Assembly (NCBI RefSeq): GCF_000378605.1
Contig: NZ_KB905155.1
Location: 1,178,001 to 1,242,000 of the forward strand
DNA from: Thioalkalivibrio sp. ALJ21
GTDB taxonomy: Bacteria; Pseudomonadota; Gammaproteobacteria; Ectothiorhodospirales; Ectothiorhodospiraceae
Direction: 5' to 3'
Length of the DNA stretch: 64,000 bases
Shown here: positions 1-64,000 of the stretch, piece after piece
How the letters are laid out: every line of letters starts with the position of its first letter
Numbering within the stretch: the first letter of the stretch is position 1
Position numbers and translations under genes: made by a program
The notes under the pieces: model-generated
Database searches by the model: none
What the model was told of the DNA's origin: nothing
Seen by the model: only the letters and a program-made list of their open reading frames with translations

Positions 1-687
1 GCGAAAGTGAACCTGCGCGGCCGCCAGGCCACCCTCGTAATCCGGCAGGCGGCCGTAGATGCCATCCGCGTCCGGCTCGAACACGGTGGCAAAACGGGCC
101 TGCTCCACTCGCAGGTCCGCCTCGTCGTCATGCAGACGCAGCGCGGGCAGGTCCAGGCTCAGCAGCAGTTGCTCCGCCGACCAGGCAAAGCGCCCCTGAC
201 CCGCATCCAGCTCGAGCCACAGCGGCCCTTCGCCATCAACCCGGTCGGCCACATCCGGGACCTCCATCAGGTCCAGCGTCAGGGGCTCGAACTGCACGCG
301 CGTGGTCAGACGACCGCCCATGCCGGCGTGCGTCTGCACGACCAGGTCGAGCTCGTGCAGCAGATGGGCCGCCAGCGAACCCTCCGGGGCCTCGAGGGCA
401 TCCAGATCCACGTTCGACTCGCCGCGGGCGCCGAGCACCCCGTGGCGCACCCGGTGTTCCAGCGGAATGACCAGTTCGGTCTCGCCATCGTTGAGCGTCA
501 GCTCGCTGCGCGCGGTGGCGGTGCGATAGCTGCGCCGGTACTCGACCATCTCGTGGCGCAAGTCCACCTCGCCAATGCGTGCCTGCTGGGCCTCGGTTAC
601 GTTGCGCTCGACCTGCCCACCGACAAACACAGGCCAGGCCGCGACCACGATCAGCAACACCAGTACCAGCACGATCCATTTACGCAT
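1..687 (-). CDS. DUF945 (YdgA-like) family protein, C-terminus beyond the window edge
   Basis: An open reading frame starts at an ATG (complement 685-687) and stays open to base 1, so only the first 229 codons are visible. The start has a GGGAGA ribosome site 7 bases upstream. The protein begins with a short basic stretch and one hydrophobic helix (residues 3-17), followed by a soluble part rich in beta-like alternation that fits the DUF945/YdgA family of envelope proteins. Those are usually about 450-500 aa with a single N-terminal anchor. No biochemical function is established for the family. It lies 26 bp downstream of yciO on the same strand and may share its transcript. Family assignment is by overall look (early helix, repeated acidic segments), so it is moderate. 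Confidence 0.6.
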   Translation of the reverse strand, partial: MRKWIVLVLVLLIVVAAWPVFVGGQVERNVTEAQQARIGEVDLRHEMVEYRRSYRTATARSELTLNDGETELVIPLEHRVRHGVLGARGESNVDLDALEAPEGSLAAHLLHELDLVVQTHAGMGGRLTTRVQFEPLTLDLMEVPDVADRVDGEGPLWLELDAGQGRFAWSAEQLLLSLDLPALRLHDDEADLRVEQARFATVFEPDADGIYGRLPDYEGGLAAAQVHFR

Positions 688-713
688 CACGCATCTCCCG
701 GGTCTCCATGCCC

Positions 714-1331
714 TCACGCTTCCTCAAGAAACGCCACGTCGCCGACCCCGTGACGGATGATCTCCGGCACATCACCGGTCAGGTCAATCACGCTCGTGGG
801 CTCCAGGGTACCGGCCCCGCCATCGACGACTTCGTCCACGACCTTTGACAGCCGCTCGTCGATCACCCAGGGCTCGCTCAGTGGCAAATCCTCGCCCGGC
901 AGTTGCAACGTCGCGGTCATCAGCGGCGATCCCAGTTCCTCGAGCAGCGCCGAGACGATGCGACTGTCCGGGACGCGCAGGCCGATGGTGCGGCGCTTGG
1001 GGTGCTGCAGGCGGCGCGGCACCTCGCGCGTGGCCGGCAGGATGAAGGTATAGGGCCCGGGCGTCAGGCCTTTCATCAGACGAAAGGCCGTGTTGTCCAC
1101 CTTGGCATAGACGCCGAGCTCCGAAAGATCCCGGCACAGCAGCGTGAGGTGATGGGTCTCGTCAACCTGGCGTATGCGGCGGATACGGTCGGCACCCGCC
1201 TTGTCGCCCGGCAGGCAGGCCAGGGCATAACAGGCGTCGGTCGGGATCGCGATCACGGCGCCCTCGTGCAGCCGATCCAGGACCTGCCGGATCAGCCGGG
1301 GCTGCGGGTTTTCGGGGTGTATCGCGATCAT
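714..1331 (-). CDS. yciO: YciO/Sua5/TsaC-family (YrdC domain) protein
   Basis: A 205-aa protein made of one YrdC fold, the length of Escherichia coli YciO. The N-terminus (IHPENPQPRLI) closely resembles YciO, and the nucleotide/threonine-binding segments are visible: PTDACYALAC near residue 30, K/R-rich HLTLLCRDLSEL near 80, and the LTPGPYTFILPA segment near residue 90. TsaC/Sua5 enzymes make threonylcarbamoyl-AMP for the t6A modification of tRNA; YciO proteins are paralogues whose physiological role is less certain. The ATG has no obvious Shine-Dalgarno sequence, but the match of the first residues to the family supports this start. It is divergent from the YciI gene across 111 bp. Confidence 0.85.
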   Translation of the reverse strand: MIAIHPENPQPRLIRQVLDRLHEGAVIAIPTDACYALACLPGDKAGADRIRRIRQVDETHHLTLLCRDLSELGVYAKVDNTAFRLMKGLTPGPYTFILPATREVPRRLQHPKRRTIGLRVPDSRIVSALLEELGSPLMTATLQLPGEDLPLSEPWVIDERLSKVVDEVVDGGAGTLEPTSVIDLTGDVPEIIRHGVGDVAFLEEA

Positions 1332-1384
1332 GAAGTCGGGCCACTGATGACAAGGCGCGCAGTGTAGCGCATGGTGGGCGCCGC

Positions 1385-1412
1385 TTATAAGGCGGGCTGG
1401 CTGCGTTAGAAT
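1385..1412 (+). promoter_or_regulatory. Possible sigma70 promoter for the YciI-PPIase pair
   Basis: TTATAA (1385-1390) and TAGAAT (1407-1412) are separated by 16 bp, 30 bp upstream of the YciI start codon. The -10 matches consensus at five of six positions and the -35 at four of six. It lies in the divergent gap between yciO and the YciI gene. This is a visual match only. Confidence 0.3.
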
Positions 1413-1442
1413 TCACGTCCCAACCCACGGAGACGCCGATCA

Positions 1443-1739
1443 ATGCTCTACATGATCCAGGGCCAGGATGCGCCCGACTCGCTGGATTCCCGCCTCGCTG
1501 CGCGGCCGGAACACGTCGCCCGCCTGCAGGCGCTGCACGAGGCCGGCCGCCTGGTTCTGGCCGGTCCGCTGCCGGCGATCGACAGCAACGACCCGGGCCC
1601 CGCCGGCTTCACCGGCAGCCTGATCGTGGCCGAGTTCCCCTCGCTGGAGGCCGCCCACGAGTGGGCCGATGCCGATCCCTATGTCGCCGCGGGGGTCTAC
1701 ACCTCGGTCGACGTTCGCCCCTTCAAGCAGGTGTTTTGA
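1443..1739 (+). CDS. YciI family protein
   Basis: A 98-aa single-domain protein of the YciI-like (alpha/beta ferredoxin-like) superfamily. It shows the family pattern: an N-terminal beta strand ([11 protein letters not shown]), [23 protein letters not shown] with the conserved His at about residue 24, the glycine-rich turn [11 protein letters not shown], and the [18 protein letters not shown]-terminal strand. YciI-like proteins include small dehydrochlorinase-like enzymes, but the bacterial YciI itself has no firm function. It ends two bases before the start of the lipoprotein prolyl isomerase, so the two are translationally close and almost certainly one operon. Confidence 0.85.
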
Positions 1740-1741
1740 TC

Positions 1742-2611
1742 ATGCGTACCCGTCCCGCCGCGCTCATTGCCGCCCTCGCGCTCGCGGGCCTTCTGGCCGC
1801 CTGCGGTAATGGCGACGAGGGTCTGCCGCTACCCGACGAAGAGGCCAGCGAGCTCGACGAAATCATCACCGATACCGATGACGAGGACACCGTCGCCATC
1901 GTCAACGGCCGCGCGATTACCCGCGCCGACCTGTTTACCTATGCCGGCATGGACGAGGATCCGGGGCTGGCCGCGCAGGGCCAGGGCGTGCTGGACGAGG
2001 TGATCAGCCTGGAACTGCTGCGTCAGGAGGCACTGGAACGCGGGCTGGACGACGACCCCGAGATCCAGCGCATCCTGAAGATGGTCGAGACCAATCTGCT
2101 GGCTTCCATGCTGATGGAGCGCATCGCCGAGGAGCTCGAGATCAGCGAAGAGGACGTGGAAGCGGAATACGAGCGCCAGGTCGAATACCTGCGCGGTACC
2201 GAGTACCGCGCGCGTCACATCCTGGTCGAGGACGAAGACAACGCCCGCGAGCTGCTGGCGCGATTGGACGACGGGGCCGATTTTGCGGAGCTGGCCGAGG
2301 AGCACTCCATCGACCCGGGATCCGCCGCCCGGGGCGGGGACCTGGGCTGGTTCACGTCCGATGGCATGGTGCCGGAATTCGCGGCCGCCACCGAGGCGCT
2401 GGAACCCGGCCAGACCACCGACACGCCCGTGCAGTCACAGTTCGGCTGGCACCTGATCCGTCTGGACGACACCCGCGAGGTGGAAGTCCCGCCACTGGAC
2501 GAGGTGCGCACCGAGATCATCGAGATTCTGGAAAGCCGCGCAATACAGGAAAAACTGGAGGCCCTTCGCGCCGAGGCGACGATCGAAATCCCGAACCGGC
2601 CGGAGAACTAA
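1742..2611 (+). CDS. Lipoprotein peptidyl-prolyl cis-trans isomerase (SurA/PrsA-type parvulin)
   Basis: A 289-aa exported foldase. Residues 1-20 form a lipoprotein signal peptide ending in the lipobox LLAAC, so the mature protein should be membrane-anchored in the periplasm. A very acidic linker (residues 28-50) is followed by a SurA_N-like helical chaperone region (about 55-150) and one parvulin (rotamase) domain (about 155-260) with the usual ARHILVEDE and GGDLGWF segments and the FGWHLIRL end. Parvulins of this type help outer-membrane or secreted proteins fold. I chose the ATG at 1742, two bases after the YciI stop, because it begins the signal peptide; an upstream start would add residues that overlap YciI. 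Confidence 0.88.
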   Translation: MRTRPAALIAALALAGLLAACGNGDEGLPLPDEEASELDEIITDTDDEDTVAIVNGRAITRADLFTYAGMDEDPGLAAQGQGVLDEVISLELLRQEALERGLDDDPEIQRILKMVETNLLASMLMERIAEELEISEEDVEAEYERQVEYLRGTEYRARHILVEDEDNARELLARLDDGADFAELAEEHSIDPGSAARGGDLGWFTSDGMVPEFAAATEALEPGQTTDTPVQSQFGWHLIRLDDTREVEVPPLDEVRTEIIEILESRAIQEKLEALRAEATIEIPNRPEN

Positions 2612-2630
2612 GGAACCAGTGTTTCCTTAA
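2609..2630. repeat. Short palindromic remnant related to the 3.2-kb inverted repeat
   Basis: Immediately at the stop codon of the parvulin gene, AAGGAA and TTTCCTT form a short hairpin. Bases 2617-2630 (CAGTGTTTCCTTAA) are identical to 14 bases at the right end of the MITE-like element at 3237-3533. It separates two convergent genes and might also act as a weak terminator. The relation to the element rests on this 14-base identity alone. Confidence 0.4.
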
Positions 2631-2653
2631 CTCCACCCGTGCTGGCGGGCGCG

Positions 2654-3202
2654 TCAGTGCCCGTGGCCGCCACGCCCGTGGCCCGCGTCGTCGTGCTCCA
2701 TGTGGCCGCGCCCGGCGCCCTCCTCGGCCTCGCCACGGCGCACCTGCATGTGGACATCCATGGTCTCGCCGTCCTCGAAGGTCACCCGCACGGCGACCCA
2801 GTCACCGGCCGTCAGTGGCTCATGCAGGCCGATGAACATCAGGTGCAGGCCGCCCGGCTCCAGCACCAGGGTCTCGCCCGCGGGCAGGTCCAGATAATCA
2901 ACCTGGCGCATGCGCATCACGCCATCTTCATGGGTGTGCTCGTGCAATTCAGTGGTCTCGGCGATCGGCGACTCGGCGGCCACGATCCGACGGTCGGACT
3001 CGCCAGTGTTGCGCAGCTCCAGGTACCCGGCGGTGGTATCCCCCGGCACCAGACGCACCCACGGCGTACTTTCCATCTCCAGCCCTTCCAGGCATTCGCA
3101 AACCTTCGGTTCGTCGTCGGCCATCGTGGTGCCACCACCTACACCGAGGCCAAGAACCAGGGCGACGGCCCCGAGGTGTCGTAATACGCCAAGTTTGGTC
3201 AT
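2654..3202 (-). CDS. Periplasmic copper chaperone PCu(A)C family protein
   Basis: A 182-aa exported protein with a signal peptide (about residues 1-26) and a PCu(A)C (DUF461) beta-sandwich. Copper-binding elements are visible: HEHTHEDGVMRM near residue 100 and the diagnostic H-x-M in GGLHLMFIG near residue 135. The mature N-terminus adds a C-E-C motif, and the last 20 residues form a His/Met-rich tail (several H and one HME) that could hold extra copper. Family members deliver Cu(I) to cytochrome oxidase CuA, usually with Sco; no sco gene is adjacent here. The start is the ATG at 3202 with GGAGAG eight bases upstream; a longer reading frame runs back into the repeat element and is not needed. 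Confidence 0.88.
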   Translation of the reverse strand: MTKLGVLRHLGAVALVLGLGVGGGTTMADDEPKVCECLEGLEMESTPWVRLVPGDTTAGYLELRNTGESDRRIVAAESPIAETTELHEHTHEDGVMRMRQVDYLDLPAGETLVLEPGGLHLMFIGLHEPLTAGDWVAVRVTFEDGETMDVHMQVRRGEAEEGAGRGHMEHDDAGHGRGGHGH

Positions 3203-3236
3203 CGCTCTCTCCAAATATCTGACGGGCCGCATACTA

Positions 3237-3533
3237 AGGAAACACTGATCAATGTACACACTCGCGCTCGAGTCGCTTTTGCGTGCGAACAAGGCGCGGT
3301 AACCGCCGTGCAGTCATTCTGCACAAGGGAGCCGCAACGCCGTTCCCGCGCCCGTTTTTGATAACAACGGGCGGCCGAGCCCCTTCGTTCATTAAGTTGC
3401 GGGGTTGGTACCCCAGGTTCCCCGATCCTGCGTTGCGCCGCTTGCGGGTAGAACCACTACCCGCTGCACGACGCGTCTTGCCTCGGAAAACCTGGGATAC
3501 CAACGCGAGTGTGTACATTGATCAGTGTTTCCT
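3237..3533. mobile_element. MITE-like non-coding element with perfect 32-bp inverted repeats and TA flanks
   Basis: The gap between the copper chaperone (start 3202) and the RND adaptor (start 3669) is mostly this element. Bases 3235-3266 and 3504-3535 are exact inverted copies of 32 bp, beginning TAAGGAAACACTGATCAATG. The TA at both outer edges (3235-3236, 3534-3535) is compatible with a TA target duplication as made by IS630/Tc1-mariner transposases, although TA cannot be told from a longer inverted repeat. The 297-bp body has no convincing gene. The rest of the gap (3203-3234, 3536-3668) holds only short leader sequences. Related ends are found at 2609, 8754 and 39639. Confidence 0.7.
3404..3504. 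repeat. Second inverted repeat inside the MITE-like element
   Basis: Bases 3404-3424 (GTTGGTACCCCAGGTTCCCCG) pair with 3484-3504 at 18 of 21 positions, next to the right terminal repeat. Between the arms is a GC-rich segment with further small palindromes. The arms could form a long stem in RNA or single-stranded DNA. A structural role in transposition or a small RNA are both possible. Confidence 0.5.
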
Positions 3534-3668
3534 TAACCCAGCAGGCATCATCGGCGAGGCACAGTCGCGTACACAGACAATTCGCTTAAAATGTCGCTCC
3601 GGAAAGGAACCCTCCGCCCTCCACGTGCCTCCAACCGACCGGCCCTGCCCCATCCGACCGAGAACCCA

Positions 3669-4988
3669 ATGCCGCGCTTCCTTCGACGTGCCCTGCCCCC
3701 TTTGCTGATCCTTGCCGCCGCGATCGTGGGCTTCCTCGTATTGCGCGCGACCGGGCCCGAGGCACCCGCGCCAGAGGCCACCGAACGGACCTGGCCGGTG
3801 CAGGGACTGGTGGCCGAGCTCGGCGAACACCACCCGGGCATCCTGCTGAACGGACGCAGCGCGTCGGCCCGGACGGCCACCCTGCGCGCAGCCGTGGAGG
3901 GCGAGATCGAGGCCGTCCCGGCCCGGATCGGCGCCCGCATGGAGGCTGGCGAAACCCTGGTGCGCATCGACCCGCGCGAGGCGGAGCTGCTGCTGGCCCA
4001 GCGCACGGCCGAACGCCGCGAACTGGAGGGGGCCAAAGAAAGCGAGGAGATCCGCGCCCGTTTCGATCGCGAGGCCCTGGTGCGCGAACGAGAGCTCCTG
4101 GAAATCGCCGAGCGTGGGCTGCGCCGTGCACAGAACCTGCGCGAACGCGATCTCGGTTCCGAGACCGACGTGGACACAGCCCGGGAGGCCCTGGAACAGG
4201 CCAGCCTGACGGTGGACAACCGCGAGCAGGCGGTGGCCGATGCCCCGATGCGCATGGCCCAGGCAGAAGCCCGCCTGGAACGCGCGCGAGCCGCCGAGGA
4301 TCAGGCGCGCATCGATCTCGAGCGCACCATGATCGCCGCGCCCTTCGATGCCCGGGTGGTCGAGGTCGAGGTGGCGGCCGGCGAGCGCGCCCGGCCGGGC
4401 GACCCGCTGGTGCGCCTGTTCGCGCTCGACGATCTCGAGATTCGCGCCAGCATCCCGGCCTACATCCTCCCGCGCATCGAGGAACTGCTGGACGCGGGCG
4501 AGGAACTGACCGCCCGCGCCCAAGTGGGCGGGCGCACAGTGCGTACCGAACTGACGCGCCTGGAAGGCGAGACGCGTGCGGGCGAGGCCGGGACGCGCGG
4601 CATCTTCGAGGTGCGCGAGGGTCATTCGGCGCTGAATCTCAACCGCTTTGTCGAGCTGACGCTGCGCCTGCCGGCCGAGGCCGACAGCGTGGCTGTACCC
4701 TACGAGGCCCTGTATGGCCGGGACCAGATCTTCCGCGTGGTGGATGACCGCATGCAGTCGCTGCGGGTCGAGCGCCTCGGCGAGTTCGTGACCGATGCCG
4801 GGGACGTCCGGGCGCTGATCCGTCACCCGGATCTGGAGACGGGCGACATCCTGGTCGCCACCCGCCTGCCCAATGCCGTGGACGGTCTGAAGGTCGAGGT
4901 CGAGGAGCCCGGCGAACGCCCGGACCGCGATGCCGCGATCCCGCGCGCCTCCGACCGCAACGGGGAACAGGACCCGAACGATGACTGA
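3669..4988 (+). CDS. RND efflux periplasmic adaptor (HlyD/MFP family)
   Basis: A 439-aa membrane-fusion protein. An N-terminal hydrophobic anchor (about residues 6-24) is followed by a lipoyl/barrel-sandwich half (AAVEGEIEAVPARIGARMEAGETLVRID, near 75-105), a long charged alpha-hairpin (about 110-225), the second lipoyl half (MIAAPFDARVVEVEVAAGE) and the beta-barrel and proximal domains. It should link the inner-membrane pump encoded directly downstream to an outer-membrane TolC-like channel, which is not encoded nearby. The ATG at 3669 is chosen because it begins the anchor; a longer frame starts at 3591 without a signal. The gene overlaps the pump gene by 8 bp, indicating translational coupling. 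Confidence 0.92.
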   Translation: MPRFLRRALPPLLILAAAIVGFLVLRATGPEAPAPEATERTWPVQGLVAELGEHHPGILLNGRSASARTATLRAAVEGEIEAVPARIGARMEAGETLVRIDPREAELLLAQRTAERRELEGAKESEEIRARFDREALVRERELLEIAERGLRRAQNLRERDLGSETDVDTAREALEQASLTVDNREQAVADAPMRMAQAEARLERARAAEDQARIDLERTMIAAPFDARVVEVEVAAGERARPGDPLVRLFALDDLEIRASIPAYILPRIEELLDAGEELTARAQVGGRTVRTELTRLEGETRAGEAGTRGIFEVREGHSALNLNRFVELTLRLPAEADSVAVPYEALYGRDQIFRVVDDRMQSLRVERLGEFVTDAGDVRALIRHPDLETGDILVATRLPNAVDGLKVEVEEPGERPDRDAAIPRASDRNGEQDPNDD

Positions 4989-7900
4989 CGCCGATCCCGG
5001 CCAGCGCGCCGGCGACGGCCCGGACGAGCGCCCAATGCCCGGCGGGGGATCGCGCGACAACGGCCGGCCACCGCGGGGTCCCATTCAACTGTTCCTGGAA
5101 CACCGCCTGGCCGCGAATCTGCTGATCGCGCTAATGCTGCTGGCCGGGGCGTTCGCACTGACCAAGCTGAACACCCAGTTTTTCCCGAGTTTCGAGCTGG
5201 ACTTCATGACCGTGGAAGTGGTCTGGAGCGGAGCCAGTGCGGAGGACGTGGAACAGGCGATCATCGATCCCCTGGAGCAGGACCTGCGCACCGTAGACGG
5301 CTTGCGCAACATGACCTCGACCTCTGCGCTGGGGGTCGGCGTGGTCACGCTGGAGTTCGAGGCGGGCACCGACATGACACGGGCCGCCGAGCAGGTCAAT
5401 GACCGCGTCGACCAGCAGCGCAATCTGCCGGAGGACGCCGAAACCCCCGTCGTTAAACGGATCATCCGCTACGAGCCCGTAGCCCGGCTGCTGATTACCG
5501 GCCCGGAAGACCCGCAGCAGCTGCGCCGTCTGGCCCGCCAGTTCGAGCGCGAACTGCTCGATGCCGGTATCGCTCAGATCGAGTTCACCGGGCTGACCGA
5601 GGACGAGATGGCCATCCAGGTGCCTGCCCGCGAGCTCTACCGCCTGGACATGACCCTGGACCAGATTGGTGCGCAGATCCGCGAGATGGCACAGGACTTT
5701 CCCGCGGGTTCGGTCGGCCGCGATGATACCGCGCGCCAGATTCGCAGTCTGGAGCAGGCCCGCGATGTGATCGGCTTCGAGCGGCTGATCCTGCGCGGCG
5801 ACACCGATCTGGGGCGCATCAGGCTGGGCGATATCGCCGATATCGAACTGCGCCCGCGCGATGGCGAGGTGCGCACCCGTGCCAACGGCAAGCCCGCGAT
5901 CGAGATGCAGTTGCTGCGCTCGGAGACGGGCGACTCGCTGGAGGCCGCACGCGTCCTCGAGGACTGGCTGGAGGCGACCCGACCCGCCCTGCCCCCGGGC
6001 GTGGATCTCCAGGTGATGGATGCCTTCTGGGAACTGCTGGCCGAGCGCATCAACCTGCTGCTGAAAAACGGCCTCGGCGGCCTGATGCTGGTACTGGGGA
6101 TCCTGTTCTTGTTCCTCAACCGGCATGTCGCGCTGCGTGTGGCCCTGGGCATCCCGATCGCGTTTACCGCCGCCTTTGTCGTGCTGTGGATCGTGGGCGG
6201 GTCGATCAACATGATCTCGCTGTTCGGCTTCATCATGTCGCTGGGGATCATCGTCGACAACGCAATCGTGGTCTCGGAGCACGCCTACAGCCTGCACCAG
6301 CGCGGGCTGGACGCGGGCCGGGCCGCGCGCGACGGCGCCCGACGCATGGTCGGGCCGGTGATCGCAGCGTCGCTGACCACCGTCGCCGCTTTCATGCCGC
6401 TGATGCTGATCGGCGGGGTGATCGGCAATATCCTGTTCGATATCCCGCTGGTGGTCATCTGCGTGATCGTGGCGACCCTGCTGATCGCGTTCCTGATCCT
6501 GCCGGCCCACCTGAAGGGTGTGATGCACCGGCTCAAGGAACCCGCCCCGAGCAGCCTGCGGGCGCGCTTCGACGCCGGCTTCGAGCGTCTGCGCAATGGC
6601 CCGTTCCGCCGCGCCGTCACGCACTCGGTGGACCATGCAGGGGTCACGCTGGCGCTGGCCGTGGGCGCGCTGATCCTCGCCATTGGCCTGGCGGCCAGCG
6701 GCCGCATCGGCTTCACCTTCTTCCCCTCGCCCGAGGGTACGATCGTCAACGCCGGGGTGAACTTCGTCGCCGGCACCCCGCCCGAGCGCGTGGAATCGTT
6801 CCTGATCCACGCCGAACGCGCCCTCGAGGAGACCGAGGAGGCGCTGGGCGGCAATCTAGTGCGCACCTCCGTGACCCGTCTCGGCAAAGGGATCGACCCG
6901 GGCGATGGCAACGCGCCGCGCGGAGAACAGTTCGGGAACATCCAGGTGGAACTGGTCTCACCGGAGGAGCGAACCGTGCGCAACCGCGAGTTCATCCGCG
7001 AGTGGGAGGATCGCATCCGACAGGCCCCGGGCATCGAAAACTTCTCCATCGACGAACGCCAGACCGGTCCGCCGGGCCGCGACCTCGATATCCGCCTGAC
7101 CGGTGACGACCCGCATGTTCTGAAGGAGGCGGCGCTGGAGCTGGCCGATATGCTGGACGACTTCCCCGGGACCTTCGCCACGAGCGACGACACCCCGTTC
7201 GGGCGCGAGCAGTTCGTGTTTCAGGTGAAGCCCGAGGGCCGCGCGGTCGGGCTGACGACCGAATCGGTCGGCGTGCAGCTGCGCAATGCTTTTGATGGCT
7301 ACCTCGCCCAGCTCTATCAGGACGGGCTGGAGGAAGTGGAGGTGCGCGTGCGCCTGCCGGATGGCGAGCGCCACCGCAGCGAGAGCCTCGAGCGGCTGAA
7401 CCTGCGCCTGCCGGACGGGGCGTTCGTGCCACTGGACGACGTCGTCGAACTGCGCTCGCGCCAGGGATTCGAGACCCTGCGCCACGCCGATACGCGACTG
7501 GCCATTCAGGTCTCGACCGAGGTGGATCGGGCGGTCAACAACGCCGCCCGCATCCGGGCAGCACTCGAGGACGGACCACTGGACGATCTGGCCAACCGCT
7601 TTGGCGTCGAGTACTCGTTCGAAGGTCGCGCGGCCGATCAGGAAGAGACCTTTGCCGACATGCGGATGGGCCTGCTGCTGGCGCTCGGCCTGATGTACAT
7701 CGTGCTGGCCTGGGTATTCGCCTCCTGGGGCTGGCCGCTGATCGTAATGGCAATCATCCCGTTCGGGATCCTCGGCGCGCTGTTCGGGCACTGGGTGATG
7801 GGCGTGGAGCTCACCATCCTGTCGCTGTTCGGGCTGTTCGGGCTGACCGGGATCGTGGTCAACAACTCGATCATCCTGGTCAGTTTCTACCAGGGGCTGC

Positions 7901-8175
7901 GCGAGACCGGACTCGCCCTGCGCGAGGCAATCGTGGAGGCCGCCTGTCAGCGCCTGCGAGCGGTCATCCTGACCTCGGTCACCACCATCGCCGGTCTCAC
8001 GCCGCTGCTGTTCGAACGTTCGGTGCAGGCGCAGTTCCTGATCCCGATGGCGATCTCGATCGTGTTCGGGCTCGCGTTCGCCACCCTGCTGGTGCTGTTT
8101 GTGATCCCCGCACTACTGCGTCTGTACGAGGGGCGCTTCGGGCGCGCCGAGGCCACCGAGGCACCTGTTTCTTGA
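4981..8175 (+). CDS. RND-family efflux pump inner-membrane subunit (AcrB/MexB-like)
   Basis: A 1064-aa proton-driven transporter. It has an unusual hydrophilic 33-residue N-terminal extension, then TM1 (about 40-58), a large periplasmic loop (to about 355), TM2-TM6 (about 360-520), TM7 (about 555-575), the second periplasmic loop and TM8-TM12 (about 890-1050). In TM4 the proton-relay motif reads VDNAIVVSEHA with Asp426-Asn427, where AcrB has Asp-Asp; this single-Asp form is common in divergent RND subfamilies. The paired motif in the second half is VNNSIILVSFY. The substrate cannot be predicted. The start at 4981 overlaps the adaptor stop by 8 bp. A hairpin at 8178-8193 follows the stop. Confidence 0.92.
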   Translation: MTDADPGQRAGDGPDERPMPGGGSRDNGRPPRGPIQLFLEHRLAANLLIALMLLAGAFALTKLNTQFFPSFELDFMTVEVVWSGASAEDVEQAIIDPLEQDLRTVDGLRNMTSTSALGVGVVTLEFEAGTDMTRAAEQVNDRVDQQRNLPEDAETPVVKRIIRYEPVARLLITGPEDPQQLRRLARQFERELLDAGIAQIEFTGLTEDEMAIQVPARELYRLDMTLDQIGAQIREMAQDFPAGSVGRDDTARQIRSLEQARDVIGFERLILRGDTDLGRIRLGDIADIELRPRDGEVRTRANGKPAIEMQLLRSETGDSLEAARVLEDWLEATRPALPPGVDLQVMDAFWELLAERINLLLKNGLGGLMLVLGILFLFLNRHVALRVALGIPIAFTAAFVVLWIVGGSINMISLFGFIMSLGIIVDNAIVVSEHAYSLHQRGLDAGRAARDGARRMVGPVIAASLTTVAAFMPLMLIGGVIGNILFDIPLVVICVIVATLLIAFLILPAHLKGVMHRLKEPAPSSLRARFDAGFERLRNGPFRRAVTHSVDHAGVTLALAVGALILAIGLAASGRIGFTFFPSPEGTIVNAGVNFVAGTPPERVESFLIHAERALEETEEALGGNLVRTSVTRLGKGIDPGDGNAPRGEQFGNIQVELVSPEERTVRNREFIREWEDRIRQAPGIENFSIDERQTGPPGRDLDIRLTGDDPHVLKEAALELADMLDDFPGTFATSDDTPFGREQFVFQVKPEGRAVGLTTESVGVQLRNAFDGYLAQLYQDGLEEVEVRVRLPDGERHRSESLERLNLRLPDGAFVPLDDVVELRSRQGFETLRHADTRLAIQVSTEVDRAVNNAARIRAALEDGPLDDLANRFGVEYSFEGRAADQEETFADMRMGLLLALGLMYIVLAWVFASWGWPLIVMAIIPFGILGALFGHWVMGVELTILSLFGLFGLTGIVVNNSIILVSFYQGLRETGLALREAIVEAACQRLRAVILTSVTTIAGLTPLLFERSVQAQFLIPMAISIVFGLAFATLLVLFVIPALLRLYEGRFGRAEATEAPVS

Positions 8176-8199
8176 TTCTCGCTCGCCAGCGAGTAAACT
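8172..8199 (+). promoter_or_regulatory. Possible promoter with embedded hairpin before the 145-aa gene
   Basis: TTGATT (8172-8177) and TAAACT (8194-8199) are 16 bp apart, 68 bp before the next start codon. Between them, CTCGCT and AGCGAG (8178-8183, 8188-8193) form a perfect 6-bp stem with a 4-base loop. The stretch may be a promoter for the next gene, a weak terminator for the RND gene, or both. Confidence 0.3.
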
Positions 8200-8266
8200 T
8201 CCGGCGCCACGAATTCCGTTTCACCGGGGCCCGGCCCCGGCAATCCAAACGTCCCAGGAGATTGGC

Positions 8267-8704
8267 ATGGCTGGACATTTCCCGTTTGCTGGTAAGCGCG
8301 GCACGCGCTACGGCCTCGCCCCGCGCGGCACCATCGCCGCCTTTTTCGAAAACCACGGGTTCAACGAGGACCTGCAGGAGAAGTACTACAAGTGGTGGTA
8401 CGACTGGGCCAAGGACTTCGTCGAGAAGGACGCCGACCTCTCCTACACCATGATCACCAAGTTCGACAGCTATCCGATGGGCACCCATGCCCACCACTCG
8501 TTCCATCTGAACGGCAAGTACTGGCCGAGCTGCCTGGACGAGCTGGGCTCGTTCATCCGTGACGTCATCTTCCCGAAGATGGACGAAAAGGCGATGCACG
8601 ATCTCGAAGAGAAGCACGCCAAGATGATCAAGGACCTGGAGAAGGAAGCCGAGTCCAACCCGCGCGAAGCGGCCCCGGACGTCGGTCTGTTCCGCCACGT
8701 CTGA
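8267..8704 (+). CDS. Conserved-looking protein of unknown function (145 aa), probably highly expressed
   Basis: I do not recognise this protein. It is 145 aa, soluble, without a signal peptide or membrane helix. Residues 20-85 are rich in aromatic residues (FFENHGFNED, KYYKWWYDWAKDF) and hold a His cluster (GTHAHHSFH) and one Cys (WPSCLDE). Residues 95-130 are a highly charged helix (KMDEKAMHDLEEKHAKMIKDLEKE), likely coiled coil. An AGGAG site lies 8 bases before the ATG. Codon choice is strongly biased (AAG, TTC, CTG, GAC, GTC, ATC, almost no rare codons) and a very strong terminator follows at 8726, so it is a well-expressed single-gene transcript. The His cluster could bind metal; that is inference. 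Confidence 0.8.
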   Translation: MAGHFPFAGKRGTRYGLAPRGTIAAFFENHGFNEDLQEKYYKWWYDWAKDFVEKDADLSYTMITKFDSYPMGTHAHHSFHLNGKYWPSCLDELGSFIRDVIFPKMDEKAMHDLEEKHAKMIKDLEKEAESNPREAAPDVGLFRHV

Positions 8705-8725
8705 TCGGCAGCCTTGCCGCAGCAT

Positions 8726-8755
8726 CCGGCCCCGCCCTGCGGGGCCGGTTTGTTT
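8726..8755 (+). terminator. Rho-independent terminator
   Basis: CCGGCCCCGC (8726-8735) and GCGGGGCCGG (8739-8748) form a perfect 10-bp GC stem with a 3-base loop, followed by TTTGTTT. It ends the transcript of the 145-aa protein gene and lies 16 bp before nth. Confidence 0.9.
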
Positions 8756-8773
8756 AGGGAAACCTGCTTAATG
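8754..8773. repeat. Possible degenerate solo end of the 3.2-kb repeat family
   Basis: TTAGGGAAACCTGCTTAATG (8754-8773) aligns with the solo repeat end at 39639 at about 17 of 21 positions allowing one gap. Its final ATG is the nth start codon. The match is short and imperfect, so chance is not excluded. Confidence 0.25.
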
Positions 8774-9418
8774 AACGCCGCGAAGCGTGAAGCCATCTTC
8801 GAACGCCTGAAGGCGGCGAACCCCGAGCCGACCACCGAGCTCGAGTACAACACCCCCTTCGAGCTACTGATCGCGGTCATCCTGTCGGCCCAGGCCACGG
8901 ATGTCGGCGTGAACAAGGCCACCCGCCGCCTCTACCCCGTCGCCAACACGCCCGAGGCCATCCTCGCGCTGGGCCTCGACGGGCTGAAGGAACACATCAA
9001 GACCATCGGCCTGTACAACGCCAAGGCCGAGAACGTGATCAAGACCTGCCGCATCCTGGTCGACCAGCACGGCGGCGAGGTCCCGCGCGACCGCAAGTCG
9101 CTGGAGGCCCTGCCGGGGGTGGGCCGCAAGACCGCGAACGTCGTCCTCAATACCGCCTTCGGCATGCCCACCATCGCGGTGGACACCCATATCTTCCGCG
9201 TCGCCAACCGCACCGGACTGGCATCCGGCAAGAACGTCCTCGAGGTCGAGAAGCGGTTGATGCGTCTGACCCCGAAGCCCTATTTGCAGGACGCCCATCA
9301 CTGGCTGATCCTGCACGGGCGTTACATCTGCAAGGCGCGCAAGCCCGAGTGCTGGCGCTGTCCGATCGAGGACCTGTGCGAATACAAGGCGAAGACGCCG
9401 CCACCCATCGGCGCCTGA
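8771..9418 (+). CDS. nth: Endonuclease III (DNA glycosylase/AP lyase)
   Basis: A 215-aa bifunctional glycosylase that removes oxidised pyrimidines and nicks at abasic sites in base-excision repair. The helix-hairpin-helix LPGVGRKTANVVL carries the catalytic Lys120 and the following VDTHIFRVANR carries Asp138, the same numbers as in Escherichia coli Nth. The C-terminus has the [4Fe-4S] ligand set C-X6-C-X2-C-X5-C. Length is typical. The start ATG at 8771 follows the terminator of the previous gene closely. In enterobacteria nth sits at the end of the rsx/rnf operon; here it is about 50 kb away and is followed by a DUF1841 gene. Confidence 0.97.
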   Translation: MNAAKREAIFERLKAANPEPTTELEYNTPFELLIAVILSAQATDVGVNKATRRLYPVANTPEAILALGLDGLKEHIKTIGLYNAKAENVIKTCRILVDQHGGEVPRDRKSLEALPGVGRKTANVVLNTAFGMPTIAVDTHIFRVANRTGLASGKNVLEVEKRLMRLTPKPYLQDAHHWLILHGRYICKARKPECWRCPIEDLCEYKAKTPPPIGA

Positions 9419-9446
9419 CCACCCCCATACCTTCGAGGAACACCCC

Positions 9447-9872
9447 ATGTACGGCAACCGCGACCAGATCCGCACCCAGTTCGTCGACGCCTGGCACAAG
9501 GCGCAGGCTGGCGAGACGCTGACCGACCTGGAACAGCAGCTGGTGGACGTGATATCGGAACACCCCGAGTACCACGAGTACATCAAGGACCGAGAGACCG
9601 CGCTGACCGGCGAATTCCCCCCCGAACTGGGCACCTCCAACCCTTTTTTGCACATGGCCATGCACCTGAGCCTGCGCGACCAGGCCCGCACCGACCGCCC
9701 CGCCGGCATTCAGGCCGCACATGCGAGCCTGTGCGCCCGCTTCGGGGTGATGGACGCCGAGCACCGGATGATGGAATGCCTGGGTCAGGCCCTGTGGGAG
9801 GCGCAGCGCAACAACGTGGCGCCGGACCAGAACGCCTACCTCGAGTGCATCCAGCGCCTCGCGGCGCGCTAG
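9447..9872 (+). CDS. DUF1841 family protein
   Basis: A 141-aa soluble protein of the proteobacterial DUF1841 family, recognised by the start MYGNRDQIRTQFVDAW, the TSNPFLHMAMHLSLRDQ segment (about residues 62-80) and the HRMMECLGQALWEAQRN helix near 110. The function is unknown. The family is often found next to nth, as here (28 bp downstream, with GAGGAA before the ATG), which hints at a repair or housekeeping role without proving one. It converges with the next gene across 15 bp. Confidence 0.88.
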   Translation: MYGNRDQIRTQFVDAWHKAQAGETLTDLEQQLVDVISEHPEYHEYIKDRETALTGEFPPELGTSNPFLHMAMHLSLRDQARTDRPAGIQAAHASLCARFGVMDAEHRMMECLGQALWEAQRNNVAPDQNAYLECIQRLAAR

Positions 9873-9887
9873 CCACCTGGAACCTGT

Positions 9888-10337
9888 CTATCGGGAGAAG
9901 AGGCGCTGCCACCAGCGCCGACGGCTTCCGGTCGGCGGCATCGCTGCCTGCAGATCCACCGGCGGCACCCGCGAGAGTACCCAGCCGGGCAGTATCCTCA
10001 GCCCCGACGACCCGCAACTGGCCCCCAGGTGGTTCGGGTCGAAGATCTTTACGAATTCCGGCGCCTCGCGATCGTCGACATAAACGATGCCGCAGTAATC
10101 CTCGTCGTGGTCCTGCCGCAGCAAGCGATCGACCTCCTCCAGGAAGCGCCGGAAATCCTCCGCCGAGACCGGCGCCTGGGGCACTGCATCGCCCACGGCA
10201 TAGATATACCAGTGACCGTCCGCCCGTTCGCGCAAGCGTGCCCACAAGGCATCCAGGTCGTGCCAGTGCAACACGCCGGTGCTGCCCGCCTGAAAGCGCT
10301 CGAGAAATTCGGGTTCGGGGACGGGCTGGGCGGACAT
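9888..10337 (-). CDS. Conserved hypothetical protein with D-P-N-H-L-G/SCGSS motif
   Basis: A 149-aa soluble protein without signal peptide. The core reads like a small alpha/beta domain: WYIYAVGDAVPQ (about 43-55), a helix FRRFLEEVDRLLRQ, a strand CGIVYVDD, then EFVKIFDPNHLGASCGSSG (about 93-111) and PGWVLSRVPP. The last 20 residues are basic (RRRWWQRLFSR). I have seen this motif in uncharacterised proteobacterial proteins but know no function. The single conserved Cys in SCGSS could be functional. It is convergent with the DUF1841 gene and divergent from the SRPBCC gene (113 bp apart). Confidence 0.65.
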   Translation of the reverse strand: MSAQPVPEPEFLERFQAGSTGVLHWHDLDALWARLRERADGHWYIYAVGDAVPQAPVSAEDFRRFLEEVDRLLRQDHDEDYCGIVYVDDREAPEFVKIFDPNHLGASCGSSGLRILPGWVLSRVPPVDLQAAMPPTGSRRRWWQRLFSR

Positions 10338-10450
10338 CGCGGTAACCGGTAGGGGTGAATCGTCATCGTAGCCCGCCGTCGACTCGCTTGCATGGAACCC
10401 ACGGCCTGCGCGAGCCTCTGAACAGCAACACCCTTCCCAACGCCCGGACG

Positions 10451-10885
10451 ATGCGTCAGCTCACTCACAATACCTCTCTCCACGCGGAACCGGAGCAGGT
10501 CTTCGACCTGTTGAGCCACGTGCCCAACTTTGTCGATCTGTGCGACAACGTCGAGCATATCGAGCCGCTGGGGGATGCGCGTTACCGCTGGACCATCCGC
10601 GCGGCGGGGATGAAGCTGCATTTCGATGTGGAGGTCTGCGAGGCCGCACGCCCGGAGTATTTTGCCTGGCGCTCGATCCGTGGCATCCAGAATAGGGGCA
10701 GCTACCGCCTGAGCCCCGGCGAGCCCGGTCACACGCAGGTGGAGTTCGAGTTGCAGTACCGCCTGGGCAGCCCGCTGCTCGAAGCCGCGGTACGCCGCGC
10801 CGCGCACTCACTGGTCGAACGCGTCTCCGGCCAGCTGATGACCCGCGTGCAACGCCGGCTCGATGCCGAGAACGGGCGCACCTGA
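10451..10885 (+). CDS. SRPBCC (polyketide cyclase/START-like) family protein
   Basis: A 144-aa single-domain protein of the helix-grip (START/Bet v1) fold. The typical first strand and helix are seen in LTHNTSLHAEPEQVFDLLSHVPNFVDLCDNVEHIEPL (about residues 3-39), followed by alternating strands and the long C-terminal helix LEAAVRRAAHSLVERVSGQLMTRVQRRL. RatA/Coq10-like and lipid- or ubiquinone-binding proteins share this architecture, but the typical RatA sequence signatures are not strong, so the ligand is unknown. I start at the ATG at 10451, where the domain begins; a longer frame to 10355 is poorly supported. It stands convergent to the following MFS gene, 18 bp apart. Confidence 0.75.
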   Translation: MRQLTHNTSLHAEPEQVFDLLSHVPNFVDLCDNVEHIEPLGDARYRWTIRAAGMKLHFDVEVCEAARPEYFAWRSIRGIQNRGSYRLSPGEPGHTQVEFELQYRLGSPLLEAAVRRAAHSLVERVSGQLMTRVQRRLDAENGRT

Positions 10886-10903
10886 CGCTTCACGCCGGGC
10901 GGC

Positions 10904-12061
10904 CTATGGCGTGCGCACCGGCGTCTTGTGACGCCACTCCCCGTATACCGAGGCCAGCACGCCAGCCGCCGCCAGAAACGCCGCGAACACATAGACCGAG
11001 GCCGGGCTGATGCCGTCCCAAAGGTAGCCCGCGACCAGACTTCCGGTGGCACCGCCCATCCCGAATGCCAGGGAGGAGTACAGGGCCTGCCCGCGCCCTT
11101 GTAGGCGCCCGGGGAAGAAGTAATGGATCAGCGAGATGGCGGCTGCATGATAGACGCCGTAGCTCGCCGCATGCAGGGCCTGGATGAACAGCAGCATGGG
11201 CAGGGAGTCGGGTATCGCGGCCAGCAGCCCCCAGCGCAGGGTGGTCAGCACCAGTGCCACCGACACCAGGAACCACGCCCCGAAGCGCAGGATCAGCCGC
11301 GGCATCAGCAGGAACAGGACCACCTCCGCCGCCACTCCGAGCGCCCACAGCTGCCCGGCCACCGCACGCGAGAACCCGGCCTCCTCCAGGTACAGCGTGA
11401 AGAACGCGTAGTACGGCCCGTGGCTCGCCTGCATGAAAAAGCAGGCCAGAAACAGTGCGATCACCTCCGGCCGCTTGAGTACCGCGACCAGCGCCGGGAC
11501 ATTGTTGTCCTGCTCCATATCGCGCACCGGCTCGCGCACCCAGAGCGTCGCCAGCCAGAGGGCCGCGAAAATGCCGAGCACGATCCAGGGCAGCCAGGCG
11601 ATGTCGATATGGTCGAAGGCCCAGCCCAGCAGCGCGACCGCCACGATAAACCCGACCGACCCCCATAACCGGACCAGCGCGTAGCGATGGGCATCGCGGC
11701 CCAGGGTGCGCATCGTAGTGGCTTCGAACTGCGGGAGGATTGCATTCCAGAAGAAGCTGAACGCGGCCATCACCACGGCCAGCCACCAGTAGCCGGTGTA
11801 GAGCAGTACCCCGGCAAAGGCGACCACGCCGCCAAAGGCCCCCCAGCGGGTGATCGGCATGTGCGCGCCGGCGCGATCCGCGAGCCAGCCCCAGACGTTG
11901 GGCGCAATGATCTTGGTGGCGAGCACGATGGCCATCAGCTCGCCGATCTGCGACCCGCTAAAGCCGGCCTCGGACAGATACGGACCCCAGAACGGCATGA
12001 ACGCGCCGAGACTGGCGAAATAGAAGAAGTAGACCGTGGAAAGGCGCGCGCTGGGGATCAC
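10904..12061 (-). CDS. MFS transporter of the MFS_1-like (HcaT/nucleoside permease-like) group
   Basis: A 385-aa inner-membrane carrier with twelve predicted helices. The N-terminus RLSTVYFFYFASLGAFMPFWGPYL and the WGWLADRAG loop between TM2 and TM3 are characteristic of the MFS_1-like subfamily that includes HcaT (YfhS). A second half starts near KRPEVIALFLACFFMQASHGPYYAFF. The substrate is unknown; HcaT annotations for 3-phenylpropionate are weakly founded. It lies 45 bp downstream of aroC on the same strand, a neighbour pair compatible with a common transcript but without an obvious functional link. Confidence 0.88.
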   Translation of the reverse strand: MIPSARLSTVYFFYFASLGAFMPFWGPYLSEAGFSGSQIGELMAIVLATKIIAPNVWGWLADRAGAHMPITRWGAFGGVVAFAGVLLYTGYWWLAVVMAAFSFFWNAILPQFEATTMRTLGRDAHRYALVRLWGSVGFIVAVALLGWAFDHIDIAWLPWIVLGIFAALWLATLWVREPVRDMEQDNNVPALVAVLKRPEVIALFLACFFMQASHGPYYAFFTLYLEEAGFSRAVAGQLWALGVAAEVVLFLLMPRLILRFGAWFLVSVALVLTTLRWGLLAAIPDSLPMLLFIQALHAASYGVYHAAAISLIHYFFPGRLQGRGQALYSSLAFGMGGATGSLVAGYLWDGISPASVYVFAAFLAAAGVLASVYGEWRHKTPVRTP

Positions 12062-12106
12062 CGGAACAGGCCTCCGGCGATGCGGGCACGGCGGTACGCG
12101 CCCATA

Positions 12107-13213
12107 TCAGTCGTGCGGCAGGTCGCGCAGTTCCGGCAGGCCGGTGTCACCGACGTCGGCGTTTTGTCCGCGATGGCGCAGGGCGTGATCCATCAGCACA
12201 AGCGCCATCATCGCCTCGGCGATCGGGGTCGCACGGATGCCCACGCAGGGATCATGGCGGCCCTTGGTGACCACCTCCACCGGCTCGCCGGCGGTGTTGA
12301 TGCTGCGCCCTGGCAGACGGAGGCTGGAGGTCGGCTTGAGCGCGATACTGGCACGCACGGCCTGGCCGGTACTGATCCCGCCCAGCACGCCGCCGGCGTG
12401 GTTCGACAGGAAACCTTCGGGGGTGATCTCGTCGCGGTGCTCGGTACCCCGCTGGGTCACCGACTCGAAGCCGGCCCCGATCTCCACACCCTTGACCGCA
12501 TTGATGCTCATCAGCGCATGCGCCAGTTCGGCATCCAGGCGATCGAACACCGGCTCGCCCCAGCCTGCCGGCACACCGACAGCCTCGACAGTCACCCGCG
12601 CGCCAATCGAATCGCCGGACTTGCGCAGGGCATCCATGTATTCCTCCAGCTCCGCGACCTTGTCCGGGTCGGGGCAGAAGAACGGATTGTCGTTGACGAT
12701 CTCCGGCTGCTTCGCCTCCAGTTCGATCGGGCCCAGCTGCGACAGCCAGCCACGAATCTCGATCCCGTAACGCTGCTGGAGGTAGCGCCGGGCGATGCCA
12801 CCCGCCGCGACGCGCAGCGCGGTCTCGCGCGCTGAGCTGCGCCCGCCGCCGCGGTAATCGCGCAGGCCGTACTTGCGATGGTAGGTGTAGTCCGCATGCC
12901 CTGGACGGAAGCGATCCATGATCTCGCTGTAGTCCTTGGAGCGTTGATCGACGTTCTCGATCAGCAGGCCGATCGGGGTCCCGGTCGTGCGGCCCTCGAA
13001 CACCCCGGACAGGATGCGTACCTGGTCCGGCTCTCGCCGCTGGGTGGTGTGGCGCGACTGTCCCGGCCGGCGGCGATCGAGGTCGAACTGCAGGTCCGCC
13101 TCGCAAAGCTCCAGACCGGGCGGACAGCCGTCCACCACCGCGCCCAGGGCCGGCCCGTGACTCTCACCAAAGGTACTGACGACGAACAGTCGCCCAAAGC
13201 TGTTTCCCGACAT
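12107..13213 (-). CDS. aroC: Chorismate synthase
   Basis: A 368-aa enzyme for the last common step of aromatic amino acid synthesis: elimination of phosphate from EPSP to give chorismate, with reduced FMN. Family signatures are clear: [19 protein letters not shown] near the N-terminus, the [15 protein letters not shown] and [14 protein letters not shown] segments in the middle and the [17 protein letters not shown] signature near the C-terminus. The ATG at 13213 gives the usual N-terminus [20 protein letters not shown]; the longer frame to 13738 runs antisense through the DUF336 gene and is rejected. It is divergent from that DUF336 gene. Confidence 0.98.
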
Positions 13214-13337
13214 GCGCGATAGTGTATCCGCGCCGCGCGGTGCTGTCGCCTGTTGCCGCCCCGACCGGACGGCAAAGCCACGAAATTTCTGCCATGATCG
13301 GCAGCGCAGCACCCATAACAAAAGACAGGAGATGGAT

Positions 13338-13844
13338 ATGTCGCGTTCGATCAAGCGTCTGGCCGCCGGTACCGCCGCCGCGGTCTGTCTGGGACTGGCC
13401 AGCGTGGCCCAGGCCGACGTGTTCAACCAGCGCATGATGAGCATGGAGCTGGCCAACGACATCGCCGAGGCCGCGGTGCTGGCCTGCCGCGAAAAGGGAC
13501 ACCAGACCAGCGCCGTGGTCGTCGACCGCGCCGGCAACGACCGCGCCGTGCTGCGCGACAACCTGGCCGCCGTGCAGACCATCCAGATCGCCGGCGACAA
13601 GGCCCGAGCCACGGTCATGTCCGGCACCAGCTCCGGCAACTTCCGTGATAACCGCGAAGACATTCGCATGGAAATGAACCACGTGGACGGCATCATCATG
13701 CTGGAAGGCGGGCTGCCGATCGAGGTAGCCGGCAGCATGATCGGCGCGGTGGGCGTATCCGGTGCCCCTGGTGGTGATCTGGATGAAGAATGCGCCCAGG
13801 CCGCGCTAGACTCGGTTCAGGAGCGACTCGACTTCGCGATGTAA
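13338..13844 (+). CDS. Exported GlcG/HbpS-type (DUF336) heme-binding-like protein
   Basis: A 168-aa protein with a signal peptide (about residues 1-22, ending AQA before Asp) followed by one GlcG/HbpS domain (DUF336). The family pattern appears as [39 protein letters not shown] (about 32-70), the [15 protein letters not shown] helix and the C-terminal [34 protein letters not shown]. Some relatives bind heme or act as sensor accessory proteins; most are uncharacterised. I chose the ATG at 13338 because AGGAG lies 6 bases upstream; the ATG at 13332 directly abuts that site. It precedes a rhodanese gene by 42 bp on the same strand. Confidence 0.85.
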
Positions 13845-13886
13845 CGAGTCCCTGGGGACGGCCGCCGACCCACGCCCGGAGCCTTG

Positions 13887-14342
13887 ATGAAAGATCCACT
13901 CGCCAATCAGAAGACGGTTCCCGCGCCCGGCGTGCGGCGGATCCGCCCCCAGGAGGCGCATCAGCGTCTGCAGGAGCGCCCGCGCGACCTGCTAATCGAC
14001 ATCCGCTCGACGATGGAATTCCTGTTCGTCGGGCACCCGCAGGGCGCCATCCATATCCCGTGGATCGACGAGCCGGACTGGACCGTGAATCCGCACTTCG
14101 TGCCCCAGGTACGCAAGCTGCTGCTGGGCGGGGCCGAGGATCACAGCGAGGATGCCCCCGCGCTCTACCTGATCTGTCGCAGCGGCAAGCGCACGCTGGC
14201 CGCTGGCCAGGCCCTGGTCGATGCCGGTATCGAGAACGTGTACTCGGTGGAAGAAGGTTTTGAAGGACCGCTGGACGAACACCACCAGCGTTCCACCCGC
14301 GGTGGCTGGCGCTACCACGGGCTGCCCTGGGAACAGTGCTGA
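13887..14342 (+). CDS. Rhodanese-domain protein
   Basis: A 151-aa cytoplasmic single-domain rhodanese. The two family boxes are present: DLLIDIRSTMEFLFVGHPQGAIHIPW (about residues 35-60) and the active-site loop ICRSGKRT with Cys97. This loop is the six-residue sulfurtransferase type. A short acidic insert (GGAEDHSED) precedes the active site and the tail GGWRYHGLPWEQC ends in a second Cys. It should carry a persulfide sulfur in transfer or detoxification. CGGAG precedes the ATG by 6 bases. It lies next to the FNR-box locus, whose leftward operon carries another rhodanese. Confidence 0.9.
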   Translation: MKDPLANQKTVPAPGVRRIRPQEAHQRLQERPRDLLIDIRSTMEFLFVGHPQGAIHIPWIDEPDWTVNPHFVPQVRKLLLGGAEDHSEDAPALYLICRSGKRTLAAGQALVDAGIENVYSVEEGFEGPLDEHHQRSTRGGWRYHGLPWEQC

Positions 14343-14372
14343 GCGAGTCAGCGCCTGACGCAACTGAACTCG

Positions 14373-14789
14373 CTAGCGGTGATACTCGCCGGCGCGCTCC
14401 GGCTGGTACTCGACGGCCTCGATGCGCACATGCATCTTCCCGCCACCCGGGCGCGGCCATTCGATCTCGTCCCCCTCGGACAGACCCAGCAGTGCACTGC
14501 CCACCGGCGCCAGAATCGACAGCGTGCCATCGCTCTCGTCCACGTCACGCGGGTAGACCAGCGTCAGCGAAAACTCCTCGCCGGACTCGATCACCCGGAA
14601 CCGGACCTTCGAATTCATCGTAACCACCGAGCCCGGGATCTCGTGCGAATCCACGACATCCGCGCGGTCCAGCTCGGCCTCCAGGTCGGCCTTGCCGGGA
14701 AAGCTGTCGTCCGGCAGCGATTCCAGCAGCTTGTCCAGGCGCTCCATGTCCGTGCTGGAGACGACGATCTTCGGCTTGTTCACTTTCAC
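14373..14789 (-). CDS. rnk: Rnk-type GreA/GreB-family transcription elongation regulator
   Basis: A 138-aa protein matching Rnk, the regulator of nucleoside diphosphate kinase. It has a short N-terminal helical arm (IVVSSTDMERLDKLLESL) instead of the long Gre coiled coil, and a GreA_GreB C-terminal domain (about residues 50-125) with VVTMNSKVRFRVIESGEEFSLTLVYP and LAPVGSALLGLSEGDEIEWP. Rnk binds RNA polymerase near the secondary channel and competes with Gre factors. It is downstream of the minus-strand rhodanese gene across 144 bp that hold no other gene, so it may be an independent unit. Confidence 0.88.
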   Translation of the reverse strand: MKVNKPKIVVSSTDMERLDKLLESLPDDSFPGKADLEAELDRADVVDSHEIPGSVVTMNSKVRFRVIESGEEFSLTLVYPRDVDESDGTLSILAPVGSALLGLSEGDEIEWPRPGGGKMHVRIEAVEYQPERAGEYHR

Positions 14790-14933
14790 ACTCCAGAATG
14801 CAGAACGCGCCTCCGGGGAGACGCGCCAGGCAAGAAACTTTCGAGACTTTCCGGAAACCGGAACACGAGGCTCCGAGACTAGCCAAGACGAGACGGAAAA
14901 GCCATACCACGGCTCGGCACCGCCCTCTCCTGG

Positions 14934-15281
14934 CTATGGAGTCCGGGTCTCCCGCCACGCGGCGTAACCACCGCGCAGGACCAGGGCATCGATACCCATC
15001 GCGCGCAGGCTGTCGGCCACCAGCTGGGACCGGCCACGGCCCCCACAGAACACCACGACGGGCTGCTGGGGGTCCTGCATGTGGGATTCGATGGTGGCCT
15101 CCAGCTTGGGCCGGGGGATATTCACCGCGCCTTCAATACTGCCTTCGGCCGCCTCCTCCTGCTGGCGCACATCCACCAGCAGAAACGACCGCCCCGCCTG
15201 GCGCCAGTCGGCCAGTTCCGCGGGGTCCAGATGCGGCAGCTTTTCTTCCAGTTCGGCGATGCGTTTGTCGAAAAGACTCAC
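14934..15281 (-). CDS. Single-domain rhodanese-like sulfurtransferase
   Basis: A 115-aa cytoplasmic rhodanese. The N-terminal helix (FDKRIAELEEKLPHLDPAEL) leads to LLVDVRQQEEAAEGSIEGAVNIPR and the active site FCGGRGRS with Cys79. The loop has a glycine-rich CGGRGRS form, which in other small rhodaneses accepts sulfane sulfur. It is the last gene of a minus-strand run that starts at the FNR-type box; 62 bp separate it from the thioredoxin-membrane fusion gene. That distance permits a shared transcript. The role in the locus is likely handling sulfane sulfur, by inference. Confidence 0.85.
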   Translation of the reverse strand: MSLFDKRIAELEEKLPHLDPAELADWRQAGRSFLLVDVRQQEEAAEGSIEGAVNIPRPKLEATIESHMQDPQQPVVVFCGGRGRSQLVADSLRAMGIDALVLRGGYAAWRETRTP

Positions 15282-15343
15282 TGTCAGCGGCTCCGTTGAA
15301 GGCCCATGCGCAACATTCTACCGCCTCGGCAGAAGCAGGACCC

Positions 15344-16012
15344 TCACAGGGACGGGCGCAGCAGGAGCGGCGCGACGCGCAGCGTAAACAGCGCAAGCCC
15401 GACAAATGCGGCCACCGCACCGACGGCGGTCAGCATTGGAACGCTCAGCAGCCAGCCGAAGCCCATGCCCAGCACCGCGACATGCACCAGCACCTGCGGC
15501 GTCCAGGCCCACAGCCAGCCACCCGCGATCGGGTGCCCGGTAAAGCGCGGCAGCATGTGCTCGCCGAGGCCCATGATCAGCAGGAGCAGGAACCCGAGGG
15601 TAAAGCCATGCAGTGCAGCCGGGCGCGTGGCGCCATCCAGGAAGAAGCCGCCCAGCGGCAAGGCCGCACCCGCGATCAGCAACCAGATCATCGCGCCCAG
15701 CACGGAGGCACGGCTGGACGCCGAAAGTCCCAGCCCGACATGACGCGCGGTCTTCTGCGTGCGCTCCGGCGCCTCGGCAACCAGCGCAGTCGCAGCCGTG
15801 CGGTCCAGCAACCCGATGTGCTTCAGCTCGCCGTCCACCACCACGGCCGGGATGGAACGTATGCGCAACCGGGTCGCCAGTTGACGCCCCTCCGGCTGCC
15901 CCATGTCGACGACCGCGAAATCGATCTGCTTCTTCTGAGCCACCTCGCGCCAGATGCGCTCGGCATCGTGGCAGGAGGCACACCATTCGGACACCAGCAG
16001 TTCCACCTTCAT
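15344..16012 (-). CDS. Thioredoxin-fold domain fused to a NnrS/heme-copper-oxidase-like membrane domain
   Basis: A 222-aa fusion. Residues 1-80 look like a thioredoxin/glutaredoxin fold with the motif W-C-A-S-C (about 10-14), cis-Pro region SIPAVVVDGELKHIG and no signal peptide. Residues about 102-220 form four membrane helices; the second is preceded by LHGFTLGF and followed by GLGEHMLPRFTGHPIAGG. The pattern H-G-x3-G-F ... H-x-L-P-R-F-[ST]-G recurs in the membrane protein at 16481-16879, so the two are probably paralogous. In heme-copper oxidases and NnrS such His residues bind heme or metal. GGGGGAGG precedes the ATG by 7 bases. I know no described protein with this exact architecture. Confidence 0.75.
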   Translation of the reverse strand: MKVELLVSEWCASCHDAERIWREVAQKKQIDFAVVDMGQPEGRQLATRLRIRSIPAVVVDGELKHIGLLDRTAATALVAEAPERTQKTARHVGLGLSASSRASVLGAMIWLLIAGAALPLGGFFLDGATRPAALHGFTLGFLLLLIMGLGEHMLPRFTGHPIAGGWLWAWTPQVLVHVAVLGMGFGWLLSVPMLTAVGAVAAFVGLALFTLRVAPLLLRPSL

Positions 16013-16028
16013 GAATCGGCCTCCCCCG

Positions 16029-16481
16029 TTAGTCCGCGCAGCGCATGCAGTGGATGTCGTAGCGGTCGATCCACTGTTTGAGCCCCTCGACGGCTTCGGT
16101 CCCTGTATGCAGCCGCTCCAGCGCCTTCTGCGGGTCGTCCGGGCGCATCACCACCACCCAGGCATCGGTATAAGGGGCCACATTCACCAGTCCGGGGTCG
16201 GCCTCCACGGCGGGGTTAATGCGCTCGATGGTGCCGTCGAAGGGCGTGGGGATGCCCCCCGCCCACTTGCCGGACTCCAGCCGCGCCACCGGCTTGCCCG
16301 CGGCCCGGTGCGACCCGGGCTTGCGAAAACGGAAGTACTGCACGCGCCCCGCCATCGTCTGGGCGGGATCGGTAATGCCCAGGGTAAAGGTACCGTCGTC
16401 CTCCGGGCGGACCCAGACATAGTCGAGGTCGTAGAACAGGTCGTCCGGCAGCTCGCAGCCGTTGTATTCGGTATGGCTCAT
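16029..16481 (-). CDS. GcvH-like lipoyl-carrier protein resembling LbpA, with C-terminal CxxC
   Basis: A 150-aa lipoyl-domain protein. The lipoylation hairpin reads ARLESGKWAGGIPTPFDG with the acceptor Lys72; ESGKW(V/A)G is typical of the LbpA lipoate-binding proteins of the sHdr sulfur-oxidation pathway rather than of ordinary GcvH (ESVKA). The start CELPDDLFYDLDYVWVRPEDDG also looks LbpA-like. Unlike plain GcvH, it carries Cys9 and a C-terminal C-M-R-C at 145-148. No hdr, gcvT or gcvP gene is in the window. Its ATG overlaps the upstream TGA (TGATG at 16479-16483), showing coupling to the membrane protein gene; the fusion gene follows 16 bp later. Carrier function is firm, partner unknown. 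Confidence 0.8.
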   Translation of the reverse strand: MSHTEYNGCELPDDLFYDLDYVWVRPEDDGTFTLGITDPAQTMAGRVQYFRFRKPGSHRAAGKPVARLESGKWAGGIPTPFDGTIERINPAVEADPGLVNVAPYTDAWVVVMRPDDPQKALERLHTGTEAVEGLKQWIDRYDIHCMRCAD

Positions 16482-16879
16482 CACGCCCCCTTCGGACCGT
16501 AGTGGCGCACGGTGAGTGCGATATTCAGTGCGAACAGGATCATCGCCGCCCAGGCCATCGCCCCGCCGATCGCAACCGTCGGGTTATGGAAGATCACCCA
16601 GCCGGCGACCATCACCCAGAGACCGAGATTGGCCAGCACGAACTGCACATGCCCCAGCCGTTCCGAGAACAGCGAGCGCCCGGAAAAGCGCGGCAATACG
16701 TGGAGCCCCACGCCGTAGATCATCATGGTCACAAAGCCCAGCAGCATCAGATGACCATGGATGCGCGGCACATTGCCGGGGATCAGCCCCGGATGGGCCA
16801 GCCAGAGGATGCCGATGAGTCCACCCAGGAGTGCATAGGCCAGCGCGGCCAGGATGAACATCCGGTTGCGTGGATGCAT
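16481..16879 (-). CDS. Four-helix membrane protein related to NorB/CcoN-type subunit I fragments
   Basis: A 132-aa integral membrane protein with four helices (about residues 7-28, 38-60, 72-93, 97-118). The conserved core is RIHGHLMLLGFVTMMIYG, GLHVLPRFSGR, then LGHVQFVLANLG. The HGH and H-x-L-P-R-F motifs recall helices of NO reductase/cbb3 oxidase subunit I and of NnrS, which carry heme or metal ligands, but the protein is far too short to be an oxidase. GGGAG lies about 10 bases before the ATG at 16879; a longer frame to 17014 would cross the FNR-type box and is rejected. It is first in the leftward operon, about 70 bp from that box. Confidence 0.8.
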   Translation of the reverse strand: MHPRNRMFILAALAYALLGGLIGILWLAHPGLIPGNVPRIHGHLMLLGFVTMMIYGVGLHVLPRFSGRSLFSERLGHVQFVLANLGLWVMVAGWVIFHNPTVAIGGAMAWAAMILFALNIALTVRHYGPKGA

Positions 16880-16948
16880 GTCTCGTTTGCTCCCTTTTTG
16901 TTTGTTCTGCAGCGAGGCTAGACTACGATAAGATCCATCGTAAATACA

Positions 16949-16962
16949 TTGATCGAGATCAA
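16949..16962. promoter_or_regulatory. FNR/ANR/DNR-type operator (perfect TTGAT-N4-ATCAA)
   Basis: TTGATCGAGATCAA is a perfect FNR-family half-site pair, sited between the divergent membrane-protein and hemerythrin genes. It is 70 bp from the leftward start codon and 84 bp from the rightward one. For the leftward operon, a site centred at -41.5 would place the -10 near TAGTCT (complement 16920-16925), as expected for a class II activated promoter. FNR/ANR responds to oxygen and DNR/NnrR to nitric oxide; the sequence cannot tell them apart. Confidence 0.8.
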
Positions 16963-17045
16963 CACGGACGCTTGCGCCTTCAGAGACAGTACGCCCCACA
17001 TGTGCTCTGAACACACGCCGATTGCCCCGCCATCCGAGCCTATTG

Positions 17046-17603
17046 ATGAAACTGCACCTCCATGAACCCGCGCCCGGCTTCCACCGCCCGCTCGACCTCC
17101 TGCGGGCCTGTCATCGGCGGATCACCAACTGCCTCGACACAATGGAGCGGCTGTCGGAACACCTGGAGCAGCACGGGGCCGACGCGGAGGCCCAATCCGC
17201 GGCTCGCCGTGTGCTGGCCTATTTCGAGCAGGCCGCCCCGCAACATCACGCCGACGAGGACCAGGATCTGTTCCCGATCCTGCATGCGTACCGCGACCAC
17301 CCCGAGGCCCACCCACAACTGAGTGAGTGGATGGACCGCCTGAGCGCGGAGCACCCCCGTCTTGAGGCTGGCTGGGACGCCCTGGAGCCGGCCCTGCAAC
17401 GCATTGCGGCAGGGCACGCCGATCCGCTGGTAGGCGCGGCTGACTGGATACAGCGCTACCGGGCCCACCTCGAGCTGGAGGAACAAGCCGTACTGCCGCT
17501 GGCCGAACACCTGCTCAGCGCCGAGGAACGCGCCCGTATCGGACGCTCCATGGCGCACCGGCGCGGCATACCGGATGCGTACACGGAGCCCGCCAATGAG
17601 TGA
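17046..17603 (+). CDS. Hemerythrin-domain (HHE) protein
   Basis: A 185-aa cytoplasmic protein with a single hemerythrin-like four-helix bundle. Candidate di-iron ligands are RACHRRI (His near 26), the pair HHADED (about 68-74) with LFPIL, SAEHPRLEAGWD (His about 103) and YRAHLELEEQAVLPLAEHL (His about 140, Glu near 144). The bundle is typical of prokaryotic HHE proteins that bind O2 or NO or repair iron-sulfur clusters under nitrosative stress. The ATG at 17046 lacks a strong ribosome site. Its 3' end overlaps the DUF2249-hemerythrin gene by 8 bp, and the FNR-type box lies 84 bp upstream. Confidence 0.9.
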   Translation: MKLHLHEPAPGFHRPLDLLRACHRRITNCLDTMERLSEHLEQHGADAEAQSAARRVLAYFEQAAPQHHADEDQDLFPILHAYRDHPEAHPQLSEWMDRLSAEHPRLEAGWDALEPALQRIAAGHADPLVGAADWIQRYRAHLELEEQAVLPLAEHLLSAEERARIGRSMAHRRGIPDAYTEPANE

Positions 17604-18312
17604 CTTCCTGCTGGACCTGCGGGGACTCGCCGATCACGCGCACACCCGCGCCTACTACACGTTGCGTGAACTGCAACCGGGTCAGGTCTTCGACGTCTGG
17701 CTGGATCAGGAGCCGCAGCTGCTGATGGATGCGGTCAGCCTGCAGTTGCGCCACGCCATCCACTGGCAGGTGCAGGAAAGTGGCCCGCCGCTGTGGAAAC
17801 TGCGCGTCCAGCGCCGCGAGGACGTCGCGCCCGTGGATCTTGTCGATCTGCTTCAGCGCGACCACCTGCGCATCGACCGGCTGTTCGCCAGTGCCCTGCA
17901 CAAGGTCAATGCTGGCGATCTCGAGGGCGCGGCACCGGACTTTCGGGCCTACGTGGAAGGCCTGCGCCGGCACGTTCATGTGGAGAACGAACTCATCGTC
18001 CCGACGCTTGAGGTTGCGCGCGGAGTCGGCAGCCAGGACCCGGTCACGATCATGCTGCGCGAGCATGACGAGATCCTGGAACAAACCGCGCTGCTGGAAC
18101 ACGAGTTCCAGGAAGGTGTCGACGAGGCGTGGATGGTGGCCCCGTTCTTCGCCCTGATCTCCGGGGCCCTCGCCAAACACGAAAGCCGCGAGGAGCAAAA
18201 CGTCTTCCCGAACTGGGGACGCCGCCTGCGCCACGAACCCGACCTGGCGGCCGAACTCCTGGAGAAGGCCCATCAGCATCTGGGGGATGGCCTCGGGACG
18301 CCCGATCGATAG
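17596..18312 (+). CDS. DUF2249-hemerythrin fusion protein
   Basis: A 238-aa protein. Residues 1-72 are a DUF2249 domain (TusA/SirA-like fold), starting LLDLRGLADHAHTRAYYTLRELQPGQVF; unlike TusA it lacks the active CPxP cysteine. Residues about 85-225 form a hemerythrin bundle with LLQRDHLRIDRLF, LRRHVHVENELIVPTL, MLREHDEILEQTALLEHEF and LAKHESREEQNVFPNW, which give the expected His/Glu ligands. DUF2249 domains are often linked to hemerythrins and NO metabolism genes in denitrifiers. It overlaps the preceding hemerythrin gene (AATGAGTGA), so both are coupled and likely under the FNR-type box. Confidence 0.9.
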   Translation: MSDFLLDLRGLADHAHTRAYYTLRELQPGQVFDVWLDQEPQLLMDAVSLQLRHAIHWQVQESGPPLWKLRVQRREDVAPVDLVDLLQRDHLRIDRLFASALHKVNAGDLEGAAPDFRAYVEGLRRHVHVENELIVPTLEVARGVGSQDPVTIMLREHDEILEQTALLEHEFQEGVDEAWMVAPFFALISGALAKHESREEQNVFPNWGRRLRHEPDLAAELLEKAHQHLGDGLGTPDR

Positions 18313-18370
18313 GGGTCGGCAATACGCAAGGACTGTGTCACGATAGTTCATCGCCACGGCCCGAAACGAC

Positions 18371-21115
18371 GTGACACCACTCCACCCCGATACCGGCTTC
18401 CCCCGCCCTTTCCAGCGGCTTCGCGAGTGGCACGCGGTATGGGCAGTCGTCGCCCTGACCCTGGCGGTCCTGCTGCCTTGCAGCGCCAGCGCTCAGGCCG
18501 ACGAGTCGGCGCAACCCCTGATCGTCTCCCAGGACCATGCCTGGCCACCCTTTGCCTTCGCCGACAATGGCGGCAAGCCACGCGGCTTGCTGGTCGATTT
18601 GTGGCAGGAACTCGCAAACGAACTCGACCGCCCGGTGGAGTTCCGGCTGGTCGACTGGCCGCGCACCCTGGATCTCGTGCGCGACGGCGAGGCCAATGTC
18701 CACGGCGGGCTAATCCAGTCTCCCGAACGCGAACAAACGCTGGTCTTCAGCGACGTGCTGTTCCCCCTGCGCACCTTTGCCTTTGTGCGTACCGGCGCGC
18801 CCGTGGCCCAACTGGGCGAACTCGCACACAAGCCGGCAGGCGTTGTGGCGGGCAGCTTCGAACTCGAGTTCATGCGGCGCGAACGACCCGAGCACCCGCT
18901 GCAGGTCTTCGACAACAACGAGCAAATGGTGCGCGCCGCGGTGGAAGGCATGATCGATGTCTTCGTCGGCGACTACCCGGTCGCCATGTACCTGCTGGAC
19001 CGTCATGGCGAGCCGGGCATGTTTCACCCCCTGGAGCTGCTCTACGAGCAGCCCCTGCGCGCAGCGGTAACGCACGGTAACGAGGAACTGCTGGACGAAA
19101 TCAACACGGCCATCGCCCAGCTGGATGACGAACTGCTGCGCCAGATCACGCAGCGCTGGATCCACTCGGATACGGTCGAGGTGATCCCCACCTGGCTGCT
19201 CCCAACCGTCATTGGCCTGGGCCTGCTGGCGGTATTGCTGTATGCCGCATTGCTGCTTCGCCAGCGGCGCGCGCTCGAAACACGCGTTCGCCAGCGCACC
19301 GCGGAGCTCGAGGATGAGCGCGAGCTGTTCCGTACCCTGACCGAACACGCCGCAGCCGGGGTATTCATCCTCCAGAACGACCATTTCCAGACCGTCAATC
19401 CGGCCCTTTCCCGTATCCTTCAGCGCCCCGAATCCTGGCTGCTGAACCAGCCCTTCTACGAGATCATCCACCCGGAACAGCGCGAGGCCGTGACCCAGCG
19501 GGCCCGCGACCGGATCGCGGGCAAAAAGGTGCCGGATCACTACGAGATGAAGGTCATCACCGGCGAGGGCGAGACCCGCTGGGTCGACCTGACCGCCGGC
19601 CGCGTAGAGCTGCAAAGCGGCTCGGCCAGTATTGGCACGATATACGACATCACCGAACGGCGACTGCTGGAGGATCAACTGCGCACCAGCGAGGCCCAGT
19701 ACCGCCAGCTGGTCGAGAATATCGGCGACATCATCTACACCCTTACGCCGGACGGCGCCATCACCTATGTCTCGCCGCAATGGACACGAGTACTGGCTTA
19801 TACCGCCGAGGAAACGACCGGAACCCCCATCACCGATTACGTCCATCGGGAGGACCGCGAGGAATTGGGCCGCTTCCTCCAGCGCACCATCCGCTCCGAG
19901 AAAAACGACCAGGAAATCGAGTACCGCATCCGGCATCAAAAAGGGGAATGGCGCTGGCACGTCTCGAGCGGCGCCCCGATCCGCAGCGCGACGGGCGAGA
20001 TCACGGGCTATGTGGGTGTAGCCCGAGACATCACCGATCGCCGCCGCATGCACGACGAGCTTCAGTACCAGGCGCGTTTCAATGCCATGCTGGCGCACCT
20101 GTCCTCGGATTTTGTAACCGCCAGCGCCGACTTGATGGACGAACGTCTGGACGCCGCGCTGGCCGATATCGGGCGCTTTTTCGAGAGCGACCGCTGCTAC
20201 CTGTTCGAGTTGTCAGCGGATGGCGACCATATGGACAACACCCACGAATGGTGTGCCCCCGGTGTGTTCTCCGTAATGGATCAGCTGCGGGATGTAGACC
20301 TCAATGAACTGCCCTGGTGGCGCACCCGCATGCTGGAAATGATCGAGCAGCGCATACCGGTGGTGATCCCCGTGGTGGACGACCTCCCTGAGGAGGCGGC
20401 CACCGAACGCGAGCTGTTCCGGCGACAAGGCGTCAAGACCCTGATCTGCGTACCCATCCTGACTGGACAGCAGGTCACCGGCTTTGTCGGGATGGACATG
20501 CTGCGCCCGCGCACCTGGCGCAAGGATCAGGATGAACTGCTGCTGGTGCTCGGCAACCTGATCTCGGAGGCACTGCAGCGTAACCACCTGGAGATCCAGC
20601 TACGCGATCTGGGGATCACCGATCCATTGACCGGCCTGTACAACCGCCGCTACCTGATGGAGCGCCTGCGCGAACAGATCGAGGCCTGGCGCCGCCACGG
20701 CGAACACTTTGCCGTGGCGATTCTGGATCTGGACCACTTCAAGGCCCTCAATGACACCCATGGGCACCTGGCCGGCGACGAGGTGCTGCGCAACTTCGGT
20801 GATCTGCTGCGACGCCAGCACCGGGTCTTCGACATTGTCGCTCGTTTTGGCGGCGAGGAATTCATCGTGGTGCTGAGCCATGTCGATCACGAGGCCGCCA
20901 CCACCGCGATCGAGCGCCTGCTGCAGGCCACCCGCGAACTCGACACACGGTTCGAGGGCGAATCACTGGCCTTCACGGTCAGCGCCGGCCTGGCCTGGTC
21001 CGACGAGTGCGACCCGGAGCACCTCACGCCCGAAGCCCTGATCGATCGGGCCGATGGGCGTCTGTATCGCGCGAAGGCCCAGGGGCGCGACCGGCTTGTA
21101 GCCGGAGACACGTAA
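18371..21115 (+). CDS. Membrane sensor diguanylate cyclase (SBP_bac_3-TM-PAS-PAS-GAF-GGDEF)
   Basis: A 914-aa signalling protein. Order: N-terminal signal anchor (about 20-40), a periplasmic amino-acid-binding-protein-like domain (about 48-270, PLIVSQDHAWPPFAF), a membrane helix (about 275-297), a short coiled coil, two PAS domains (about 322-435 and 440-565, each ending in a PAC-like DITERR/DITDRR), a GAF domain (about 585-735) and a GGDEF domain (about 745-910). The active site is intact (GGEEF near residue 827) and is preceded by an RxxD inhibitory site (RVFD). It should make cyclic di-GMP in response to a periplasmic solute. The start is GTG at 18371; no ATG fits. It follows the hemerythrin operon by 58 bp. 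Confidence 0.92.
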   Translation: MTPLHPDTGFPRPFQRLREWHAVWAVVALTLAVLLPCSASAQADESAQPLIVSQDHAWPPFAFADNGGKPRGLLVDLWQELANELDRPVEFRLVDWPRTLDLVRDGEANVHGGLIQSPEREQTLVFSDVLFPLRTFAFVRTGAPVAQLGELAHKPAGVVAGSFELEFMRRERPEHPLQVFDNNEQMVRAAVEGMIDVFVGDYPVAMYLLDRHGEPGMFHPLELLYEQPLRAAVTHGNEELLDEINTAIAQLDDELLRQITQRWIHSDTVEVIPTWLLPTVIGLGLLAVLLYAALLLRQRRALETRVRQRTAELEDERELFRTLTEHAAAGVFILQNDHFQTVNPALSRILQRPESWLLNQPFYEIIHPEQREAVTQRARDRIAGKKVPDHYEMKVITGEGETRWVDLTAGRVELQSGSASIGTIYDITERRLLEDQLRTSEAQYRQLVENIGDIIYTLTPDGAITYVSPQWTRVLAYTAEETTGTPITDYVHREDREELGRFLQRTIRSEKNDQEIEYRIRHQKGEWRWHVSSGAPIRSATGEITGYVGVARDITDRRRMHDELQYQARFNAMLAHLSSDFVTASADLMDERLDAALADIGRFFESDRCYLFELSADGDHMDNTHEWCAPGVFSVMDQLRDVDLNELPWWRTRMLEMIEQRIPVVIPVVDDLPEEAATERELFRRQGVKTLICVPILTGQQVTGFVGMDMLRPRTWRKDQDELLLVLGNLISEALQRNHLEIQLRDLGITDPLTGLYNRRYLMERLREQIEAWRRHGEHFAVAILDLDHFKALNDTHGHLAGDEVLRNFGDLLRRQHRVFDIVARFGGEEFIVVLSHVDHEAATTAIERLLQATRELDTRFEGESLAFTVSAGLAWSDECDPEHLTPEALIDRADGRLYRAKAQGRDRLVAGDT

Positions 21116-21139
21116 CCCATCCGGGACACGTTGAATGCG

Positions 21140-22345
21140 TCAGTGCCTCCCGGCGCCCCGTGGACCCGACAGTCGGCTGAGCGCCCACAACCCGAGCGCG
21201 GGCCCGGGCAGCAATAGCCACAACACCCACAGCCCCAGGTCATCCCACAGCCAGGCGGTCACCAGGATCGAAGGCAGGGTGAGCGCAAAGCCGATGGCAT
21301 TCATCACGCTCAGGGCAGAGCCCACCGCATCCGGTGGCGCACTCTCCGCAGCCAGCGCCGAGAACTGGGGCGAATCCGCGATCACCGTCAGGCCCCAAAG
21401 GACCAGCAGTCCCAGGAGCAGCCACGGGGCCAGGCCCGCCAACAACGGATACAGCAGGCACACCAGCCCGGATGTCGCCAGCGCCACCCGCGCGACACGC
21501 AGGCTTCCCAAACGGCGACTCAGCCGGCCACCCCAGACACAGCCCACGGCACCCAGCCCGATCACCGCGAAGGCCAGCCAGGGCACCAGCCCGGCGGGGG
21601 CATCCAGACGGGCCAGTTCATGCGCAACCAGCAGCGGAACCAGCGTCCAGAAGGCATACAGCTCCCAGCAATGGCCGAAGTAACCGCCAGCCACCGCACG
21701 AAAGTCACGCCCGCCCAATGCACGAAAGCCCTTGCCCAACCCCGGTGTGCGCCCCGACGGCGGCAGATGCGGCCCGTCGCCCAGGCGCGCGATCATCCAG
21801 GCGGCCGCCACGGCCAGCACCGAGGCCAGCATCATCGGCACCGGCCAGACCAGGTCGAGGGTCACGCCCCGCAGGAGATGAGGAAGCGCCGTTCCCAGCG
21901 TGAGCATCCCCAGCAGCCAGGACAGGGCCCAGCCCTTGTGCTGCGGCGTCCAGCTGATCACCAGCTTCATGCCCAGCGGATACACCCCGGCCAGACACAG
22001 CCCGACGACAAAGCGCACCGCCAGCGCCAGCTCCCAGACGCCGGCCAGCAGGATGAACCCGGCATTGACCAGCGCGCCCAATAGCGCGGACACCATGAAC
22101 AGGCGACTGGCACACACCCGGTCTGCCAGGCCGGTCGCGGCCGCCACCAGGGTGCCGGTGATAAACCCCAGCTGGGTCGCCATCGTCAGCCAGCCGATCT
22201 CGGTCGCCGTCCAGCCCAGTGCCTGCTGCAGGGACAGCCCGACCCCGTTCACGCTGAACCACAGCGAGGTCGCAAAGAGCTGAGCGGTCACGATCACCGC
22301 CAGGGGATGGCGGTGCAGCAGTCCAGCGTAATGGCCTGCCTGCAC
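21140..22345 (-). CDS. MFS transporter
   Basis: A major-facilitator carrier of about 401 aa with twelve predicted helices. TM1 is VIVTAQLFATSLWFSVNGVG and the loop after TM2 carries the usual acidic/arginine signature (ATGLADRV). The middle loop (GDGPHLPPSGRTPGLGKGF) separates the halves. Substrate unknown. The start is uncertain: the GTG at 22345, six bases after the stop of the glycosylase gene, gives a normal 15-residue N-terminus, whereas the ATG at 22393 would overlap that gene by 43 bp. It is the last gene of a minus-strand group rluB - glycosylase - MFS, and converges with the diguanylate cyclase gene. Confidence 0.85.
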   Translation of the reverse strand: MQAGHYAGLLHRHPLAVIVTAQLFATSLWFSVNGVGLSLQQALGWTATEIGWLTMATQLGFITGTLVAAATGLADRVCASRLFMVSALLGALVNAGFILLAGVWELALAVRFVVGLCLAGVYPLGMKLVISWTPQHKGWALSWLLGMLTLGTALPHLLRGVTLDLVWPVPMMLASVLAVAAAWMIARLGDGPHLPPSGRTPGLGKGFRALGGRDFRAVAGGYFGHCWELYAFWTLVPLLVAHELARLDAPAGLVPWLAFAVIGLGAVGCVWGGRLSRRLGSLRVARVALATSGLVCLLYPLLAGLAPWLLLGLLVLWGLTVIADSPQFSALAAESAPPDAVGSALSVMNAIGFALTLPSILVTAWLWDDLGLWVLWLLLPGPALGLWALSRLSGPRGAGRH

Positions 22346-22350
22346 GAGTT

Positions 22351-23001
22351 CTAAACCACCACGCGTCCGGGACAGACGTCGCTCAGGGGGCATCCCTTAC
22401 ACGCCGGCTTGGGACGGCAGCGCTGCTTGCCGTGCTCCACGATCAGGGCATGCAGATCATTGAAGGCCTGCGCATCCGGCCCCAGCTCCGACTCCACATA
22501 GGCCCGCAGGTCGTCGTAGGCACCACGGGCATGCGGCAGGCCCAGCCGTTCGAACAGCCGCCGGGTGTAGGCATCGACCACGAACACGGGCCGCTCGAAG
22601 GCGTACAGCACGATGTCGTCCGCGGTCTCCGGCCCCACGCCCTTGACGCCCAGAAGGGCCGATCGCAGGGCCTCGGTCTCCATGCGGGCCAGGGTTTCTA
22701 CCCCGCCCTGCTGTTCCAGAAAGCGCAGCAGGTGTCGCAGCCGGTCGGCCTTCACGTTGAAGTACCCGCTCGGGCGAATGTGCTCGGCGAGGGTCTCGTG
22801 CGGAAGTGCCAGCAGAGACTCCGGATCCAGCACATCCGCCGCGCGCAGATTGGCGATCGCGCGTTCGACATTGGTCCAGCTGGTGTTCTGCGTGAGCACC
22901 GCACCCACCATGACCTCGAACGCCGACTCCGCCGGCCACCACTGCAGATCGCCGTAGGCGCCCTGCAGGCGCTGCCCGACCTCGGCCACCCGCAATGGCA
23001 T
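22351..23001 (-). CDS. HhH-GPD DNA glycosylase related to endonuclease III (MagIII-like)
   Basis: A 216-aa helix-hairpin-helix glycosylase. The core runs from SAFEVMVGAVLTQNTSWTNVERA (about 26-48) through LLGVKGVGPETADDIVLYAFERPVFVVDAYTRRLFERLG (about 115-155). The catalytic Asp is present (VVDAYTRR), but the lyase Lys of Nth (GRKTA) is replaced by GPETA, so it is probably monofunctional, like MagIII or related 3-methyladenine glycosylases. The [4Fe-4S] cluster ligands at the C-terminus are spaced C-X5-C-X2-C-X5-C, one residue shorter than Nth. Its ATG overlaps the TGA of rluB by one base (TGATG), so the two are coupled. Confidence 0.85.
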   Translation of the reverse strand: MPLRVAEVGQRLQGAYGDLQWWPAESAFEVMVGAVLTQNTSWTNVERAIANLRAADVLDPESLLALPHETLAEHIRPSGYFNVKADRLRHLLRFLEQQGGVETLARMETEALRSALLGVKGVGPETADDIVLYAFERPVFVVDAYTRRLFERLGLPHARGAYDDLRAYVESELGPDAQAFNDLHALIVEHGKQRCRPKPACKGCPLSDVCPGRVVV

Positions 23002-23957
23002 CAGGAACGCGCCCGACTACCCGGCTTGCGTGGCCCGCCCTTGCGCCCGGAACCTCCCGGCCCCGAACGCCCGGTCTTGCCGCCCTTGCCGGGGCCACTG
23101 CCCGGCTTGGTGGAGGTCCAGCGATCCGCTTCGCGTACGCGCCCGCCCGATTTGGCCCGCTTGCCGCGCGCCGGGCGAGTGTTGCGCCCCGGCCCGCGGC
23201 GCCGCCCCCGCTCGCGAATGGACTCCGGCACGGGCAGCTCGACCGCCTCGTACAGCGCCTCGACCTCGCGCACCTCCAGATCGCGGGAGGCGCCCGTCTT
23301 CAGGCCGCGCCCGAGGACCACCGGTCCGTAGCGCACCCGGATCAGCCGGCTCACGGTCACGCCGACCGCATCCCACAGGCGGCGCACCAGGCGGTTGCGG
23401 CCTTCACTGACCACGACATGGAACCAGTGATTGGCACCGTCGCCGCCGCGCTCTTCCAGGACATCGAAACGCGCGGGACCATCCTCCAGCTCGACCCCTT
23501 CCAGCAGCATGCGCCGCGTATCGTCGGGGACCTCGCCCAGCACCCGCACCGCATACTCGCGCTCCAGCGAATGACTGGGGTGCATCAGGCGATTCGCCAG
23601 TTCGCCATCGGTAGTGAACAGCAAAAGCCCCGAGGTGTTCAGGTCGAGGCGCCCGACCGCGACCCAGCGCTGCCCCTTCAGGCGCGGCAGGCTGGCGAAC
23701 ACCGGCTTGCGGCCCTCGGGGTCGCTGCGACTGCAGATCTCGCCGACCGGCTTGTGATACACGAGCCAGCGATGGGCATGCTCCGCCATGTGAATCACGC
23801 GCCCGCGCACGCGGATTACGTCATTCGGCCCTACCTGGTCACCCAGCTTGGCCGTGCGCTGGTTGACCTTCACCTCGCCGCGCTCGATCCAGCCCTCGAT
23901 CTCGCGCCGCGAACCGAGACCGCGCGCCGCCAGGACCTTCTGTACCCGCTCCGACAT
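23001..23957 (-). CDS. rluB: 23S rRNA pseudouridine synthase (RluB/RsuA family)
   Basis: A 318-aa enzyme that isomerises a uridine in rRNA, most likely U2605 of 23S rRNA. It has an N-terminal S4 RNA-binding domain (SERVQKVLAARGLGSRREIEGWIERGEVKVN, about 1-50) and the RsuA-type catalytic core with the Asp in VGRLDLNTSGLLLFTTDG (about residue 110). The final 75 residues are a low-complexity Arg/Gly/Lys tail (GRNTRPARGKRAKSG and similar), as in many RluB proteins. GGAG lies 9 bases before the ATG at 23957. A longer frame (to 24032) has no ribosome site. It is divergent from moaB. Confidence 0.92.
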   Translation of the reverse strand: MSERVQKVLAARGLGSRREIEGWIERGEVKVNQRTAKLGDQVGPNDVIRVRGRVIHMAEHAHRWLVYHKPVGEICSRSDPEGRKPVFASLPRLKGQRWVAVGRLDLNTSGLLLFTTDGELANRLMHPSHSLEREYAVRVLGEVPDDTRRMLLEGVELEDGPARFDVLEERGGDGANHWFHVVVSEGRNRLVRRLWDAVGVTVSRLIRVRYGPVVLGRGLKTGASRDLEVREVEALYEAVELPVPESIRERGRRRGPGRNTRPARGKRAKSGGRVREADRWTSTKPGSGPGKGGKTGRSGPGGSGRKGGPRKPGSRARS

Positions 23958-24055
23958 TCCTGCTGACTCCAGACGTCTCGATCCGGCCGCATTGCCGCGA
24001 CCGGACCCGCATTCATTATGATGGGCGCTCACGATACACCAACAGGACGTTGCCC

Positions 24056-24592
24056 ATGAGCGCGAAGAGCCCGGAAACCACCCCCGTCCAGACCCCGCTG
24101 AACATTGCCATCCTCACGGTATCCGACAGCCGAACGCTGGCCGAGGACCGCTCCGGCGATGCCCTGGTGGAGCGACTGGAGGGCGCAGGGCACCGCCTGG
24201 CCGAGCGCCGCGTGGTCCGGGACGACATCTACGCGATCCGCGCCGAACTCTCGCGCTGGATTGCCGATCCGGAGATCGACGCGGTGCTGACCACTGGCGG
24301 CACCGGCATCACCGGCCGCGACGGCACGCCGGAGGCCGCCTCGGTGCTGCTGGACAAGACCATCGAGGGCTTCGGCGAATTGTTCCGCATGCTCTCCTTT
24401 GAGGAGATCGGCACCTCCAGCCTGCAATCCCGCGCGCTGTCGGGCGTGGCCAACGGCACTTATGTCTTCGTGCTGCCCGGCTCCACCGGCGCCTGCCGCA
24501 CCGCCTGGGACCGCATCATCCAGGCTCAGCTGGACGACCGCACCATGCCCTGCAACCTGACCATGCTGATGCCGCGCCTGAAGGAATCCTGA
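24056..24592 (+). CDS. moaB: Molybdenum cofactor biosynthesis protein B
   Basis: A 178-aa MoaB/MogA-fold protein involved in molybdopterin adenylylation. The binding loop is TTGGTGITGRDGTPEA (about residues 81-97), preceded by ILTVSDSRTLAEDRSGDAL near the N-terminus and followed by VFVLPGSTGACRTAWDRII near 140. The TGGTG signature and length match MoaB. AGGA lies 8 bases before the ATG at 24056; a TTG two codons earlier is less likely. No other moa gene is nearby. The gene ends four bases before the convergent DUF488 gene. Confidence 0.94.
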   Translation: MSAKSPETTPVQTPLNIAILTVSDSRTLAEDRSGDALVERLEGAGHRLAERRVVRDDIYAIRAELSRWIADPEIDAVLTTGGTGITGRDGTPEAASVLLDKTIEGFGELFRMLSFEEIGTSSLQSRALSGVANGTYVFVLPGSTGACRTAWDRIIQAQLDDRTMPCNLTMLMPRLKES

Positions 24593-24596
24593 GCGA

Positions 24597-25025
24597 TCAA
24601 TCCGGATCGCCCCCGGGCTCGTCGGGGGCGAAGCACACAGGCGAAGCACGTTCGCCGGTGTGCTCCTCCTCGGCCCTCTCGGCATTGAGGAGATCGCGCA
24701 ACACCGCCGCGTGGCTGTGCTCCACATCCCGCGTGGCCGTCAGCAGGGTCAGGCGGCCACGGCGGGCGTACCCCAGTAGCCGGCCCCAGGCCTCGGGGGC
24801 CGCCCCCAGTTCCGCTTGGTAACGGCGGCAGAAATCGCGCCAGCGCCCCGGGTCATGACCGAACCAGCGGCGCAGTTCCGGGGACGGCGCGATGGATTTT
24901 TCCCAGGCATCCGGTGCGAGTGTGGATTTCTTCACCCCGCGCGGCCAGAGCCGATCGACCAGCACGCGGAACCCGTCGTCGGGCCCGACCGGATCGTAGA
25001 CGCGCCGAATCCGCACCCGGTCCAT
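24597..25025 (-). CDS. DUF488 family protein
   Basis: A 142-aa protein of the DUF488 family (YeaO type), recognised by IRRVYDPVGPDDGFRVLVDRLWPRGVKK (about 5-33) and ELRRWFGHDPGRWRDFCRRYQAEL near 50-70. The function is unknown. The C-terminal 35 residues (NAERAEEEHTGERASPVCFAPDE) form a poorly conserved acidic tail. It starts 7 bp after the asparagine-synthetase stop on the same strand, so the two form an operon. I use the ATG at 25025, where the domain begins. Confidence 0.88.
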   Translation of the reverse strand: MDRVRIRRVYDPVGPDDGFRVLVDRLWPRGVKKSTLAPDAWEKSIAPSPELRRWFGHDPGRWRDFCRRYQAELGAAPEAWGRLLGYARRGRLTLLTATRDVEHSHAAVLRDLLNAERAEEEHTGERASPVCFAPDEPGGDPD

Positions 25026-25032
25026 GCAGCGC

Positions 25033-26817
25033 TTACCGATCCACGTGGGTCTGCAGCCAGTATTCGAGCAGGGCCGCGTGCCAGAGCTTGGACCCCTGGA
25101 TGCGGGTGAAGTACTGGTCCGGGGCATCCAGAAGCTTGTCGATGTAGGCCGGCTGATAGAGGCCGCGCTCGCGCGAGGCGCGCGAGGTCAGGATGTCGCG
25201 CATGAACTCGAGGAAGTCCCCGCGCACGTATTTCAGCGCCGGCACCGGGAAGTAGCCCTTGGGCCGGTCCAGCACCGCGTCCGGCAGGCGCCCGCGGGCG
25301 ATGCGGCGCAGCACGTCCTTGCCGCCGTCGCCGAGCTTCAGGTGCGGCGGCATCGCGGCGGCCGTCTCCACCAGCTCGTGATCCAGGAACGGGACCCGTG
25401 CCTCGAGGCCGAAGGCCATGGTCATGTTGTCTACGCGCTTGACCGGGTCGTCCACGATCAGCGTGGTCACATCCAGCGCCAGCACCGCGTCGATGAAGGA
25501 ATCCGCACGGTCGGTCTCGAGTTCGGCGAACTGCTCGTGCAGCCAGTCGCCGGTCACGTCGTTCGCCGGAGGATGACGCAGCATCTCGGCCATCTCCGGG
25601 TGGTCGCGGTCGAAGTAGTGGCGGCGGAAACGTTCCACCCAGTCGCCGTGGCGGTCCTCGGCCATCTGCGGGTACCAGAAGTAGCCGCCGAAGACCTCGT
25701 CCGCGCCCTGGCCGGACTGCACCACCTTCACATGCTGCGAGACCTGTTCGGACAGCAGGTAGAAGGCCACCGCGTCCTGGCCGAACATCGGCTCGGCCAT
25801 CGCCCCCACCGCCTCCGGCAATCGGGCCAAGACCTGGTCGTTAGGGATCAGGGTCGCCTGGTGGTCGGTGGCGTAGCGCTCGGCGACCGGATCGGAGTAC
25901 TCGAACTCCGAGCCCTTCTCCTCCGGCTGGTCCTCGAAGCCGACGGTAAAGGTGCGCAGGTCCTGCGCACCCTCCTCCATCGCCAGGGCGACCAGCAGCG
26001 AGGAATCCAGGCCGCCGGAGAGCAGCACGCCGACCGGCACGTCGGCCACTTCCAGGCGCTTGCGCACGGCACTGCGCAGGCTGTGTTCGATACGTTCCTG
26101 CCACTCGGCGTCGGATACGGCCGCGTCCGGGCGGTGGGCATGCAGCGTCCAGTAGCGCTGCAGCCGTTCCTGGCCGCGTGCATCGATGCTCAGGTAATGC
26201 CCCGGCTCCAGCTTGCGGATGCCGCGCAGCACGGTGCGCGGCGCGGGCACCACCGCGTGCAGTGAGAACAGCATGTGCAGTGCCTCGGCATCCAGTTCGG
26301 TGTCCACGTCGCCGGCCGCCAGCAGGGCCTGGGTGTTGGAGGCGAAGCGGATGCCGTCGCCGGTGCGCGCCAGGTACAGCGGCTTGATGCCCATGCGGTC
26401 GCGCGCCAGCAGCAGGCGCTGGGCATGGCCGTCATACAGCGCGAATGCGAACATGCCGTGCAGCCGGGCCACGATGCCCTCGCCCCACTCGGCGTAGCCG
26501 CGCAGGATGACCTCGGTATCGCCGGTGGAGAAGAAACGATGGCCGCGGCCCTCCAGCTCGCTGCGCAGGGCGCGGAAGTTGTAGATCGCACCGTTGAAAA
26601 CCAGCGCAAGCCCCGTCTCCGGGTCGAACATCGGCTGGTGCGCGCGCTGCGACAGATCCAGGATCGACAGGCGCCGGTGCCCCAGCGCGACCCGCCCGGA
26701 GGCCCAGAGCCCATCGGCATCCGGCCCGCGCCGTTCCAGGCAGGGCAGCATGCGCGCCACGGCCTCGCCGCTGGCGCGCCGCTCACCCCAGACGAATTCT
26801 CCCGCGATCCCGCACAT
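25033..26817 (-). CDS. Asparagine synthetase-type amidotransferase, probably N-acetylglutaminylglutamine amide synthase
   Basis: A 594-aa two-domain enzyme. The N-terminal glutaminase has the nucleophile Cys2 (MCGIAGEF) and the FNGAIYNF loop. The synthetase domain has the PPi loop SGGLDSS at 267-273 and the QSGQGADEVFGGYFWYP segment. Details such as the FWYP segment, VDDPVKRVDNMTMAFGLEARVPFLDHELV and DRPKGYFPVPALKYVRG fit the NAGGN-type subgroup better than housekeeping AsnB. NAGGN is an osmoprotectant dipeptide amide in halotolerant bacteria. The usual partners, a GNAT/ATP-grasp dipeptide synthase and an M42 peptidase, are not adjacent. DUF488 follows and a LysR gene precedes. Ordinary AsnB remains possible. 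Confidence 0.82.
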   Translation of the reverse strand: MCGIAGEFVWGERRASGEAVARMLPCLERRGPDADGLWASGRVALGHRRLSILDLSQRAHQPMFDPETGLALVFNGAIYNFRALRSELEGRGHRFFSTGDTEVILRGYAEWGEGIVARLHGMFAFALYDGHAQRLLLARDRMGIKPLYLARTGDGIRFASNTQALLAAGDVDTELDAEALHMLFSLHAVVPAPRTVLRGIRKLEPGHYLSIDARGQERLQRYWTLHAHRPDAAVSDAEWQERIEHSLRSAVRKRLEVADVPVGVLLSGGLDSSLLVALAMEEGAQDLRTFTVGFEDQPEEKGSEFEYSDPVAERYATDHQATLIPNDQVLARLPEAVGAMAEPMFGQDAVAFYLLSEQVSQHVKVVQSGQGADEVFGGYFWYPQMAEDRHGDWVERFRRHYFDRDHPEMAEMLRHPPANDVTGDWLHEQFAELETDRADSFIDAVLALDVTTLIVDDPVKRVDNMTMAFGLEARVPFLDHELVETAAAMPPHLKLGDGGKDVLRRIARGRLPDAVLDRPKGYFPVPALKYVRGDFLEFMRDILTSRASRERGLYQPAYIDKLLDAPDQYFTRIQGSKLWHAALLEYWLQTHVDR

Positions 26818-26878
26818 CGATTGTTTCCTTGCTGGTTGGGTGGCTTGGGCCCCGGCTTGTTGCTGCCCGACGCGGGCA

Positions 26879-26906
26879 GGGGCTTCGCCTGCAAGCAGGC
26901 TCCTAC
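26879..26906. repeat. REP-like palindromic element
   Basis: GGGGCTTCGCCTGCAAGCAGGCTCCTAC contains the stem GCCTGC-AA-GCAGGC. A second copy is at 58027-58054 with a compensated stem (GCGGGC-AA-GCCCGC) inside the same GGGGCTTC...CTCC frame, which supports a structured REP family like those in Pseudomonas. The LysR stop codon lies inside this copy. Next to it, CTGCCCG-ACG-CGGGCAG (26863-26879) forms another hairpin. Confidence 0.6.
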
Positions 26907-27835
26907 CGTTCAGGGGGCTCTGACGGACTTCCGCCGAAGGCGGCCTCCAGGGCCTCCATCAGGGCCTGGCTGGCGGCCCCGGCGCGGTCGCGATCCGCGT
27001 GCGCCATGTAGAACGGCACCTCGTGGCGCGTGCCCGCCTCCAGGTTCAATTCGACCAGGCGCCCCTGCTCGAGATCCTCGGCGATACGATCCAGCGGCAG
27101 CCAGGCGAAGCCGATCCCGGAGCACAGGATCTCGCGCGCGGTACTCATGTGCGAGACCGTCCAGCGCTGGTCGGCCTCGAGCCAGCCACCCTCCCCGGCC
27201 TGCTGTTCGCCGGAGTCGCGTACCACGATCTGCCGCTGCGCCTGCAGGTCCCGCCGCGTCAGCCGCCGGCCATCAGCCAGCGGATGTCCCGGGTGCGTCA
27301 CGCAGACCATGACCTGATCCGCCAGCCAGGCGCCCAGATAGCCGCCCGGCAACTCCGGCGCGATCAGGATATCCACCCGGCCTTCGCGCAGGACTTCCGG
27401 ACCGCCACTCAGGACGACCTCCTCCAACTGGACACGCGTGGCCGGATAGGCTCGGGAAAAATGCTCCAGCGCCTGGATCACCGGGCCCCGTGGCAGGATC
27501 TGGTCCACCGCCAGCCGTACCTCGGACTCCACACCGGCGGCGAGCGCACCGGCCAGGGCCTCGATCTCGGCGGCCTCCTCCAACAGGTGCTCGGCACGGC
27601 GCAGTAGCGCCTCGCCCGCCGGGGTCAGGACCGCCTTGCGGCCCTGGACTTCGAAGACCTCGACGCCCAGGCGCTCTTCCAGCTTCTGCACCGCATGGTT
27701 CACGCTGGAGGGGCTCTTGTGGACCTGTTCCGCCGCACGGGCAAAGCCGCCGGCGGCCACCACCGCCTGCAGCATGCGCCACTGTTCCAGGGAGACGCGG
27801 ATCAACAGACCCGCCCGCGCCGAGATTCCGGCCAT
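26903..27835 (-). CDS. LysR-family transcriptional regulator
   Basis: A 310-aa regulator. The winged helix-turn-helix is at about residues 18-75 (LEQWRMLQAVVAAGGFARAAEQVHKSPSSVNHAVQKLEERLGVEVFE) and the periplasmic-binding-like effector domain follows (about 100-290, EVRLAVDQILPRGPVIQALEHF ... ILCSGIGFAWLPLDRI). The effector is unknown. I start at the ATG at 27835; a frame extending to 27883 lacks a ribosome site. It lies upstream of, and on the same strand as, the NAGGN-type synthetase gene (85 bp apart) with a REP-like repeat between them, so it could regulate or merely neighbour it. Its last codons run into that REP element. Confidence 0.92.
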   Translation of the reverse strand: MAGISARAGLLIRVSLEQWRMLQAVVAAGGFARAAEQVHKSPSSVNHAVQKLEERLGVEVFEVQGRKAVLTPAGEALLRRAEHLLEEAAEIEALAGALAAGVESEVRLAVDQILPRGPVIQALEHFSRAYPATRVQLEEVVLSGGPEVLREGRVDILIAPELPGGYLGAWLADQVMVCVTHPGHPLADGRRLTRRDLQAQRQIVVRDSGEQQAGEGGWLEADQRWTVSHMSTAREILCSGIGFAWLPLDRIAEDLEQGRLVELNLEAGTRHEVPFYMAHADRDRAGAASQALMEALEAAFGGSPSEPPER

Positions 27836-27934
27836 CGCGCCCCGACGCGGCGTTCCCGTTCTGGCGAGAGGCTGCACCGCCACTGCTGTGGCTTGCCCTC
27901 ACCCAGCCTCGAACGGCACGCCTCCGGATTCATC

Positions 27935-28324
27935 CTAGTGTTCCTCCGGGCACCCGCAGCCGGTCTTGTGGATACGCCGGTGCCACTCCTCGCGCATCCG
28001 CGCGTAGGCGGTCGTGGTCATCAGCAGCAGATGGACCGTGGAGGGGTAGATTCGGCCGTCCATGCGCAGGGTCTCGGTCAGCTCCGGGTCCTTGCCCTCG
28101 GGGATGTAGAAAAAGTCCTGCCCCTCGCGCAGCTGATCCTTTTGCGCCTTGAACAGACGAAAGGCCGTGCCCTTGGGCACACCGTTCCATTCGTCGATCT
28201 GACGCAGGCTCAGGGTGGCGTATCCCTTATGGATGACCGGGTCCGGCGGGGTGTCGCTGGCGGAACCCTCGCGCCCCGGAAACAGTCCTGCACTACGGGG
28301 GTCTTCGTCGCTTTCGATCCTCAT
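27935..28324 (-). CDS. Conserved hypothetical protein, possible DNA-binding domain
   Basis: A 129-aa soluble protein that I do not recognise firmly. After a variable acidic N-terminus (about 1-40), residues 45-110 read like a small DNA-binding or antirepressor-type fold: a helix with LSLRQIDEWNGVPKGTAFRLFKAQKDQL resembles a helix-turn-helix, followed by DFFYIPEGKD and VHLLLMTTTAYARMREEW. The C-terminus ends in H-x-T-G-C-G-C-P, a possible metal or redox site. The start ATG at 28324 is divergent from sohB (51 bp). Similarity to ORF6N/KilA-type domains is a guess. Confidence 0.6.
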   Translation of the reverse strand: MRIESDEDPRSAGLFPGREGSASDTPPDPVIHKGYATLSLRQIDEWNGVPKGTAFRLFKAQKDQLREGQDFFYIPEGKDPELTETLRMDGRIYPSTVHLLLMTTTAYARMREEWHRRIHKTGCGCPEEH

Positions 28325-28374
28325 GCTGGCATTATGGCATGCCGACAGCCGCCCGACGGAACAGGACGACACGG

Positions 28375-29457
28375 ATGGAATTGCTACAGGAATACGGGCT
28401 GTTCTTCGCCAAACTCGTAACCGCCCTCGTGGTGGTGCTGATCTTCGTGAGTGCCGTGGCGGGGGTGGTCGCCAAGAGCCGCGAGAGGCGTCCGGACCGC
28501 CTGACGGTGCGCAAGCTGAACGATCGCTATCGCCGCATGGAGAAGACCATCCGCCACGCGGTCGAGGGAAGCGCGACCTGGCGAGCGCGGCTGCGCAAGA
28601 AGCTGGGGTGGCGCCGCGGCGATTCCTCGTCCGGCGAAGGTGAATCCACCGAGGCCCCAAAACCGGATACCCCGAGCGAACACCCCGGCCCGGATTCCGG
28701 CGACCAGGAACGGCCCAGGGTGTATGTGCTGCACTTCACCGGCGATATCCGCGCCTCCAGCGTCGACAGCCTGCGCGAGGAGGTGACCGCGATCCTGACC
28801 CTCGCCCGCCCCGAACAGGACCGGGTGATCGTATGCCTGGAAAGCCCCGGGGGGTTTGTCCCGTCGTACGGCCTGGCGGCCTCGCAACTGGCCCGCCTGC
28901 GCGACCAGGGGCTGGACCTGACCGTCGCGGTGGACCGGGTTGCCGCCAGCGGCGGGTACATGATGGCCGCCGTGGCGCACCGGATCGTGGCTGCGCCCTT
29001 CGCGGTGCTGGGGTCGATCGGGGTCGTGGCCCAGATTCCGAATCTGCACCGCTGGCTGGAACGTCATGACATCGATGTCGAACTGCTGACCGCCGGCGAA
29101 TACAAGCGCACCCTGACCGTACTCGGGGAGAACACCGACGAGGGCCGGCGCAAGTTTCGCGAGCAGCTGGACGAGGCCCACGACCAGTTCAAGACGTTTC
29201 TTTCCCGCTACCGTCCATCCCTGGATCTGGAGAAAGTGGCGACCGGAGAGCACTGGTACGGCGAACAGGCGCACGAACTGGGCCTGGCCGACGAGCTGCG
29301 AACCAGCGATGATCTGCTGCTGGAGACCAGCCGCGAGGCTGACCTTTTCGAGATTACCTATACCCGCCCGCAGCGCCTGAGCCGGCGCATCACGCTGGCG
29401 ATGGAATCCATTGTCGAGCGTGTGCTGCGCAGCCAGGGACCCGAGGCGCGGCTTTGA
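28375..29457 (+). CDS. sohB: Probable inner-membrane protease SohB (peptidase S49)
   Basis: A 360-aa signal-peptide-peptidase-like protease. One N-terminal membrane helix (about residues 9-32) is followed by a charged linker and the S49 domain. The catalytic Ser192 lies in DRVAASGGYMMA and Lys244 in TAGEYKRTLTVLG, a spacing of 52 residues as expected for the Ser-Lys dyad. The active site would face the periplasm. The N-terminal SohB extension (KSRERRPDRLTVRKLNDRY) is present. AGGA lies 8 bases before the ATG at 28375; the longer frame from 28339 has no such site. Residues 80-115 are an acidic, Pro/Ser-rich insert not found in all SohB. Confidence 0.93.
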   Translation: MELLQEYGLFFAKLVTALVVVLIFVSAVAGVVAKSRERRPDRLTVRKLNDRYRRMEKTIRHAVEGSATWRARLRKKLGWRRGDSSSGEGESTEAPKPDTPSEHPGPDSGDQERPRVYVLHFTGDIRASSVDSLREEVTAILTLARPEQDRVIVCLESPGGFVPSYGLAASQLARLRDQGLDLTVAVDRVAASGGYMMAAVAHRIVAAPFAVLGSIGVVAQIPNLHRWLERHDIDVELLTAGEYKRTLTVLGENTDEGRRKFREQLDEAHDQFKTFLSRYRPSLDLEKVATGEHWYGEQAHELGLADELRTSDDLLLETSREADLFEITYTRPQRLSRRITLAMESIVERVLRSQGPEARL

Positions 29458-29534
29458 GCCATCTCGGCATGAAGGGAAGAAGAACCCATCCCTGCCCGTC
29501 GACCATGCAAAGGACCCATTCGGAGGATATGACC

Positions 29535-30035
29535 ATGCAATACCGTTCCCACACCCCCGCGTTGCTGTTGTGTCTGCTCGCCAGCCTGGCCTTGCTCGCC
29601 CTGCCACTGAAGGCGGCCGCGGACGACCAGATGCCCTGGGGCTCGGCCGAGATGATGGACCGCGAATACGAACCACGAAAGGTGGTCTACGACGTCTATG
29701 TAGATACCGAAGACGAGCTGAACATGGTGCTCGATCGCGTCAGCATGCTGAACAACGTCTACGAGTCCGATCCGTTCGAGGCCCACATCGTGCTGGTTCT
29801 GCATGGCCGCGAGGTCCCGTTCTTCACGCGCGACCAGTTCGAGGAACGCGAGGAAACCATGCGTCGCGCCAAGTCCCTCAGCGAAAGCGGCGTCATCGAA
29901 TTCCGCATGTGTGAGGCCTCCGCCCGGCTGCGCGGCATCGACCACGAAGACGTCCACGGCTTCGTGAACCTGGTGCCCATGGCTGACGCCGAGATCATCG
30001 AGCTGCAGCACGAGGGCTATCTGCTAATGCAGTGA
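29535..30035 (+). CDS. Exported DsrE/DsrF-like protein
   Basis: A 166-aa protein with a signal peptide (about 1-27, cleavage near KAAA-DD) and a DsrE-like (YchN) alpha/beta domain. The pattern is KVVYDVYVDTEDELNMVLDRVSMLNNVYESDPFEAHIVLVLHGREVPFF, then a helix, FRMCEASARLRGID with a conserved Cys near residue 135, and a C-terminal VNLVPMADAEIIELQHEGYLLMQ. Periplasmic DsrE-like proteins occur in sulfur oxidisers and may bind a sulfur substrate, but this is not proven for this gene. GGAGG lies 8 bases before the ATG at 29535; the earlier ATG at 29529 is too close. A terminator follows at 30049. Confidence 0.78.
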   Translation: MQYRSHTPALLLCLLASLALLALPLKAAADDQMPWGSAEMMDREYEPRKVVYDVYVDTEDELNMVLDRVSMLNNVYESDPFEAHIVLVLHGREVPFFTRDQFEEREETMRRAKSLSESGVIEFRMCEASARLRGIDHEDVHGFVNLVPMADAEIIELQHEGYLLMQ

Positions 30036-30048
30036 GGCCCCGCCTGGA

Positions 30049-30080
30049 GGCAGACGCCAGAACCCTGGCGTCTGCCTGTT
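30049..30080 (+). terminator. Strong hairpin terminator
   Basis: GGCAGACGCCAG (30049-30060) and CTGGCGTCTGCC (30065-30076) form a perfect 12-bp stem with a 4-base loop, followed by TGTT. The T-tract is short. It separates the DsrE-like gene from the heme-protein gene. Confidence 0.75.
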
Positions 30081-30153
30081 AACGCCCCTTCAATGGCTGC
30101 CCCGAACGAGCCTCCCTACGCCCCATCGATAGCACCGCAAGGAATCCCCGCTC

Positions 30154-31485
30154 ATGAAACGACGTCTGCTTGCCCTCCTGATCGCGGCCACTGGCCCCAC
30201 CCTGGTCCTGGCCGACGAACCGCGAAAGAGCGACCCTGACCGGAATGTCTACATCCCCGGGGCCGAGAACAGCCAGGGCGTGTTGCGCGTGGCAGCGGTC
30301 TACAACGGGGACCGCATCCGGATTCACTACGAGTACGAGACCAACAGTCCCAGCTGGTATCACCAGTACTGGCGCTACGAGGATGGCGAATGGGTGCGAT
30401 ATGGCTCCGGCGGTCCAGAACCCGACGAGCACGGCCTGTACGAAGATCGCATCTCGATGATGCTGGACGACGGTTCGGTCGAGGACTTCATGCGCCTTGG
30501 TGGCTGGATGACGGCGCACGAGGGCATGCGCAGCCTGAGCTCCGAGGTGGATCGCGACGACGTGCGCGATCACCCCAAGCTGGGCGAAGAGATGGACCGC
30601 AGCGATGTGCGCAAGTACCTGCCGCAGACCCGCGAGACCGATGACCCGGAAGACGTCTCCTGGGACGCGATCCGTGACGATGACGAACTCGAGGCGATGC
30701 GCGACGACGGCGAGTTCCTCGACCTCTGGCAGTGGCGCGCCCATCGCAGCCACCCGGTCGGATACGCCGACAACGGCTATGTGCTGCACTACCGCCTCGC
30801 CTCCGAGGGCGACAGCATGTTCACCACCAACTGGGACGACGACGCCGACCAGCCCGCCTATATGTTCGATCCCGACCAGGTGGGCGCCCCGGCCCTCGAC
30901 TGGGAGCGCCTGGTCGCGGGCGAATACGGCCAGAACGACCCCTACTTCCTGTCGGAAAATAACTCGGTCGCGTTTGACCCCGACTATGACTGGCAGGAGG
31001 GCGACACCCTGCCCCAGCGCTTCCTGCGCGAGCCCAGTGGCAGCCGCGGCGCGATCGAGGCCTCCGGCGGCTACCGGGACGGGGCCTGGCGCATCGCGTT
31101 GACGCGCTCGCTCGAGGCCCCGGACTCGCGCGACAGCAAGGCGCTTGAGCAGGGCAATACCTACAACGTCGCCTTCGCTGTGCATAACGGTACCGGGGCC
31201 CGCTGGCATCTGGTCTCGCTGCCCATGACGCTGGGCCTGGACAATGGCGAGGCCGACATCGAGGCCCAGTACGCGGATGGGCATCTGGACGACGTTGATC
31301 TGGAATGGACCGAAATCCCGGTGTTCTACCCTGGGCAGATGACCTACCAGGACCTGCACGGCGACACGCACGGGGCCGGCGGCCCGCTCGTGCGCGACGG
31401 CGACCTGGGCATGCTTGACGCCCATGATCCGGAGGGACTGGCGGACCTGATCATCGAGCACGAACTGCGTCAGCTGGAGAACTAG
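30154..31485 (+). CDS. Exported ethylbenzene-dehydrogenase-type heme b protein
   Basis: A 443-aa protein with a signal peptide (about 1-20, MKRRLLALLIAATG...VLA) and an EB_dh/cytochrome c-552-like (PF09459) heme-binding beta-sandwich. Features are YIPGAENSQGVLRVAAVYNGDRIRIHYEYET near the N-terminus and WQWRAHRSHPVGYADNGYVLHY near residue 195-215, which in this family lies near the axial His region. An acidic insert (about 110-185) separates the halves. Such domains are gamma subunits of periplasmic molybdoenzymes or stand-alone heme carriers; no molybdoenzyme subunit is in the window. AAGGAA precedes the ATG. It ends at a weak hairpin (31485-31503) and converges with the Acr3-like gene. Confidence 0.78.
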   Translation: MKRRLLALLIAATGPTLVLADEPRKSDPDRNVYIPGAENSQGVLRVAAVYNGDRIRIHYEYETNSPSWYHQYWRYEDGEWVRYGSGGPEPDEHGLYEDRISMMLDDGSVEDFMRLGGWMTAHEGMRSLSSEVDRDDVRDHPKLGEEMDRSDVRKYLPQTRETDDPEDVSWDAIRDDDELEAMRDDGEFLDLWQWRAHRSHPVGYADNGYVLHYRLASEGDSMFTTNWDDDADQPAYMFDPDQVGAPALDWERLVAGEYGQNDPYFLSENNSVAFDPDYDWQEGDTLPQRFLREPSGSRGAIEASGGYRDGAWRIALTRSLEAPDSRDSKALEQGNTYNVAFAVHNGTGARWHLVSLPMTLGLDNGEADIEAQYADGHLDDVDLEWTEIPVFYPGQMTYQDLHGDTHGAGGPLVRDGDLGMLDAHDPEGLADLIIEHELRQLEN

Positions 31486-31514
31486 GGGGACCAATGTCTC
31501 CCCAGGACTGATCG

Positions 31515-32489
31515 TCAGCTCGACCCGGATGGTTCCGAGGGTGCCTGCGGGGCAGGGAACAGGCGCGGCATCCAGCGCAGGTAGCCGAGCATCCCGAACA
31601 GCTCGACCAGCGACTGCAGTACGATGACCATGACGGCCGCGTGCAGGGCCTCCGGCAGCGCAAGGGCCACCGGCAGTACGACAAACGAGTTGCGCGTACC
31701 CAGGCTGAACGCCAGCGTGCGCCCCTGCTCGCCGGGCAGGGCGAAGGCCCGTGCAAGACCCCATGCCAGCGCGGCCGCCCCGAACAGGAACAGCAGGTAC
31801 ACCGGGATCACCCCCAGCAGCTCGCGTCCGCCTTCGAACACCCCCGGGGCCTCCACCAGCGCGATCAGCCCCACCACCAGCGCCAGTAACGGAACGGTAG
31901 CGACCGCGAAGCGGTTCTGCCAGACCTTTACACGCCCCCGCAGCCTGAGCGCCTGTTCCAGCAGGATGGCCGCCAGCAGCGGCAGGCCGATCAGCAGCGC
32001 CGCCGCGGCGAACACGGCCGGCGATATCAGGCTCATGGCCTCCCCTGGCCCCAGGATGATGGCCAGATAAACGGGCAGCATCAGAAACTGGGCCGCCAGG
32101 CTCACCGGTGCAAAAGCTGCGGCACGCGCACCATCACCCCCGCCCTGGCGGGCAAAGGTAATGAACCAGTCGGTGCAGGGCATCAGCAGTACGAGCAGGA
32201 TGCCCAGCCGTATCGCCGGATCGTCGGGGGCCAGCGGCAACAGGGCGACCAGCAACAGGGGTACCAGCACAAAATTCCCCACCAGCGCGGCGATCAGGAA
32301 GCGTCGGTCGTTAAACGCGAGCCGGATCGCCTCCCAGGGGATCTGCGCAAAGGTGACAAACAACAACAGCCCGAGCGCGATCCATACCCAGGCGATCAGC
32401 CCCTCGCCAAGCCCCGGCCAGAGGCCAGCCAGCACCAGACCCATCACAATGGCGGCAAGATAGATCCAGACCTGAAGGCGTTCCAGCAT
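31515..32489 (-). CDS. Acr3/arsenical-resistance-like transporter (BASS superfamily)
   Basis: A 324-aa membrane protein with ten predicted helices of the bile acid:sodium symporter/arsenite efflux superfamily. The sequence PCTDWFITFARQGGGD (about residues 103-118) matches the cysteine-containing fourth helix of Acr3, and the RTLAFSLGTRNSFVVLPVALALP segment (about 255-280) matches the second repeat. Subfamily annotation is 'arsenic resistance protein'. It faces the arsS gene (radical SAM, arsenosugar pathway) across 120 bp, which supports an arsenic role. I start at the ATG at 32489 beginning MLERLQVW; a longer frame adds 18 residues without a ribosome site. The substrate could also be another oxyanion. 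Confidence 0.78.
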   Translation of the reverse strand: MLERLQVWIYLAAIVMGLVLAGLWPGLGEGLIAWVWIALGLLLFVTFAQIPWEAIRLAFNDRRFLIAALVGNFVLVPLLLVALLPLAPDDPAIRLGILLVLLMPCTDWFITFARQGGGDGARAAAFAPVSLAAQFLMLPVYLAIILGPGEAMSLISPAVFAAAALLIGLPLLAAILLEQALRLRGRVKVWQNRFAVATVPLLALVVGLIALVEAPGVFEGGRELLGVIPVYLLFLFGAAALAWGLARAFALPGEQGRTLAFSLGTRNSFVVLPVALALPEALHAAVMVIVLQSLVELFGMLGYLRWMPRLFPAPQAPSEPSGSS

Positions 32490-32570
32490 CAAGACACGGT
32501 ACCAGAACCCCACCCTGCCTCCGGGCTTCGTTGCCCTCGGCACCGGGAGAGTTCAGGCTTGGAAATACTT

Positions 32571-32586
32571 GATGTATCGATACATC
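32571..32586. promoter_or_regulatory. 16-bp perfect palindrome between acr3-like and arsS genes, candidate operator
   Basis: GATGTATCGATACATC (32571-32586) is a perfect dyad, 24 bp before the arsS start and 82 bp before the Acr3-like start. Its position in the shared promoter region of two likely arsenic genes fits an operator for an ArsR/SmtB or similar regulator, but no regulator gene is adjacent. Confidence 0.5.
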
Positions 32587-32609
32587 TCCTCTAGCCGGCA
32601 GCCGATGTC

Positions 32610-33569
32610 ATGTCTCAACAAGAGCCTCTGATTGCCTACCACGATTTCCCTCCCGTCACGCGTGACCGGCTGGAGACCCTGCAGGCCAATCTCGGCTATG
32701 TCTGCAACCAGACCTGCTTCCACTGCCACGTAAACGCTGGCCCGAACCGCCGCGAGGTCATGCCGCCGGAGGTGATCGGCGAACTGCTCGCCTGCTGCGA
32801 TCGCTGCGATATCGAGACCCTCGACCTGACCGGTGGTGCGCCGGAACTGAATCCCGGTTTCCGCGACCTGGTCCGCGCCGCACGCCAGCGCGGGATACAC
32901 GTGATGGATCGCTGCAACCTGACCATCCTCGGTGAACCCGGTCAGGAGGACCTGGCGGCGTTCCTGGCCGAACAGGATGTCGAGATCGTGGCCTCGCTGC
33001 CCTGCTACCTGGAAGCAAATGTCGATGCCCAGCGTGGTGACGGCGTGTTCGAGCGCAGCCTTGCCGGCCTGAAGCAGCTCAATGCCCTGGGCTACGGCGA
33101 CCCCGGCAGCGGGCTCCGCCTCAATCTGGTCTACAACCCGCAAGGGCCCAGCCTGCCTCCCCCGCAGGCCGAGCTGGAGGCCGCCTACCACGAGCACCTC
33201 GAGCGCGAGTACGGCATCCGCTTCAACGCGCTGTTCACGATCACCAACATGCCCATCCACCGCTTCGCCAAGACGCTTGCGCGTGAAGGCCGTTACAACA
33301 CGTACATGCAGACGCTGCGAAACGCCCATCAGTCGTCTAATCTCGCAGGCGTCATGTGTCGGACACTCGTCTCGGTCGACTGGCAGGGGTACGTGCACGA
33401 CTGTGATTTCAACCAGATGCTGGAGTTGCCCCTCGGGGCCGGTCGGGGCAGCCGCGTGCACATCGCCGAGCTCACACCCGAGTACCTGGCGCAGGCACCC
33501 ATCGCGGTGGCCGACCACTGCTTCGGCTGTACGGCCGGCCAGGGTTCCAGCTGCGGCGGGGCGCTTTGA
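32610..33569 (+). CDS. arsS: Arsenosugar biosynthesis radical SAM protein ArsS
   Basis: A 319-aa radical SAM enzyme of the ArsS type (also listed as a selenocysteine-containing radical SAM family). The cluster motif is C-N-Q-T-C-F-H-C at 32-39 (CxxxCxxC) and the C-terminal extension (about 195-319) carries the family Cys residues MCRTLVSVDW, HDCDFNQM and the end CFGCTAGQGSSCGG. Some relatives have selenocysteine in that last motif; this gene has Cys. The family is tied to conversion of methylated arsenic to arsenosugars, with ArsM and transporters. Only an Acr3-like gene is next to it here. The start is the ATG at 32610. Confidence 0.85.
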   Translation: MSQQEPLIAYHDFPPVTRDRLETLQANLGYVCNQTCFHCHVNAGPNRREVMPPEVIGELLACCDRCDIETLDLTGGAPELNPGFRDLVRAARQRGIHVMDRCNLTILGEPGQEDLAAFLAEQDVEIVASLPCYLEANVDAQRGDGVFERSLAGLKQLNALGYGDPGSGLRLNLVYNPQGPSLPPPQAELEAAYHEHLEREYGIRFNALFTITNMPIHRFAKTLAREGRYNTYMQTLRNAHQSSNLAGVMCRTLVSVDWQGYVHDCDFNQMLELPLGAGRGSRVHIAELTPEYLAQAPIAVADHCFGCTAGQGSSCGGAL

Positions 33570-33618
33570 TTCCCCCGCTACCATTCAAATCCTCAACCAC
33601 GATGAAAAGGAGTTCGTC

Positions 33619-34083
33619 ATGAAAAAGACTCTTCTGGCCACTACCCTTTCACTGGCCCTCGCCGCCACGTCCGCGCAGGCGTTCGATGTGGACGGCATGA
33701 TCACCAAGGCCAGCCCGCACTCGGCCGCGGAAACGCTGGACCGCCTCGAGTCCGCCCTGGAGGCGAACGATGTAGACGTCGCCCTGCGCTGGGATCACGC
33801 GGACAAGGCCGCGGGCGAGGACATTGATCTTGGCCCGACCGAGCTGCTGCTGTTCGGCAATCCGGCCCTGGGCAGCCACATGTTCACCAGCCGCCAGCAC
33901 GCGGGCATCGACCTGCCGATGAAGGCACTGGCCTGGACCGATGCGGACGGGCAGACCTGGCTGGCCTATAACGACCCCGAATGGCTGGCCGAGCGCCACG
34001 GGATCAACGATCGCGAGGAGATCGTCGAGCAGATGAGCAACGCGCTCGACAACCTTTCCGACGCGGCGGTCGCCGACGACTGA
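33619..34083 (+). CDS. Exported DUF302 family protein
   Basis: A 154-aa protein with a clear signal peptide (about 1-22, [21 protein letters not shown]) and a single DUF302 domain ([33 protein letters not shown] ... [45 protein letters not shown]). The function of DUF302 is unknown; many are periplasmic in sulfur-oxidising or redox-active bacteria. AAGGAG lies 6 bases before the ATG at 33619. It follows arsS by 49 bp and may be cotranscribed. Confidence 0.9.
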
Positions 34084-34145
34084 GCACCAGCACCCGGCAG
34101 GCGATTCGTTATAGTGGGGGCCGGACCCAATTCACCGGGGGACTC

Positions 34146-34643
34146 ATGGATCGCCCGCCTCATTTCAATCCGTCGGCGCGTGCCGAAGATGTGCTCGGCT
34201 GGCGCGAGTGGGTTGGCCTGCCGGATCTCGGCCTCGGGGCCATCAAGTGCAAGGTGGATACCGGCGCGCGCAGCTCCGCGCTGCATGCCTTCTATATCGA
34301 GAGTTTCACCCGTGGCGGGCGTGAATGGGTGCGTTTTGGCATCCATCCCTATCAGCAGGATGACCAGACCGAGGCCTGGTGCGAGGCCCCGGTACTGGAT
34401 GTTCGCAACGTCACCGACTCCGGCGGCCATACCGGCGAGCGTTATTTCATTGCCACCCGCGCAAAAATCGGTGATCGAGTGGTCCCTCTGGAACTCTCTC
34501 TGACCAGCCGCGATACCATGCGCTTTCGTATGCTGCTCGGGCGCGAGGCCATGCGGGGTCGCTTTCTGGTCGACCCCCAGGCCTCGTTCCTGCTCGGGCG
34601 CCCCGCTCCACATCTTGCAACACCGGAACCCACGCCCGAATGA
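34146..34643 (+). CDS. RimB-like retropepsin/ATP-dependent zinc protease family protein
   Basis: A 165-aa protein of the PF05618 family, annotated as an 'ATP-dependent zinc protease' but having a retropepsin-like fold. The catalytic-type motif [13 protein letters not shown] (about residues 34-46) contains the Asp and Gly expected for aspartic retropepsins. The C-terminal half ([26 protein letters not shown]) is characteristic. In Pseudomonas, RimB of this kind is reported to trim glutamate tails that RimK adds to ribosomal protein S6. It overlaps rimK by 4 bp (ATGA at 34640-34643), which supports this role. GGGGGA precedes the ATG. Confidence 0.82.
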
Positions 34644-35545
34644 AGCTCGGAATCCTCTCGCGCAACAGCAAGCTCTACTCCACCCGGCGCCTGGTCGAGG
34701 CCGCCCAGGAACGCGGCCACGAGATCCGCGTGGTGGACCCGCTGCGCTGCTACATGAACATCACCGCACACAAGCCCCAGATCCACTACAAGGGCGATGT
34801 GCTCGACCAGTTCAATGCGGTCATCCCGCGTATTGGCGCCTCCATCACCTTCTACGGTACCGCGGTGCTGCGCCAGTTCGAGATGATGAGCGTCTATCCG
34901 CTGAACGAGTCGGTGGCCATTTCGCGCTCGCGTGACAAGCTGCGCAGCCTGCAACTGCTCTCGCGCCGCGGCATCGGGCTTCCGGTGACCGGGTTTGCCC
35001 ACTCCCCCGATGACATCGACGACCTGCTGGCGACCGTCGGCGGCGCACCCGCCGTGATCAAGCTGCTGGAGGGCACCCAGGGACTGGGAGTCGTGCTCGC
35101 CGAGACCAAGCAGGCAGCGGAGAGCGTAATCCAGGCCTTCATGGGTCTGAAGCAGCACATCCTGGTACAGGAGTACATCAAGGAGGCCAAGGGCTCGGAC
35201 ATTCGCTGTCTGGTGATCGGCGACAAGGTCGTCGCCTCGATGAAGCGCCAGGCGAAGGAAGGCGAGTTTCGCTCCAATCTGCATCGCGGGGGTAGCGCAA
35301 GCCTGTGCCGCATCACCCCCGAGGAACGGGCTACGGCGGTGCGCGCGGCCAAGGTGATGGGCCTGAACGTCTGCGGTGTCGACCTCCTGCGCTCCAACCA
35401 CGGCGCGGTAGTGATGGAGGTCAACTCCTCGCCGGGCCTGGAGGGGATCGAAAACGCCTCCGGAAAGGACGTGGCCGGCATGATCATCGACTTCATCGAG
35501 AAGAACGCCAAGCCGAATCGCACCAAGACCAAGGGCCGTGGCTGA
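34640..35545 (+). CDS. rimK: Ribosomal protein S6 - L-glutamate ligase RimK (ATP-grasp)
   Basis: A 301-aa ATP-grasp ligase that adds glutamate residues to the C-terminus of ribosomal protein S6. The N-terminus [41 protein letters not shown] is diagnostic for RimK. The ATP-grasp core includes [37 protein letters not shown], the basic loop [17 protein letters not shown] and the metal-binding [14 protein letters not shown] near the end. It is sandwiched between the RimB-like gene (4-bp overlap) and an aspartoacylase-like gene (1-bp overlap), a tight three-gene operon. Confidence 0.96.
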
Positions 35546-36615
35546 TGGCCACGCCCCGGGCCGACCGTAACGACCCGATCACGATCGGCGGGACGACCGT
35601 CCGCCCGGGTGAGCGGCGCACGGTGGAGCTGCAGCTCGGCGCCCTGTATACCCATACCCCGACCAACATGCCCGTGCAGGTCCTGTGCGGCCGACGCAAG
35701 GGGCCGGTGCTGTTCGTCAGCGCCGCCATCCATGGCGACGAGATCAACGGCGTGGAGATCATCCGCCGCCTGCTGAAGATCCCGGCACTGCGGCGCATGC
35801 GCGGCACGCTGCTGGCCATTCCCGTGGTCAACATGCACGGCTTCATCAACCAGAGCCGCTACCTGCCCGACCGCCGCGACCTGAATCGCTGTTTCCCCGG
35901 CTCGCCCAAGGGCTCGCTGGGGGCCCGGATCGCACGGCTGTTCATGCGCGAGATCGTTCACCGCAGCACCCACGGGATCGACCTGCATACCGGGGCGATC
36001 CATCGTTCCAACCTGCCGCAGATCCGGGCCAACCTCGACCATCCGGAGACACAGACGCTAGCGCGCGCATTCGGCGCGCCGGTGATCCTGAATTCCGCGC
36101 TCCGTGACGGGTCCCTGCGCGAGGCCGCGGCGGAGCGGGATACCCCGATCCTGCTGTACGAGGCCGGCGAGGCGCTGCGCTTCGACGAGCTGTCCATCCG
36201 TGGCGGTGTGCACGGGATCATCGAGGTCATGCGGCATCTCGGCATGCTGCCGGCGAGCCGGCGCCGCACCCCGCGCGAACCGATCATGGCCCGCACCAGC
36301 GGCTGGGTACGCGCCCCGCAAAGCGGCATCCTGCGCAGCTTCGTCCGTCAGGGCGACCGTGTGGTCCGCGACCAGACACGCCTGGCGATTGTCTCCGACC
36401 CCTTTGGCGAGACCGAGACCGAAGTCCTCGCCCCGGCCTCGGGGATCATCATCGGCCAGCTCAACCTGCCCCTGATCAACGAGGGCGATGCCCTGTTCCA
36501 TATCGCCCAGTTCAACCGGACCGACCTGGCGGTGGAGCGCCTGGAAACCTTCCAGGAAAACCTCGAGGCCAGCGACTACCCCTACGCCGACACCCCGCGC
36601 CCGGAAACGCCCTGA
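35545..36615 (+). CDS. Succinylglutamate desuccinylase/aspartoacylase family zinc hydrolase
   Basis: A 356-aa M14-like zinc amidohydrolase. Metal ligands are visible in SAAIHGDEINGVEI (H-x2-E, about residues 71-82) and GIDLHTGAI (His about 150), with an arginine-rich substrate loop LPDRRDLNRCFPGSP. The C-terminal 110 residues add a beta-rich, lipoyl/biotin-like domain (SGWVRAPQSGILRSFVRQGDRVV ... VLAPASGIIIGQLNLPLINEGDALFHI). Such proteins occur downstream of rimK and may deacylate or trim amide-linked glutamate; the substrate here is unknown. Its ATG overlaps the rimK stop (TGATG at 35543-35547), showing translational coupling. Confidence 0.88.
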   Translation: MATPRADRNDPITIGGTTVRPGERRTVELQLGALYTHTPTNMPVQVLCGRRKGPVLFVSAAIHGDEINGVEIIRRLLKIPALRRMRGTLLAIPVVNMHGFINQSRYLPDRRDLNRCFPGSPKGSLGARIARLFMREIVHRSTHGIDLHTGAIHRSNLPQIRANLDHPETQTLARAFGAPVILNSALRDGSLREAAAERDTPILLYEAGEALRFDELSIRGGVHGIIEVMRHLGMLPASRRRTPREPIMARTSGWVRAPQSGILRSFVRQGDRVVRDQTRLAIVSDPFGETETEVLAPASGIIIGQLNLPLINEGDALFHIAQFNRTDLAVERLETFQENLEASDYPYADTPRPETP

Positions 36616-36692
36616 CGTTCACGCTCTGAGGGGATCAAAACCCGCTGCCATCACGTCTACGGCTTGAACTCATTCAACCAGAAACCCTGTCC

Positions 36693-38033
36693 ATGACCCG
36701 TCTGCCCCCGTGGCTCCATGCCCTGCTCCTGACTGGCGCCCTGTGCGCCAGCCCCGCCCTTGCCCAAGAGATTGCCGAAGAGACCCCGGACGATGCCCAG
36801 ACCGGCGCGGTCTCGGCCGCCACCAGCATCGACGCGGGCGGGGCCGAGATCCCGGTCGAGCGCTATCCCACTGATGGCGAGGCCGTGCTGCTGTGGTTCC
36901 CGTCCGAGCACGGGCTACTAGACGGCCACCGGCAGCAGGCCCTGGCGCTGCAGGCCGTCGGCGTCGAGGTCTGGCTGGCGGATCCGTTTGCCGGGCATTT
37001 CCTCCCGGAGGCGGCCTCCAGCTTCGACGAGATGCCGACCGAGACGGTAGGCGACCTGATCGAGGCCGCACACGCGGAGGACGAACGCGCGGTGTTCGTG
37101 TTCGGTAATGACCGCGCCCTGCCCTGGCTGCTTACGGGTCTGTACCACTGGCAGGAGGCGCATCCGGAGGCCGAACACCTCGCGGGGCTGATCATGATGA
37201 GCCCGTACCTGCACACCGGCGTGGACACCGACGAGGCCGAGATGCAGCCCATCGTCGGCGTTACCAACCTCCCGATCTACATCATCCAGCCCATGCTCTC
37301 TCCACAGTTCCAGCACCTGGGGCTGATCCGTTCGACCCTGAGCGACGGGGGCAGCCCCGTCGGGGCACGCCTGCTGCCCGAGCTGCGCGACCGGTTCTTC
37401 TTCCGTCCCGATGCGATGGAGGCTGAACTCCTGGCACGCGAGATCTTTCACCAGGAGCTCGTCTACGGCATGGACCTGCTGCGCCGCCTGCCGGCCGCGC
37501 GCACCGCCGCCGCATCCGACGACCGGGATCTGAGCGTGAGCACGCCCACCGGCGGCGACGTCCAGCTGGATGCACTGGACGAACCGATCGCGGCCCCGGA
37601 GCTGGTCCGCCCGGACCTGGCCGGCAAAGAGCACCGTCTGGAGGACTATCGTGGCGAGGTCGTGCTGATCAACTTCTGGGCCAGCTGGTGCCCGCCCTGC
37701 GTGCACGAAATGCCGTCCATGCAGCTGCTGGAAGACGAGCTGCGCGAAGAGGGCTTTCGCATCCTCGCGGTCAATCTTGGCGAGGACGAAGAGACCATCC
37801 GCGACTTCATCGAGAACGAGGTGCAAACGGAGTTCACCATCCTGCTTGATCCGGACCAGGAGTCCCTGAACGACTGGCGCGCGATGGCCTATCCCACCAG
37901 CTATGTCGTCGACCGCGAGGGCAACCTGCGCTACTACCTGTTCGGCGCGATCGAGTGGACCGAGCCCGGGGTCGTCGACCAGATGCGCGAGCTGCTCGAG
38001 GAAAACTACGAAGCCCCGGAAGGCGACGACTAG
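36693..38033 (+). CDS. Exported fusion of an alpha/beta-hydrolase-like domain and a TlpA-type thioredoxin
   Basis: A 446-aa periplasmic protein. Residues 1-24 are a signal peptide (ending ALA-QE). Residues about 50-260 look like a divergent alpha/beta hydrolase (VLLWFPSEHGLLDGHRQQALALQAVGVEVWLADPF; LAGLIMMSPYLHTG), apparently without a clear G-x-S-x-G nucleophile. Residues about 295-440 are a TlpA/ResA thioredoxin domain with the redox motif W332-C-P-P-C336 and LLDPDQESLNDWRAMAYPTSYVVDREG. TlpA domains reduce disulfides in the periplasm, for instance in cytochrome maturation. The joining of the two domains is unusual. The gene overlaps the convergent sulfatase gene by 4 bp (CTAG at 38030-38033). 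Confidence 0.8.
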   Translation: MTRLPPWLHALLLTGALCASPALAQEIAEETPDDAQTGAVSAATSIDAGGAEIPVERYPTDGEAVLLWFPSEHGLLDGHRQQALALQAVGVEVWLADPFAGHFLPEAASSFDEMPTETVGDLIEAAHAEDERAVFVFGNDRALPWLLTGLYHWQEAHPEAEHLAGLIMMSPYLHTGVDTDEAEMQPIVGVTNLPIYIIQPMLSPQFQHLGLIRSTLSDGGSPVGARLLPELRDRFFFRPDAMEAELLAREIFHQELVYGMDLLRRLPAARTAAASDDRDLSVSTPTGGDVQLDALDEPIAAPELVRPDLAGKEHRLEDYRGEVVLINFWASWCPPCVHEMPSMQLLEDELREEGFRILAVNLGEDEETIRDFIENEVQTEFTILLDPDQESLNDWRAMAYPTSYVVDREGNLRYYLFGAIEWTEPGVVDQMRELLEENYEAPEGDD

Positions 38034-39625
38034 TCCGAACCCGGGGGCGTCCCGAACGCCTCGCGCAGCCACTCGCGCAGGGCGTCAAAGCCATGCTCCG
38101 CCCGCTTCGAGGGCGGCTGCATGCCCGGGACGAACCCGTACGCGCGAAATGGCTCCAGCAAGGCCGGATCGCCGCTGATGATGTGCACGGGCACGGCCCA
38201 GCTGGCGTCCTGACCAGTCACCAGGGCGGCCGGCTGGTGATCGCCCAGCATGAAAAACAGCGTGTCCTCGTCCGCATACCGCGCCGCATAGCCCCCGGTC
38301 ACCTCCAGCGAATAGCGCACCGACTCCGCGTAGTACTCGCGCACACGATCGAAGTCCCGCCACAGCGACTCCGGGGTCGGTCCCTTTCCGGCCCACTCTT
38401 CGAAGACCGCGCCGTCTCCGATCGCCTCCCAGTCCTTCAGCACCGGCAGGATCGGGGTCCACGGCGCATGCGAGCTGATCAGGGCCAGCATTGCGAATAT
38501 CGGGCGTTCCGAGGGCTCGCGGATCTCGCGCTCGAAGAACGACCAGGTGTACTGGTCCGGCATGGTCACCCAGAAAAACGGCGGCCCGGCGTAGTCGAAC
38601 GCGTGCTTGTCGACGATCCGGTCCCAGCGAAACCACTGCCCCTCCGGCCAGTCGAGCTGGATCGCCGGTGCCAGCATGGCCGTCTCGTGCCCGGTCGCCT
38701 GAAAGTCCTGCACCAGGGTGTCGCGGGTCTGCGCCTGCAGGGCGTCGTAATGCCCGGCGTAGCGCACCTGCAGGCCCGTGAGCAGCGAGGCCTGCGCCAG
38801 CCAGGACTGCCCCCCGGCGATCGGGGCGTCCAGTACGCCGGTCACCACATGCAGGTCCGCGGCGTCCAATTGCTCGCCGATGGACTCGAGGCTCGGCACA
38901 AGTACGGGCGCATAGCGCTCGTCGAACACGGCCGAGATCCCGTAGGACTCCACCAGCCCCAGGATCACGTCCACGTCACCAAGACCTGGCAGAGGGCGCC
39001 CCTCGGCCTGCTCGCGGGTCTGTTCCAGGCGCTCGCGAAATGCGTGGTTCTCCGCCAACGCCTCCTGCCCGGCCACGATCTGCTCCTGAACCGAAACGAG
39101 CCCGGGCGCGGCCGTACCCGGCGGTGCCGCACCCCGTGCGGAGACGACCGCCCCCACCAATCCAAGCGTGAGCAGACCGACCGAAACGGACAGGGGTACT
39201 CGGCGCAGACGCTCCGGATGCGCGGTCAGCGCGAACAACCCGCGGCCCGCGCCCGCGATCACCGCGACCAGCCCCACGATCAGGACACCGGCCAGCGCCA
39301 CGGTGGCCCAGACATCCAGGTTGCCGGTCACCAGCCGGTAGACCGCGTCCAGCAGAATCCAGTCCTGCATTACGTTCAGGGGGCGTACCAGGCTGACGCG
39401 GGTCAGGGCATCGAACAGGGCCAGCACCACCAGCGCCAGCAGAACGAATCCGGCCAGCCAGGCCAGCGCACGCGCCAGCCGCCGGGCGGGCAACAGCGCG
39501 AACAGCCCGACCAGCAGGACCGCCTCCCAGGCCAGCCAGTGTGGCCCGATCCCCGCGTGACGGGGCACGTCCAGCCCCAGCAGCACGACGTTGAGTGCCG
39601 CGAGGGTCAGCAGCAGTCGAATCAC
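38030..39625 (-). CDS. Membrane-anchored sulfatase/phosphoethanolamine- or LTA-synthase-like protein
   Basis: A protein of about 531 aa with five N-terminal membrane helices (up to about residue 165) and a C-terminal alkaline-phosphatase-superfamily periplasmic domain. The domain includes a nucleophile-like region (LGLVESYGISAVFDERYAP, where the usual catalytic Thr/Ser site reads ESYG), SSHAPWTPILP and LFFMLGDHQP (Asp-His metal ligands). The latter matches the DHQ/DHS ends of LTA-synthase-like sulfatases. It may transfer a lipid headgroup. I place the start at GTG 39625 (MIRLLL); a GTG at 39664 would lie inside a repeat and overlap cytochrome b561. No strong ribosome site exists for either. 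Confidence 0.72.
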   Translation of the reverse strand: MIRLLLTLAALNVVLLGLDVPRHAGIGPHWLAWEAVLLVGLFALLPARRLARALAWLAGFVLLALVVLALFDALTRVSLVRPLNVMQDWILLDAVYRLVTGNLDVWATVALAGVLIVGLVAVIAGAGRGLFALTAHPERLRRVPLSVSVGLLTLGLVGAVVSARGAAPPGTAAPGLVSVQEQIVAGQEALAENHAFRERLEQTREQAEGRPLPGLGDVDVILGLVESYGISAVFDERYAPVLVPSLESIGEQLDAADLHVVTGVLDAPIAGGQSWLAQASLLTGLQVRYAGHYDALQAQTRDTLVQDFQATGHETAMLAPAIQLDWPEGQWFRWDRIVDKHAFDYAGPPFFWVTMPDQYTWSFFEREIREPSERPIFAMLALISSHAPWTPILPVLKDWEAIGDGAVFEEWAGKGPTPESLWRDFDRVREYYAESVRYSLEVTGGYAARYADEDTLFFMLGDHQPAALVTGQDASWAVPVHIISGDPALLEPFRAYGFVPGMQPPSKRAEHGFDALREWLREAFGTPPGSD

Positions 39626-39638
39626 GGGCAGACGGACA

Positions 39639-39671
39639 TTAGGGAAACACTGATCAATGTACACGCTCGCG
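39639..39671. repeat. Solo end of the MITE-like element
   Basis: Bases 39640-39671 match the terminal repeat at 3235-3266 at 30 of 32 positions. No partner copy lies nearby in inverted orientation. The repeat encodes the last residues and stop codon of cytochrome b561 (ERVH-stop) on the minus strand, and overlaps the 5' end of the sulfatase gene. Confidence 0.75.
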
Positions 39672-40247
39672 CCGCGGGGAACCGAACGTCATCCGCTGCA
39701 ATACCCCATCCCGACGGACACGCCAGTGGTACAGGGCCGCCGAGATATGACCCAGCGCCAGTACCAGGATGGTGATCCCCAGTATCTGGTGCCAGGCAAA
39801 CAGGGTCTCCGACAGCGCCTCGTTTTCCGGGAACAGGCCCGGCAGGATCAGCGGACCCAGCTGCACCGGGTAGCCGCCGGCGGCCGTGGCCCACCAGCCA
39901 ATCACCGGCATCACGATCAGCAGCAGATACAGCAGGCCGTGGACCGACTCGGCGGCGATGCGCTGGGCCGGAGGCAACGCGACCGCGTAGGGCGGCTTGC
40001 CGTGACGCAGCCGCAGACCCACACGCACCAGCATCAGCAGCAAAATCAGCACGCCGAAGCTCTTGTGCCAGGTGTAGATGGTGTCGGTCGTGCCTTCGCC
40101 AAAGCGCTCCTGGAGACCCTCGAAGCCATACCAGCCGATGGTCCCGCCCAGCGCCAGCGCACCCAGCACCAGCACGGCGACCGCCCAGTGCACGATCCGC
40201 TGGCTCAGGGCATAACGCGGCCACACTCCGGTATTGTCCGTCTCCAT
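39654..40247 (-). CDS. Cytochrome b561-type membrane protein
   Basis: A 197-aa inner-membrane di-heme cytochrome b561 with four helices (about 15-37, 56-76, 95-116, 145-167). Heme-ligand candidates are IVHWAVAV (His near 19), YTWHKSFGVLILLL (His near 62), ESVHGLLYLLLI (His near 104) and the pair AWHQILG/GHISAALYHW (near 153 and 168). It should pass electrons between quinol and a periplasmic partner. GGGAG lies 6 bases before the ATG at 40247. Its C-terminal codons and stop are supplied by a copy of the terminal repeat, so the native tail may have been different. The sulfatase gene follows directly. Confidence 0.88.
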   Translation of the reverse strand: METDNTGVWPRYALSQRIVHWAVAVLVLGALALGGTIGWYGFEGLQERFGEGTTDTIYTWHKSFGVLILLLMLVRVGLRLRHGKPPYAVALPPAQRIAAESVHGLLYLLLIVMPVIGWWATAAGGYPVQLGPLILPGLFPENEALSETLFAWHQILGITILVLALGHISAALYHWRVRRDGVLQRMTFGSPRRERVH

Positions 40248-40370
40248 CCCGCACTCCCGTTCGTGTATGTCCCCAACATGCCGCCCGCACACGATACCTG
40301 CAACCCGTCGTTCCCCCACCTCGCCTGGCGAGATACGCCCGTCACCGTGCAGGGCCAGTATGCTTTGAAC

Positions 40371-41096
40371 ATGCGCTCACCCGAACCCACTGCCCCATCG
40401 CTGACCGGCGTACGCTGCCTGACGTTCGACCTTGATGACACCCTGTGGCCGGTCATGCCGGTGATCCATCATGCCGAGGCGCGCTTCTACGCCTGGCTGC
40501 GCGAGCATGCGCCAGTGGTCTGCGAACGCTTTGATCCACAGGCCCTGATTGCTGAACGGACCGCCTTCATGCGCGCCGCCCCGCAGAGCGAGCGCCACGA
40601 CCTGACCGGCCTGCGCAAGCGCTGGCTGCGCGAGCTGGCCACGGACTGCGGCTGCTGTCCCGATCTCTTGTCGGGCGAGGGATTCGAGGTGTTCTGGCAT
40701 GCGCGCAACGAGGTGACACCCTTCCCCGAGGCCGACGGCGTGCTCGCCACGCTGTCGCATCACTTCCGGCTGGGCGCGATCAGCAACGGCAACGCCGATG
40801 TTTTTCGCACGCGGCTGGGCCGCCACTTCGACTTCGCGATCGCCGCCGGCGAGGCCGGCGCGGCCAAACCCGACCCGGCGATCTTCGCGCAGGCCCGCGA
40901 GCAGGCCGGCGTCGAGCCCGAACGGATCCTGCATGTGGGGGATGACAGTACCAGCGACGTCCTCGGGGCCCTGAACGCGGGGTTCCAGGCGGCCTGGTTC
41001 AACCCCGACGCGCTGCCCTGGGAACACGGGCGACCCCGCCCCGTGCTGACGCTGGGCCGTCTGGGCCAGCTGCCGCGACACCTCGGGATCGACTAG
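40371..41096 (+). CDS. HAD-superfamily hydrolase (YigB-like)
   Basis: A 241-aa phosphatase with all four HAD motifs: motif I TFDLDDTLWP with the nucleophile Asp, motif II ISNGN, motif III Lys in AAKPDPAIF and motif IV HVGDDSTSDV. The start, length and cap region resemble Escherichia coli YigB, a 5-amino-6-(5-phospho-D-ribitylamino)uracil phosphatase in riboflavin synthesis, but related HADs have broad substrate range. The ATG at 40371 is chosen because the fold begins there. It sits 123 bp from the divergent cytochrome b561 gene. Confidence 0.9.
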   Translation: MRSPEPTAPSLTGVRCLTFDLDDTLWPVMPVIHHAEARFYAWLREHAPVVCERFDPQALIAERTAFMRAAPQSERHDLTGLRKRWLRELATDCGCCPDLLSGEGFEVFWHARNEVTPFPEADGVLATLSHHFRLGAISNGNADVFRTRLGRHFDFAIAAGEAGAAKPDPAIFAQAREQAGVEPERILHVGDDSTSDVLGALNAGFQAAWFNPDALPWEHGRPRPVLTLGRLGQLPRHLGID

Positions 41097-41118
41097 GCGC
41101 GCCTATCGCCGCGTCCCC

Positions 41119-41538
41119 TCAGTCGGGGTCGACGCGGCCACGCAGGGCCTTCTTGCGGCCGCGGTGGGTCTTGCCCTCAAGCCGACGCAGCTTGGAGGCG
41201 CGCGTGGGGCGGGTCGGCTTGCGCGTCTTGATCGGCCGGCCGGCCTCGCGGAGGAGTTCGGCCAGGCGCTCCAGCGCATCCTCGCGGTTGGCCTCCTGGG
41301 TGCGGTACTGCTGCGCCTTGATCACCACCACGCCGTCCTTGCTGATGCGCCGGTCGCGGCGGCGCAGCAGGCGCTGCTTGTAGACCTCCGGGAGGCTGGA
41401 GGCGCGGATGTCAAAACGCAGATGAATGGCCGAGGCGACCTTGTTTACGTTCTGTCCGCCCGCACCCTGTGCCCGAATGGCGGTCAGCTCGATCTCGTCT
41501 TCGGGCACCGCGACGCTGTTGGAGATGCGAAGAACCAT
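41119..41538 (-). CDS. arfB: Alternative ribosome-rescue factor ArfB (YaeJ)
   Basis: A 139-aa peptidyl-tRNA hydrolase that frees stalled ribosomes. The catalytic GGQ is in [21 protein letters not shown] (about residues 24-44), and the C-terminal tail is long and basic ([13 protein letters not shown]), which inserts into the empty mRNA channel. The short length distinguishes it from release factors 1 and 2. Its ATG directly follows the TGA of the small lipoprotein gene (41539), so the two are coupled. Confidence 0.95.
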
Positions 41539-41850
41539 TCAGCGAAAGTCGCCGTCCCGGATCCGGCCCTCGTCGTCCAGCTCGGCGAAGAAGCGCGAGT
41601 TGTCCTCGCGGTATTCGTGAGTCGCGATCTCGCCCGGCAGTACCAAGGTCACGTCCGGGTAGACGCGTTCGAACTCCTCGGGGCTTGGGCGGGTTTCCAG
41701 GAAGTGCAGAAACGGGTTCATCTGCTTGACCGTCCCCGGGCGCGGCTCAGGCCCGTCGGCACGCGTCTCGGTCTTGTGGACCGCGCAGCCGCTAGCCCCG
41801 AGCGCCAGCATCACTGCCACTACGGACATCCATCGAAGTATTCGTGCCAT
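41539..41850 (-). CDS. Small lipoprotein of unknown function
   Basis: A 103-aa protein with a lipoprotein signal (about 1-22, lipobox GASGC) and a short acidic mature part with PSPEEFERVYPDVTLVLPGEIATHEYREDNSRFFAELDDEGRIRDGDF. I see no known family. The predicted Cys22 would be lipidated. It directly precedes arfB without any gap. The region upstream is filled by a repeat-like stretch (41882-41990). Confidence 0.72.
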   Translation of the reverse strand: MARILRWMSVVAVMLALGASGCAVHKTETRADGPEPRPGTVKQMNPFLHFLETRPSPEEFERVYPDVTLVLPGEIATHEYREDNSRFFAELDDEGRIRDGDFR

Positions 41851-41881
41851 GCATCCCTCCGGCGTCGGTCGTATGCGCCTT

Positions 41882-41990
41882 TATTGCGAGGCGTCGCAGG
41901 CGCCGTGGCAATCATCGCAAGCTGGCATCAAGCCACAAACCACTGGTTTCGGATAGAGGTCGCCGCGTCGCTACGCTCCTCGCGATGACG
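41882..41990. repeat. Pair of inverted genome-repeat-like sequences
   Basis: TATTGCGAGGCGTCGCAGGCGCCGTGGCAATC (41883-41913 region) and GTCGCCGCGTCGCTACGCTCCTCGCGATGAC (41959-41989) face each other. Both resemble the common short interspersed repeat 'GTCATTGCGAGGAGCGAAGCGACG...GGCAATC' found in many proteobacterial genomes. The pair can fold into a cruciform. No gene is seen between the lipoprotein gene (41850) and prfC (42019). Confidence 0.45.
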
Positions 41991-42018
41991 GTGCCAACGC
42001 AGGGCTCCGGGGTCGCCC

Positions 42019-43611
<1,593 letters not shown>

Positions 43612-43692
43612 GGTCTTGGGTCGCCTGAGTGAAGCGCGGGAGTTTAACGCGAAAACGGGGCAGGCGTTGCGTTTCCCGGTGCCCGGAATGCA

Positions 43693-43722
43693 AACGGCCC
43701 CGGACTTTTGTCCGGGGCCGTT
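43693..43722 (-). terminator. Strong terminator of the Sel1-repeat gene
   Basis: AACGGCCCCGGAC (43693-43705) and GTCCGGGGCCGTT (43710-43722) form a perfect 13-bp stem with a TTTT loop. On the minus strand it is followed by TTTGCATT. It lies between the Sel1 gene stop and prfC. Confidence 0.85.
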
Positions 43723-43760
43723 GCTGCTACGCCCTGACCAATGGTACTGAAAAGCACCTA

Positions 43761-44564
43761 TCAGCGTGCAGAGGCTCGCTGGATCGCGGAGGACTGTTCG
43801 TCCAGCCGGTTCTGAGCCAGGTCCAGATCACGCTGGCTCATGCGCGTCTTCACGGTTTCCATGCGTTCACGGTCCTCGGCCAGGGAATACCAGACATAGG
43901 CCTCGACCAGGTCACGCTCGACGCCCTGTCCGTTCTGGTGCAGGCGCCCGAGACCGATCTGTGCATTGCGATCGCCTCGCTCCGCGGCCTTGGTGTACCA
44001 GCGGGCCGCCTCGGCCGGATCCCGGTTCGTGCCACGACCTGTTTCGTGCAGGAAACCGTAGTAATACTTGGCCGAAACCTGCCCCTGCTCGGCCGCCTTG
44101 CCCAGCCACTCCAGGGCCTCGCCATTCGACTGCTCGTTACGGGCATAGTGACTGCCCAGCCAGTACTGCGCATTGGCGTAGCCGAGTTCAGCCGAGCGGG
44201 TGTAGTGCTCGAGCGCCTTGTCTTCATCGGTGGCCGTGCCACGACCGGCGGCGAACATGAAACCAAGATAGTAGTGGGCGCCCGCATGGTCGTCATCCGC
44301 CGCACGCGCGAACCAGTGCAGCGCCGCATCGTAATCCACGTCGGTACCACGGCCGACATAGTTGGCCATGCCCACGTCGAACATGGCGCGGGTGTCACCG
44401 CGCTGGGCGTTGCCTTCACGAATCTCGTACCAGACCCCGAGCAGCTCCTGCTGCCGTTCGGCCTCGTCGTAACCGAAGTCCTGGGCCTGGGCCACACCGA
44501 CCCCGAAGGCCAGGGGCAGAGTCAGGGGAAGGGAGAAAAACAACGCACGCAGGGTTCGGGACAT
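43761..44564 (-). CDS. Exported Sel1-repeat protein
   Basis: A 267-aa periplasmic protein with a signal peptide (about 1-27, ending AQA-QD) and about five Sel1-like repeats (about 55-240). Repeats have the usual pattern A-x-H-W-F-x-R-A-A...G..Y-x-L-G-x(2)-Y-x-x-G-R-G, for example [30 protein letters not shown]. Sel1 proteins act as scaffolds or adaptors, often in envelope stress, but no partner is known here. A perfect terminator follows its stop. A near-palindrome CCGGCATCAATGCCGG (44587-44602) is upstream of the start. Confidence 0.92.
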
Positions 44565-44719
44565 GGGGCAGCCTCACAGGGAATTCCGGCATCAATGCCG
44601 GTTACGATCATAGACCGCCCCCCATCCGCGCGCAAAACTCGTCCGCGGGTACGAGAACCCCTGGCCGCAAAACGCTCTCCGAACGCCGAAGAACGTGGCA
44701 GACGTCACACTGTTTCGAG

Positions 44720-45199
44720 TCACGTCCCGGCCGGGGTGTCACATCGGCAACTCAGCACCCAGGCATCCTCGCGGCCGCTGTGCAAGGGGTAGTAGCGCGG
44801 CCGGGTCCCGATGTGCTCGAACCCCTCCGAGCGGTAGAGCTGCACCGCCGCGACATTGGAGGGACGAACCTCCAGAAACAGGGCCTCGGCCTTCTGTTCG
44901 CAGGCATAGTCGAGCAGGCGGCGCAGCATGAAGCGACCCAGCCCGTAACCCTGCCAGCGTCGATCGACGGTCAGGTTCAGCAGGTGCGCCTCGCCGGCCG
45001 CGACGGTCAGCACAGCGTGCCCCACCTGGCGCTCGTCCACCTCCAGCACCCAGCAGTCGTAGCCAACCCGGATGCAGTCCTCGAAGATGCGCGCGGTCCA
45101 CGGATAGTGGTAGGCCTCGCGCTCGATACCCATCACACGCTCGACATCCTCGGCCAGCATGCGGCGCATCCGGGGTTGTACTTGCGGCTCGGCACTCAT
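44720..45199 (-). CDS. rimI: Ribosomal protein S18-alanine N-acetyltransferase
   Basis: A 159-aa GNAT acetyltransferase. The acetyl-CoA-binding motif A reads LTVDRRWQGYGLGRFMLRRLL (about 76-96), and the RimI-typical substrate region MLAEDVERVMGIEREAYHYPWTARIFEDCIRVGYDCWV (about 14-51) and LEVRPSNVAAVQLYRSEGFEHIGTRPRYYP (about 108-140) are clear. RimI acetylates the N-terminus of ribosomal protein S18. It is 94 bp downstream of the UDG gene on the same strand. Confidence 0.92.
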   Translation of the reverse strand: MSAEPQVQPRMRRMLAEDVERVMGIEREAYHYPWTARIFEDCIRVGYDCWVLEVDERQVGHAVLTVAAGEAHLLNLTVDRRWQGYGLGRFMLRRLLDYACEQKAEALFLEVRPSNVAAVQLYRSEGFEHIGTRPRYYPLHSGREDAWVLSCRCDTPAGT

Positions 45200-45250
45200 G
45201 GCGTCGGGCTGGGTCTCCTGAGTTCATTACCTGGGCTGAACATATAGGCG

Positions 45251-45283
45251 TGTAGGCGCTCGCTGCGTTCCCTAACACCTACA
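45251..45283. repeat. Short imperfect hairpin between udg and rimI
   Basis: TGTAGG (45251-45256) and CCTACA (45278-45283) bound a GC-rich loop with a second nested complement. It looks like a small palindromic repeat in a 94-bp gap (45200-45293). The gap holds nothing else recognisable. Confidence 0.25.
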
Positions 45284-45293
45284 GTCTGCAGGG

Positions 45294-46088
45294 TTAGCCC
45301 CCGGGCGCACTCGTCAGGCAGGCCCGAGCGCGCTGCAGGTCCTGCCAGGCCTTGGCCTTGTCCTGCGGCTTCCGCAGAAGATAGGCCGGATGATAGGTCA
45401 CGACCAGCGGGACCTCACGATACCGATGCAGGCTGCCACGCATCCGGCCCAGCGGCTGGTCGGTCCCCAGCAGATGCTGGGCGGCGATACGCCCGAGCGC
45501 CACGATTACCTCCGGCTGCACCAGCTCGATCTGCCGGTCGAGGAAGCCGCGGCAGGCCCGGGACTCGTCTGGACTGGGGTCACGGTTGTTCGGCGGGCGA
45601 CACTTGAGGACATTCGCGATAAAGACATCCTGCCGGCGATCGAGCCCCAGTGCGGCGAGCATACTGTCCAGCAACTGGCCGGCACGCCCGACAAACGGCT
45701 CGCCCCGGCGGTCTTCCTCGGCCCCCGGGGCCTCGCCCACGAACAGCCACCGGGCGCGGCGATCGCCCACACCGAACACGGTCTGCGTACGCTGGGCCGC
45801 GAGTTCGGCGCAGGCCGTGCAGTCGCGCACGCGGGCTTCGAGCTCTGGCCAGTCCAATGCCGCGACCCCGCCTTCCACCGGCACGTCTGCGGGAGACACG
45901 AGCGGCCCGGATGTCTCGGAGGGTGCGCCGGGTGCCTGGGCCGACTCGACCTCGGGCATTAGCGGCGCAGCTGGAGGGTCGGCGGCCGGTACCGCGGCCG
46001 GCAGCCCCGGAAAGGCGCCGTCCCGGGCACGCCAGATGGGGATCCCCATGTCGGCCAGGATACGGCGTTTGCGCGCCGACAGCTCCAC
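45294..46088 (-). CDS. Family 4-like uracil-DNA glycosylase (iron-sulfur)
   Basis: A 264-aa protein with a low-complexity N-terminus (about 1-75, rich in Pro/Ala) and a UDG superfamily domain. Motif A is LFVGEAPGAEEDRRGEPFVGRAGQLLD (about 114-140), followed by FIANVLKCRPPNNRDPSPDE, and motif B near VVTYHPAYLLRKP (about 230). Cys residues of the [4Fe-4S] cluster are in RDCTACAEL, LKCRPP and ACRGFLDRQ. It removes uracil from DNA. It starts 4 bp after pssA, so it is in the psd-pssA operon. The extended N-terminus is unusual and of unknown use. Confidence 0.92.
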   Translation of the reverse strand: MELSARKRRILADMGIPIWRARDGAFPGLPAAVPAADPPAAPLMPEVESAQAPGAPSETSGPLVSPADVPVEGGVAALDWPELEARVRDCTACAELAAQRTQTVFGVGDRRARWLFVGEAPGAEEDRRGEPFVGRAGQLLDSMLAALGLDRRQDVFIANVLKCRPPNNRDPSPDESRACRGFLDRQIELVQPEVIVALGRIAAQHLLGTDQPLGRMRGSLHRYREVPLVVTYHPAYLLRKPQDKAKAWQDLQRARACLTSAPGG

Positions 46089-46091
46089 GCC

Positions 46092-46901
46092 TCAGTCCCC
46101 CGAAGGTGTACGACGCCGATGGCGGCGCCAGCGTTCCAGCGTCAGCAAGGGCCCGGAGAGGGCATAAACCACGAAACCCGCCCAAAGGACCTTGGGCGGA
46201 TCCAGCGCCAGCAGCATCAGTGCACCTACCACCCCGACAATCGCCAGGAAGGGCACCCGATGCTTGAAGTCCATGTCCTTGAAGCTGAAGTAGGTCAGAT
46301 TGCTGACCATGGCCGCACCCGCCAGAACCGTCACGATCAGAATCGCGACCACGTAGGGATCGGCCAGGTCCGCCGGAATGCCGAGATCCTCCAGCACCCA
46401 GACCATCCCCACCACCAGCGCGGCGGCGGCGGGGCTCGGCAGGCCCTGAAAGAATCGCTTGTCGACCACGGCCAGACGGCTGTTGAAGCGCGCCAGACGC
46501 AACGCCGCGGCCGTGGCAAAGAAGAAGGCCGCCACCCAGCCGAGATTGCCCAGGTCCTGCAGCTGCCACAGGTACACGACCAGGGCCGGGGCTACGCCGA
46601 AGGAGACCAGATCAGAAAGCGAGTCGTACTGCGCCCCGAACTCGCTTTGCGTGTCCGTCATGCGCGCCACGCGCCCATCCAGGGTATCCAGGACCATGGC
46701 CACGAACACTGCAATCGCGGCGGTCGTGAATTCGCCATTGATCGCGGAGACAATCGCGAAGAAGCCGGAGAAGAGCACCCCGGTCGTGAACAGGTTGGGC
46801 AGCAGAAAAATCCCGCGGCGACGCCGGGCACGCCCCTCGTGCCGATCGCCCGCCCCGTTCATCTCGTCGATGTTGCTTGATCCCTCGTCATCCGGCGTCA
46901 C
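46092..46901 (-). CDS. pssA: CDP-diacylglycerol-serine O-phosphatidyltransferase
   Basis: A 269-aa integral membrane enzyme that makes phosphatidylserine from CDP-diacylglycerol and serine. The CDP-alcohol phosphotransferase motif is DTLDGRVARMTDTQSEFGAQYDSLSD (about residues 72-97, with the conserved Asp and Gly positions). Six to seven helices follow. The N-terminal 30 residues are charged and polar. Its ATG overlaps the psd stop by 4 bp (46898-46901). Confidence 0.96.
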   Translation of the reverse strand: MTPDDEGSSNIDEMNGAGDRHEGRARRRRGIFLLPNLFTTGVLFSGFFAIVSAINGEFTTAAIAVFVAMVLDTLDGRVARMTDTQSEFGAQYDSLSDLVSFGVAPALVVYLWQLQDLGNLGWVAAFFFATAAALRLARFNSRLAVVDKRFFQGLPSPAAAALVVGMVWVLEDLGIPADLADPYVVAILIVTVLAGAAMVSNLTYFSFKDMDFKHRVPFLAIVGVVGALMLLALDPPKVLWAGFVVYALSGPLLTLERWRRHRRRTPSGD

Positions 46902-47566
46902 TCCAGCACCTCCACGGTCGCTTCCACGTCGCCACTGGCCTCCGGCAGACCCCCGATCACGGTGGAGCCCGCCAGCACCTTCTGGCCGACCTGGGCCATG
47001 ACCTGCGACCCGGCCGGTAGCCAGACCTCGAAGGTAGCACCGAATCCGGCAAAACCCATGCGCTTGCCGCGTCCGAGTCGATTGCCGGGCACCACATTCT
47101 GCAGACGGATCATGCGCGGCCAGTGATTGACCGACAGGGCGAGCGTCAGGCGCGTACCCTCGTCGGTTACCAGCGCAAATGCCAGGCGGTGGTCGAGCTG
47201 CCCGTCCGGCGGGCTATCCGTCTCCTTGCCCGGCCAGATCCGCTCCCCCACCTTCGATTCCTGCGGGGCATGGACGTTGTATTCCCCCAGCCGCCGCTGG
47301 CGAATGCGGATGCGCCGGGCGGGCTCGCCGGTAAACGGGTCGGTCGTCTCGTCGATCGCCTCCACCGTGCCATCGGCCGGAGCAATTACGCCCAGCGCGG
47401 GGGCCGCCGCCTTGCGCCGCAGATCGCGGAAAAGCCCCATCAGCGCCACGGTCAGCAGCACCATGAACAGGCCCAGCTCCGCCTCCCCGACCAGCAGCGA
47501 GATCACCGCCATCCAGGCGGAGATGATCACGAACACACGGCCTTCGGGGGCAAGCGGAAACAGCAT
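46898..47566 (-). CDS. psd: Phosphatidylserine decarboxylase proenzyme
   Basis: A 222-aa short-type PSD. Two N-terminal helices (about 8-45), then a beta-rich catalytic region with NVHAPQESKV (about 95), LALSVNHWPRMIRLQNVVPGNRLGRGKRMGFAGFG (about 140-175) and the self-cleavage site VLAGSTVIG, where the Ser yields the pyruvoyl group (about residue 201). It makes phosphatidylethanolamine. It is the first gene of the psd-pssA-udg run and starts 63 bp downstream of ilvC; a GC-rich hairpin lies between ilvC and psd. Confidence 0.92.
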   Translation of the reverse strand: MLFPLAPEGRVFVIISAWMAVISLLVGEAELGLFMVLLTVALMGLFRDLRRKAAAPALGVIAPADGTVEAIDETTDPFTGEPARRIRIRQRRLGEYNVHAPQESKVGERIWPGKETDSPPDGQLDHRLAFALVTDEGTRLTLALSVNHWPRMIRLQNVVPGNRLGRGKRMGFAGFGATFEVWLPAGSQVMAQVGQKVLAGSTVIGGLPEASGDVEATVEVLE

Positions 47567-47592
47567 GGGGTTCTCGGAGGGGACGCGGGTGC

Positions 47593-47620
47593 GCGACCCG
47601 GGGCCTGCGCCCCGGGTCGC
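47593..47620 (-). terminator. GC-rich hairpin downstream of ilvC
   Basis: GCGACCCGGGGC (47593-47604) and GCCCCGGGTCGC (47609-47620) form a 12-bp stem with a 4-base loop between ilvC and psd. There is no T-run on the minus strand, so termination would be partial or factor-dependent. Confidence 0.5.
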
Positions 47621-47629
47621 CCCAACGGA

Positions 47630-48694
<1,065 letters not shown>

Positions 48695-48696
48695 TT

Positions 48697-48721
48697 AAAA
48701 GCCCGTGCCCGGCCGGCACGG
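48697..48721 (-). terminator. Terminator-like hairpin between ilvN and ilvC
   Basis: CCGTGCC (48703-48709) and GGCACGG (48715-48721) form a 7-bp stem with a 5-base loop, and the minus-strand RNA continues with GC and TTTT (complement 48697-48700). Nearby, GGCCCC-GCCAG-GGGGCC (48669-48685) forms another hairpin before the ilvC start. They could separate or tune ilvC expression. Confidence 0.55.
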
Positions 48722-48737
48722 ACGAAAGCGAAGACGA

Positions 48738-49232
48738 TTACAGCTGCAGCGCGACGTCGCCGCGGGCGATGCCCATCACACCCGAACGCACGACCTCCAG
48801 CACCGGGAACGGCGAGACCGCCTCAAGGAAGGCATCCAGCTTGGAGCCCTCACCGGTGATCTCGATCACGTAGGTCTGCTGGGTCACATCGATGATGCGA
48901 CCGCGGAAGATATCAGTCAGGCGCTTGACCTCTTCCCGGTCGGCCGCCTCGCCAACGCGTACCTTGACCAGTGCCATCTCGCGCTCGATGTGCGGGTGAG
49001 CGGTCATGTCCAGCAGCTTGATCACGTCGACCAGCTTGTTCAGCTGCTTGGTGATCTGCTCGACGATCTCGTCGGAGCCACTGGTGACGATGGTCATGCG
49101 CGACAGCGACGGGTCGTCGGTCGGCGCGACAGTCAGCGATTCGATGTTGTAGCCACGGGCGGAGAACAGACCGGCCACCCTTGAGAGGGCACCGGATTCG
49201 TTTTCCAGCAGGACACTGATGATATGACGCAT
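48738..49232 (-). CDS. ilvN: Acetolactate synthase small (regulatory) subunit
   Basis: A 164-aa regulatory subunit with an N-terminal ACT domain (RHIISVLLENESGALSRVAGLFSARGYNIESLTVAPTDDPSLSRMTIV) and a C-terminal ALS_ss_C domain (about 85-160). The ACT domain gives valine feedback on the catalytic subunit. Length fits the IlvH/IlvN group. It starts 22 bp after ilvB. Confidence 0.97.
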   Translation of the reverse strand: MRHIISVLLENESGALSRVAGLFSARGYNIESLTVAPTDDPSLSRMTIVTSGSDEIVEQITKQLNKLVDVIKLLDMTAHPHIEREMALVKVRVGEAADREEVKRLTDIFRGRIIDVTQQTYVIEITGEGSKLDAFLEAVSPFPVLEVVRSGVMGIARGDVALQL

Positions 49233-49254
49233 ACGGCTCTTCCCTGTACCCGGT

Positions 49255-50973
49255 TCAGACCAGGATCATTTCGTTCTGGCCGGCGCCGGCCGGGATCATC
49301 GGATAGACGTTCTCGGACTGGTCGGTAAGGAAGTCCAGGAACACCAGGCGCTCCTTCTGCGCGAGGGCCTCCTTGATCGCGCCCTCGACGTCGCCCGGCT
49401 TGTCGATGCGCATGCCGACGTGGCCATACGCCTCGGCCAGCTTCACGAAGTCCGGCAGCGCGTCCATGTAGGACATCGCGTAGCGGCCCTGATAGAAGAA
49501 CTCCTGCCACTGCCGGACCATGCCCAGGTAGCGGTTGTTCAGGTTCAGGATCTTGATCGGGAGCTGGTACTGGTAGCAGGTCGACAGCTCCTGGATGCAC
49601 ATCTGGATGCTGGCCTCGCCGGTGATACAGCCGACCGTCGCGTCCGGGTGCGCGAACTGCACGCCCATCGCGAACGGCAGGCCCACGCCCATCGTCCCCA
49701 GGCCACCCGAGTTGATCCAGCGGTTGGGCTTGTCGAAGCCGTAGAACTGCGCGGCCCACATCTGGTGCTGGCCGACGTCCGAGGTCACGAAGGCATCGCC
49801 TTGCGTCAGCTCCCAGAACTTCTGCACCACGTACTGCGGCTTGATCAGTTCGGACTCGCGGTCGTATTTCAGGCAGTCCTGCGACTGCCACTCGCGGATC
49901 TGCTTCCACCAGGCGTCCAGCGCCTCCGGATCCGGCTTCGCGTTGGCGGCGTCCAGCGCCTTGATCAGCGCGCGCAGCACCGGCTCCACCTCGCCGACGA
50001 TGGGCACGTCGACCTTCACGTTCTTGGAGATCGAGGACGGGTCGACATCGACATGCACGATCTTCGCGTGCGGGCAGAACTTCTCGATGTTGCCGGTCAC
50101 GCGGTCGTCAAAGCGCGCGCCGATCGCAATCAGCACGTCGGCGTGGTGCATGGCCATGTTGGCTTCGTAGGTCCCGTGCATGCCGAGCATGCCGAGGAAC
50201 TGCTTGTCCGACGCCGGATAGCCGCCCAGCCCCATCAGGGTGTTGGTGATCGGGTAGCCCAGCTTGCGGGTGAACTCGGTCAGCGCCTCGGAACCCCTGC
50301 CCAGGATCACGCCCCCACCGGTGTAGATCATCGGCTGCTTCGCCGACAGGATCAGGTCCACCGCCTTGTCGATCTGGCCGGTATAGCCGCCAAAGGTCGG
50401 GTTGTACGAGCGCATGTGGATGGACTCGGGATATTCGAACTCGCAGCTCGCCGCGGTCACATCCTTCGGGATATCCACGACCACGGGGCCGGGGCGGCCG
50501 GTGGTCGCCACGTAGAAGGCCTTCTTGATCGTGGTCGCCAGATCCTTCACGTCCTTGACCAGGAAGTTGTGCTTCACGCAGGGGCGGGTAATCCCCACGG
50601 TATCCACTTCCTGGAAGGCGTCGTTGCCGATCAGGCTGGTCGGCACCTGGCCGGTGAACACCACCAGCGGCACCGAATCCATGTAGGCATCGGCGATCCC
50701 GGTAATCGCATTGGTCGCGCCGGGACCGGAGGTCACCAGCGCGACACCCGGCTTGTCAGAGGACTTGGCATAGCCCTCGGCCGCGTGCACCGCGCCCTGC
50801 TCGTGGCGTACCAGTACGTGCGAGACCTTGTCCTGGCGATACAGCGCATCATAGATGTGCAGTACCGCCCCGCCGGGATACCCGAATACGACATCGACAC
50901 CCTCGGCCTGCAGGCTGCGGCAGAAGATTTCGGCGCCGGTGATGGCGGTGGAGGAACTTGAGGTCTCGGACAT
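49255..50973 (-). CDS. ilvB: Acetolactate synthase large (catalytic) subunit
   Basis: A 572-aa thiamine-diphosphate enzyme that forms acetolactate or acetohydroxybutyrate from pyruvate. Signatures: FGYPGGAVLHIYDAL, VRHEQGAVHAAEGYA with the catalytic Glu (about 60), VTSGPGATNAITGIADAYMDSVPLV (about 82-106) and the ThDP-binding VGCITGEASIQMCIQELSTCYQYQLPIKILNLNNRYLGMVRQWQEFFY (about 440-490). It begins the ilvBNC operon. AAGGAAG lies 9 bases before the ATG. The 162-bp region upstream (50974-51135) holds no attenuator leader I can support. Confidence 0.98.
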   Translation of the reverse strand: MSETSSSSTAITGAEIFCRSLQAEGVDVVFGYPGGAVLHIYDALYRQDKVSHVLVRHEQGAVHAAEGYAKSSDKPGVALVTSGPGATNAITGIADAYMDSVPLVVFTGQVPTSLIGNDAFQEVDTVGITRPCVKHNFLVKDVKDLATTIKKAFYVATTGRPGPVVVDIPKDVTAASCEFEYPESIHMRSYNPTFGGYTGQIDKAVDLILSAKQPMIYTGGGVILGRGSEALTEFTRKLGYPITNTLMGLGGYPASDKQFLGMLGMHGTYEANMAMHHADVLIAIGARFDDRVTGNIEKFCPHAKIVHVDVDPSSISKNVKVDVPIVGEVEPVLRALIKALDAANAKPDPEALDAWWKQIREWQSQDCLKYDRESELIKPQYVVQKFWELTQGDAFVTSDVGQHQMWAAQFYGFDKPNRWINSGGLGTMGVGLPFAMGVQFAHPDATVGCITGEASIQMCIQELSTCYQYQLPIKILNLNNRYLGMVRQWQEFFYQGRYAMSYMDALPDFVKLAEAYGHVGMRIDKPGDVEGAIKEALAQKERLVFLDFLTDQSENVYPMIPAGAGQNEMILV

Positions 50974-51135
50974 GGTGGTCGACTTCCTTACCTAAGGGCT
51001 CGTGCGTGATCGTGGCGGGATGACCCAGCAGGAATCAAAATAGCCCAACATCCTAATATGAAATGACGATTTTTCCCAGCACCGGGGTGCGGAAAAGCCA
51101 CCCCGGGAGGCGACCCAGCGCCGTGCAGACAGCCT

Positions 51136-51345
51136 TCAGTCGTCCGACTTCTTCACGTCCGCCGCGGGCAGACCGGGATTGGTCGGGCGGCGGGCATCGT
51201 CGCTGGACATGTCCTGCGGCGCCATCTGCTGTTCCAGCCCTTGCGGCGGGTTCATCTCTTCTTCCTCGCCCCCGCAGCCGACCAGCACAAGCGTGGCGGC
51301 AACCGACAGAACGAAAAATCCAGTGATGCGGGCATGGCGGTACAT
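51136..51345 (-). CDS. Small lipoprotein of unknown function
   Basis: A 69-aa protein with a lipoprotein signal (about 1-23, lipobox LVLVGC) and a short polar mature part (EEEEMNPPQGLEQQM ... ADVKKSDD). No family is recognised. The ATG at 51345 has AGG 9 bases upstream; the ATG at 51354 is only one base from it. It is on the same strand between arcC and ilvB, but is probably independent. Confidence 0.6.
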   Translation of the reverse strand: MYRHARITGFFVLSVAATLVLVGCGGEEEEMNPPQGLEQQMAPQDMSSDDARRPTNPGLPAADVKKSDD

Positions 51346-51464
51346 AGTGTTCATCCTTGCGAGACAGGGGCGTGAACTGGCGAGCTTGCCGTGGCGCCAA
51401 TGGCTTGGCAACAATCCACCACGGCGAGACGCTGATTCCCGCGCGACGCGCGCCACCGCGCCTC

Positions 51465-52370
51465 CTACGACGCCCCCACCGGCAGGATCCGCGTCCCGGC
51501 CTGCCCCGCAATAATCGTGGTGGCGTCCTCGAGGGCCCCGATCCCGGCCCGGGCACCCTGATCGGCCACGCGCCGCGCGGCCTCCATTTTCGGGCCCATC
51601 GAACCGGCCGGGAACGACGCGGGTTCGACCGCGCTGACCAGCAGTGCCTTCAGACGCGTGGCATCGGGCTCGCCCCAGTTCCAGTAGACGCCGTCGACGT
51701 CCGTCAGCATCAACAGCCAGTCCGCGTCCAGTTCCACCGCCAGGCGTGCGGCGGTCAGGTCCTTGTCCACCACCGCCTCGATGCCGTACAGCCGGCCTTC
51801 GTCGTCACGCGCGACCGGCACACCGCCGCCCCCCGCGCAGATCGCAATGGACCCACCCTCGACCAGGGTCCGCACGGCCTCCACGCCCAGCACCTTCCGC
51901 GGCTCCGGCGAGGCGACCACTCGACGCCAGCCGTCACCGTCCGGGGCGACATCCCAGCCGCGTTCCTCGGCCAGGGCATGCGCTCGGGACTCATCCCAGA
52001 CCGGGCCGATGAACTTCTCGGGGCGGGCAAATGCCGGATCGCCCGGGTCGACCTCGGTCTGCGTCAGGAGGCTGGCGATCCGGTCATGGCCCAGGGCGTT
52101 GTGCAACTCCTGCGCGAGAATGTAGCCGATCATCCCGTGGCTCTCGGCGCCGACTACATCCAGCGGCCAGTGGATGGAATCGGCCTCCGCCTGACTGGCC
52201 AGCAGCCCCACCTGCGGGCCATTGCCGTGGGTCACGACGACCTCGTGCTCGTTTGCGACATCGGCAATGGCGCGCGCCGCGGCACGGGCGTTGCGCCGCT
52301 GGGCCTCGGCCGACGGCGTCTCGCCGCGTTGCAGCAGGGCGTTTCCGCCCAGCGCGATCACGATGCGCAT
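51465..52370 (-). CDS. arcC: Carbamate kinase
   Basis: A 301-aa amino-acid-kinase-fold enzyme that interconverts carbamoyl phosphate + ADP and carbamate + ATP. The N-terminal phosphate site ALGGNALLQRGETP, HGNGPQVGLLA (about 49-59) and ICAGGGGVPVARDDEG (about 181-196) and the K in VVDKDLTAA are the family marks. There is no arcA (arginine deiminase) or arcB next to it, so the carbamoyl-phosphate source in this organism is open; cyanate or ureido compounds are possible. It starts 28 bp after the dcd stop. Confidence 0.93.
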   Translation of the reverse strand: MRIVIALGGNALLQRGETPSAEAQRRNARAAARAIADVANEHEVVVTHGNGPQVGLLASQAEADSIHWPLDVVGAESHGMIGYILAQELHNALGHDRIASLLTQTEVDPGDPAFARPEKFIGPVWDESRAHALAEERGWDVAPDGDGWRRVVASPEPRKVLGVEAVRTLVEGGSIAICAGGGGVPVARDDEGRLYGIEAVVDKDLTAARLAVELDADWLLMLTDVDGVYWNWGEPDATRLKALLVSAVEPASFPAGSMGPKMEAARRVADQGARAGIGALEDATTIIAGQAGTRILPVGAS

Positions 52371-52398
52371 GGCGGCCTCCTTCGCGGGTCGGTGGGGG

Positions 52399-52965
52399 TC
52401 AGGTCCGGGGCAGGGTGACGCCGCGCTGGCCCTGGTACTTGCCGCCGCGGTCCTTGTAGGAGGTCTCGCAGACCTCGTCGGATTGCAGGAACAGCATCTG
52501 CGCCACGCCCTCGTTGGCGTAGATCTTGGCTGGCAGCGGCGTGGTGTTGGAGAACTCCAGCGTCACATGGCCTTCCCACTCGGGTTCCAGCGGGGTCACG
52601 TTCACGATGATGCCGCAGCGTGCGTAGGTTGACTTGCCGAGGCAGATGGTCAGCACGTCCCGCGGGATGCGGAAGTACTCGACCGTATGCGCCAGCGCAA
52701 ACGAGTTGGGCGGGATGATGCAGACGTCGGAGTGCACATCCACAAAGCTGCCCTCGTCGAAGCCCTTGGGGTCGACGATGCTCGAGTTGATATTGGTGAA
52801 GATCTTGAAATGGTCCGAGCAGCGCACGTCGTAGCCGTAGCTGGACGTGCCGTAGGAGACGATGCGCTGCTCGTCGCGGTAGCGGACCTGACCGGGTTCG
52901 AAGGGCTCGATCATGCCCTTCGTCTCGGCCATCTCCCGGATCCAGCGGTCCGACTTGATGCTCAT
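52399..52965 (-). CDS. dcd: dCTP deaminase
   Basis: A 188-aa trimeric enzyme of dUMP/dTTP synthesis. The beta-barrel family marks are [14 protein letters not shown] (about 38-51), [56 protein letters not shown] (about 97-150), with the catalytic Glu and Ser/Arg positions in those segments. Length is standard for proteobacteria. It is 27 bp downstream of the mrp gene on the same strand; mrp-dcd neighbours are common. Confidence 0.96.
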
Positions 52966-52992
52966 CTGCCCTGTCCCTGGTTGATCAACGGA

Positions 52993-54084
52993 TCAATTGT
53001 TCTGGATGACGATGTTGGGGAATTTGCTGCTGTAGTCCTTCGCCTGTTCCGCGAGCTTGGCACCGGTGCGGCGGGCGATCTCGCGGTAGATCTCGGCGAT
53101 GCGGCCGTCCGGATCGGCGATCACCGTCGGTTCACCGCCATCGGCCTGCTCGCGAATGCGGATATCCAGCGGCAGCGCGCCCAGCATGTCCACTCCATAT
53201 TCCTCGGCCATGCTCTCGGCACCGCCCTGGCCGAAGATGTGCTCCTCGTGGCCACAGTTCGAGCAGATATGAATGCTCATGTTCTCGATGATGCCCAGTA
53301 CCGGCACCTCGACCTTCTCGAACATGCGCAGGCCCTTGCGCGCATCCAGAAGTGCGATGTCCTGCGGGGTGGTGACGATCACCGCGCCCGAGACCGGGAT
53401 CTTCTGCGACAGGGTCAGCTGGATGTCGCCGGTACCCGGCGGCAGGTCGATCACCAGGTAGTCAAGGTCCTTCCAGTTGGTCTCGTTCAGCAGCTGCTCC
53501 AGCGCCTGGGTAACCATCGGGCCACGCCAGATCATCGGCGTGTCCTCATCGATCAGGAACCCGATGGACATCGCCTGCACGCCGTGGCGCTCCAGCGGTT
53601 CCATGGACTTGCCGTCTTTTGACTCCGGGCGGTCCTTGATGCCCAGCATGCGCGGCTGGCTGGGGCCATAGATGTCCGCATCCAGAATGCCGACCTGCGC
53701 GCCTTCGGCCGCCAGGCCCAGCGCCAGGTTGACCGCGGTGGTGGACTTGCCCACCCCGCCCTTGCCAGAGGCCACGGCGATGATGTTCTTGATGCCGGGC
53801 ATCGGCTTCAGGCTTTTCTGCACCGCGTGGGCGGTCACCTTGGTGGTGATCGTCACCTCGGAGGACTCCAGCCCGGCCACGCCGGCCAGCGCCCCCTGAA
53901 TCGCGGCGCGCAGCTCGTCGTGATAGCCGCTCGCGGAGTACCCCATCTCAAGAGTGATGGCCGCCCGTGCGCCCTCCACACGGATGTCCTTGACCGCACC
54001 GGCGGCCACCAAGTCCTGCTCCAGGTACTTGTCCTGAACGGTCTTCAGGGCGTTTTCGATCTGCTCGCGTGAGAGTTCGGCCAT
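52993..54084 (-). CDS. mrp: Iron-sulfur cluster carrier protein (Mrp/ApbC, P-loop ATPase)
   Basis: A 363-aa ATPase that carries [4Fe-4S] clusters to apoproteins. An N-terminal MIP18/DUF59 domain (about 1-85) precedes the deviant Walker A GKGGVGKST (about 107-115), Walker B LDYLVIDLPPGTGDIQLTL (about 205) and the C-x-x-C cluster ligands in ICSNCGH near residue 270. The start is the ATG at 54084, which begins MAELSREQIENAL; an upstream frame to 54183 is rejected. It is divergent from metG across the 462-bp AT-rich gap, a gene pair common in gammaproteobacteria. Confidence 0.97.
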   Translation of the reverse strand: MAELSREQIENALKTVQDKYLEQDLVAAGAVKDIRVEGARAAITLEMGYSASGYHDELRAAIQGALAGVAGLESSEVTITTKVTAHAVQKSLKPMPGIKNIIAVASGKGGVGKSTTAVNLALGLAAEGAQVGILDADIYGPSQPRMLGIKDRPESKDGKSMEPLERHGVQAMSIGFLIDEDTPMIWRGPMVTQALEQLLNETNWKDLDYLVIDLPPGTGDIQLTLSQKIPVSGAVIVTTPQDIALLDARKGLRMFEKVEVPVLGIIENMSIHICSNCGHEEHIFGQGGAESMAEEYGVDMLGALPLDIRIREQADGGEPTVIADPDGRIAEIYREIARRTGAKLAEQAKDYSSKFPNIVIQNN

Positions 54085-54546
54085 GGCGTTCGTTCCATCC
54101 GGCAGTTGGGAGTAATCGCGCGATTCTACTGGGCCGTCATCAGCACGCCAATGGCACCACCACTCGCCAGTCCTTTGCCCCATGCCACAAGTGGGGTCCT
54201 GAATGATCTGTCAACCCCTATCAGGGAGTTTTATACACATGAGTTTCCACTGCCCCTGAAAACGCCCCAGATAGCAGCCAAAACACCGAAAGCACTACAC
54301 AAAGAACCCTTATCTTTTTGTTTTTTATTAATAAAAACAAATTGAACGTTTTTTGACCAATCTGTACAAGGCCCTTGCGTGACAAGGCCTGACGATGAAT
54401 TCCACTGGGTTGCCCACAGAGTTATCCACAGCTTCTGTGGAAAAGCCCGTGACGGACTTTTCCACGCCTCGACAACCCGGCTGGCAGCCCCGACAATAGC
54501 GCCCCTGCATGCCACCGCCCGCCGCTACCGACGCACGAGTCCGACG
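54085..54546. other. 462-bp gene-free gap: AT-rich run with DnaA-box-like 9-mers; candidate origin-like site
   Basis: No gene is seen between mrp and metG. An AT-rich run (about 54309-54357) is followed by a cluster of DnaA-box-like 9-mers: TTATCCACA (54422-54430), TTTTCCACA on the minus strand (54436-54444) and TTTTCCACG (54458-54466, one mismatch). A further TTATACACA lies at 54231-54239. The central pair is arranged head to head as TCCACAG-CTT-CTGTGGA (54425-54441). This lies where all genes switch from minus (to its left, from 41.1 kb) to plus (to its right). An oriC, a DnaA-binding control site, or just the promoter region of metG are all possible; the first needs proof. Confidence 0.5.
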
Positions 54547-56583
54547 ATGACTGACACGCCGCGCAAGATCCTGGTCACCAGCGCCCTGCCCTACGCCAAC
54601 GGGCCGATCCATCTGGGGCACCTGGTCGAGTACATCCAGACCGATATCTGGGTGCGCTTCCAGCGTGCGCGCGGCCACGAGGTGATCTACGTCTGCGCGG
54701 ATGACGCCCACGGCACGCCGATCATGCTGAAGGCCCGCGCCGAGGGCATCGAACCCGAAGAGTTGATCACGCGCGTACGCCAGGAGCACGAGGCCGACTT
54801 CAGCGAGTTCCTGGTGGATTTCGACCACTACCACTCGACCCACTCGGACGAAAACCGCGAACTGGCCGCCCACATCTACACCGCGCTGCGCGACGCCGGG
54901 CACATCGAGACGCGCACCATCGACCAGGCCTACGACCCCGAGGCCGGGATGTTCCTGCCCGACCGCTTCATCAAGGGCACCTGCCCCAACTGCGGCGCCG
55001 AGGAGCAGTACGGCGATTCCTGCGAGGCCTGCGGAGCCACCTACAGCCCGCTGGACCTGAAAGACCCGGTTTCCGCGATCACCGGCGCCCGTCCCGAGTC
55101 GCGCCAGTCCGAGCACTACTTCTTCAAACTCGGCGACTTCGAGGCCTTCCTGCGCGAATGGACCGGCTCCGGCCGCCTGCAGGACGCGATCCGCAACAAG
55201 CTCGACGAGTGGTTCGATGCGGGCCTGACCGACTGGGACATCTCGCGCGATGCCCCCTACTTCGGCTTCGAGATCCCCGACGCCCCGGGCAAGTACTTCT
55301 ACGTCTGGCTGGACGCGCCGATCGGCTACATGGCGAGCTTTCGCGCCTACGCCGAGAAGCAGGGCCTGAACTTTGATGCCTGGTGGGGCGCGGATTCCGA
55401 TGCCGAGCTGTATCACTTCATCGGCAAGGACATCGCGTACTTCCATACGCTGTTCTGGCCGGCGATGCTGCACGGCGCGGGCTTTCGCACGCCCAGCGCG
55501 GTGTTCTGCCACGGCTTCCTGACCGTCAACGGGCAGAAGATGTCCAAATCGCGCGGGACCTTCATCCGCGCGCGCGACTACCTGGACCACCTGAACCCCG
55601 AATCCCTGCGCTACTACCTCGCCGCCAAGCTGGGTGCCGGGGTCGACGACCTCGACCTCAACCTGGACGACTTCGTCCAGCGTGTGAACTCCGATCTGGT
55701 CGGCAAGCTGGTCAACATCGCCAGCCGCTGCGCCGGCTTCATTACCAAGCGCTCGAACGGCGAGCTGGCGGCCGAGCTGCCACGTCCGGACCTGCACGAG
55801 GCCTTCGTCGCCGAGGGCGACGCCATCGCGGCCGCGTTCGAGAACCGCGAATACGCCCAGGCCATCCGCCGCATCATGGCGCTGGCCGACCAGGCCAATC
55901 AGTACATCGACGAGGCCCAGCCCTGGGTGCTGGCGAAGCAGGAAGGCCGCGAGGCCGAGGTCCAGGCCATCTCCACCCAGGGCCTGGACCTGTTCCGCAT
56001 CCTGATTGTCTACCTCGCCCCGGTGCTGCCGCGACTGGCGGCCGACGCCGCGGCCTTCCTCCGGCTGGACAGCCTGGCCTGGGACACGCGTGAGCCGCTG
56101 GTCGGGCGCTCGATCGAGAAGTTCAAGCCGCTGATGACCCGCATCGAAGGCGAGACCGCCGACAAGCTGCTGGAGGCCTCGAAGGCGACCCTGGCCGCGA
56201 CCGAACCCGCGACCACTCCCAACACCGACTCGGAGCCCGACGTGGACCCCATCGCCGAGACCATCGACTTCGACACCTTCGCGAAGGTCGACCTGCGCAT
56301 CGCGCGCATCACCAGTGCCGAGCACGTGGAAGGCGCGGACAAGCTGCTGAAGCTGACGCTGGATATCGGCTCGGGGACGCGCCAGGTGTTTGCCGGCATC
56401 AAGTCGGCCTACGCCCCGGAGGACCTGGTGGGCCGGCACACCGTAATGGTGGCCAACCTCGCGCCGCGCAAGATGCGCTTTGGCGTATCCGAAGGCATGG
56501 TCCTGGCGGCCGGCCCCGGCGGCTCGGAACTGTACATCCTGAACCCGGACGACGGCGCCCGGCCCGGGATGCGGGTCAAATAG
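54547..56583 (+). CDS. metG: Methionyl-tRNA synthetase
   Basis: A 678-aa class I synthetase. HIGH-type motif [11 protein letters not shown] (about 19-29), zinc knuckle [18 protein letters not shown] (about 141-158, C-x2-C...C-x2-C type), KMSKS at about 332-336 (QKMSKSRGT), an anticodon-binding domain and a C-terminal EMAP/tRNA-binding domain ([26 protein letters not shown], about 575-678), which makes the enzyme dimeric. The ATG at 54547 is the start of conserved sequence. It begins the plus-strand block. Confidence 0.98.
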
Positions 56584-56652
56584 GCCGCCTGCGTCATGGA
56601 TTTGCACCCACGGCTCGCGTAAGCTGCCGCTCTTTTGCCGATACCCGGACGC

Positions 56653-57273
56653 ATGGACCAAAGCCCCGAATTCCTGGCGCAGGTACGCCTGCTGGCCGAA
56701 GCAGGCCGTGATCTCTCGGCGCGCGGCTGGCTGCCCGCGCGCACCGGCCACTTCTCCGCGCGCCTGGACGACCGGCATATCGCCGTCACGGCACCCAATC
56801 GCGAGAAGAGCTTCCTCGACCGCCACGACTTTCTGGTGGTCGATCTCGACGGCCACGTGGTCGCCGGCAGCGAAGAGCCGGCGCCAGAGACCTTCCTCCA
56901 CATCATCATGTACCGCCACGATGCCCAGCTGGGCGCGGTGCTGCATACGCACTCGGTACATGCGACCGTCCTGTCGCGCCAGTTTCCCGGTGCCCTGCGC
57001 CTGCGCGACTACGAGGTCCTGCGGGAACTGCCCGGCGTGGACAATCCCGCGCGGGGCCTGGACCTTCCCGTGTTCGCGAACGAACCCGACGTGCAACAGC
57101 TGGCCGCGCGGGTCGACGCCGCCATGAGCCGCGAGCCGAACCTCGCCGGGTTCCTGATCGGCGGCCATGGCCTCTATACCTGGGGCGCGAGCGTGGAACT
57201 GGCGCTGCACCGGGTCGAGGCCTTCGAATTCATGTTCCAGTGCGAGACGCTTGCACACCAGATGAGCCGATGA
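56653..57273 (+). CDS. mtnB: Methylthioribulose-1-phosphate dehydratase
   Basis: A 206-aa class II aldolase-fold zinc enzyme of the methionine salvage pathway. Zinc ligands are in GAVLHTHSVHATVLSR (about 96-111) and the C-terminal FLIGGHGLYTWG (about 172-183). The N-terminus ARTGHFSARLDDRHIAVTAPN is characteristic. The start ATG at 56653 gives family length. It overlaps the next gene by 4 bp (ATGA at 57270-57273). No mtnA, mtnD or mtnK is in the window. Confidence 0.93.
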   Translation: MDQSPEFLAQVRLLAEAGRDLSARGWLPARTGHFSARLDDRHIAVTAPNREKSFLDRHDFLVVDLDGHVVAGSEEPAPETFLHIIMYRHDAQLGAVLHTHSVHATVLSRQFPGALRLRDYEVLRELPGVDNPARGLDLPVFANEPDVQQLAARVDAAMSREPNLAGFLIGGHGLYTWGASVELALHRVEAFEFMFQCETLAHQMSR

Positions 57274-57965
57274 ACATGTCACCGAATCCCGCGCCCCAGG
57301 CCCTGATCCTCGCGTTTGAAGGGGTCCTGGCACCACCCGGCGTGCTGCGCGACACACTTGAGCCCTATTCGCTGGAGGCCTTGCCGGGCTTTCTCGAGCG
57401 CCACGCGGAGAGCACGGCGGTGCAGCGAGTGCTCGCGGATATCCTCGCCTATTCCGGGCGCGAGCTGGATGTCGACGGACTGCTCGCGCAGATCCGCGCC
57501 TGGATTCGTGGCGGACAGGACATCACACCCCTGCGTCAGCTGCAGGGCCTGATCTGGGCCGACGCCCTGGAGGCCTCGATGCTGCGCCCGGAGCTGTCGG
57601 ACGACACGGCCCGCGCCCTGATGGCGCTGGACGATGCCGGCGTGGCCCTGTACAGCTTTGGTGCGAGCCCGGCCCCGGTCCAGCGCGACTGGCTGCGTCA
57701 CGGCCCGTATCCGGAGGTGGAGCAGCGTCTGACCGGGCTGTTCGACACCCGCATCGGCGGGCGGCGCGATGCCGGCAGCTACCGCCGTCTGGCGGACGAA
57801 ATCGGCATCGCCCCGGAGGCAATCATGCTGCTGTCGGTACGCGGCGAGGAGCTGGATGCAGCACACCAGGCCTGGCTGCAGACCGCTCGCCCCTTCGACG
57901 ACTCGGCCGCTGCCGACCAACACGCGCTGCGCAGTCTGGACTCGCTCGTCCCGGCAGGCGACTAG
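57270..57965 (+). CDS. Enolase-phosphatase E1 (MtnC)-like protein lacking catalytic aspartates
   Basis: A 231-aa HAD-type protein aligned with MtnC along its length. Canonical MtnC has D-x-E-G-T at the nucleophile site; here the equivalent segment reads LILAFEGVL with Ala15 for the nucleophilic Asp and Glu17 retained. The motif near the end, usually LSD in front of ELDAA, reads LLSVRGEELDAA, with Val190 where Asp is expected. The intervening pattern (LFDTRIGGRRDAGSYRRLADEIG) is MtnC-like. It overlaps mtnB by 4 bp. Either it is catalytically inactive, works differently, or has changed substrate; acireductone dioxygenase is not adjacent. Confidence 0.75.
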   Translation: MNMSPNPAPQALILAFEGVLAPPGVLRDTLEPYSLEALPGFLERHAESTAVQRVLADILAYSGRELDVDGLLAQIRAWIRGGQDITPLRQLQGLIWADALEASMLRPELSDDTARALMALDDAGVALYSFGASPAPVQRDWLRHGPYPEVEQRLTGLFDTRIGGRRDAGSYRRLADEIGIAPEAIMLLSVRGEELDAAHQAWLQTARPFDDSAAADQHALRSLDSLVPAGD

Positions 57966-58026
57966 ACTCTATCCTGCTGGGGCAAGCCTGTCCGCGAATG
58001 CCGCCCGCCAAGGTCCGACAACCGCA

Positions 58027-58054
58027 GGGGCTTCGCGGGCAAGCCCGCTCCCAC
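58027..58054. repeat. REP-like palindromic element
   Basis: GGGGCTTCGCGGGCAAGCCCGCTCCCAC is a second copy of the REP-like sequence at 26879. The stem GCGGGC (58035-58040) and GCCCGC (58043-58048) has an AA loop. It lies between mtnC and rnfA. The preceding stretch holds a weaker similar palindrome. Confidence 0.7.
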
Positions 58055-58077
58055 GCAAAACCAGCGCCCCGGAAGGG

Positions 58078-58108
58078 TTGAGTCGGGATAAGCAGTCCCT
58101 GATACTAT
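58078..58108 (+). promoter_or_regulatory. Possible promoter of the rnf operon (extended -10)
   Basis: TACTAT (58103-58108), preceded by TGA as an extended -10, and TTGAGT (58078-58083) are 19 bp apart. The rnfA GTG start is 28 bp downstream. No dedicated regulator site is obvious. Confidence 0.35.
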
Positions 58109-58136
58109 TTTGTTGACCTGACGACTCGGAATTAAC

Positions 58137-58715
58137 GTGGAATACGTCCTGATCCTCATCAGTACGATCCTCGTGAACAACTTCGTACTGGTGAAGTTTC
58201 TGGGCCTGTGCCCGTTCATGGGGGTCTCGCGCAAGGTCGAGACGGCCACCGGCATGGGCCTGGCCACGACTTTCGTGCTGACGTTGTCCGCGGTCAGTTC
58301 CTATGTGATCAACGAATACCTGCTGACCCCGTTGGGACTCGAATACCTGCGCACGATCGCGTTCATCCTGGTGATCGCCGCGGTGGTTCAGTTCACCGAG
58401 CTGGTCGTGCGCAAGACCAGCCCGCTGCTGTACAACGTGCTGGGCATCTTCCTGCCTCTGATCACCACCAACTGCGCGGTGCTGGGCGTGGCCCTGCTCA
58501 ACGTCCAGGAGGCGCACAACTTCGTCGAATCCGCGCTCTACGGCTTTGGCGCCGCGGTCGGCTTCTCCCTGGTGCTGATCCTGTTCTCCGCCATTCGCGA
58601 ACGCATCGCGGTGGCCGATGTGCCCGTGGTCTTTCGCGGCAGCGCGGTGGCCATGGTCACCGCGGGTCTGATGTCGCTGGCGTTCATGGGCTTCTCCGGG
58701 CTGGTGCGGCTGTGA
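58137..58715 (+). CDS. rnfA: Electron transport complex subunit RnfA (RsxA)
   Basis: A 192-aa membrane subunit with six helices, homologous to NqrE. The N-terminus [31 protein letters not shown] is the family signature and [15 protein letters not shown] (about 108-125) another. The Rnf complex couples electron flow between NADH and ferredoxin to ion movement. The start is GTG at 58137. A GTGA overlap with rnfB (58712-58715) confirms the operon order. Confidence 0.97.
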
Positions 58716-59296
58716 GTGTCGTCTACGCCATCCTCGCGATCGGCGGTCTGGCCGCCGCGTTCGGACTGATCCTCGGCTTTGCCGCCCAGCGCTTTCGCGT
58801 CGAACAGGACCCGGTCGTGGACCAGATCGACGCCCTGCTGCCGCAAACCCAGTGCGGACAATGCTCCTACCCCGGCTGCCGCCCCTATGCCGAGGCGATC
58901 GCCGCGGGCGAGGCCGACATCAACCGCTGCCCCCCCGGTGGCCAGGCCACGGTTCAGGCGCTGGCGGACCTGCTGGACCGCGAGCCGACTCCGCTGGAGG
59001 AAGAGGAACAGGAAAAGGCCGTCGCGGTGATCGACGAGAACATCTGCATCGGCTGCACCCTGTGCATCCAGGCCTGCCCGGTGGACGCGATCCTGGGCGC
59101 GGCCAAGCAGATGCACACCGTGATCGAGGAAGAGTGCACCGGCTGCGAACTGTGCATCGAGCCCTGCCCGGTCGACTGCATCGACATGGTGCCGATCCAG
59201 ACCGACATCACCGAATGGCGCTGGGCGGAGCCCGAGCCCTCGCCCATCGAGCGGCCCATACACGCGATTGCGGACGTCTCGCGCGGCGGGCACTAA
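58712..59296 (+). CDS. rnfB: Electron transport complex subunit RnfB (iron-sulfur)
   Basis: A 194-aa protein with one N-terminal helix (about 4-24), a first four-Cys cluster ([19 protein letters not shown] ... INRCPPGG, about 46-72) and two [4Fe-4S] ferredoxin motifs ([16 protein letters not shown] at about 111-126 and [16 protein letters not shown] at about 141-156). It carries electrons from the cytoplasmic side. The start is GTG, overlapping rnfA. It follows the family closely; no unusual insertion. Confidence 0.96.
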
Positions 59297-59328
59297 GCCC
59301 CGCACCCGCGAAACGTTAGAATACGCCG

Positions 59329-60954
59329 ATGCAGCTGCACCGCTTCCATGGAGGCCTGAAACTGGCCGACGAGACCGAGGCCAGTACCGCCGATCCGGTG
59401 CTGGTGATGGGCGTGCCTGCAAAACTGACGGTGCCGCTCGGCCAGCATATCGGCGAGGCGACCGAGGCCTGTGTCCAGGTCGGCGATCACGTCACCAAGG
59501 GCCAGCGCATTGGCCAGTCCAAGGGCTACATCGCGGCGCACGTGCACGCGCCCACCTCCGGGAAGGTGGTCGATATCGACCTGTACCCGGTCCCCCACCC
59601 CTCGGGCCTCAATGCCCCCTGCGTGGTAATCGAGCCCGATGGGCACGACGAATGGGGCGATGCCCGCATGGAACCCTGGCTGGACTGGGATACCCGCGAT
59701 CTGCGCGCGCTGCGCCAGCGCCTGCGCGCCGGGGGCATCGTCGGGCTGGGTGGCGCGGCCTTCCCCACCGCGGTCAAGCTTAACCCGCGCGCCGGTCAGC
59801 GCATCCACACACTGATCGTCAACGGGGCGGAATGCGAGCCCTACATCAGCGCCGACGACATGCTGCTGCGCACCGCCCCCGAGGCGGTATTCGAAGGGAT
59901 TCGCATCACCGCCCGCCTGCTGGGCGTGGAACGCGTGCTGTTCGCGGTCGAGGACAACATGCCGGAGGCGATGCGCTCGCTGACCGAGACCCTGCCGACC
60001 GAGCTGCGCGACCTGATCGAGCTGGTATCGGTCCCCTCGATCTATCCCACCGGGGGCGAACGCCAGCTGATCAAGGTACTGACCGGCCAGGAGGTCCCGA
60101 GCGGCGGCCTGCCCGCAGATCTCGGGATGGTTTGCCACAACCCGGGCACCTTCAAGGCGATCTGCGACACGGTGATCCAGGGCCGCCCGCTGCTGTCGCG
60201 CATCGTCACGGTCACCGGCCCCGGCGTGAAACACCCGCGCAACGTGGAGGCTCTGCTTGGCACCCCGTTCGCCGACGTGATCGAGGCGGCCGGCGGCTAT
60301 GCCGAAGGCGTCGACCGGCTGGTGATGGGCGGCCCGATGATGGGCTTCGCGGTCCATGACGACTCCATCCCGGTGATCAAGGCCACCAACTGCCTGCTCG
60401 CCACACGTCCCCAGGACACGCCCGCACCCGGCCCGGTCATGCCCTGCATCCGCTGCGCCGAGTGCGCGGCCGTCTGCCCGGCCCAGTTGCTGCCGCAACA
60501 GCTGTACTGGCAGGCAAAGGCGAAGGACTTTGACGCGATCCAGGACTACGGGCTGTTCGACTGCATCGAATGCGGCTGCTGCGCCTATGTCTGCCCCAGC
60601 AATATCCCGCTGGTGCAGTACTACCGCTATGCCAAGAACGAGATCTGGGCGCGCGAGAAGGAACGCCACAAGTCGGACATCGCGCGCGAGCGTTACGAGT
60701 TCCGCCAGGAGCGCATCGAGCGCGAGGAGCGCGAGAAGGCCGAGCGCCTGGCGAAGAAGAAGGCCGCGCTAAAGAACAAGGAAGCCGACGGCGACAAGCA
60801 GGCCGCGATCCAGGCGGCACTGGAACGCGCGCAGAAGAAAAAGGCCGCCCGTGCGGAGGAGTCCGCGAAGGACAGCGATCAGGCGTCCGGCTCGGAGACG
60901 ACCGGCGAGGAAACCTCCACGACAGACAACACCCGGGACGGGGACGGCCGCTGA
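59329..60954 (+). CDS. rnfC: Electron transport complex subunit RnfC (NADH/FMN/Fe-S)
   Basis: A 541-aa peripheral subunit. The N-terminal lipoyl-like domain (about 1-100), the NADH/FMN part (GIVGLGGAAFPTAVKL, about 138-155; NGAECEPYISADD, about 165-180) and two [4Fe-4S] motifs CIRCAECAAVCP (about 372-383) and CIECGCCAYVCP (about 411-422) are all present. The C-terminal 100 residues (EKERHKSDIARERYEFRQ ... EEREKAERLAKKKAALKNKEADG) are a charged coiled coil, as in proteobacterial RnfC. It starts 32 bp after rnfB and overlaps rnfD by one base. Confidence 0.97.
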   Translation: MQLHRFHGGLKLADETEASTADPVLVMGVPAKLTVPLGQHIGEATEACVQVGDHVTKGQRIGQSKGYIAAHVHAPTSGKVVDIDLYPVPHPSGLNAPCVVIEPDGHDEWGDARMEPWLDWDTRDLRALRQRLRAGGIVGLGGAAFPTAVKLNPRAGQRIHTLIVNGAECEPYISADDMLLRTAPEAVFEGIRITARLLGVERVLFAVEDNMPEAMRSLTETLPTELRDLIELVSVPSIYPTGGERQLIKVLTGQEVPSGGLPADLGMVCHNPGTFKAICDTVIQGRPLLSRIVTVTGPGVKHPRNVEALLGTPFADVIEAAGGYAEGVDRLVMGGPMMGFAVHDDSIPVIKATNCLLATRPQDTPAPGPVMPCIRCAECAAVCPAQLLPQQLYWQAKAKDFDAIQDYGLFDCIECGCCAYVCPSNIPLVQYYRYAKNEIWAREKERHKSDIARERYEFRQERIEREEREKAERLAKKKAALKNKEADGDKQAAIQAALERAQKKKAARAEESAKDSDQASGSETTGEETSTTDNTRDGDGR

Positions 60955-62015
60955 TGCGTTTTCGCACGCAATCCTCCCCCCATGTGATCCCCGCGCACTC
61001 CGTAGGCGGCGTCATGCAGCAGGTGCTGATGGCACTGGTGCCCGGCACCCTGGCGATGACCTGGTTCTTCGGCTGGGGCGTGCTGGTCAACGTGCTGCTG
61101 GGCGTGCTGTTCGCGGTGGCCTTCGAGGCGGCGATGGTCGCCGCGCGCAAGCGGCCCGTCATGGCAACACTGGCGGACAACTCCGCGATCGTCACCGGCT
61201 GGCTGTTCGCGCTGGCGATCCCGCCACTGGCGCCGTTCTGGGTCACGCTGATCGGCATTGCATTCGCGATCATTGTCGCCAAGCACCTGTACGGCGGGCT
61301 GGGCTACAACCCGTTCAACCCCGCGATGGTCGGCTATGTCGTCGTGCTGGTCTCGTTCCCGCGCGAAATGGCGCTCTGGCCGGCCCCCAGCACGCTGCCG
61401 GAATCCCCGCTGACCCTGCTGCAGACCCTGCAGACCGTCCTGACCGGCAGCCTCCCCGGCGCCCAGGCGTGGGACGCGGTGACCCGCGCCACCCCGCTCG
61501 ACGCGATGCGCGAGGGGCTGGTCTCCGGACGCACGGTCGGCGAGATCACGGCCAGCCCGCTGTTCGGCAGCTTCACCGAGACCGGCTGGGAATGGGTCGG
61601 CAACTTCTTCCTGCTCGGCGGGCTGTACCTGCTGTTCCGCCGCATCATCCACTGGCACATCCCCGTGGCGGTCATCCTGGGTGTGGCCATCCCGGCCGGC
61701 TTCTTCTGGCTGCTGGATCCAGATTCGTTCGCCTCGCCCGCCTTCCACGTGTTCTCCGGGGCGGTGATCATCGGGGCCTTCTTTATCGCCACCGATCCGG
61801 TCTCCGCGTCCACCACCCCACTTGGCCGCATCCTCTACGGGGCCGGGATCGGCGTGCTGATCTTTGTAATCCGGACCTGGGGCGGCTATCCAGACGCGGT
61901 GGCCTTCGCCGTGCTGTTGATGAATATGGTCGCCCCGACGCTCGACCACCTGACGCGACCTCGAATCTTCGGGCGCACCCGCGGCGGGCCGCCGCCAGGG
62001 GACGATCGTGCTTGA
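60954..62015 (+). CDS. rnfD: Electron transport complex subunit RnfD
   Basis: A 353-aa membrane subunit with ten helices, homologous to NqrB. The covalent FMN-Thr site is near Thr180 in RATPLDAMREG, and the family signature is GGLGYNPFNPAMVGYVVVLVSFP (about 107-129). The start (TGATG at 60952-60956) overlaps the rnfC stop. C-terminal residues are basic/Gly-rich and cytoplasmic. Confidence 0.96.
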   Translation: MRFRTQSSPHVIPAHSVGGVMQQVLMALVPGTLAMTWFFGWGVLVNVLLGVLFAVAFEAAMVAARKRPVMATLADNSAIVTGWLFALAIPPLAPFWVTLIGIAFAIIVAKHLYGGLGYNPFNPAMVGYVVVLVSFPREMALWPAPSTLPESPLTLLQTLQTVLTGSLPGAQAWDAVTRATPLDAMREGLVSGRTVGEITASPLFGSFTETGWEWVGNFFLLGGLYLLFRRIIHWHIPVAVILGVAIPAGFFWLLDPDSFASPAFHVFSGAVIIGAFFIATDPVSASTTPLGRILYGAGIGVLIFVIRTWGGYPDAVAFAVLLMNMVAPTLDHLTRPRIFGRTRGGPPPGDDRA

Positions 62016-62676
62016 CCTGAAGCCGCGCGACATCCTGATTGCCACCGTCCTGCTGGCCGGATTTGCGGCGGCCGGCGCGGGGCTGGTCGCGCTGGTGCAG
62101 GAAGGCACCGAGGCGCGCATCGCGGACAACCGCATGGAGGTCAACCGCAACCGCATCGCGGAACTTACCGGCGACCTCGATTACGCCAATGACCCGGTGC
62201 ACGACACGGTGGCCCTGAGCGACGAGCGTCTGGGCGGCGACAACCTGCCCGCGTGGTTCGCACGCGACGCAGACGACAATGTCATGGGCATCGTGTTCTC
62301 GGCGGTCGCACGGGACGGCTACAGCGGCAACATCCATCTGCTGATCGGCGTGGACCGCGACGGCGAACTGCTGGGCGTACGCGTCTCCAGCCACCGCGAG
62401 ACGCCGGGGCTGGGCGATGCGATCGAGGCCGAACGCTCCGACTGGATCCACGGCTTCGAGGGCCGTTCCCTGGGCGACCCCTCGCCCGGCGACTGGGCGG
62501 TGCGCCGCGATGGCGGCGTGTTCGACCAGTTCACCGGAGCCACCATTACCCCGCGTGCGGTGGTTCGCGCCGTCCGCCGCACACTGGAATACTTCGACGA
62601 CTACCGCGACGACCTGCTCTCGACCTCGCCGGAGGAAGAGGAAGGCGCGGTGGTCGAACCGATAGGGAACGACTGA
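62008..62676 (+). CDS. rnfG: Electron transport complex subunit RnfG
   Basis: A 222-aa protein with one N-terminal helix (about 7-28) and a periplasmic FMN-binding domain. The covalent flavin Thr is about residue 178 in [16 protein letters not shown]. The [14 protein letters not shown] segment (about 130-143) is conserved. GTG start at 62008 overlaps rnfD by 8 bp. The acidic C-terminus ([12 protein letters not shown]) is not conserved. Confidence 0.94.
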
Positions 62677-62702
62677 TCCATGTACTCGGAACAGGACGAC
62701 CG

Positions 62703-63395
62703 ATGAACCCGACCCTGACCGACATCATTCGCGACGGCTTGTGGAACAACAACCCGGGCCTGGTCCAGCTGCTGGGTCTGTGCCCGCTGCTGGCGATCTC
62801 CGGGACGATGGTCAACGCCATCGGCCTGGGCATCGCGACCACCCTGACGCTGCTGCTGTCGAACGTCCTGGTCTCGTTGATCCGCCGCCACGCCCGCCCG
62901 GAGATCCGTATCCCGGTGTACGTGCTGATCATCGCCTCGATCGTGACCGCGATCGAGCTGGCGATGAACGCCTGGTTCCACGGCCTGTTCCTGATTCTCG
63001 GCATTTTCATCCCGCTGATCGTGACCAACTGCGCGATCATCGGTCGCGCGGAGGCCTTTGCCTCGCGCAACTCCGTCCCGCGCGCCGCGCTGGACGGGCT
63101 GATGATGGGGCTGGGCTTTACCGGGGTACTGATTGCGCTGGGCGCGCTGCGCGAGGTCCTCGGCCAGGGCACGCTGATGGACAACGCCCACCTGCTGTTC
63201 GGCGAGTGGGGGCACGCGATGACCATCCAGATCTATCCGTCCGAACACGGGTTCCTGCTGGCCCTGCTGCCGCCGGGCGCGTTCATGGCCATGGGGCTGC
63301 TGATTGCCGCCAAGAACTGGATCGACCAGCACACGGCGACCGAGCCGGAACCCGCTGCCGACGAATCCCGCGCCGAGGCCTCCGAAACCACCTGA
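62703..63395 (+). CDS. rnfE: Electron transport complex subunit RnfE
   Basis: A 230-aa membrane subunit with six helices, homologous to NqrD. The N-terminus [26 protein letters not shown] and the [24 protein letters not shown] segment (about 100-123) are diagnostic. It ends the six-gene cluster; unlike enterobacteria, no nth follows. The terminal 20 residues are acidic. Confidence 0.96.
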
Positions 63396-63422
63396 CCCCG
63401 CGTAGCACGCAGCACCCATAAC

Positions 63423-63456
63423 GAAAAACGCCCCACCGGGGCGCTCCGGCGGGGCG
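63423..63456 (-). terminator. Minus-strand terminator of the YjfB-like gene
   Basis: CGCCCC (63429-63434) and GGGGCG (63451-63456), with an inner CCGG pair, form the stem. The minus strand continues into TTTTTCGT. There is no T-run on the plus strand after it, so it serves the leftward gene rather than rnfE. Confidence 0.75.
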
Positions 63457-63477
63457 TCGGGGTGACCGTATGGGCAA

Positions 63478-63690
63478 TCAGGCGGTCGTGTCGACGTTAT
63501 TGCCCACATGGTCGGGCAGGCCCTGGGAGGTCGCCTGCATCTCGCTGATGTTCGGCATGGCCTGCAACAAGCCCTGTGCCGCCATCTCTTCCGATTCCAT
63601 GGCCTTCTTCTGCACTGCCACATCCTTTTGCATGGCAATGTTCTGCTGGCTCATCTGCGTGGCCTGGCTGGCAATCGCACTGGCATCCAT
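63478..63690 (-). CDS. YjfB-family putative motility protein
   Basis: A 70-aa helical protein of the YjfB family (PF14070). The pattern ASAIASQATQMSQQNIAMQKDVAVQKKAMESEEMAAQGLLQAM with a C-terminal GNNVDTTA fits. These small proteins are linked to motility genes in some bacteria, but their function is unproven. It has its own terminator on the left and is preceded by a small intergenic stretch (63691-63782). Confidence 0.75.
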   Translation of the reverse strand: MDASAIASQATQMSQQNIAMQKDVAVQKKAMESEEMAAQGLLQAMPNISEMQATSQGLPDHVGNNVDTTA

Positions 63691-63782
63691 CGTTCACTCC
63701 TGATTCGAATGTAGAACCAGCCCGCCGGGCGCATTCTGCGTCAATTCGGACCTGGCTCTCCCGGGGTGACGACCACGAATGC

Positions 63783-64000
63783 TCAGACTTGAGAGTTCGC
63801 CTCGATTTTTTTCGGCTGGGCGGCGAAGCGCCGCATAACCCCGCGCGACTCGCGATCCTCGGCCTCGATTGCGAACCCGGCGCGCTCTACCGCCGCCTCG
63901 GTATCACGGTTCGGGTGGCAACCCCCGGTCACACAGGTCCAGGTCGGCTGCACGCGATCCTGCAACCAGGCCAGGCTCGGGCGCGGGTGCCGCACATGCT
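63783..64000 (-). CDS. C-terminus of a class I SAM-dependent methyltransferase, N-terminus beyond the window
   Basis: Only the last 72 codons are seen and the frame stays open to base 64000. The stretch RPSLAWLQDRVQPTWTCVTGGCHPNRDTEAAVERAGFAIEAE followed by a short tail resembles the end of UbiE-like/Methyltransf_11 proteins, which often have GGCH-x-NRDT before their last strands. Substrate unknown. Assignment is tentative. Confidence 0.55.
   Translation of the reverse strand, partial: HVRHPRPSLAWLQDRVQPTWTCVTGGCHPNRDTEAAVERAGFAIEAEDRESRGVMRRFAAQPKKIEANSQV

Follow-up and report, generated by a model that had tools for sequence, protein, structure and literature searches.

A LipX-thioredoxin gene module of sHdr-type sulfur oxidizers with a candidate role in the response to NO

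Introduction

Protein-bound lipoate is textbook knowledge for the 2-oxoacid dehydrogenases and the glycine cleavage system, and denitrosation catalyzed by thioredoxin and lipoic acid was reportedly described by Stoyanovsky in 2005. sHdr sulfur oxidation has been recognized since 2018 as a further use of protein-bound lipoate (PMC6067878), reduced lipoate is reported to convert NO to HNO (PMC10444860), and a single-domain globin operon of A. ferrooxidans has been predicted to be under the control of DNR (PMC1274295). The Thioalkalivibrio sp. ALJ21 locus analyzed here encodes a lipoyl carrier, LipX, beside a thioredoxin and hemerythrins; its initial annotation stated that no described system was known to combine these families, and no description of a LipX-thioredoxin-hemerythrin gene set was found in the literature searched. 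If true, a tie between a lipoyl carrier, NO-type control, and hemerythrins would extend the roles of protein-bound lipoate beyond 2-oxoacid dehydrogenases, glycine cleavage, and sHdr. It could also account for the survival of sulfur oxidizers that depend on lipoyl and persulfide chemistry when they, or neighbouring cells, denitrify.

Results

Organization of the locus

The window, i.e., the whole 64,000-nucleotide stretch of DNA that was analyzed, contains six genes and a regulatory box that were all confirmed as real, with tm4-lipX-trxTM-rhodanese to the left of the box and two hemerythrin genes to the right in a divergent arrangement:

14934..15281, minus strand: rhodanese-like protein, 115 aa (Pfam Rhodanese 1.1e-17; tblastn in L009-L023)
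15344..16012, minus strand: trxTM, thioredoxin fold plus a membrane domain homologous to tm4 (Thioredoxin_3 2.1e-9)
16029..16481, minus strand: LipX, LbpA1-sister lipoyl carrier, 150 aa (GCV_H 2.3e-30, alignments, tree, AF2)
16481..16879, minus strand: tm4, four-helix membrane protein, 132 aa (COX1/NnrS sub-threshold matches, CcoN profile)
16933..16949, no strand: NsrR-type inverted repeat with 1 mismatch (consensus ATGYAT-N5-ATRCAT as given in PMC1274295)
16949..16962, no strand: perfect FNR/DNR box TTGATCGAGATCAA, separating the two divergent groups (motif match)
17046..17603, plus strand: hr1, single-domain hemerythrin (HHE), 185 aa (Pfam Hemerythrin 5e-14)
17596..18312, plus strand: hr2, DUF2249-hemerythrin fusion, 238 aa (Hemerythrin 9.3e-13; DUF2249, presumably COG4309, 3.6e-8)

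Translational coupling, previously claimed for both groups, holds for tm4/lipX, where the tm4 stop and the lipX ATG share 1 nt (TGATG, read from the sequence), and for hr1/hr2, with reading frames overlapping by 8 nt, but not for the rhodanese gene, which is not tightly coupled given its 62-nt gap from trxTM; the gap between lipX and trxTM is 16 nt. The TGATG overlap defines lipX as 16029-16481 (150 aa), and with this start the numbering of the predicted lipoyl lysine as Lys72 (ATG numbering) was retained.

LipX as a separate lipoyl-carrier clade

LipX has a GcvH-like domain with a conserved lipoyl-lysine motif, E-S-G-K-W being invariant in a 47-row LipX alignment and ESSKW occurring in L071 and L072, and its AF2 model reached a pLDDT of 91.3. 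The protein bears an N-terminal Cys and a C-terminal CMRC, the latter conserved as C[ML]RC in 80/80 LipX proteins (best 80 of 106 loci) and missing from the LbpA1/LbpA2 rows of the alignment. In the phylogenetic tree, with a long GcvH row as outgroup, LipX formed its own clade (97/95) as sister to LbpA1 (98/88), inside neither the LbpA1 nor the LbpA2 group. Computation thus shows LipX proteins to form a lipoyl-carrier clade of their own, in which the lipoylation site is conserved and additional cysteines are present.

It is highly improbable that LipX is merely an extra H protein of glycine cleavage whose neighbours have nothing to do with it, a reading suggested by the GcvH Pfam match and by three plasmids on which LipX proteins are annotated as glycine cleavage system protein H. 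LipX scored below the NCBIfam gcvH cut-offs (TIGR00527, 79.6 vs 115.85 bits; NF002270, 96.7 vs 117) and grouped with LbpA1, another, canonical GcvH is encoded elsewhere in the window genome, in line with a carrier distinct from glycine cleavage, and visual inspection of the 40 commonest neighbour families listed revealed no glycine-cleavage gene. LipX was therefore rejected as an ordinary GcvH, and the label on the three plasmids points to misannotation.

Gene neighbourhood across LipX loci

Gene neighbourhoods were compared in the best 80 of 106 confirmed LipX loci, a few of which share a genome, using families mapped with profiles built from the same loci; p values take loci as independent. 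In the 88-locus map, L068 is the same record as L097. The Terriglobia label of L101 may reflect a binning error. Pairing of LipX with a thioredoxin goes beyond chance, as a WCxxC thioredoxin was found within 4 kb in 79/80 loci from elsewhere, followed by hemerythrins (49/80), DNR-like CRP/FNR regulators (30/80), flavin/2Fe-2S reductases (14/80), globins (10/80), and LplA-like ligases (8/80). The DNR-like regulators were concentrated close to lipX, with 30 in the inner 577 kb vs 2 more in the outer 477 kb. A DNR background of 0.0064 used in the statistics is a rough estimate. The regulator of L147, scanned as one representative, had P. aeruginosa DNR as its best solved relative over nearly the whole protein (3dkw, E 9.8e-37, residues 14-218). 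The NCBIfam best label for the L147 and L158 regulators was FtrB, below cut-off, rather than DNR, a point against the NO reading. At some loci lipX is lined up with genes for an NO-dioxygenase-like globin and its reductase, and the one globin scanned matched the N-terminal part of NO-inducible flavohemoprotein (1.6e-27) as well as Vitreoscilla haemoglobin. An A. ferrooxidans plasmid carries, in order, globin, reductase, thioredoxin, hemerythrin, LipX, DUF2249 protein, and hemerythrin genes; an HdrB-like gene and a carboxymuconolactone decarboxylase family gene, which is taken to be AhpD-like, were also found near its LipX. A large membrane family near LipX in 7 of these 80 loci appeared NnrS-like by eye and was set aside as evidence, the one member scanned having no Pfam/NCBIfam match at E<=0.01.

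Further observations count against an NO reading: neither a hemerythrin nor a DNR-like gene was present within 4 kb in 23/80 loci, some of them at contig ends, and T. halophilus (L113) has the tm4-lipX-trxTM core, but neither a hemerythrin nor a DNR gene lies close to it and its entire locus lacks a box at <=1 mismatch. In a context-blind sample of 18 LipX genomes, a hemerythrin or DNR-like gene was nearby in 17.

The module occurs in a membrane form (tm4 and thioredoxin-TM) and a soluble form (free thioredoxin and hemerythrin), and hemerythrins accompany 30/32 loci without tm4 vs 19/48 with tm4 (best 80 of 106 loci; p 5e-7). As the membrane form is mostly confined to one tree branch, the tm4/hemerythrin swap may be a single evolutionary event. 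The core of the module is the lipoyl protein and the thioredoxin, joined by tm4 or a hemerythrin. The rhodanese was found in 12/15 LipX loci of the order (tblastn; one of the 15 cut by a contig end) yet a rhodanese-profile match within 4 kb occurred in only 13/80 of the wider set, and it was rejected as a core member in favour of an accessory, lineage-specific local addition. The module proposed by the initial annotation is conserved in this core.

Conserved residues of the module proteins

The thioredoxin domain of trxTM has a WCASC motif and cis-Pro55 before the membrane part, with WCxxC and Pro55 conserved in 80/80 aligned thioredoxins, and its membrane domain has invariant His135, Glu151-His152, and Arg156 (11-row alignment). 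The HHE di-iron His/Glu pattern was found in the hemerythrins, which occur in 14/15 LipX loci of the order: HHEa retained His126, Glu130, His157, His195, and Glu199 in 35/35 sequences and His90 in 34/35, HHEb retained His23, His67, Glu71, His103, His141, and Glu145 in 27/27, and the hr1 His/Glu columns were conserved in 27/27. These residues are presumably the di-iron ligands.

The tm4 protein gave a sub-threshold match to Pfam COX1 (1.2e-5, 24.9 bits vs a cut-off of 34.8) and was rejected as a plain NnrS (16.4 bits vs 28, E 0.006). Its His41-x-His43 pair is invariant in 35 rows and aligns with H-V-H of CcoN (profile E 2.2e-6), where the counterparts are presumably haem ligands; His60 is invariant too. 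The full 12-helix HCO core is absent from this protein of 132 aa and four helices, which is too short for the remaining HCO ligands. No Foldseek match was obtained at E<=0.001 and MAPEG-type proteins also reach Z of about 10.7 against tm4, middling Z values being common for helical bundles, so the fold assignment leans on the sequence profile, by which tm4 is more like the last four helices of cbb3 oxidase/NO reductase subunit I than like NnrS. Four loci with a distant tm4 match alone (L077-L080) led nowhere. Separately, genome G192 (L073) has tm4, a hemerythrin, and two DNR-like genes with no LipX.

Promoter signals

The perfect TTGAT-N4-ATCAA box reported between the divergent groups is present at 16949-16962 and is the sole exact match within the window. 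At <=1 mismatch the window has 2 matches vs 0.45 expected by shuffling, and 9/100 shuffles gave two or more, such that the box by itself is just mildly unexpected there. Conservation is stronger evidence than this occurrence: phylogenetic footprinting showed the box retained in 9/10 closest relatives while the flanking DNA drifts, and among the 46 loci left after 90% LipX dereplication 20 boxes (<=1 mismatch) lay directly upstream of module genes, where none of 19 permuted palindromes gave a single hit (p 2e-20). The box thus sits at a conserved position in a predicted FNR/DNR-regulated promoter, in line with the anaerobic or NO-type control signals claimed earlier. The neighbouring NsrR-type repeat is exact and beside the box in four relative genomes.

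In the window genome, a family-model scan identified Fnr above cut-off and an NsrR-like protein with NsrR as best family (2.3e-44) that misses the curated NsrR cut-off (150.9 vs 182 bits). No DNR-like regulator at E<=1e-20 was found in this genome or in five hosts labelled Thioalkalivibrio, and a search of the window genome for cd1 nitrite reductase found none; together with the mismatch in its NsrR-type repeat, this suggests that the box here may read out oxygen through Fnr.

The mycobacterial lipoyl E2-AhpD-AhpC system is a peroxidase-type reductant, and the LipX module might similarly serve O2/peroxide defence or micro-oxic life, with the lipoyl-thioredoxin pair as reductant, hemerythrins storing or scavenging O2, and Fnr inducing at low O2. 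This improbable alternative would suit the FNR-type box and Fnr of the window genome, the carboxymuconolactone decarboxylase family gene on the A. ferrooxidans plasmid, and the ability of hemerythrins to bind O2 (PMC3770913). However, the adjoining DNR-like regulators, globin/reductase genes, and NsrR-type repeats indicate NO, and a visual check of the 40 commonest neighbour families listed brought up no peroxiredoxin.

Association with sHdr sulfur oxidation

An association with sHdr, absent from the interpretation in the initial annotation, emerged from genome comparisons. Among 369 class genomes, sHdrA was present in 17/18 LipX carriers vs 22 genomes overall (p 6e-24), and in 42/51 LipX host genomes (the window genome and the hosts of 50 of the 80 loci). 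LipX might be an alternative LbpA for sHdr under anoxic, denitrifying, or NO-rich conditions, with thioredoxin and rhodanese as sulfur/electron partners and hemerythrins only buffering O2/NO. The near-exclusive sHdr link would also suit such a role in sulfur oxidation itself, as would the sister relationship to LbpA1, the adjoining rhodanese in Thioalkalivibrio, and the HdrB-like gene on the A. ferrooxidans plasmid. Against it, the shdr cluster of the window genome (C1, about 14-27 kb) has its own LbpA1 and LbpA2 with LipX neither in nor beside it (C1:1194032), the recurrent LipX neighbours are hemerythrins, DNR-like regulators, and globins, and the aligned LbpA1/LbpA2 rows lack the C[ML]RC tail. 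A common need for the sHdr-linked lipoylation enzymes described in PMC10332631 could also account for the shared profile, and the alternative-LbpA role is considered rather unlikely.

Discussion

The LipX gene set suggests that lipoic acid helps cells to deal with NO, a use that had not been suspected. The reading preferred here, held with evenly balanced confidence, is an NO-responsive, oxygen-tuned dithiol/thiol relay module of sHdr-type sulfur oxidizers, the link to NO being suggested by genomic context. In such a relay, thioredoxin would hold the lipoyl arm and CMRC pair in the dithiol state, or draw electrons from the arm; the swinging arm would clear protein thiols and iron-nitrosyl targets of NO or a nitroso group, with release of HNO/NO; and a nearby metal centre (the di-iron site of a hemerythrin, the haem of tm4, or a globin) would bind the released NO/HNO for conversion to N2O or nitrate. 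The module would protect sHdr persulfide/lipoyl chemistry against NO. Direction, substrate, and product of the relay are all putative. More tentatively, thioredoxin, a swinging lipoyl arm with CxxC tail, and an NO-binding metal protein, either a hemerythrin or a minimal haem membrane protein derived from an oxidase's last four helices, might jointly free thiols and iron sites of NO and carry out its reduction to N2O, tm4/trxTM being a minimal thiol-fed relative of NO reductase.

Comparison with known systems places LipX closest to LbpA1/LbpA2 of sHdr, likewise GcvH-like lipoyl carriers with an ES-x-KW motif and N-terminal Cys, from mostly the same host genomes and with LplA-like ligases (as presented in PMC6067878 and PMC10332631). 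LipX differs as a separate clade with C-terminal C[ML]RC. Its gene lies outside the window genome's shdr cluster, and it is linked to thioredoxin, hemerythrin, tm4, and NO-type regulators. The DNR/NsrR nitrosative-stress regulons share the TTGATnnnnATCAA box, a DNR-like regulator, DUF2249, and the A. ferrooxidans single-domain globin operon, whereas, in the available portion of their description (PMC1274295), they are without a lipoyl carrier or lipoyl-linked thioredoxin. In thioredoxin/lipoic acid denitrosation, lipoate and thioredoxin dithiols likewise act on S-nitrosothiols or NO to give HNO; that work deals with generic thioredoxin and free or PDH-bound lipoate (PMC10444860, PMC8301044), whereas the LipX module has a dedicated, co-encoded carrier and thioredoxin. 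Finally, tm4 corresponds to the last four helices, including the H-x-H pair, of cbb3 oxidase/NO reductase subunit I, and is set apart from these proteins and from NnrS by its length of 132 aa only, its thioredoxin-TM partner, and scores below the COX1/NnrS cut-offs.

Organization and conservation of the LipX module

The GcvH-like lipoyl carrier LipX is encoded in the leftward of two divergent gene groups, between which the perfect TTGAT-N4-ATCAA box claimed by the initial annotation was confirmed:

14934-15281, minus strand, rhodanese, end of the leftward group
15344-16012, minus strand, trxTM, thioredoxin fused to a tm4-like membrane domain, leftward group after lipX
16029-16481, minus strand, lipX, GCV_H Pfam match
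16481-16879, minus strand, tm4, four-helix membrane protein, first gene leftward of the box
16949-16962, perfect TTGAT-N4-ATCAA box between the divergent gene groups
17046-17603, plus strand, hr1, hemerythrin, rightward group
17596-18312, plus strand, hr2, DUF2249-hemerythrin, rightward group

Just outside the module (13332-14342 and 14373-14789), the plus strand encodes a second rhodanese as well as an HbpS-like haem protein, and the minus strand encodes a Rnk-type nucleoside diphosphate kinase regulator. A 914-aa protein (18371-21115) with solute-binding, PAS, and GGDEF-type sequence, recognized by eye, starts 58 nt past the hemerythrin gene and has relatives at the equivalent position in L081, L082, L086, and L090, which hints at a c-di-GMP output.

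Conserved synteny in relatives, a check set beforehand, was observed in the order, where LipX was present in 15 of 47 genomes (identity 65-99%) and was adjoined by tm4 and trxTM in all 15 loci, with hemerythrin in 14 and rhodanese in 12. A tm4 search of the 369 class genomes gave matches in 16, including 12 strong ones (E≤4.9e-33), and LipX adjoined tm4 in 11 of these 12. The LipX of G043 (L074), from a different genus, shared 91% identity with that of the window compared to merely 65% for the same-genus G012 (L113), such that horizontal transfer is possible.

Relatives were also sought by LipX motifs rather than context, confirming 106 loci, of which the best 80 were from Thioalkalivibrio, Acidithiobacillus, Sulfuriferula, Thiobacillus, Acidiferrobacter, and many Burkholderiales and other proteobacterial MAGs. 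At a distance of up to 4 kb from LipX, the best 80 loci carried thioredoxin (79/80), hemerythrin (49), thioredoxin with a fused tm4-like domain (49), tm4 (48), DNR-like regulators (30), DUF488 (15), reductase (14), rhodanese-type (13), globin (10), SirB (9), LplA-like (8), and CopD (8) genes, while 23 had neither hemerythrin nor a DNR-like gene. The tm4 and fused thioredoxin genes went together (both in 47 of the 80 loci, neither in 30, and one alone in 3; p 2e-18) and hemerythrin was near 30 of the 32 tm4-less loci vs. 19 of the 48 with tm4 (p 5e-7), both p values treating loci as independent. Therefore, the LipX module has a membrane form, mostly found in one branch of the LipX tree, and a soluble form. 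WCxxC was present in 80/80 thioredoxins including that of the window, and alignment showed conserved hemerythrin His/Glu columns.

In L073, tm4 without LipX adjoins hemerythrin and two DNR-like regulators, and it may thus work without the lipoyl protein. A 420-aa multi-pass membrane protein (L126:5863-7125), near LipX in seven loci, was NnrS-like solely by eye and matched nothing in Pfam or NCBIfam at E≤0.01.

LipX among lipoyl proteins

LipX matched GCV_H (Pfam, 2.3e-30) and scored below the gcvH cut-offs. It was one of four clear GCV_H proteins in the window genome along with the canonical GcvH and the two LbpAs of the sHdr cluster; a fifth match, embedded in a longer frame, was weak. LipX formed a single clade (support 97/95) in a 62-row tree with a long GcvH outgroup row, with LbpA1 as its sister (98/88) and LbpA2 outside. 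Alignments showed both an N-terminal Cys and the ES[GS]KW lipoylation motif to be retained in LipX. All of the best 80 of 106 loci also had C[ML]RC at the C-terminus, which was absent from the LbpA1/LbpA2 rows compared. The AlphaFold2 model had a pLDDT of 91.3. A lipoate-protein ligase-like gene (L158:6166-7221 and relatives) lies divergent to DNR-lipX in eight loci and is perhaps a dedicated LipX ligase. In L111, a second lipoyl protein ~6 kb from LipX grouped with LbpA2 in the tree, on a long branch.

Link to sHdr sulfur oxidation

The window genome is Thioalkalivibrio-like, its locus having Thioalkalivibrio as nearest named relatives, and an sHdr-LbpA cluster that includes lipoylation genes along with LbpA1 and LbpA2 was recognized in it by eye. 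Among the 369 class genomes, 22 had sHdrA (E≤1e-100) and 18 had LipX (E≤1e-50), with both in 17 (p 6e-24); the single LipX genome without sHdrA was 75% complete and five sHdr genomes were without LipX. Of these 18 LipX genomes, selected blind to gene context, 13 had hemerythrin nearby, 10 had a DNR-like gene, 17 had one or both of these, and 16 had thioredoxin; in the one with neither hemerythrin nor a DNR-like gene, LipX was at a contig end. The 51 host genomes (50 of the 80 loci plus the window genome) included 42 with sHdrA and 40 with a DNR-like regulator. LipX may need sHdr-linked lipoylation enzymes, protect the pathway, or work in it.

Promoter elements and regulators

The DNR of P. aeruginosa is a haem-type NO sensor. 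It was the closest solved structure (3dkw, 9.8e-37) to one LipX-neighbor regulator, for which, as for a second, the best NCBIfam label was FtrB, below cut-off. Passages of PMC1274295 give the DNR binding site as TTGATnnnnATCAA. At ≤1 mismatch in 46 dereplicated loci, 20 boxes (19 loci) fell inside upstream windows comprising 14,033 of 582,703 bp and 27 outside (p 2e-20), while 19 other palindromes of equal composition each had 0 inside. Nine of the 10 nearest Thioalkalivibrio loci kept the box exactly and the remaining one had a degenerate version, against a background of diverging flanks; the more distant T. halophilus locus (L113) had no box at ≤1 mismatch.

An exact ATGYAT-N5-ATRCAT repeat, the NsrR consensus in passages of PMC1274295, adjoined the box in four relative genomes. 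Eight of 185 loci had this motif, seven of them (the four genomes) at this promoter, and the window carried a copy with a single mismatch, compared with 0.18 expected by chance. The window genome encodes Fnr (248.7 bits vs. cut-off 228) and an NsrR-like protein (2.3e-44, yet 150.9 bits vs. cut-off 182), and no DNR-like regulator was found at E≤1e-20.

Membrane domain and proposed relay

The tm4 profile matched cbb3 CcoN (9g6b, 2.2e-6), aligning His41-x-His43 with the CcoN H-V-H that holds the two haems. The entire AF2 model (pLDDT 90.1) could be aligned with C-terminal helices from oxidases and NO reductases (VIA Z ≤13.7), including CcoN 9g6b with Z 13.3 and an rmsd of 2.5 across 131 residues; the best Foldseek E was 0.016. 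The membrane domain of trxTM and tm4 were homologous, most pairs sharing about 29-44% identity in alignments of 46 to 142 residues. The proposed relay would link thioredoxin, the lipoyl arm/CMRC, and a putative NO-binding metal centre, and the swapping of tm4 and hemerythrin beside LipX suggests both as its metal partner. NO may be reduced, oxidised, or simply transferred by it.

Comparison with described systems

In agreement with the claim that no described system is known to combine these families, none joining the module parts was found in the titles, abstract openings, and opened passages of the open-licence PMC papers retrieved. The main text of PMC6067878 and PMC10332631 contains neither "hemerythrin" nor "thioredoxin," and the module was not described in passages of PMC12423496, PMC6620896, and PMC3770913. 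LipX was present on three 44-47 kb A. ferrooxidans plasmid records, and Acidithiobacillus sp. HP-2 had three LipX loci (L138, L140, and L146), two without globin in reach. The soluble form on one of these A. ferrooxidans plasmids reads globin, FAD oxidoreductase, thioredoxin, hemerythrin, LipX (annotated "glycine cleavage system protein H"), hypothetical protein, DUF2249 protein, hemerythrin, HdrB-like protein, DUF488, and carboxymuconolactone decarboxylase family protein. PMC1274295 predicts that two NO detoxification systems of A. ferrooxidans, one of which includes an operon with a single-domain globin, are under the control of DNR paralogs.
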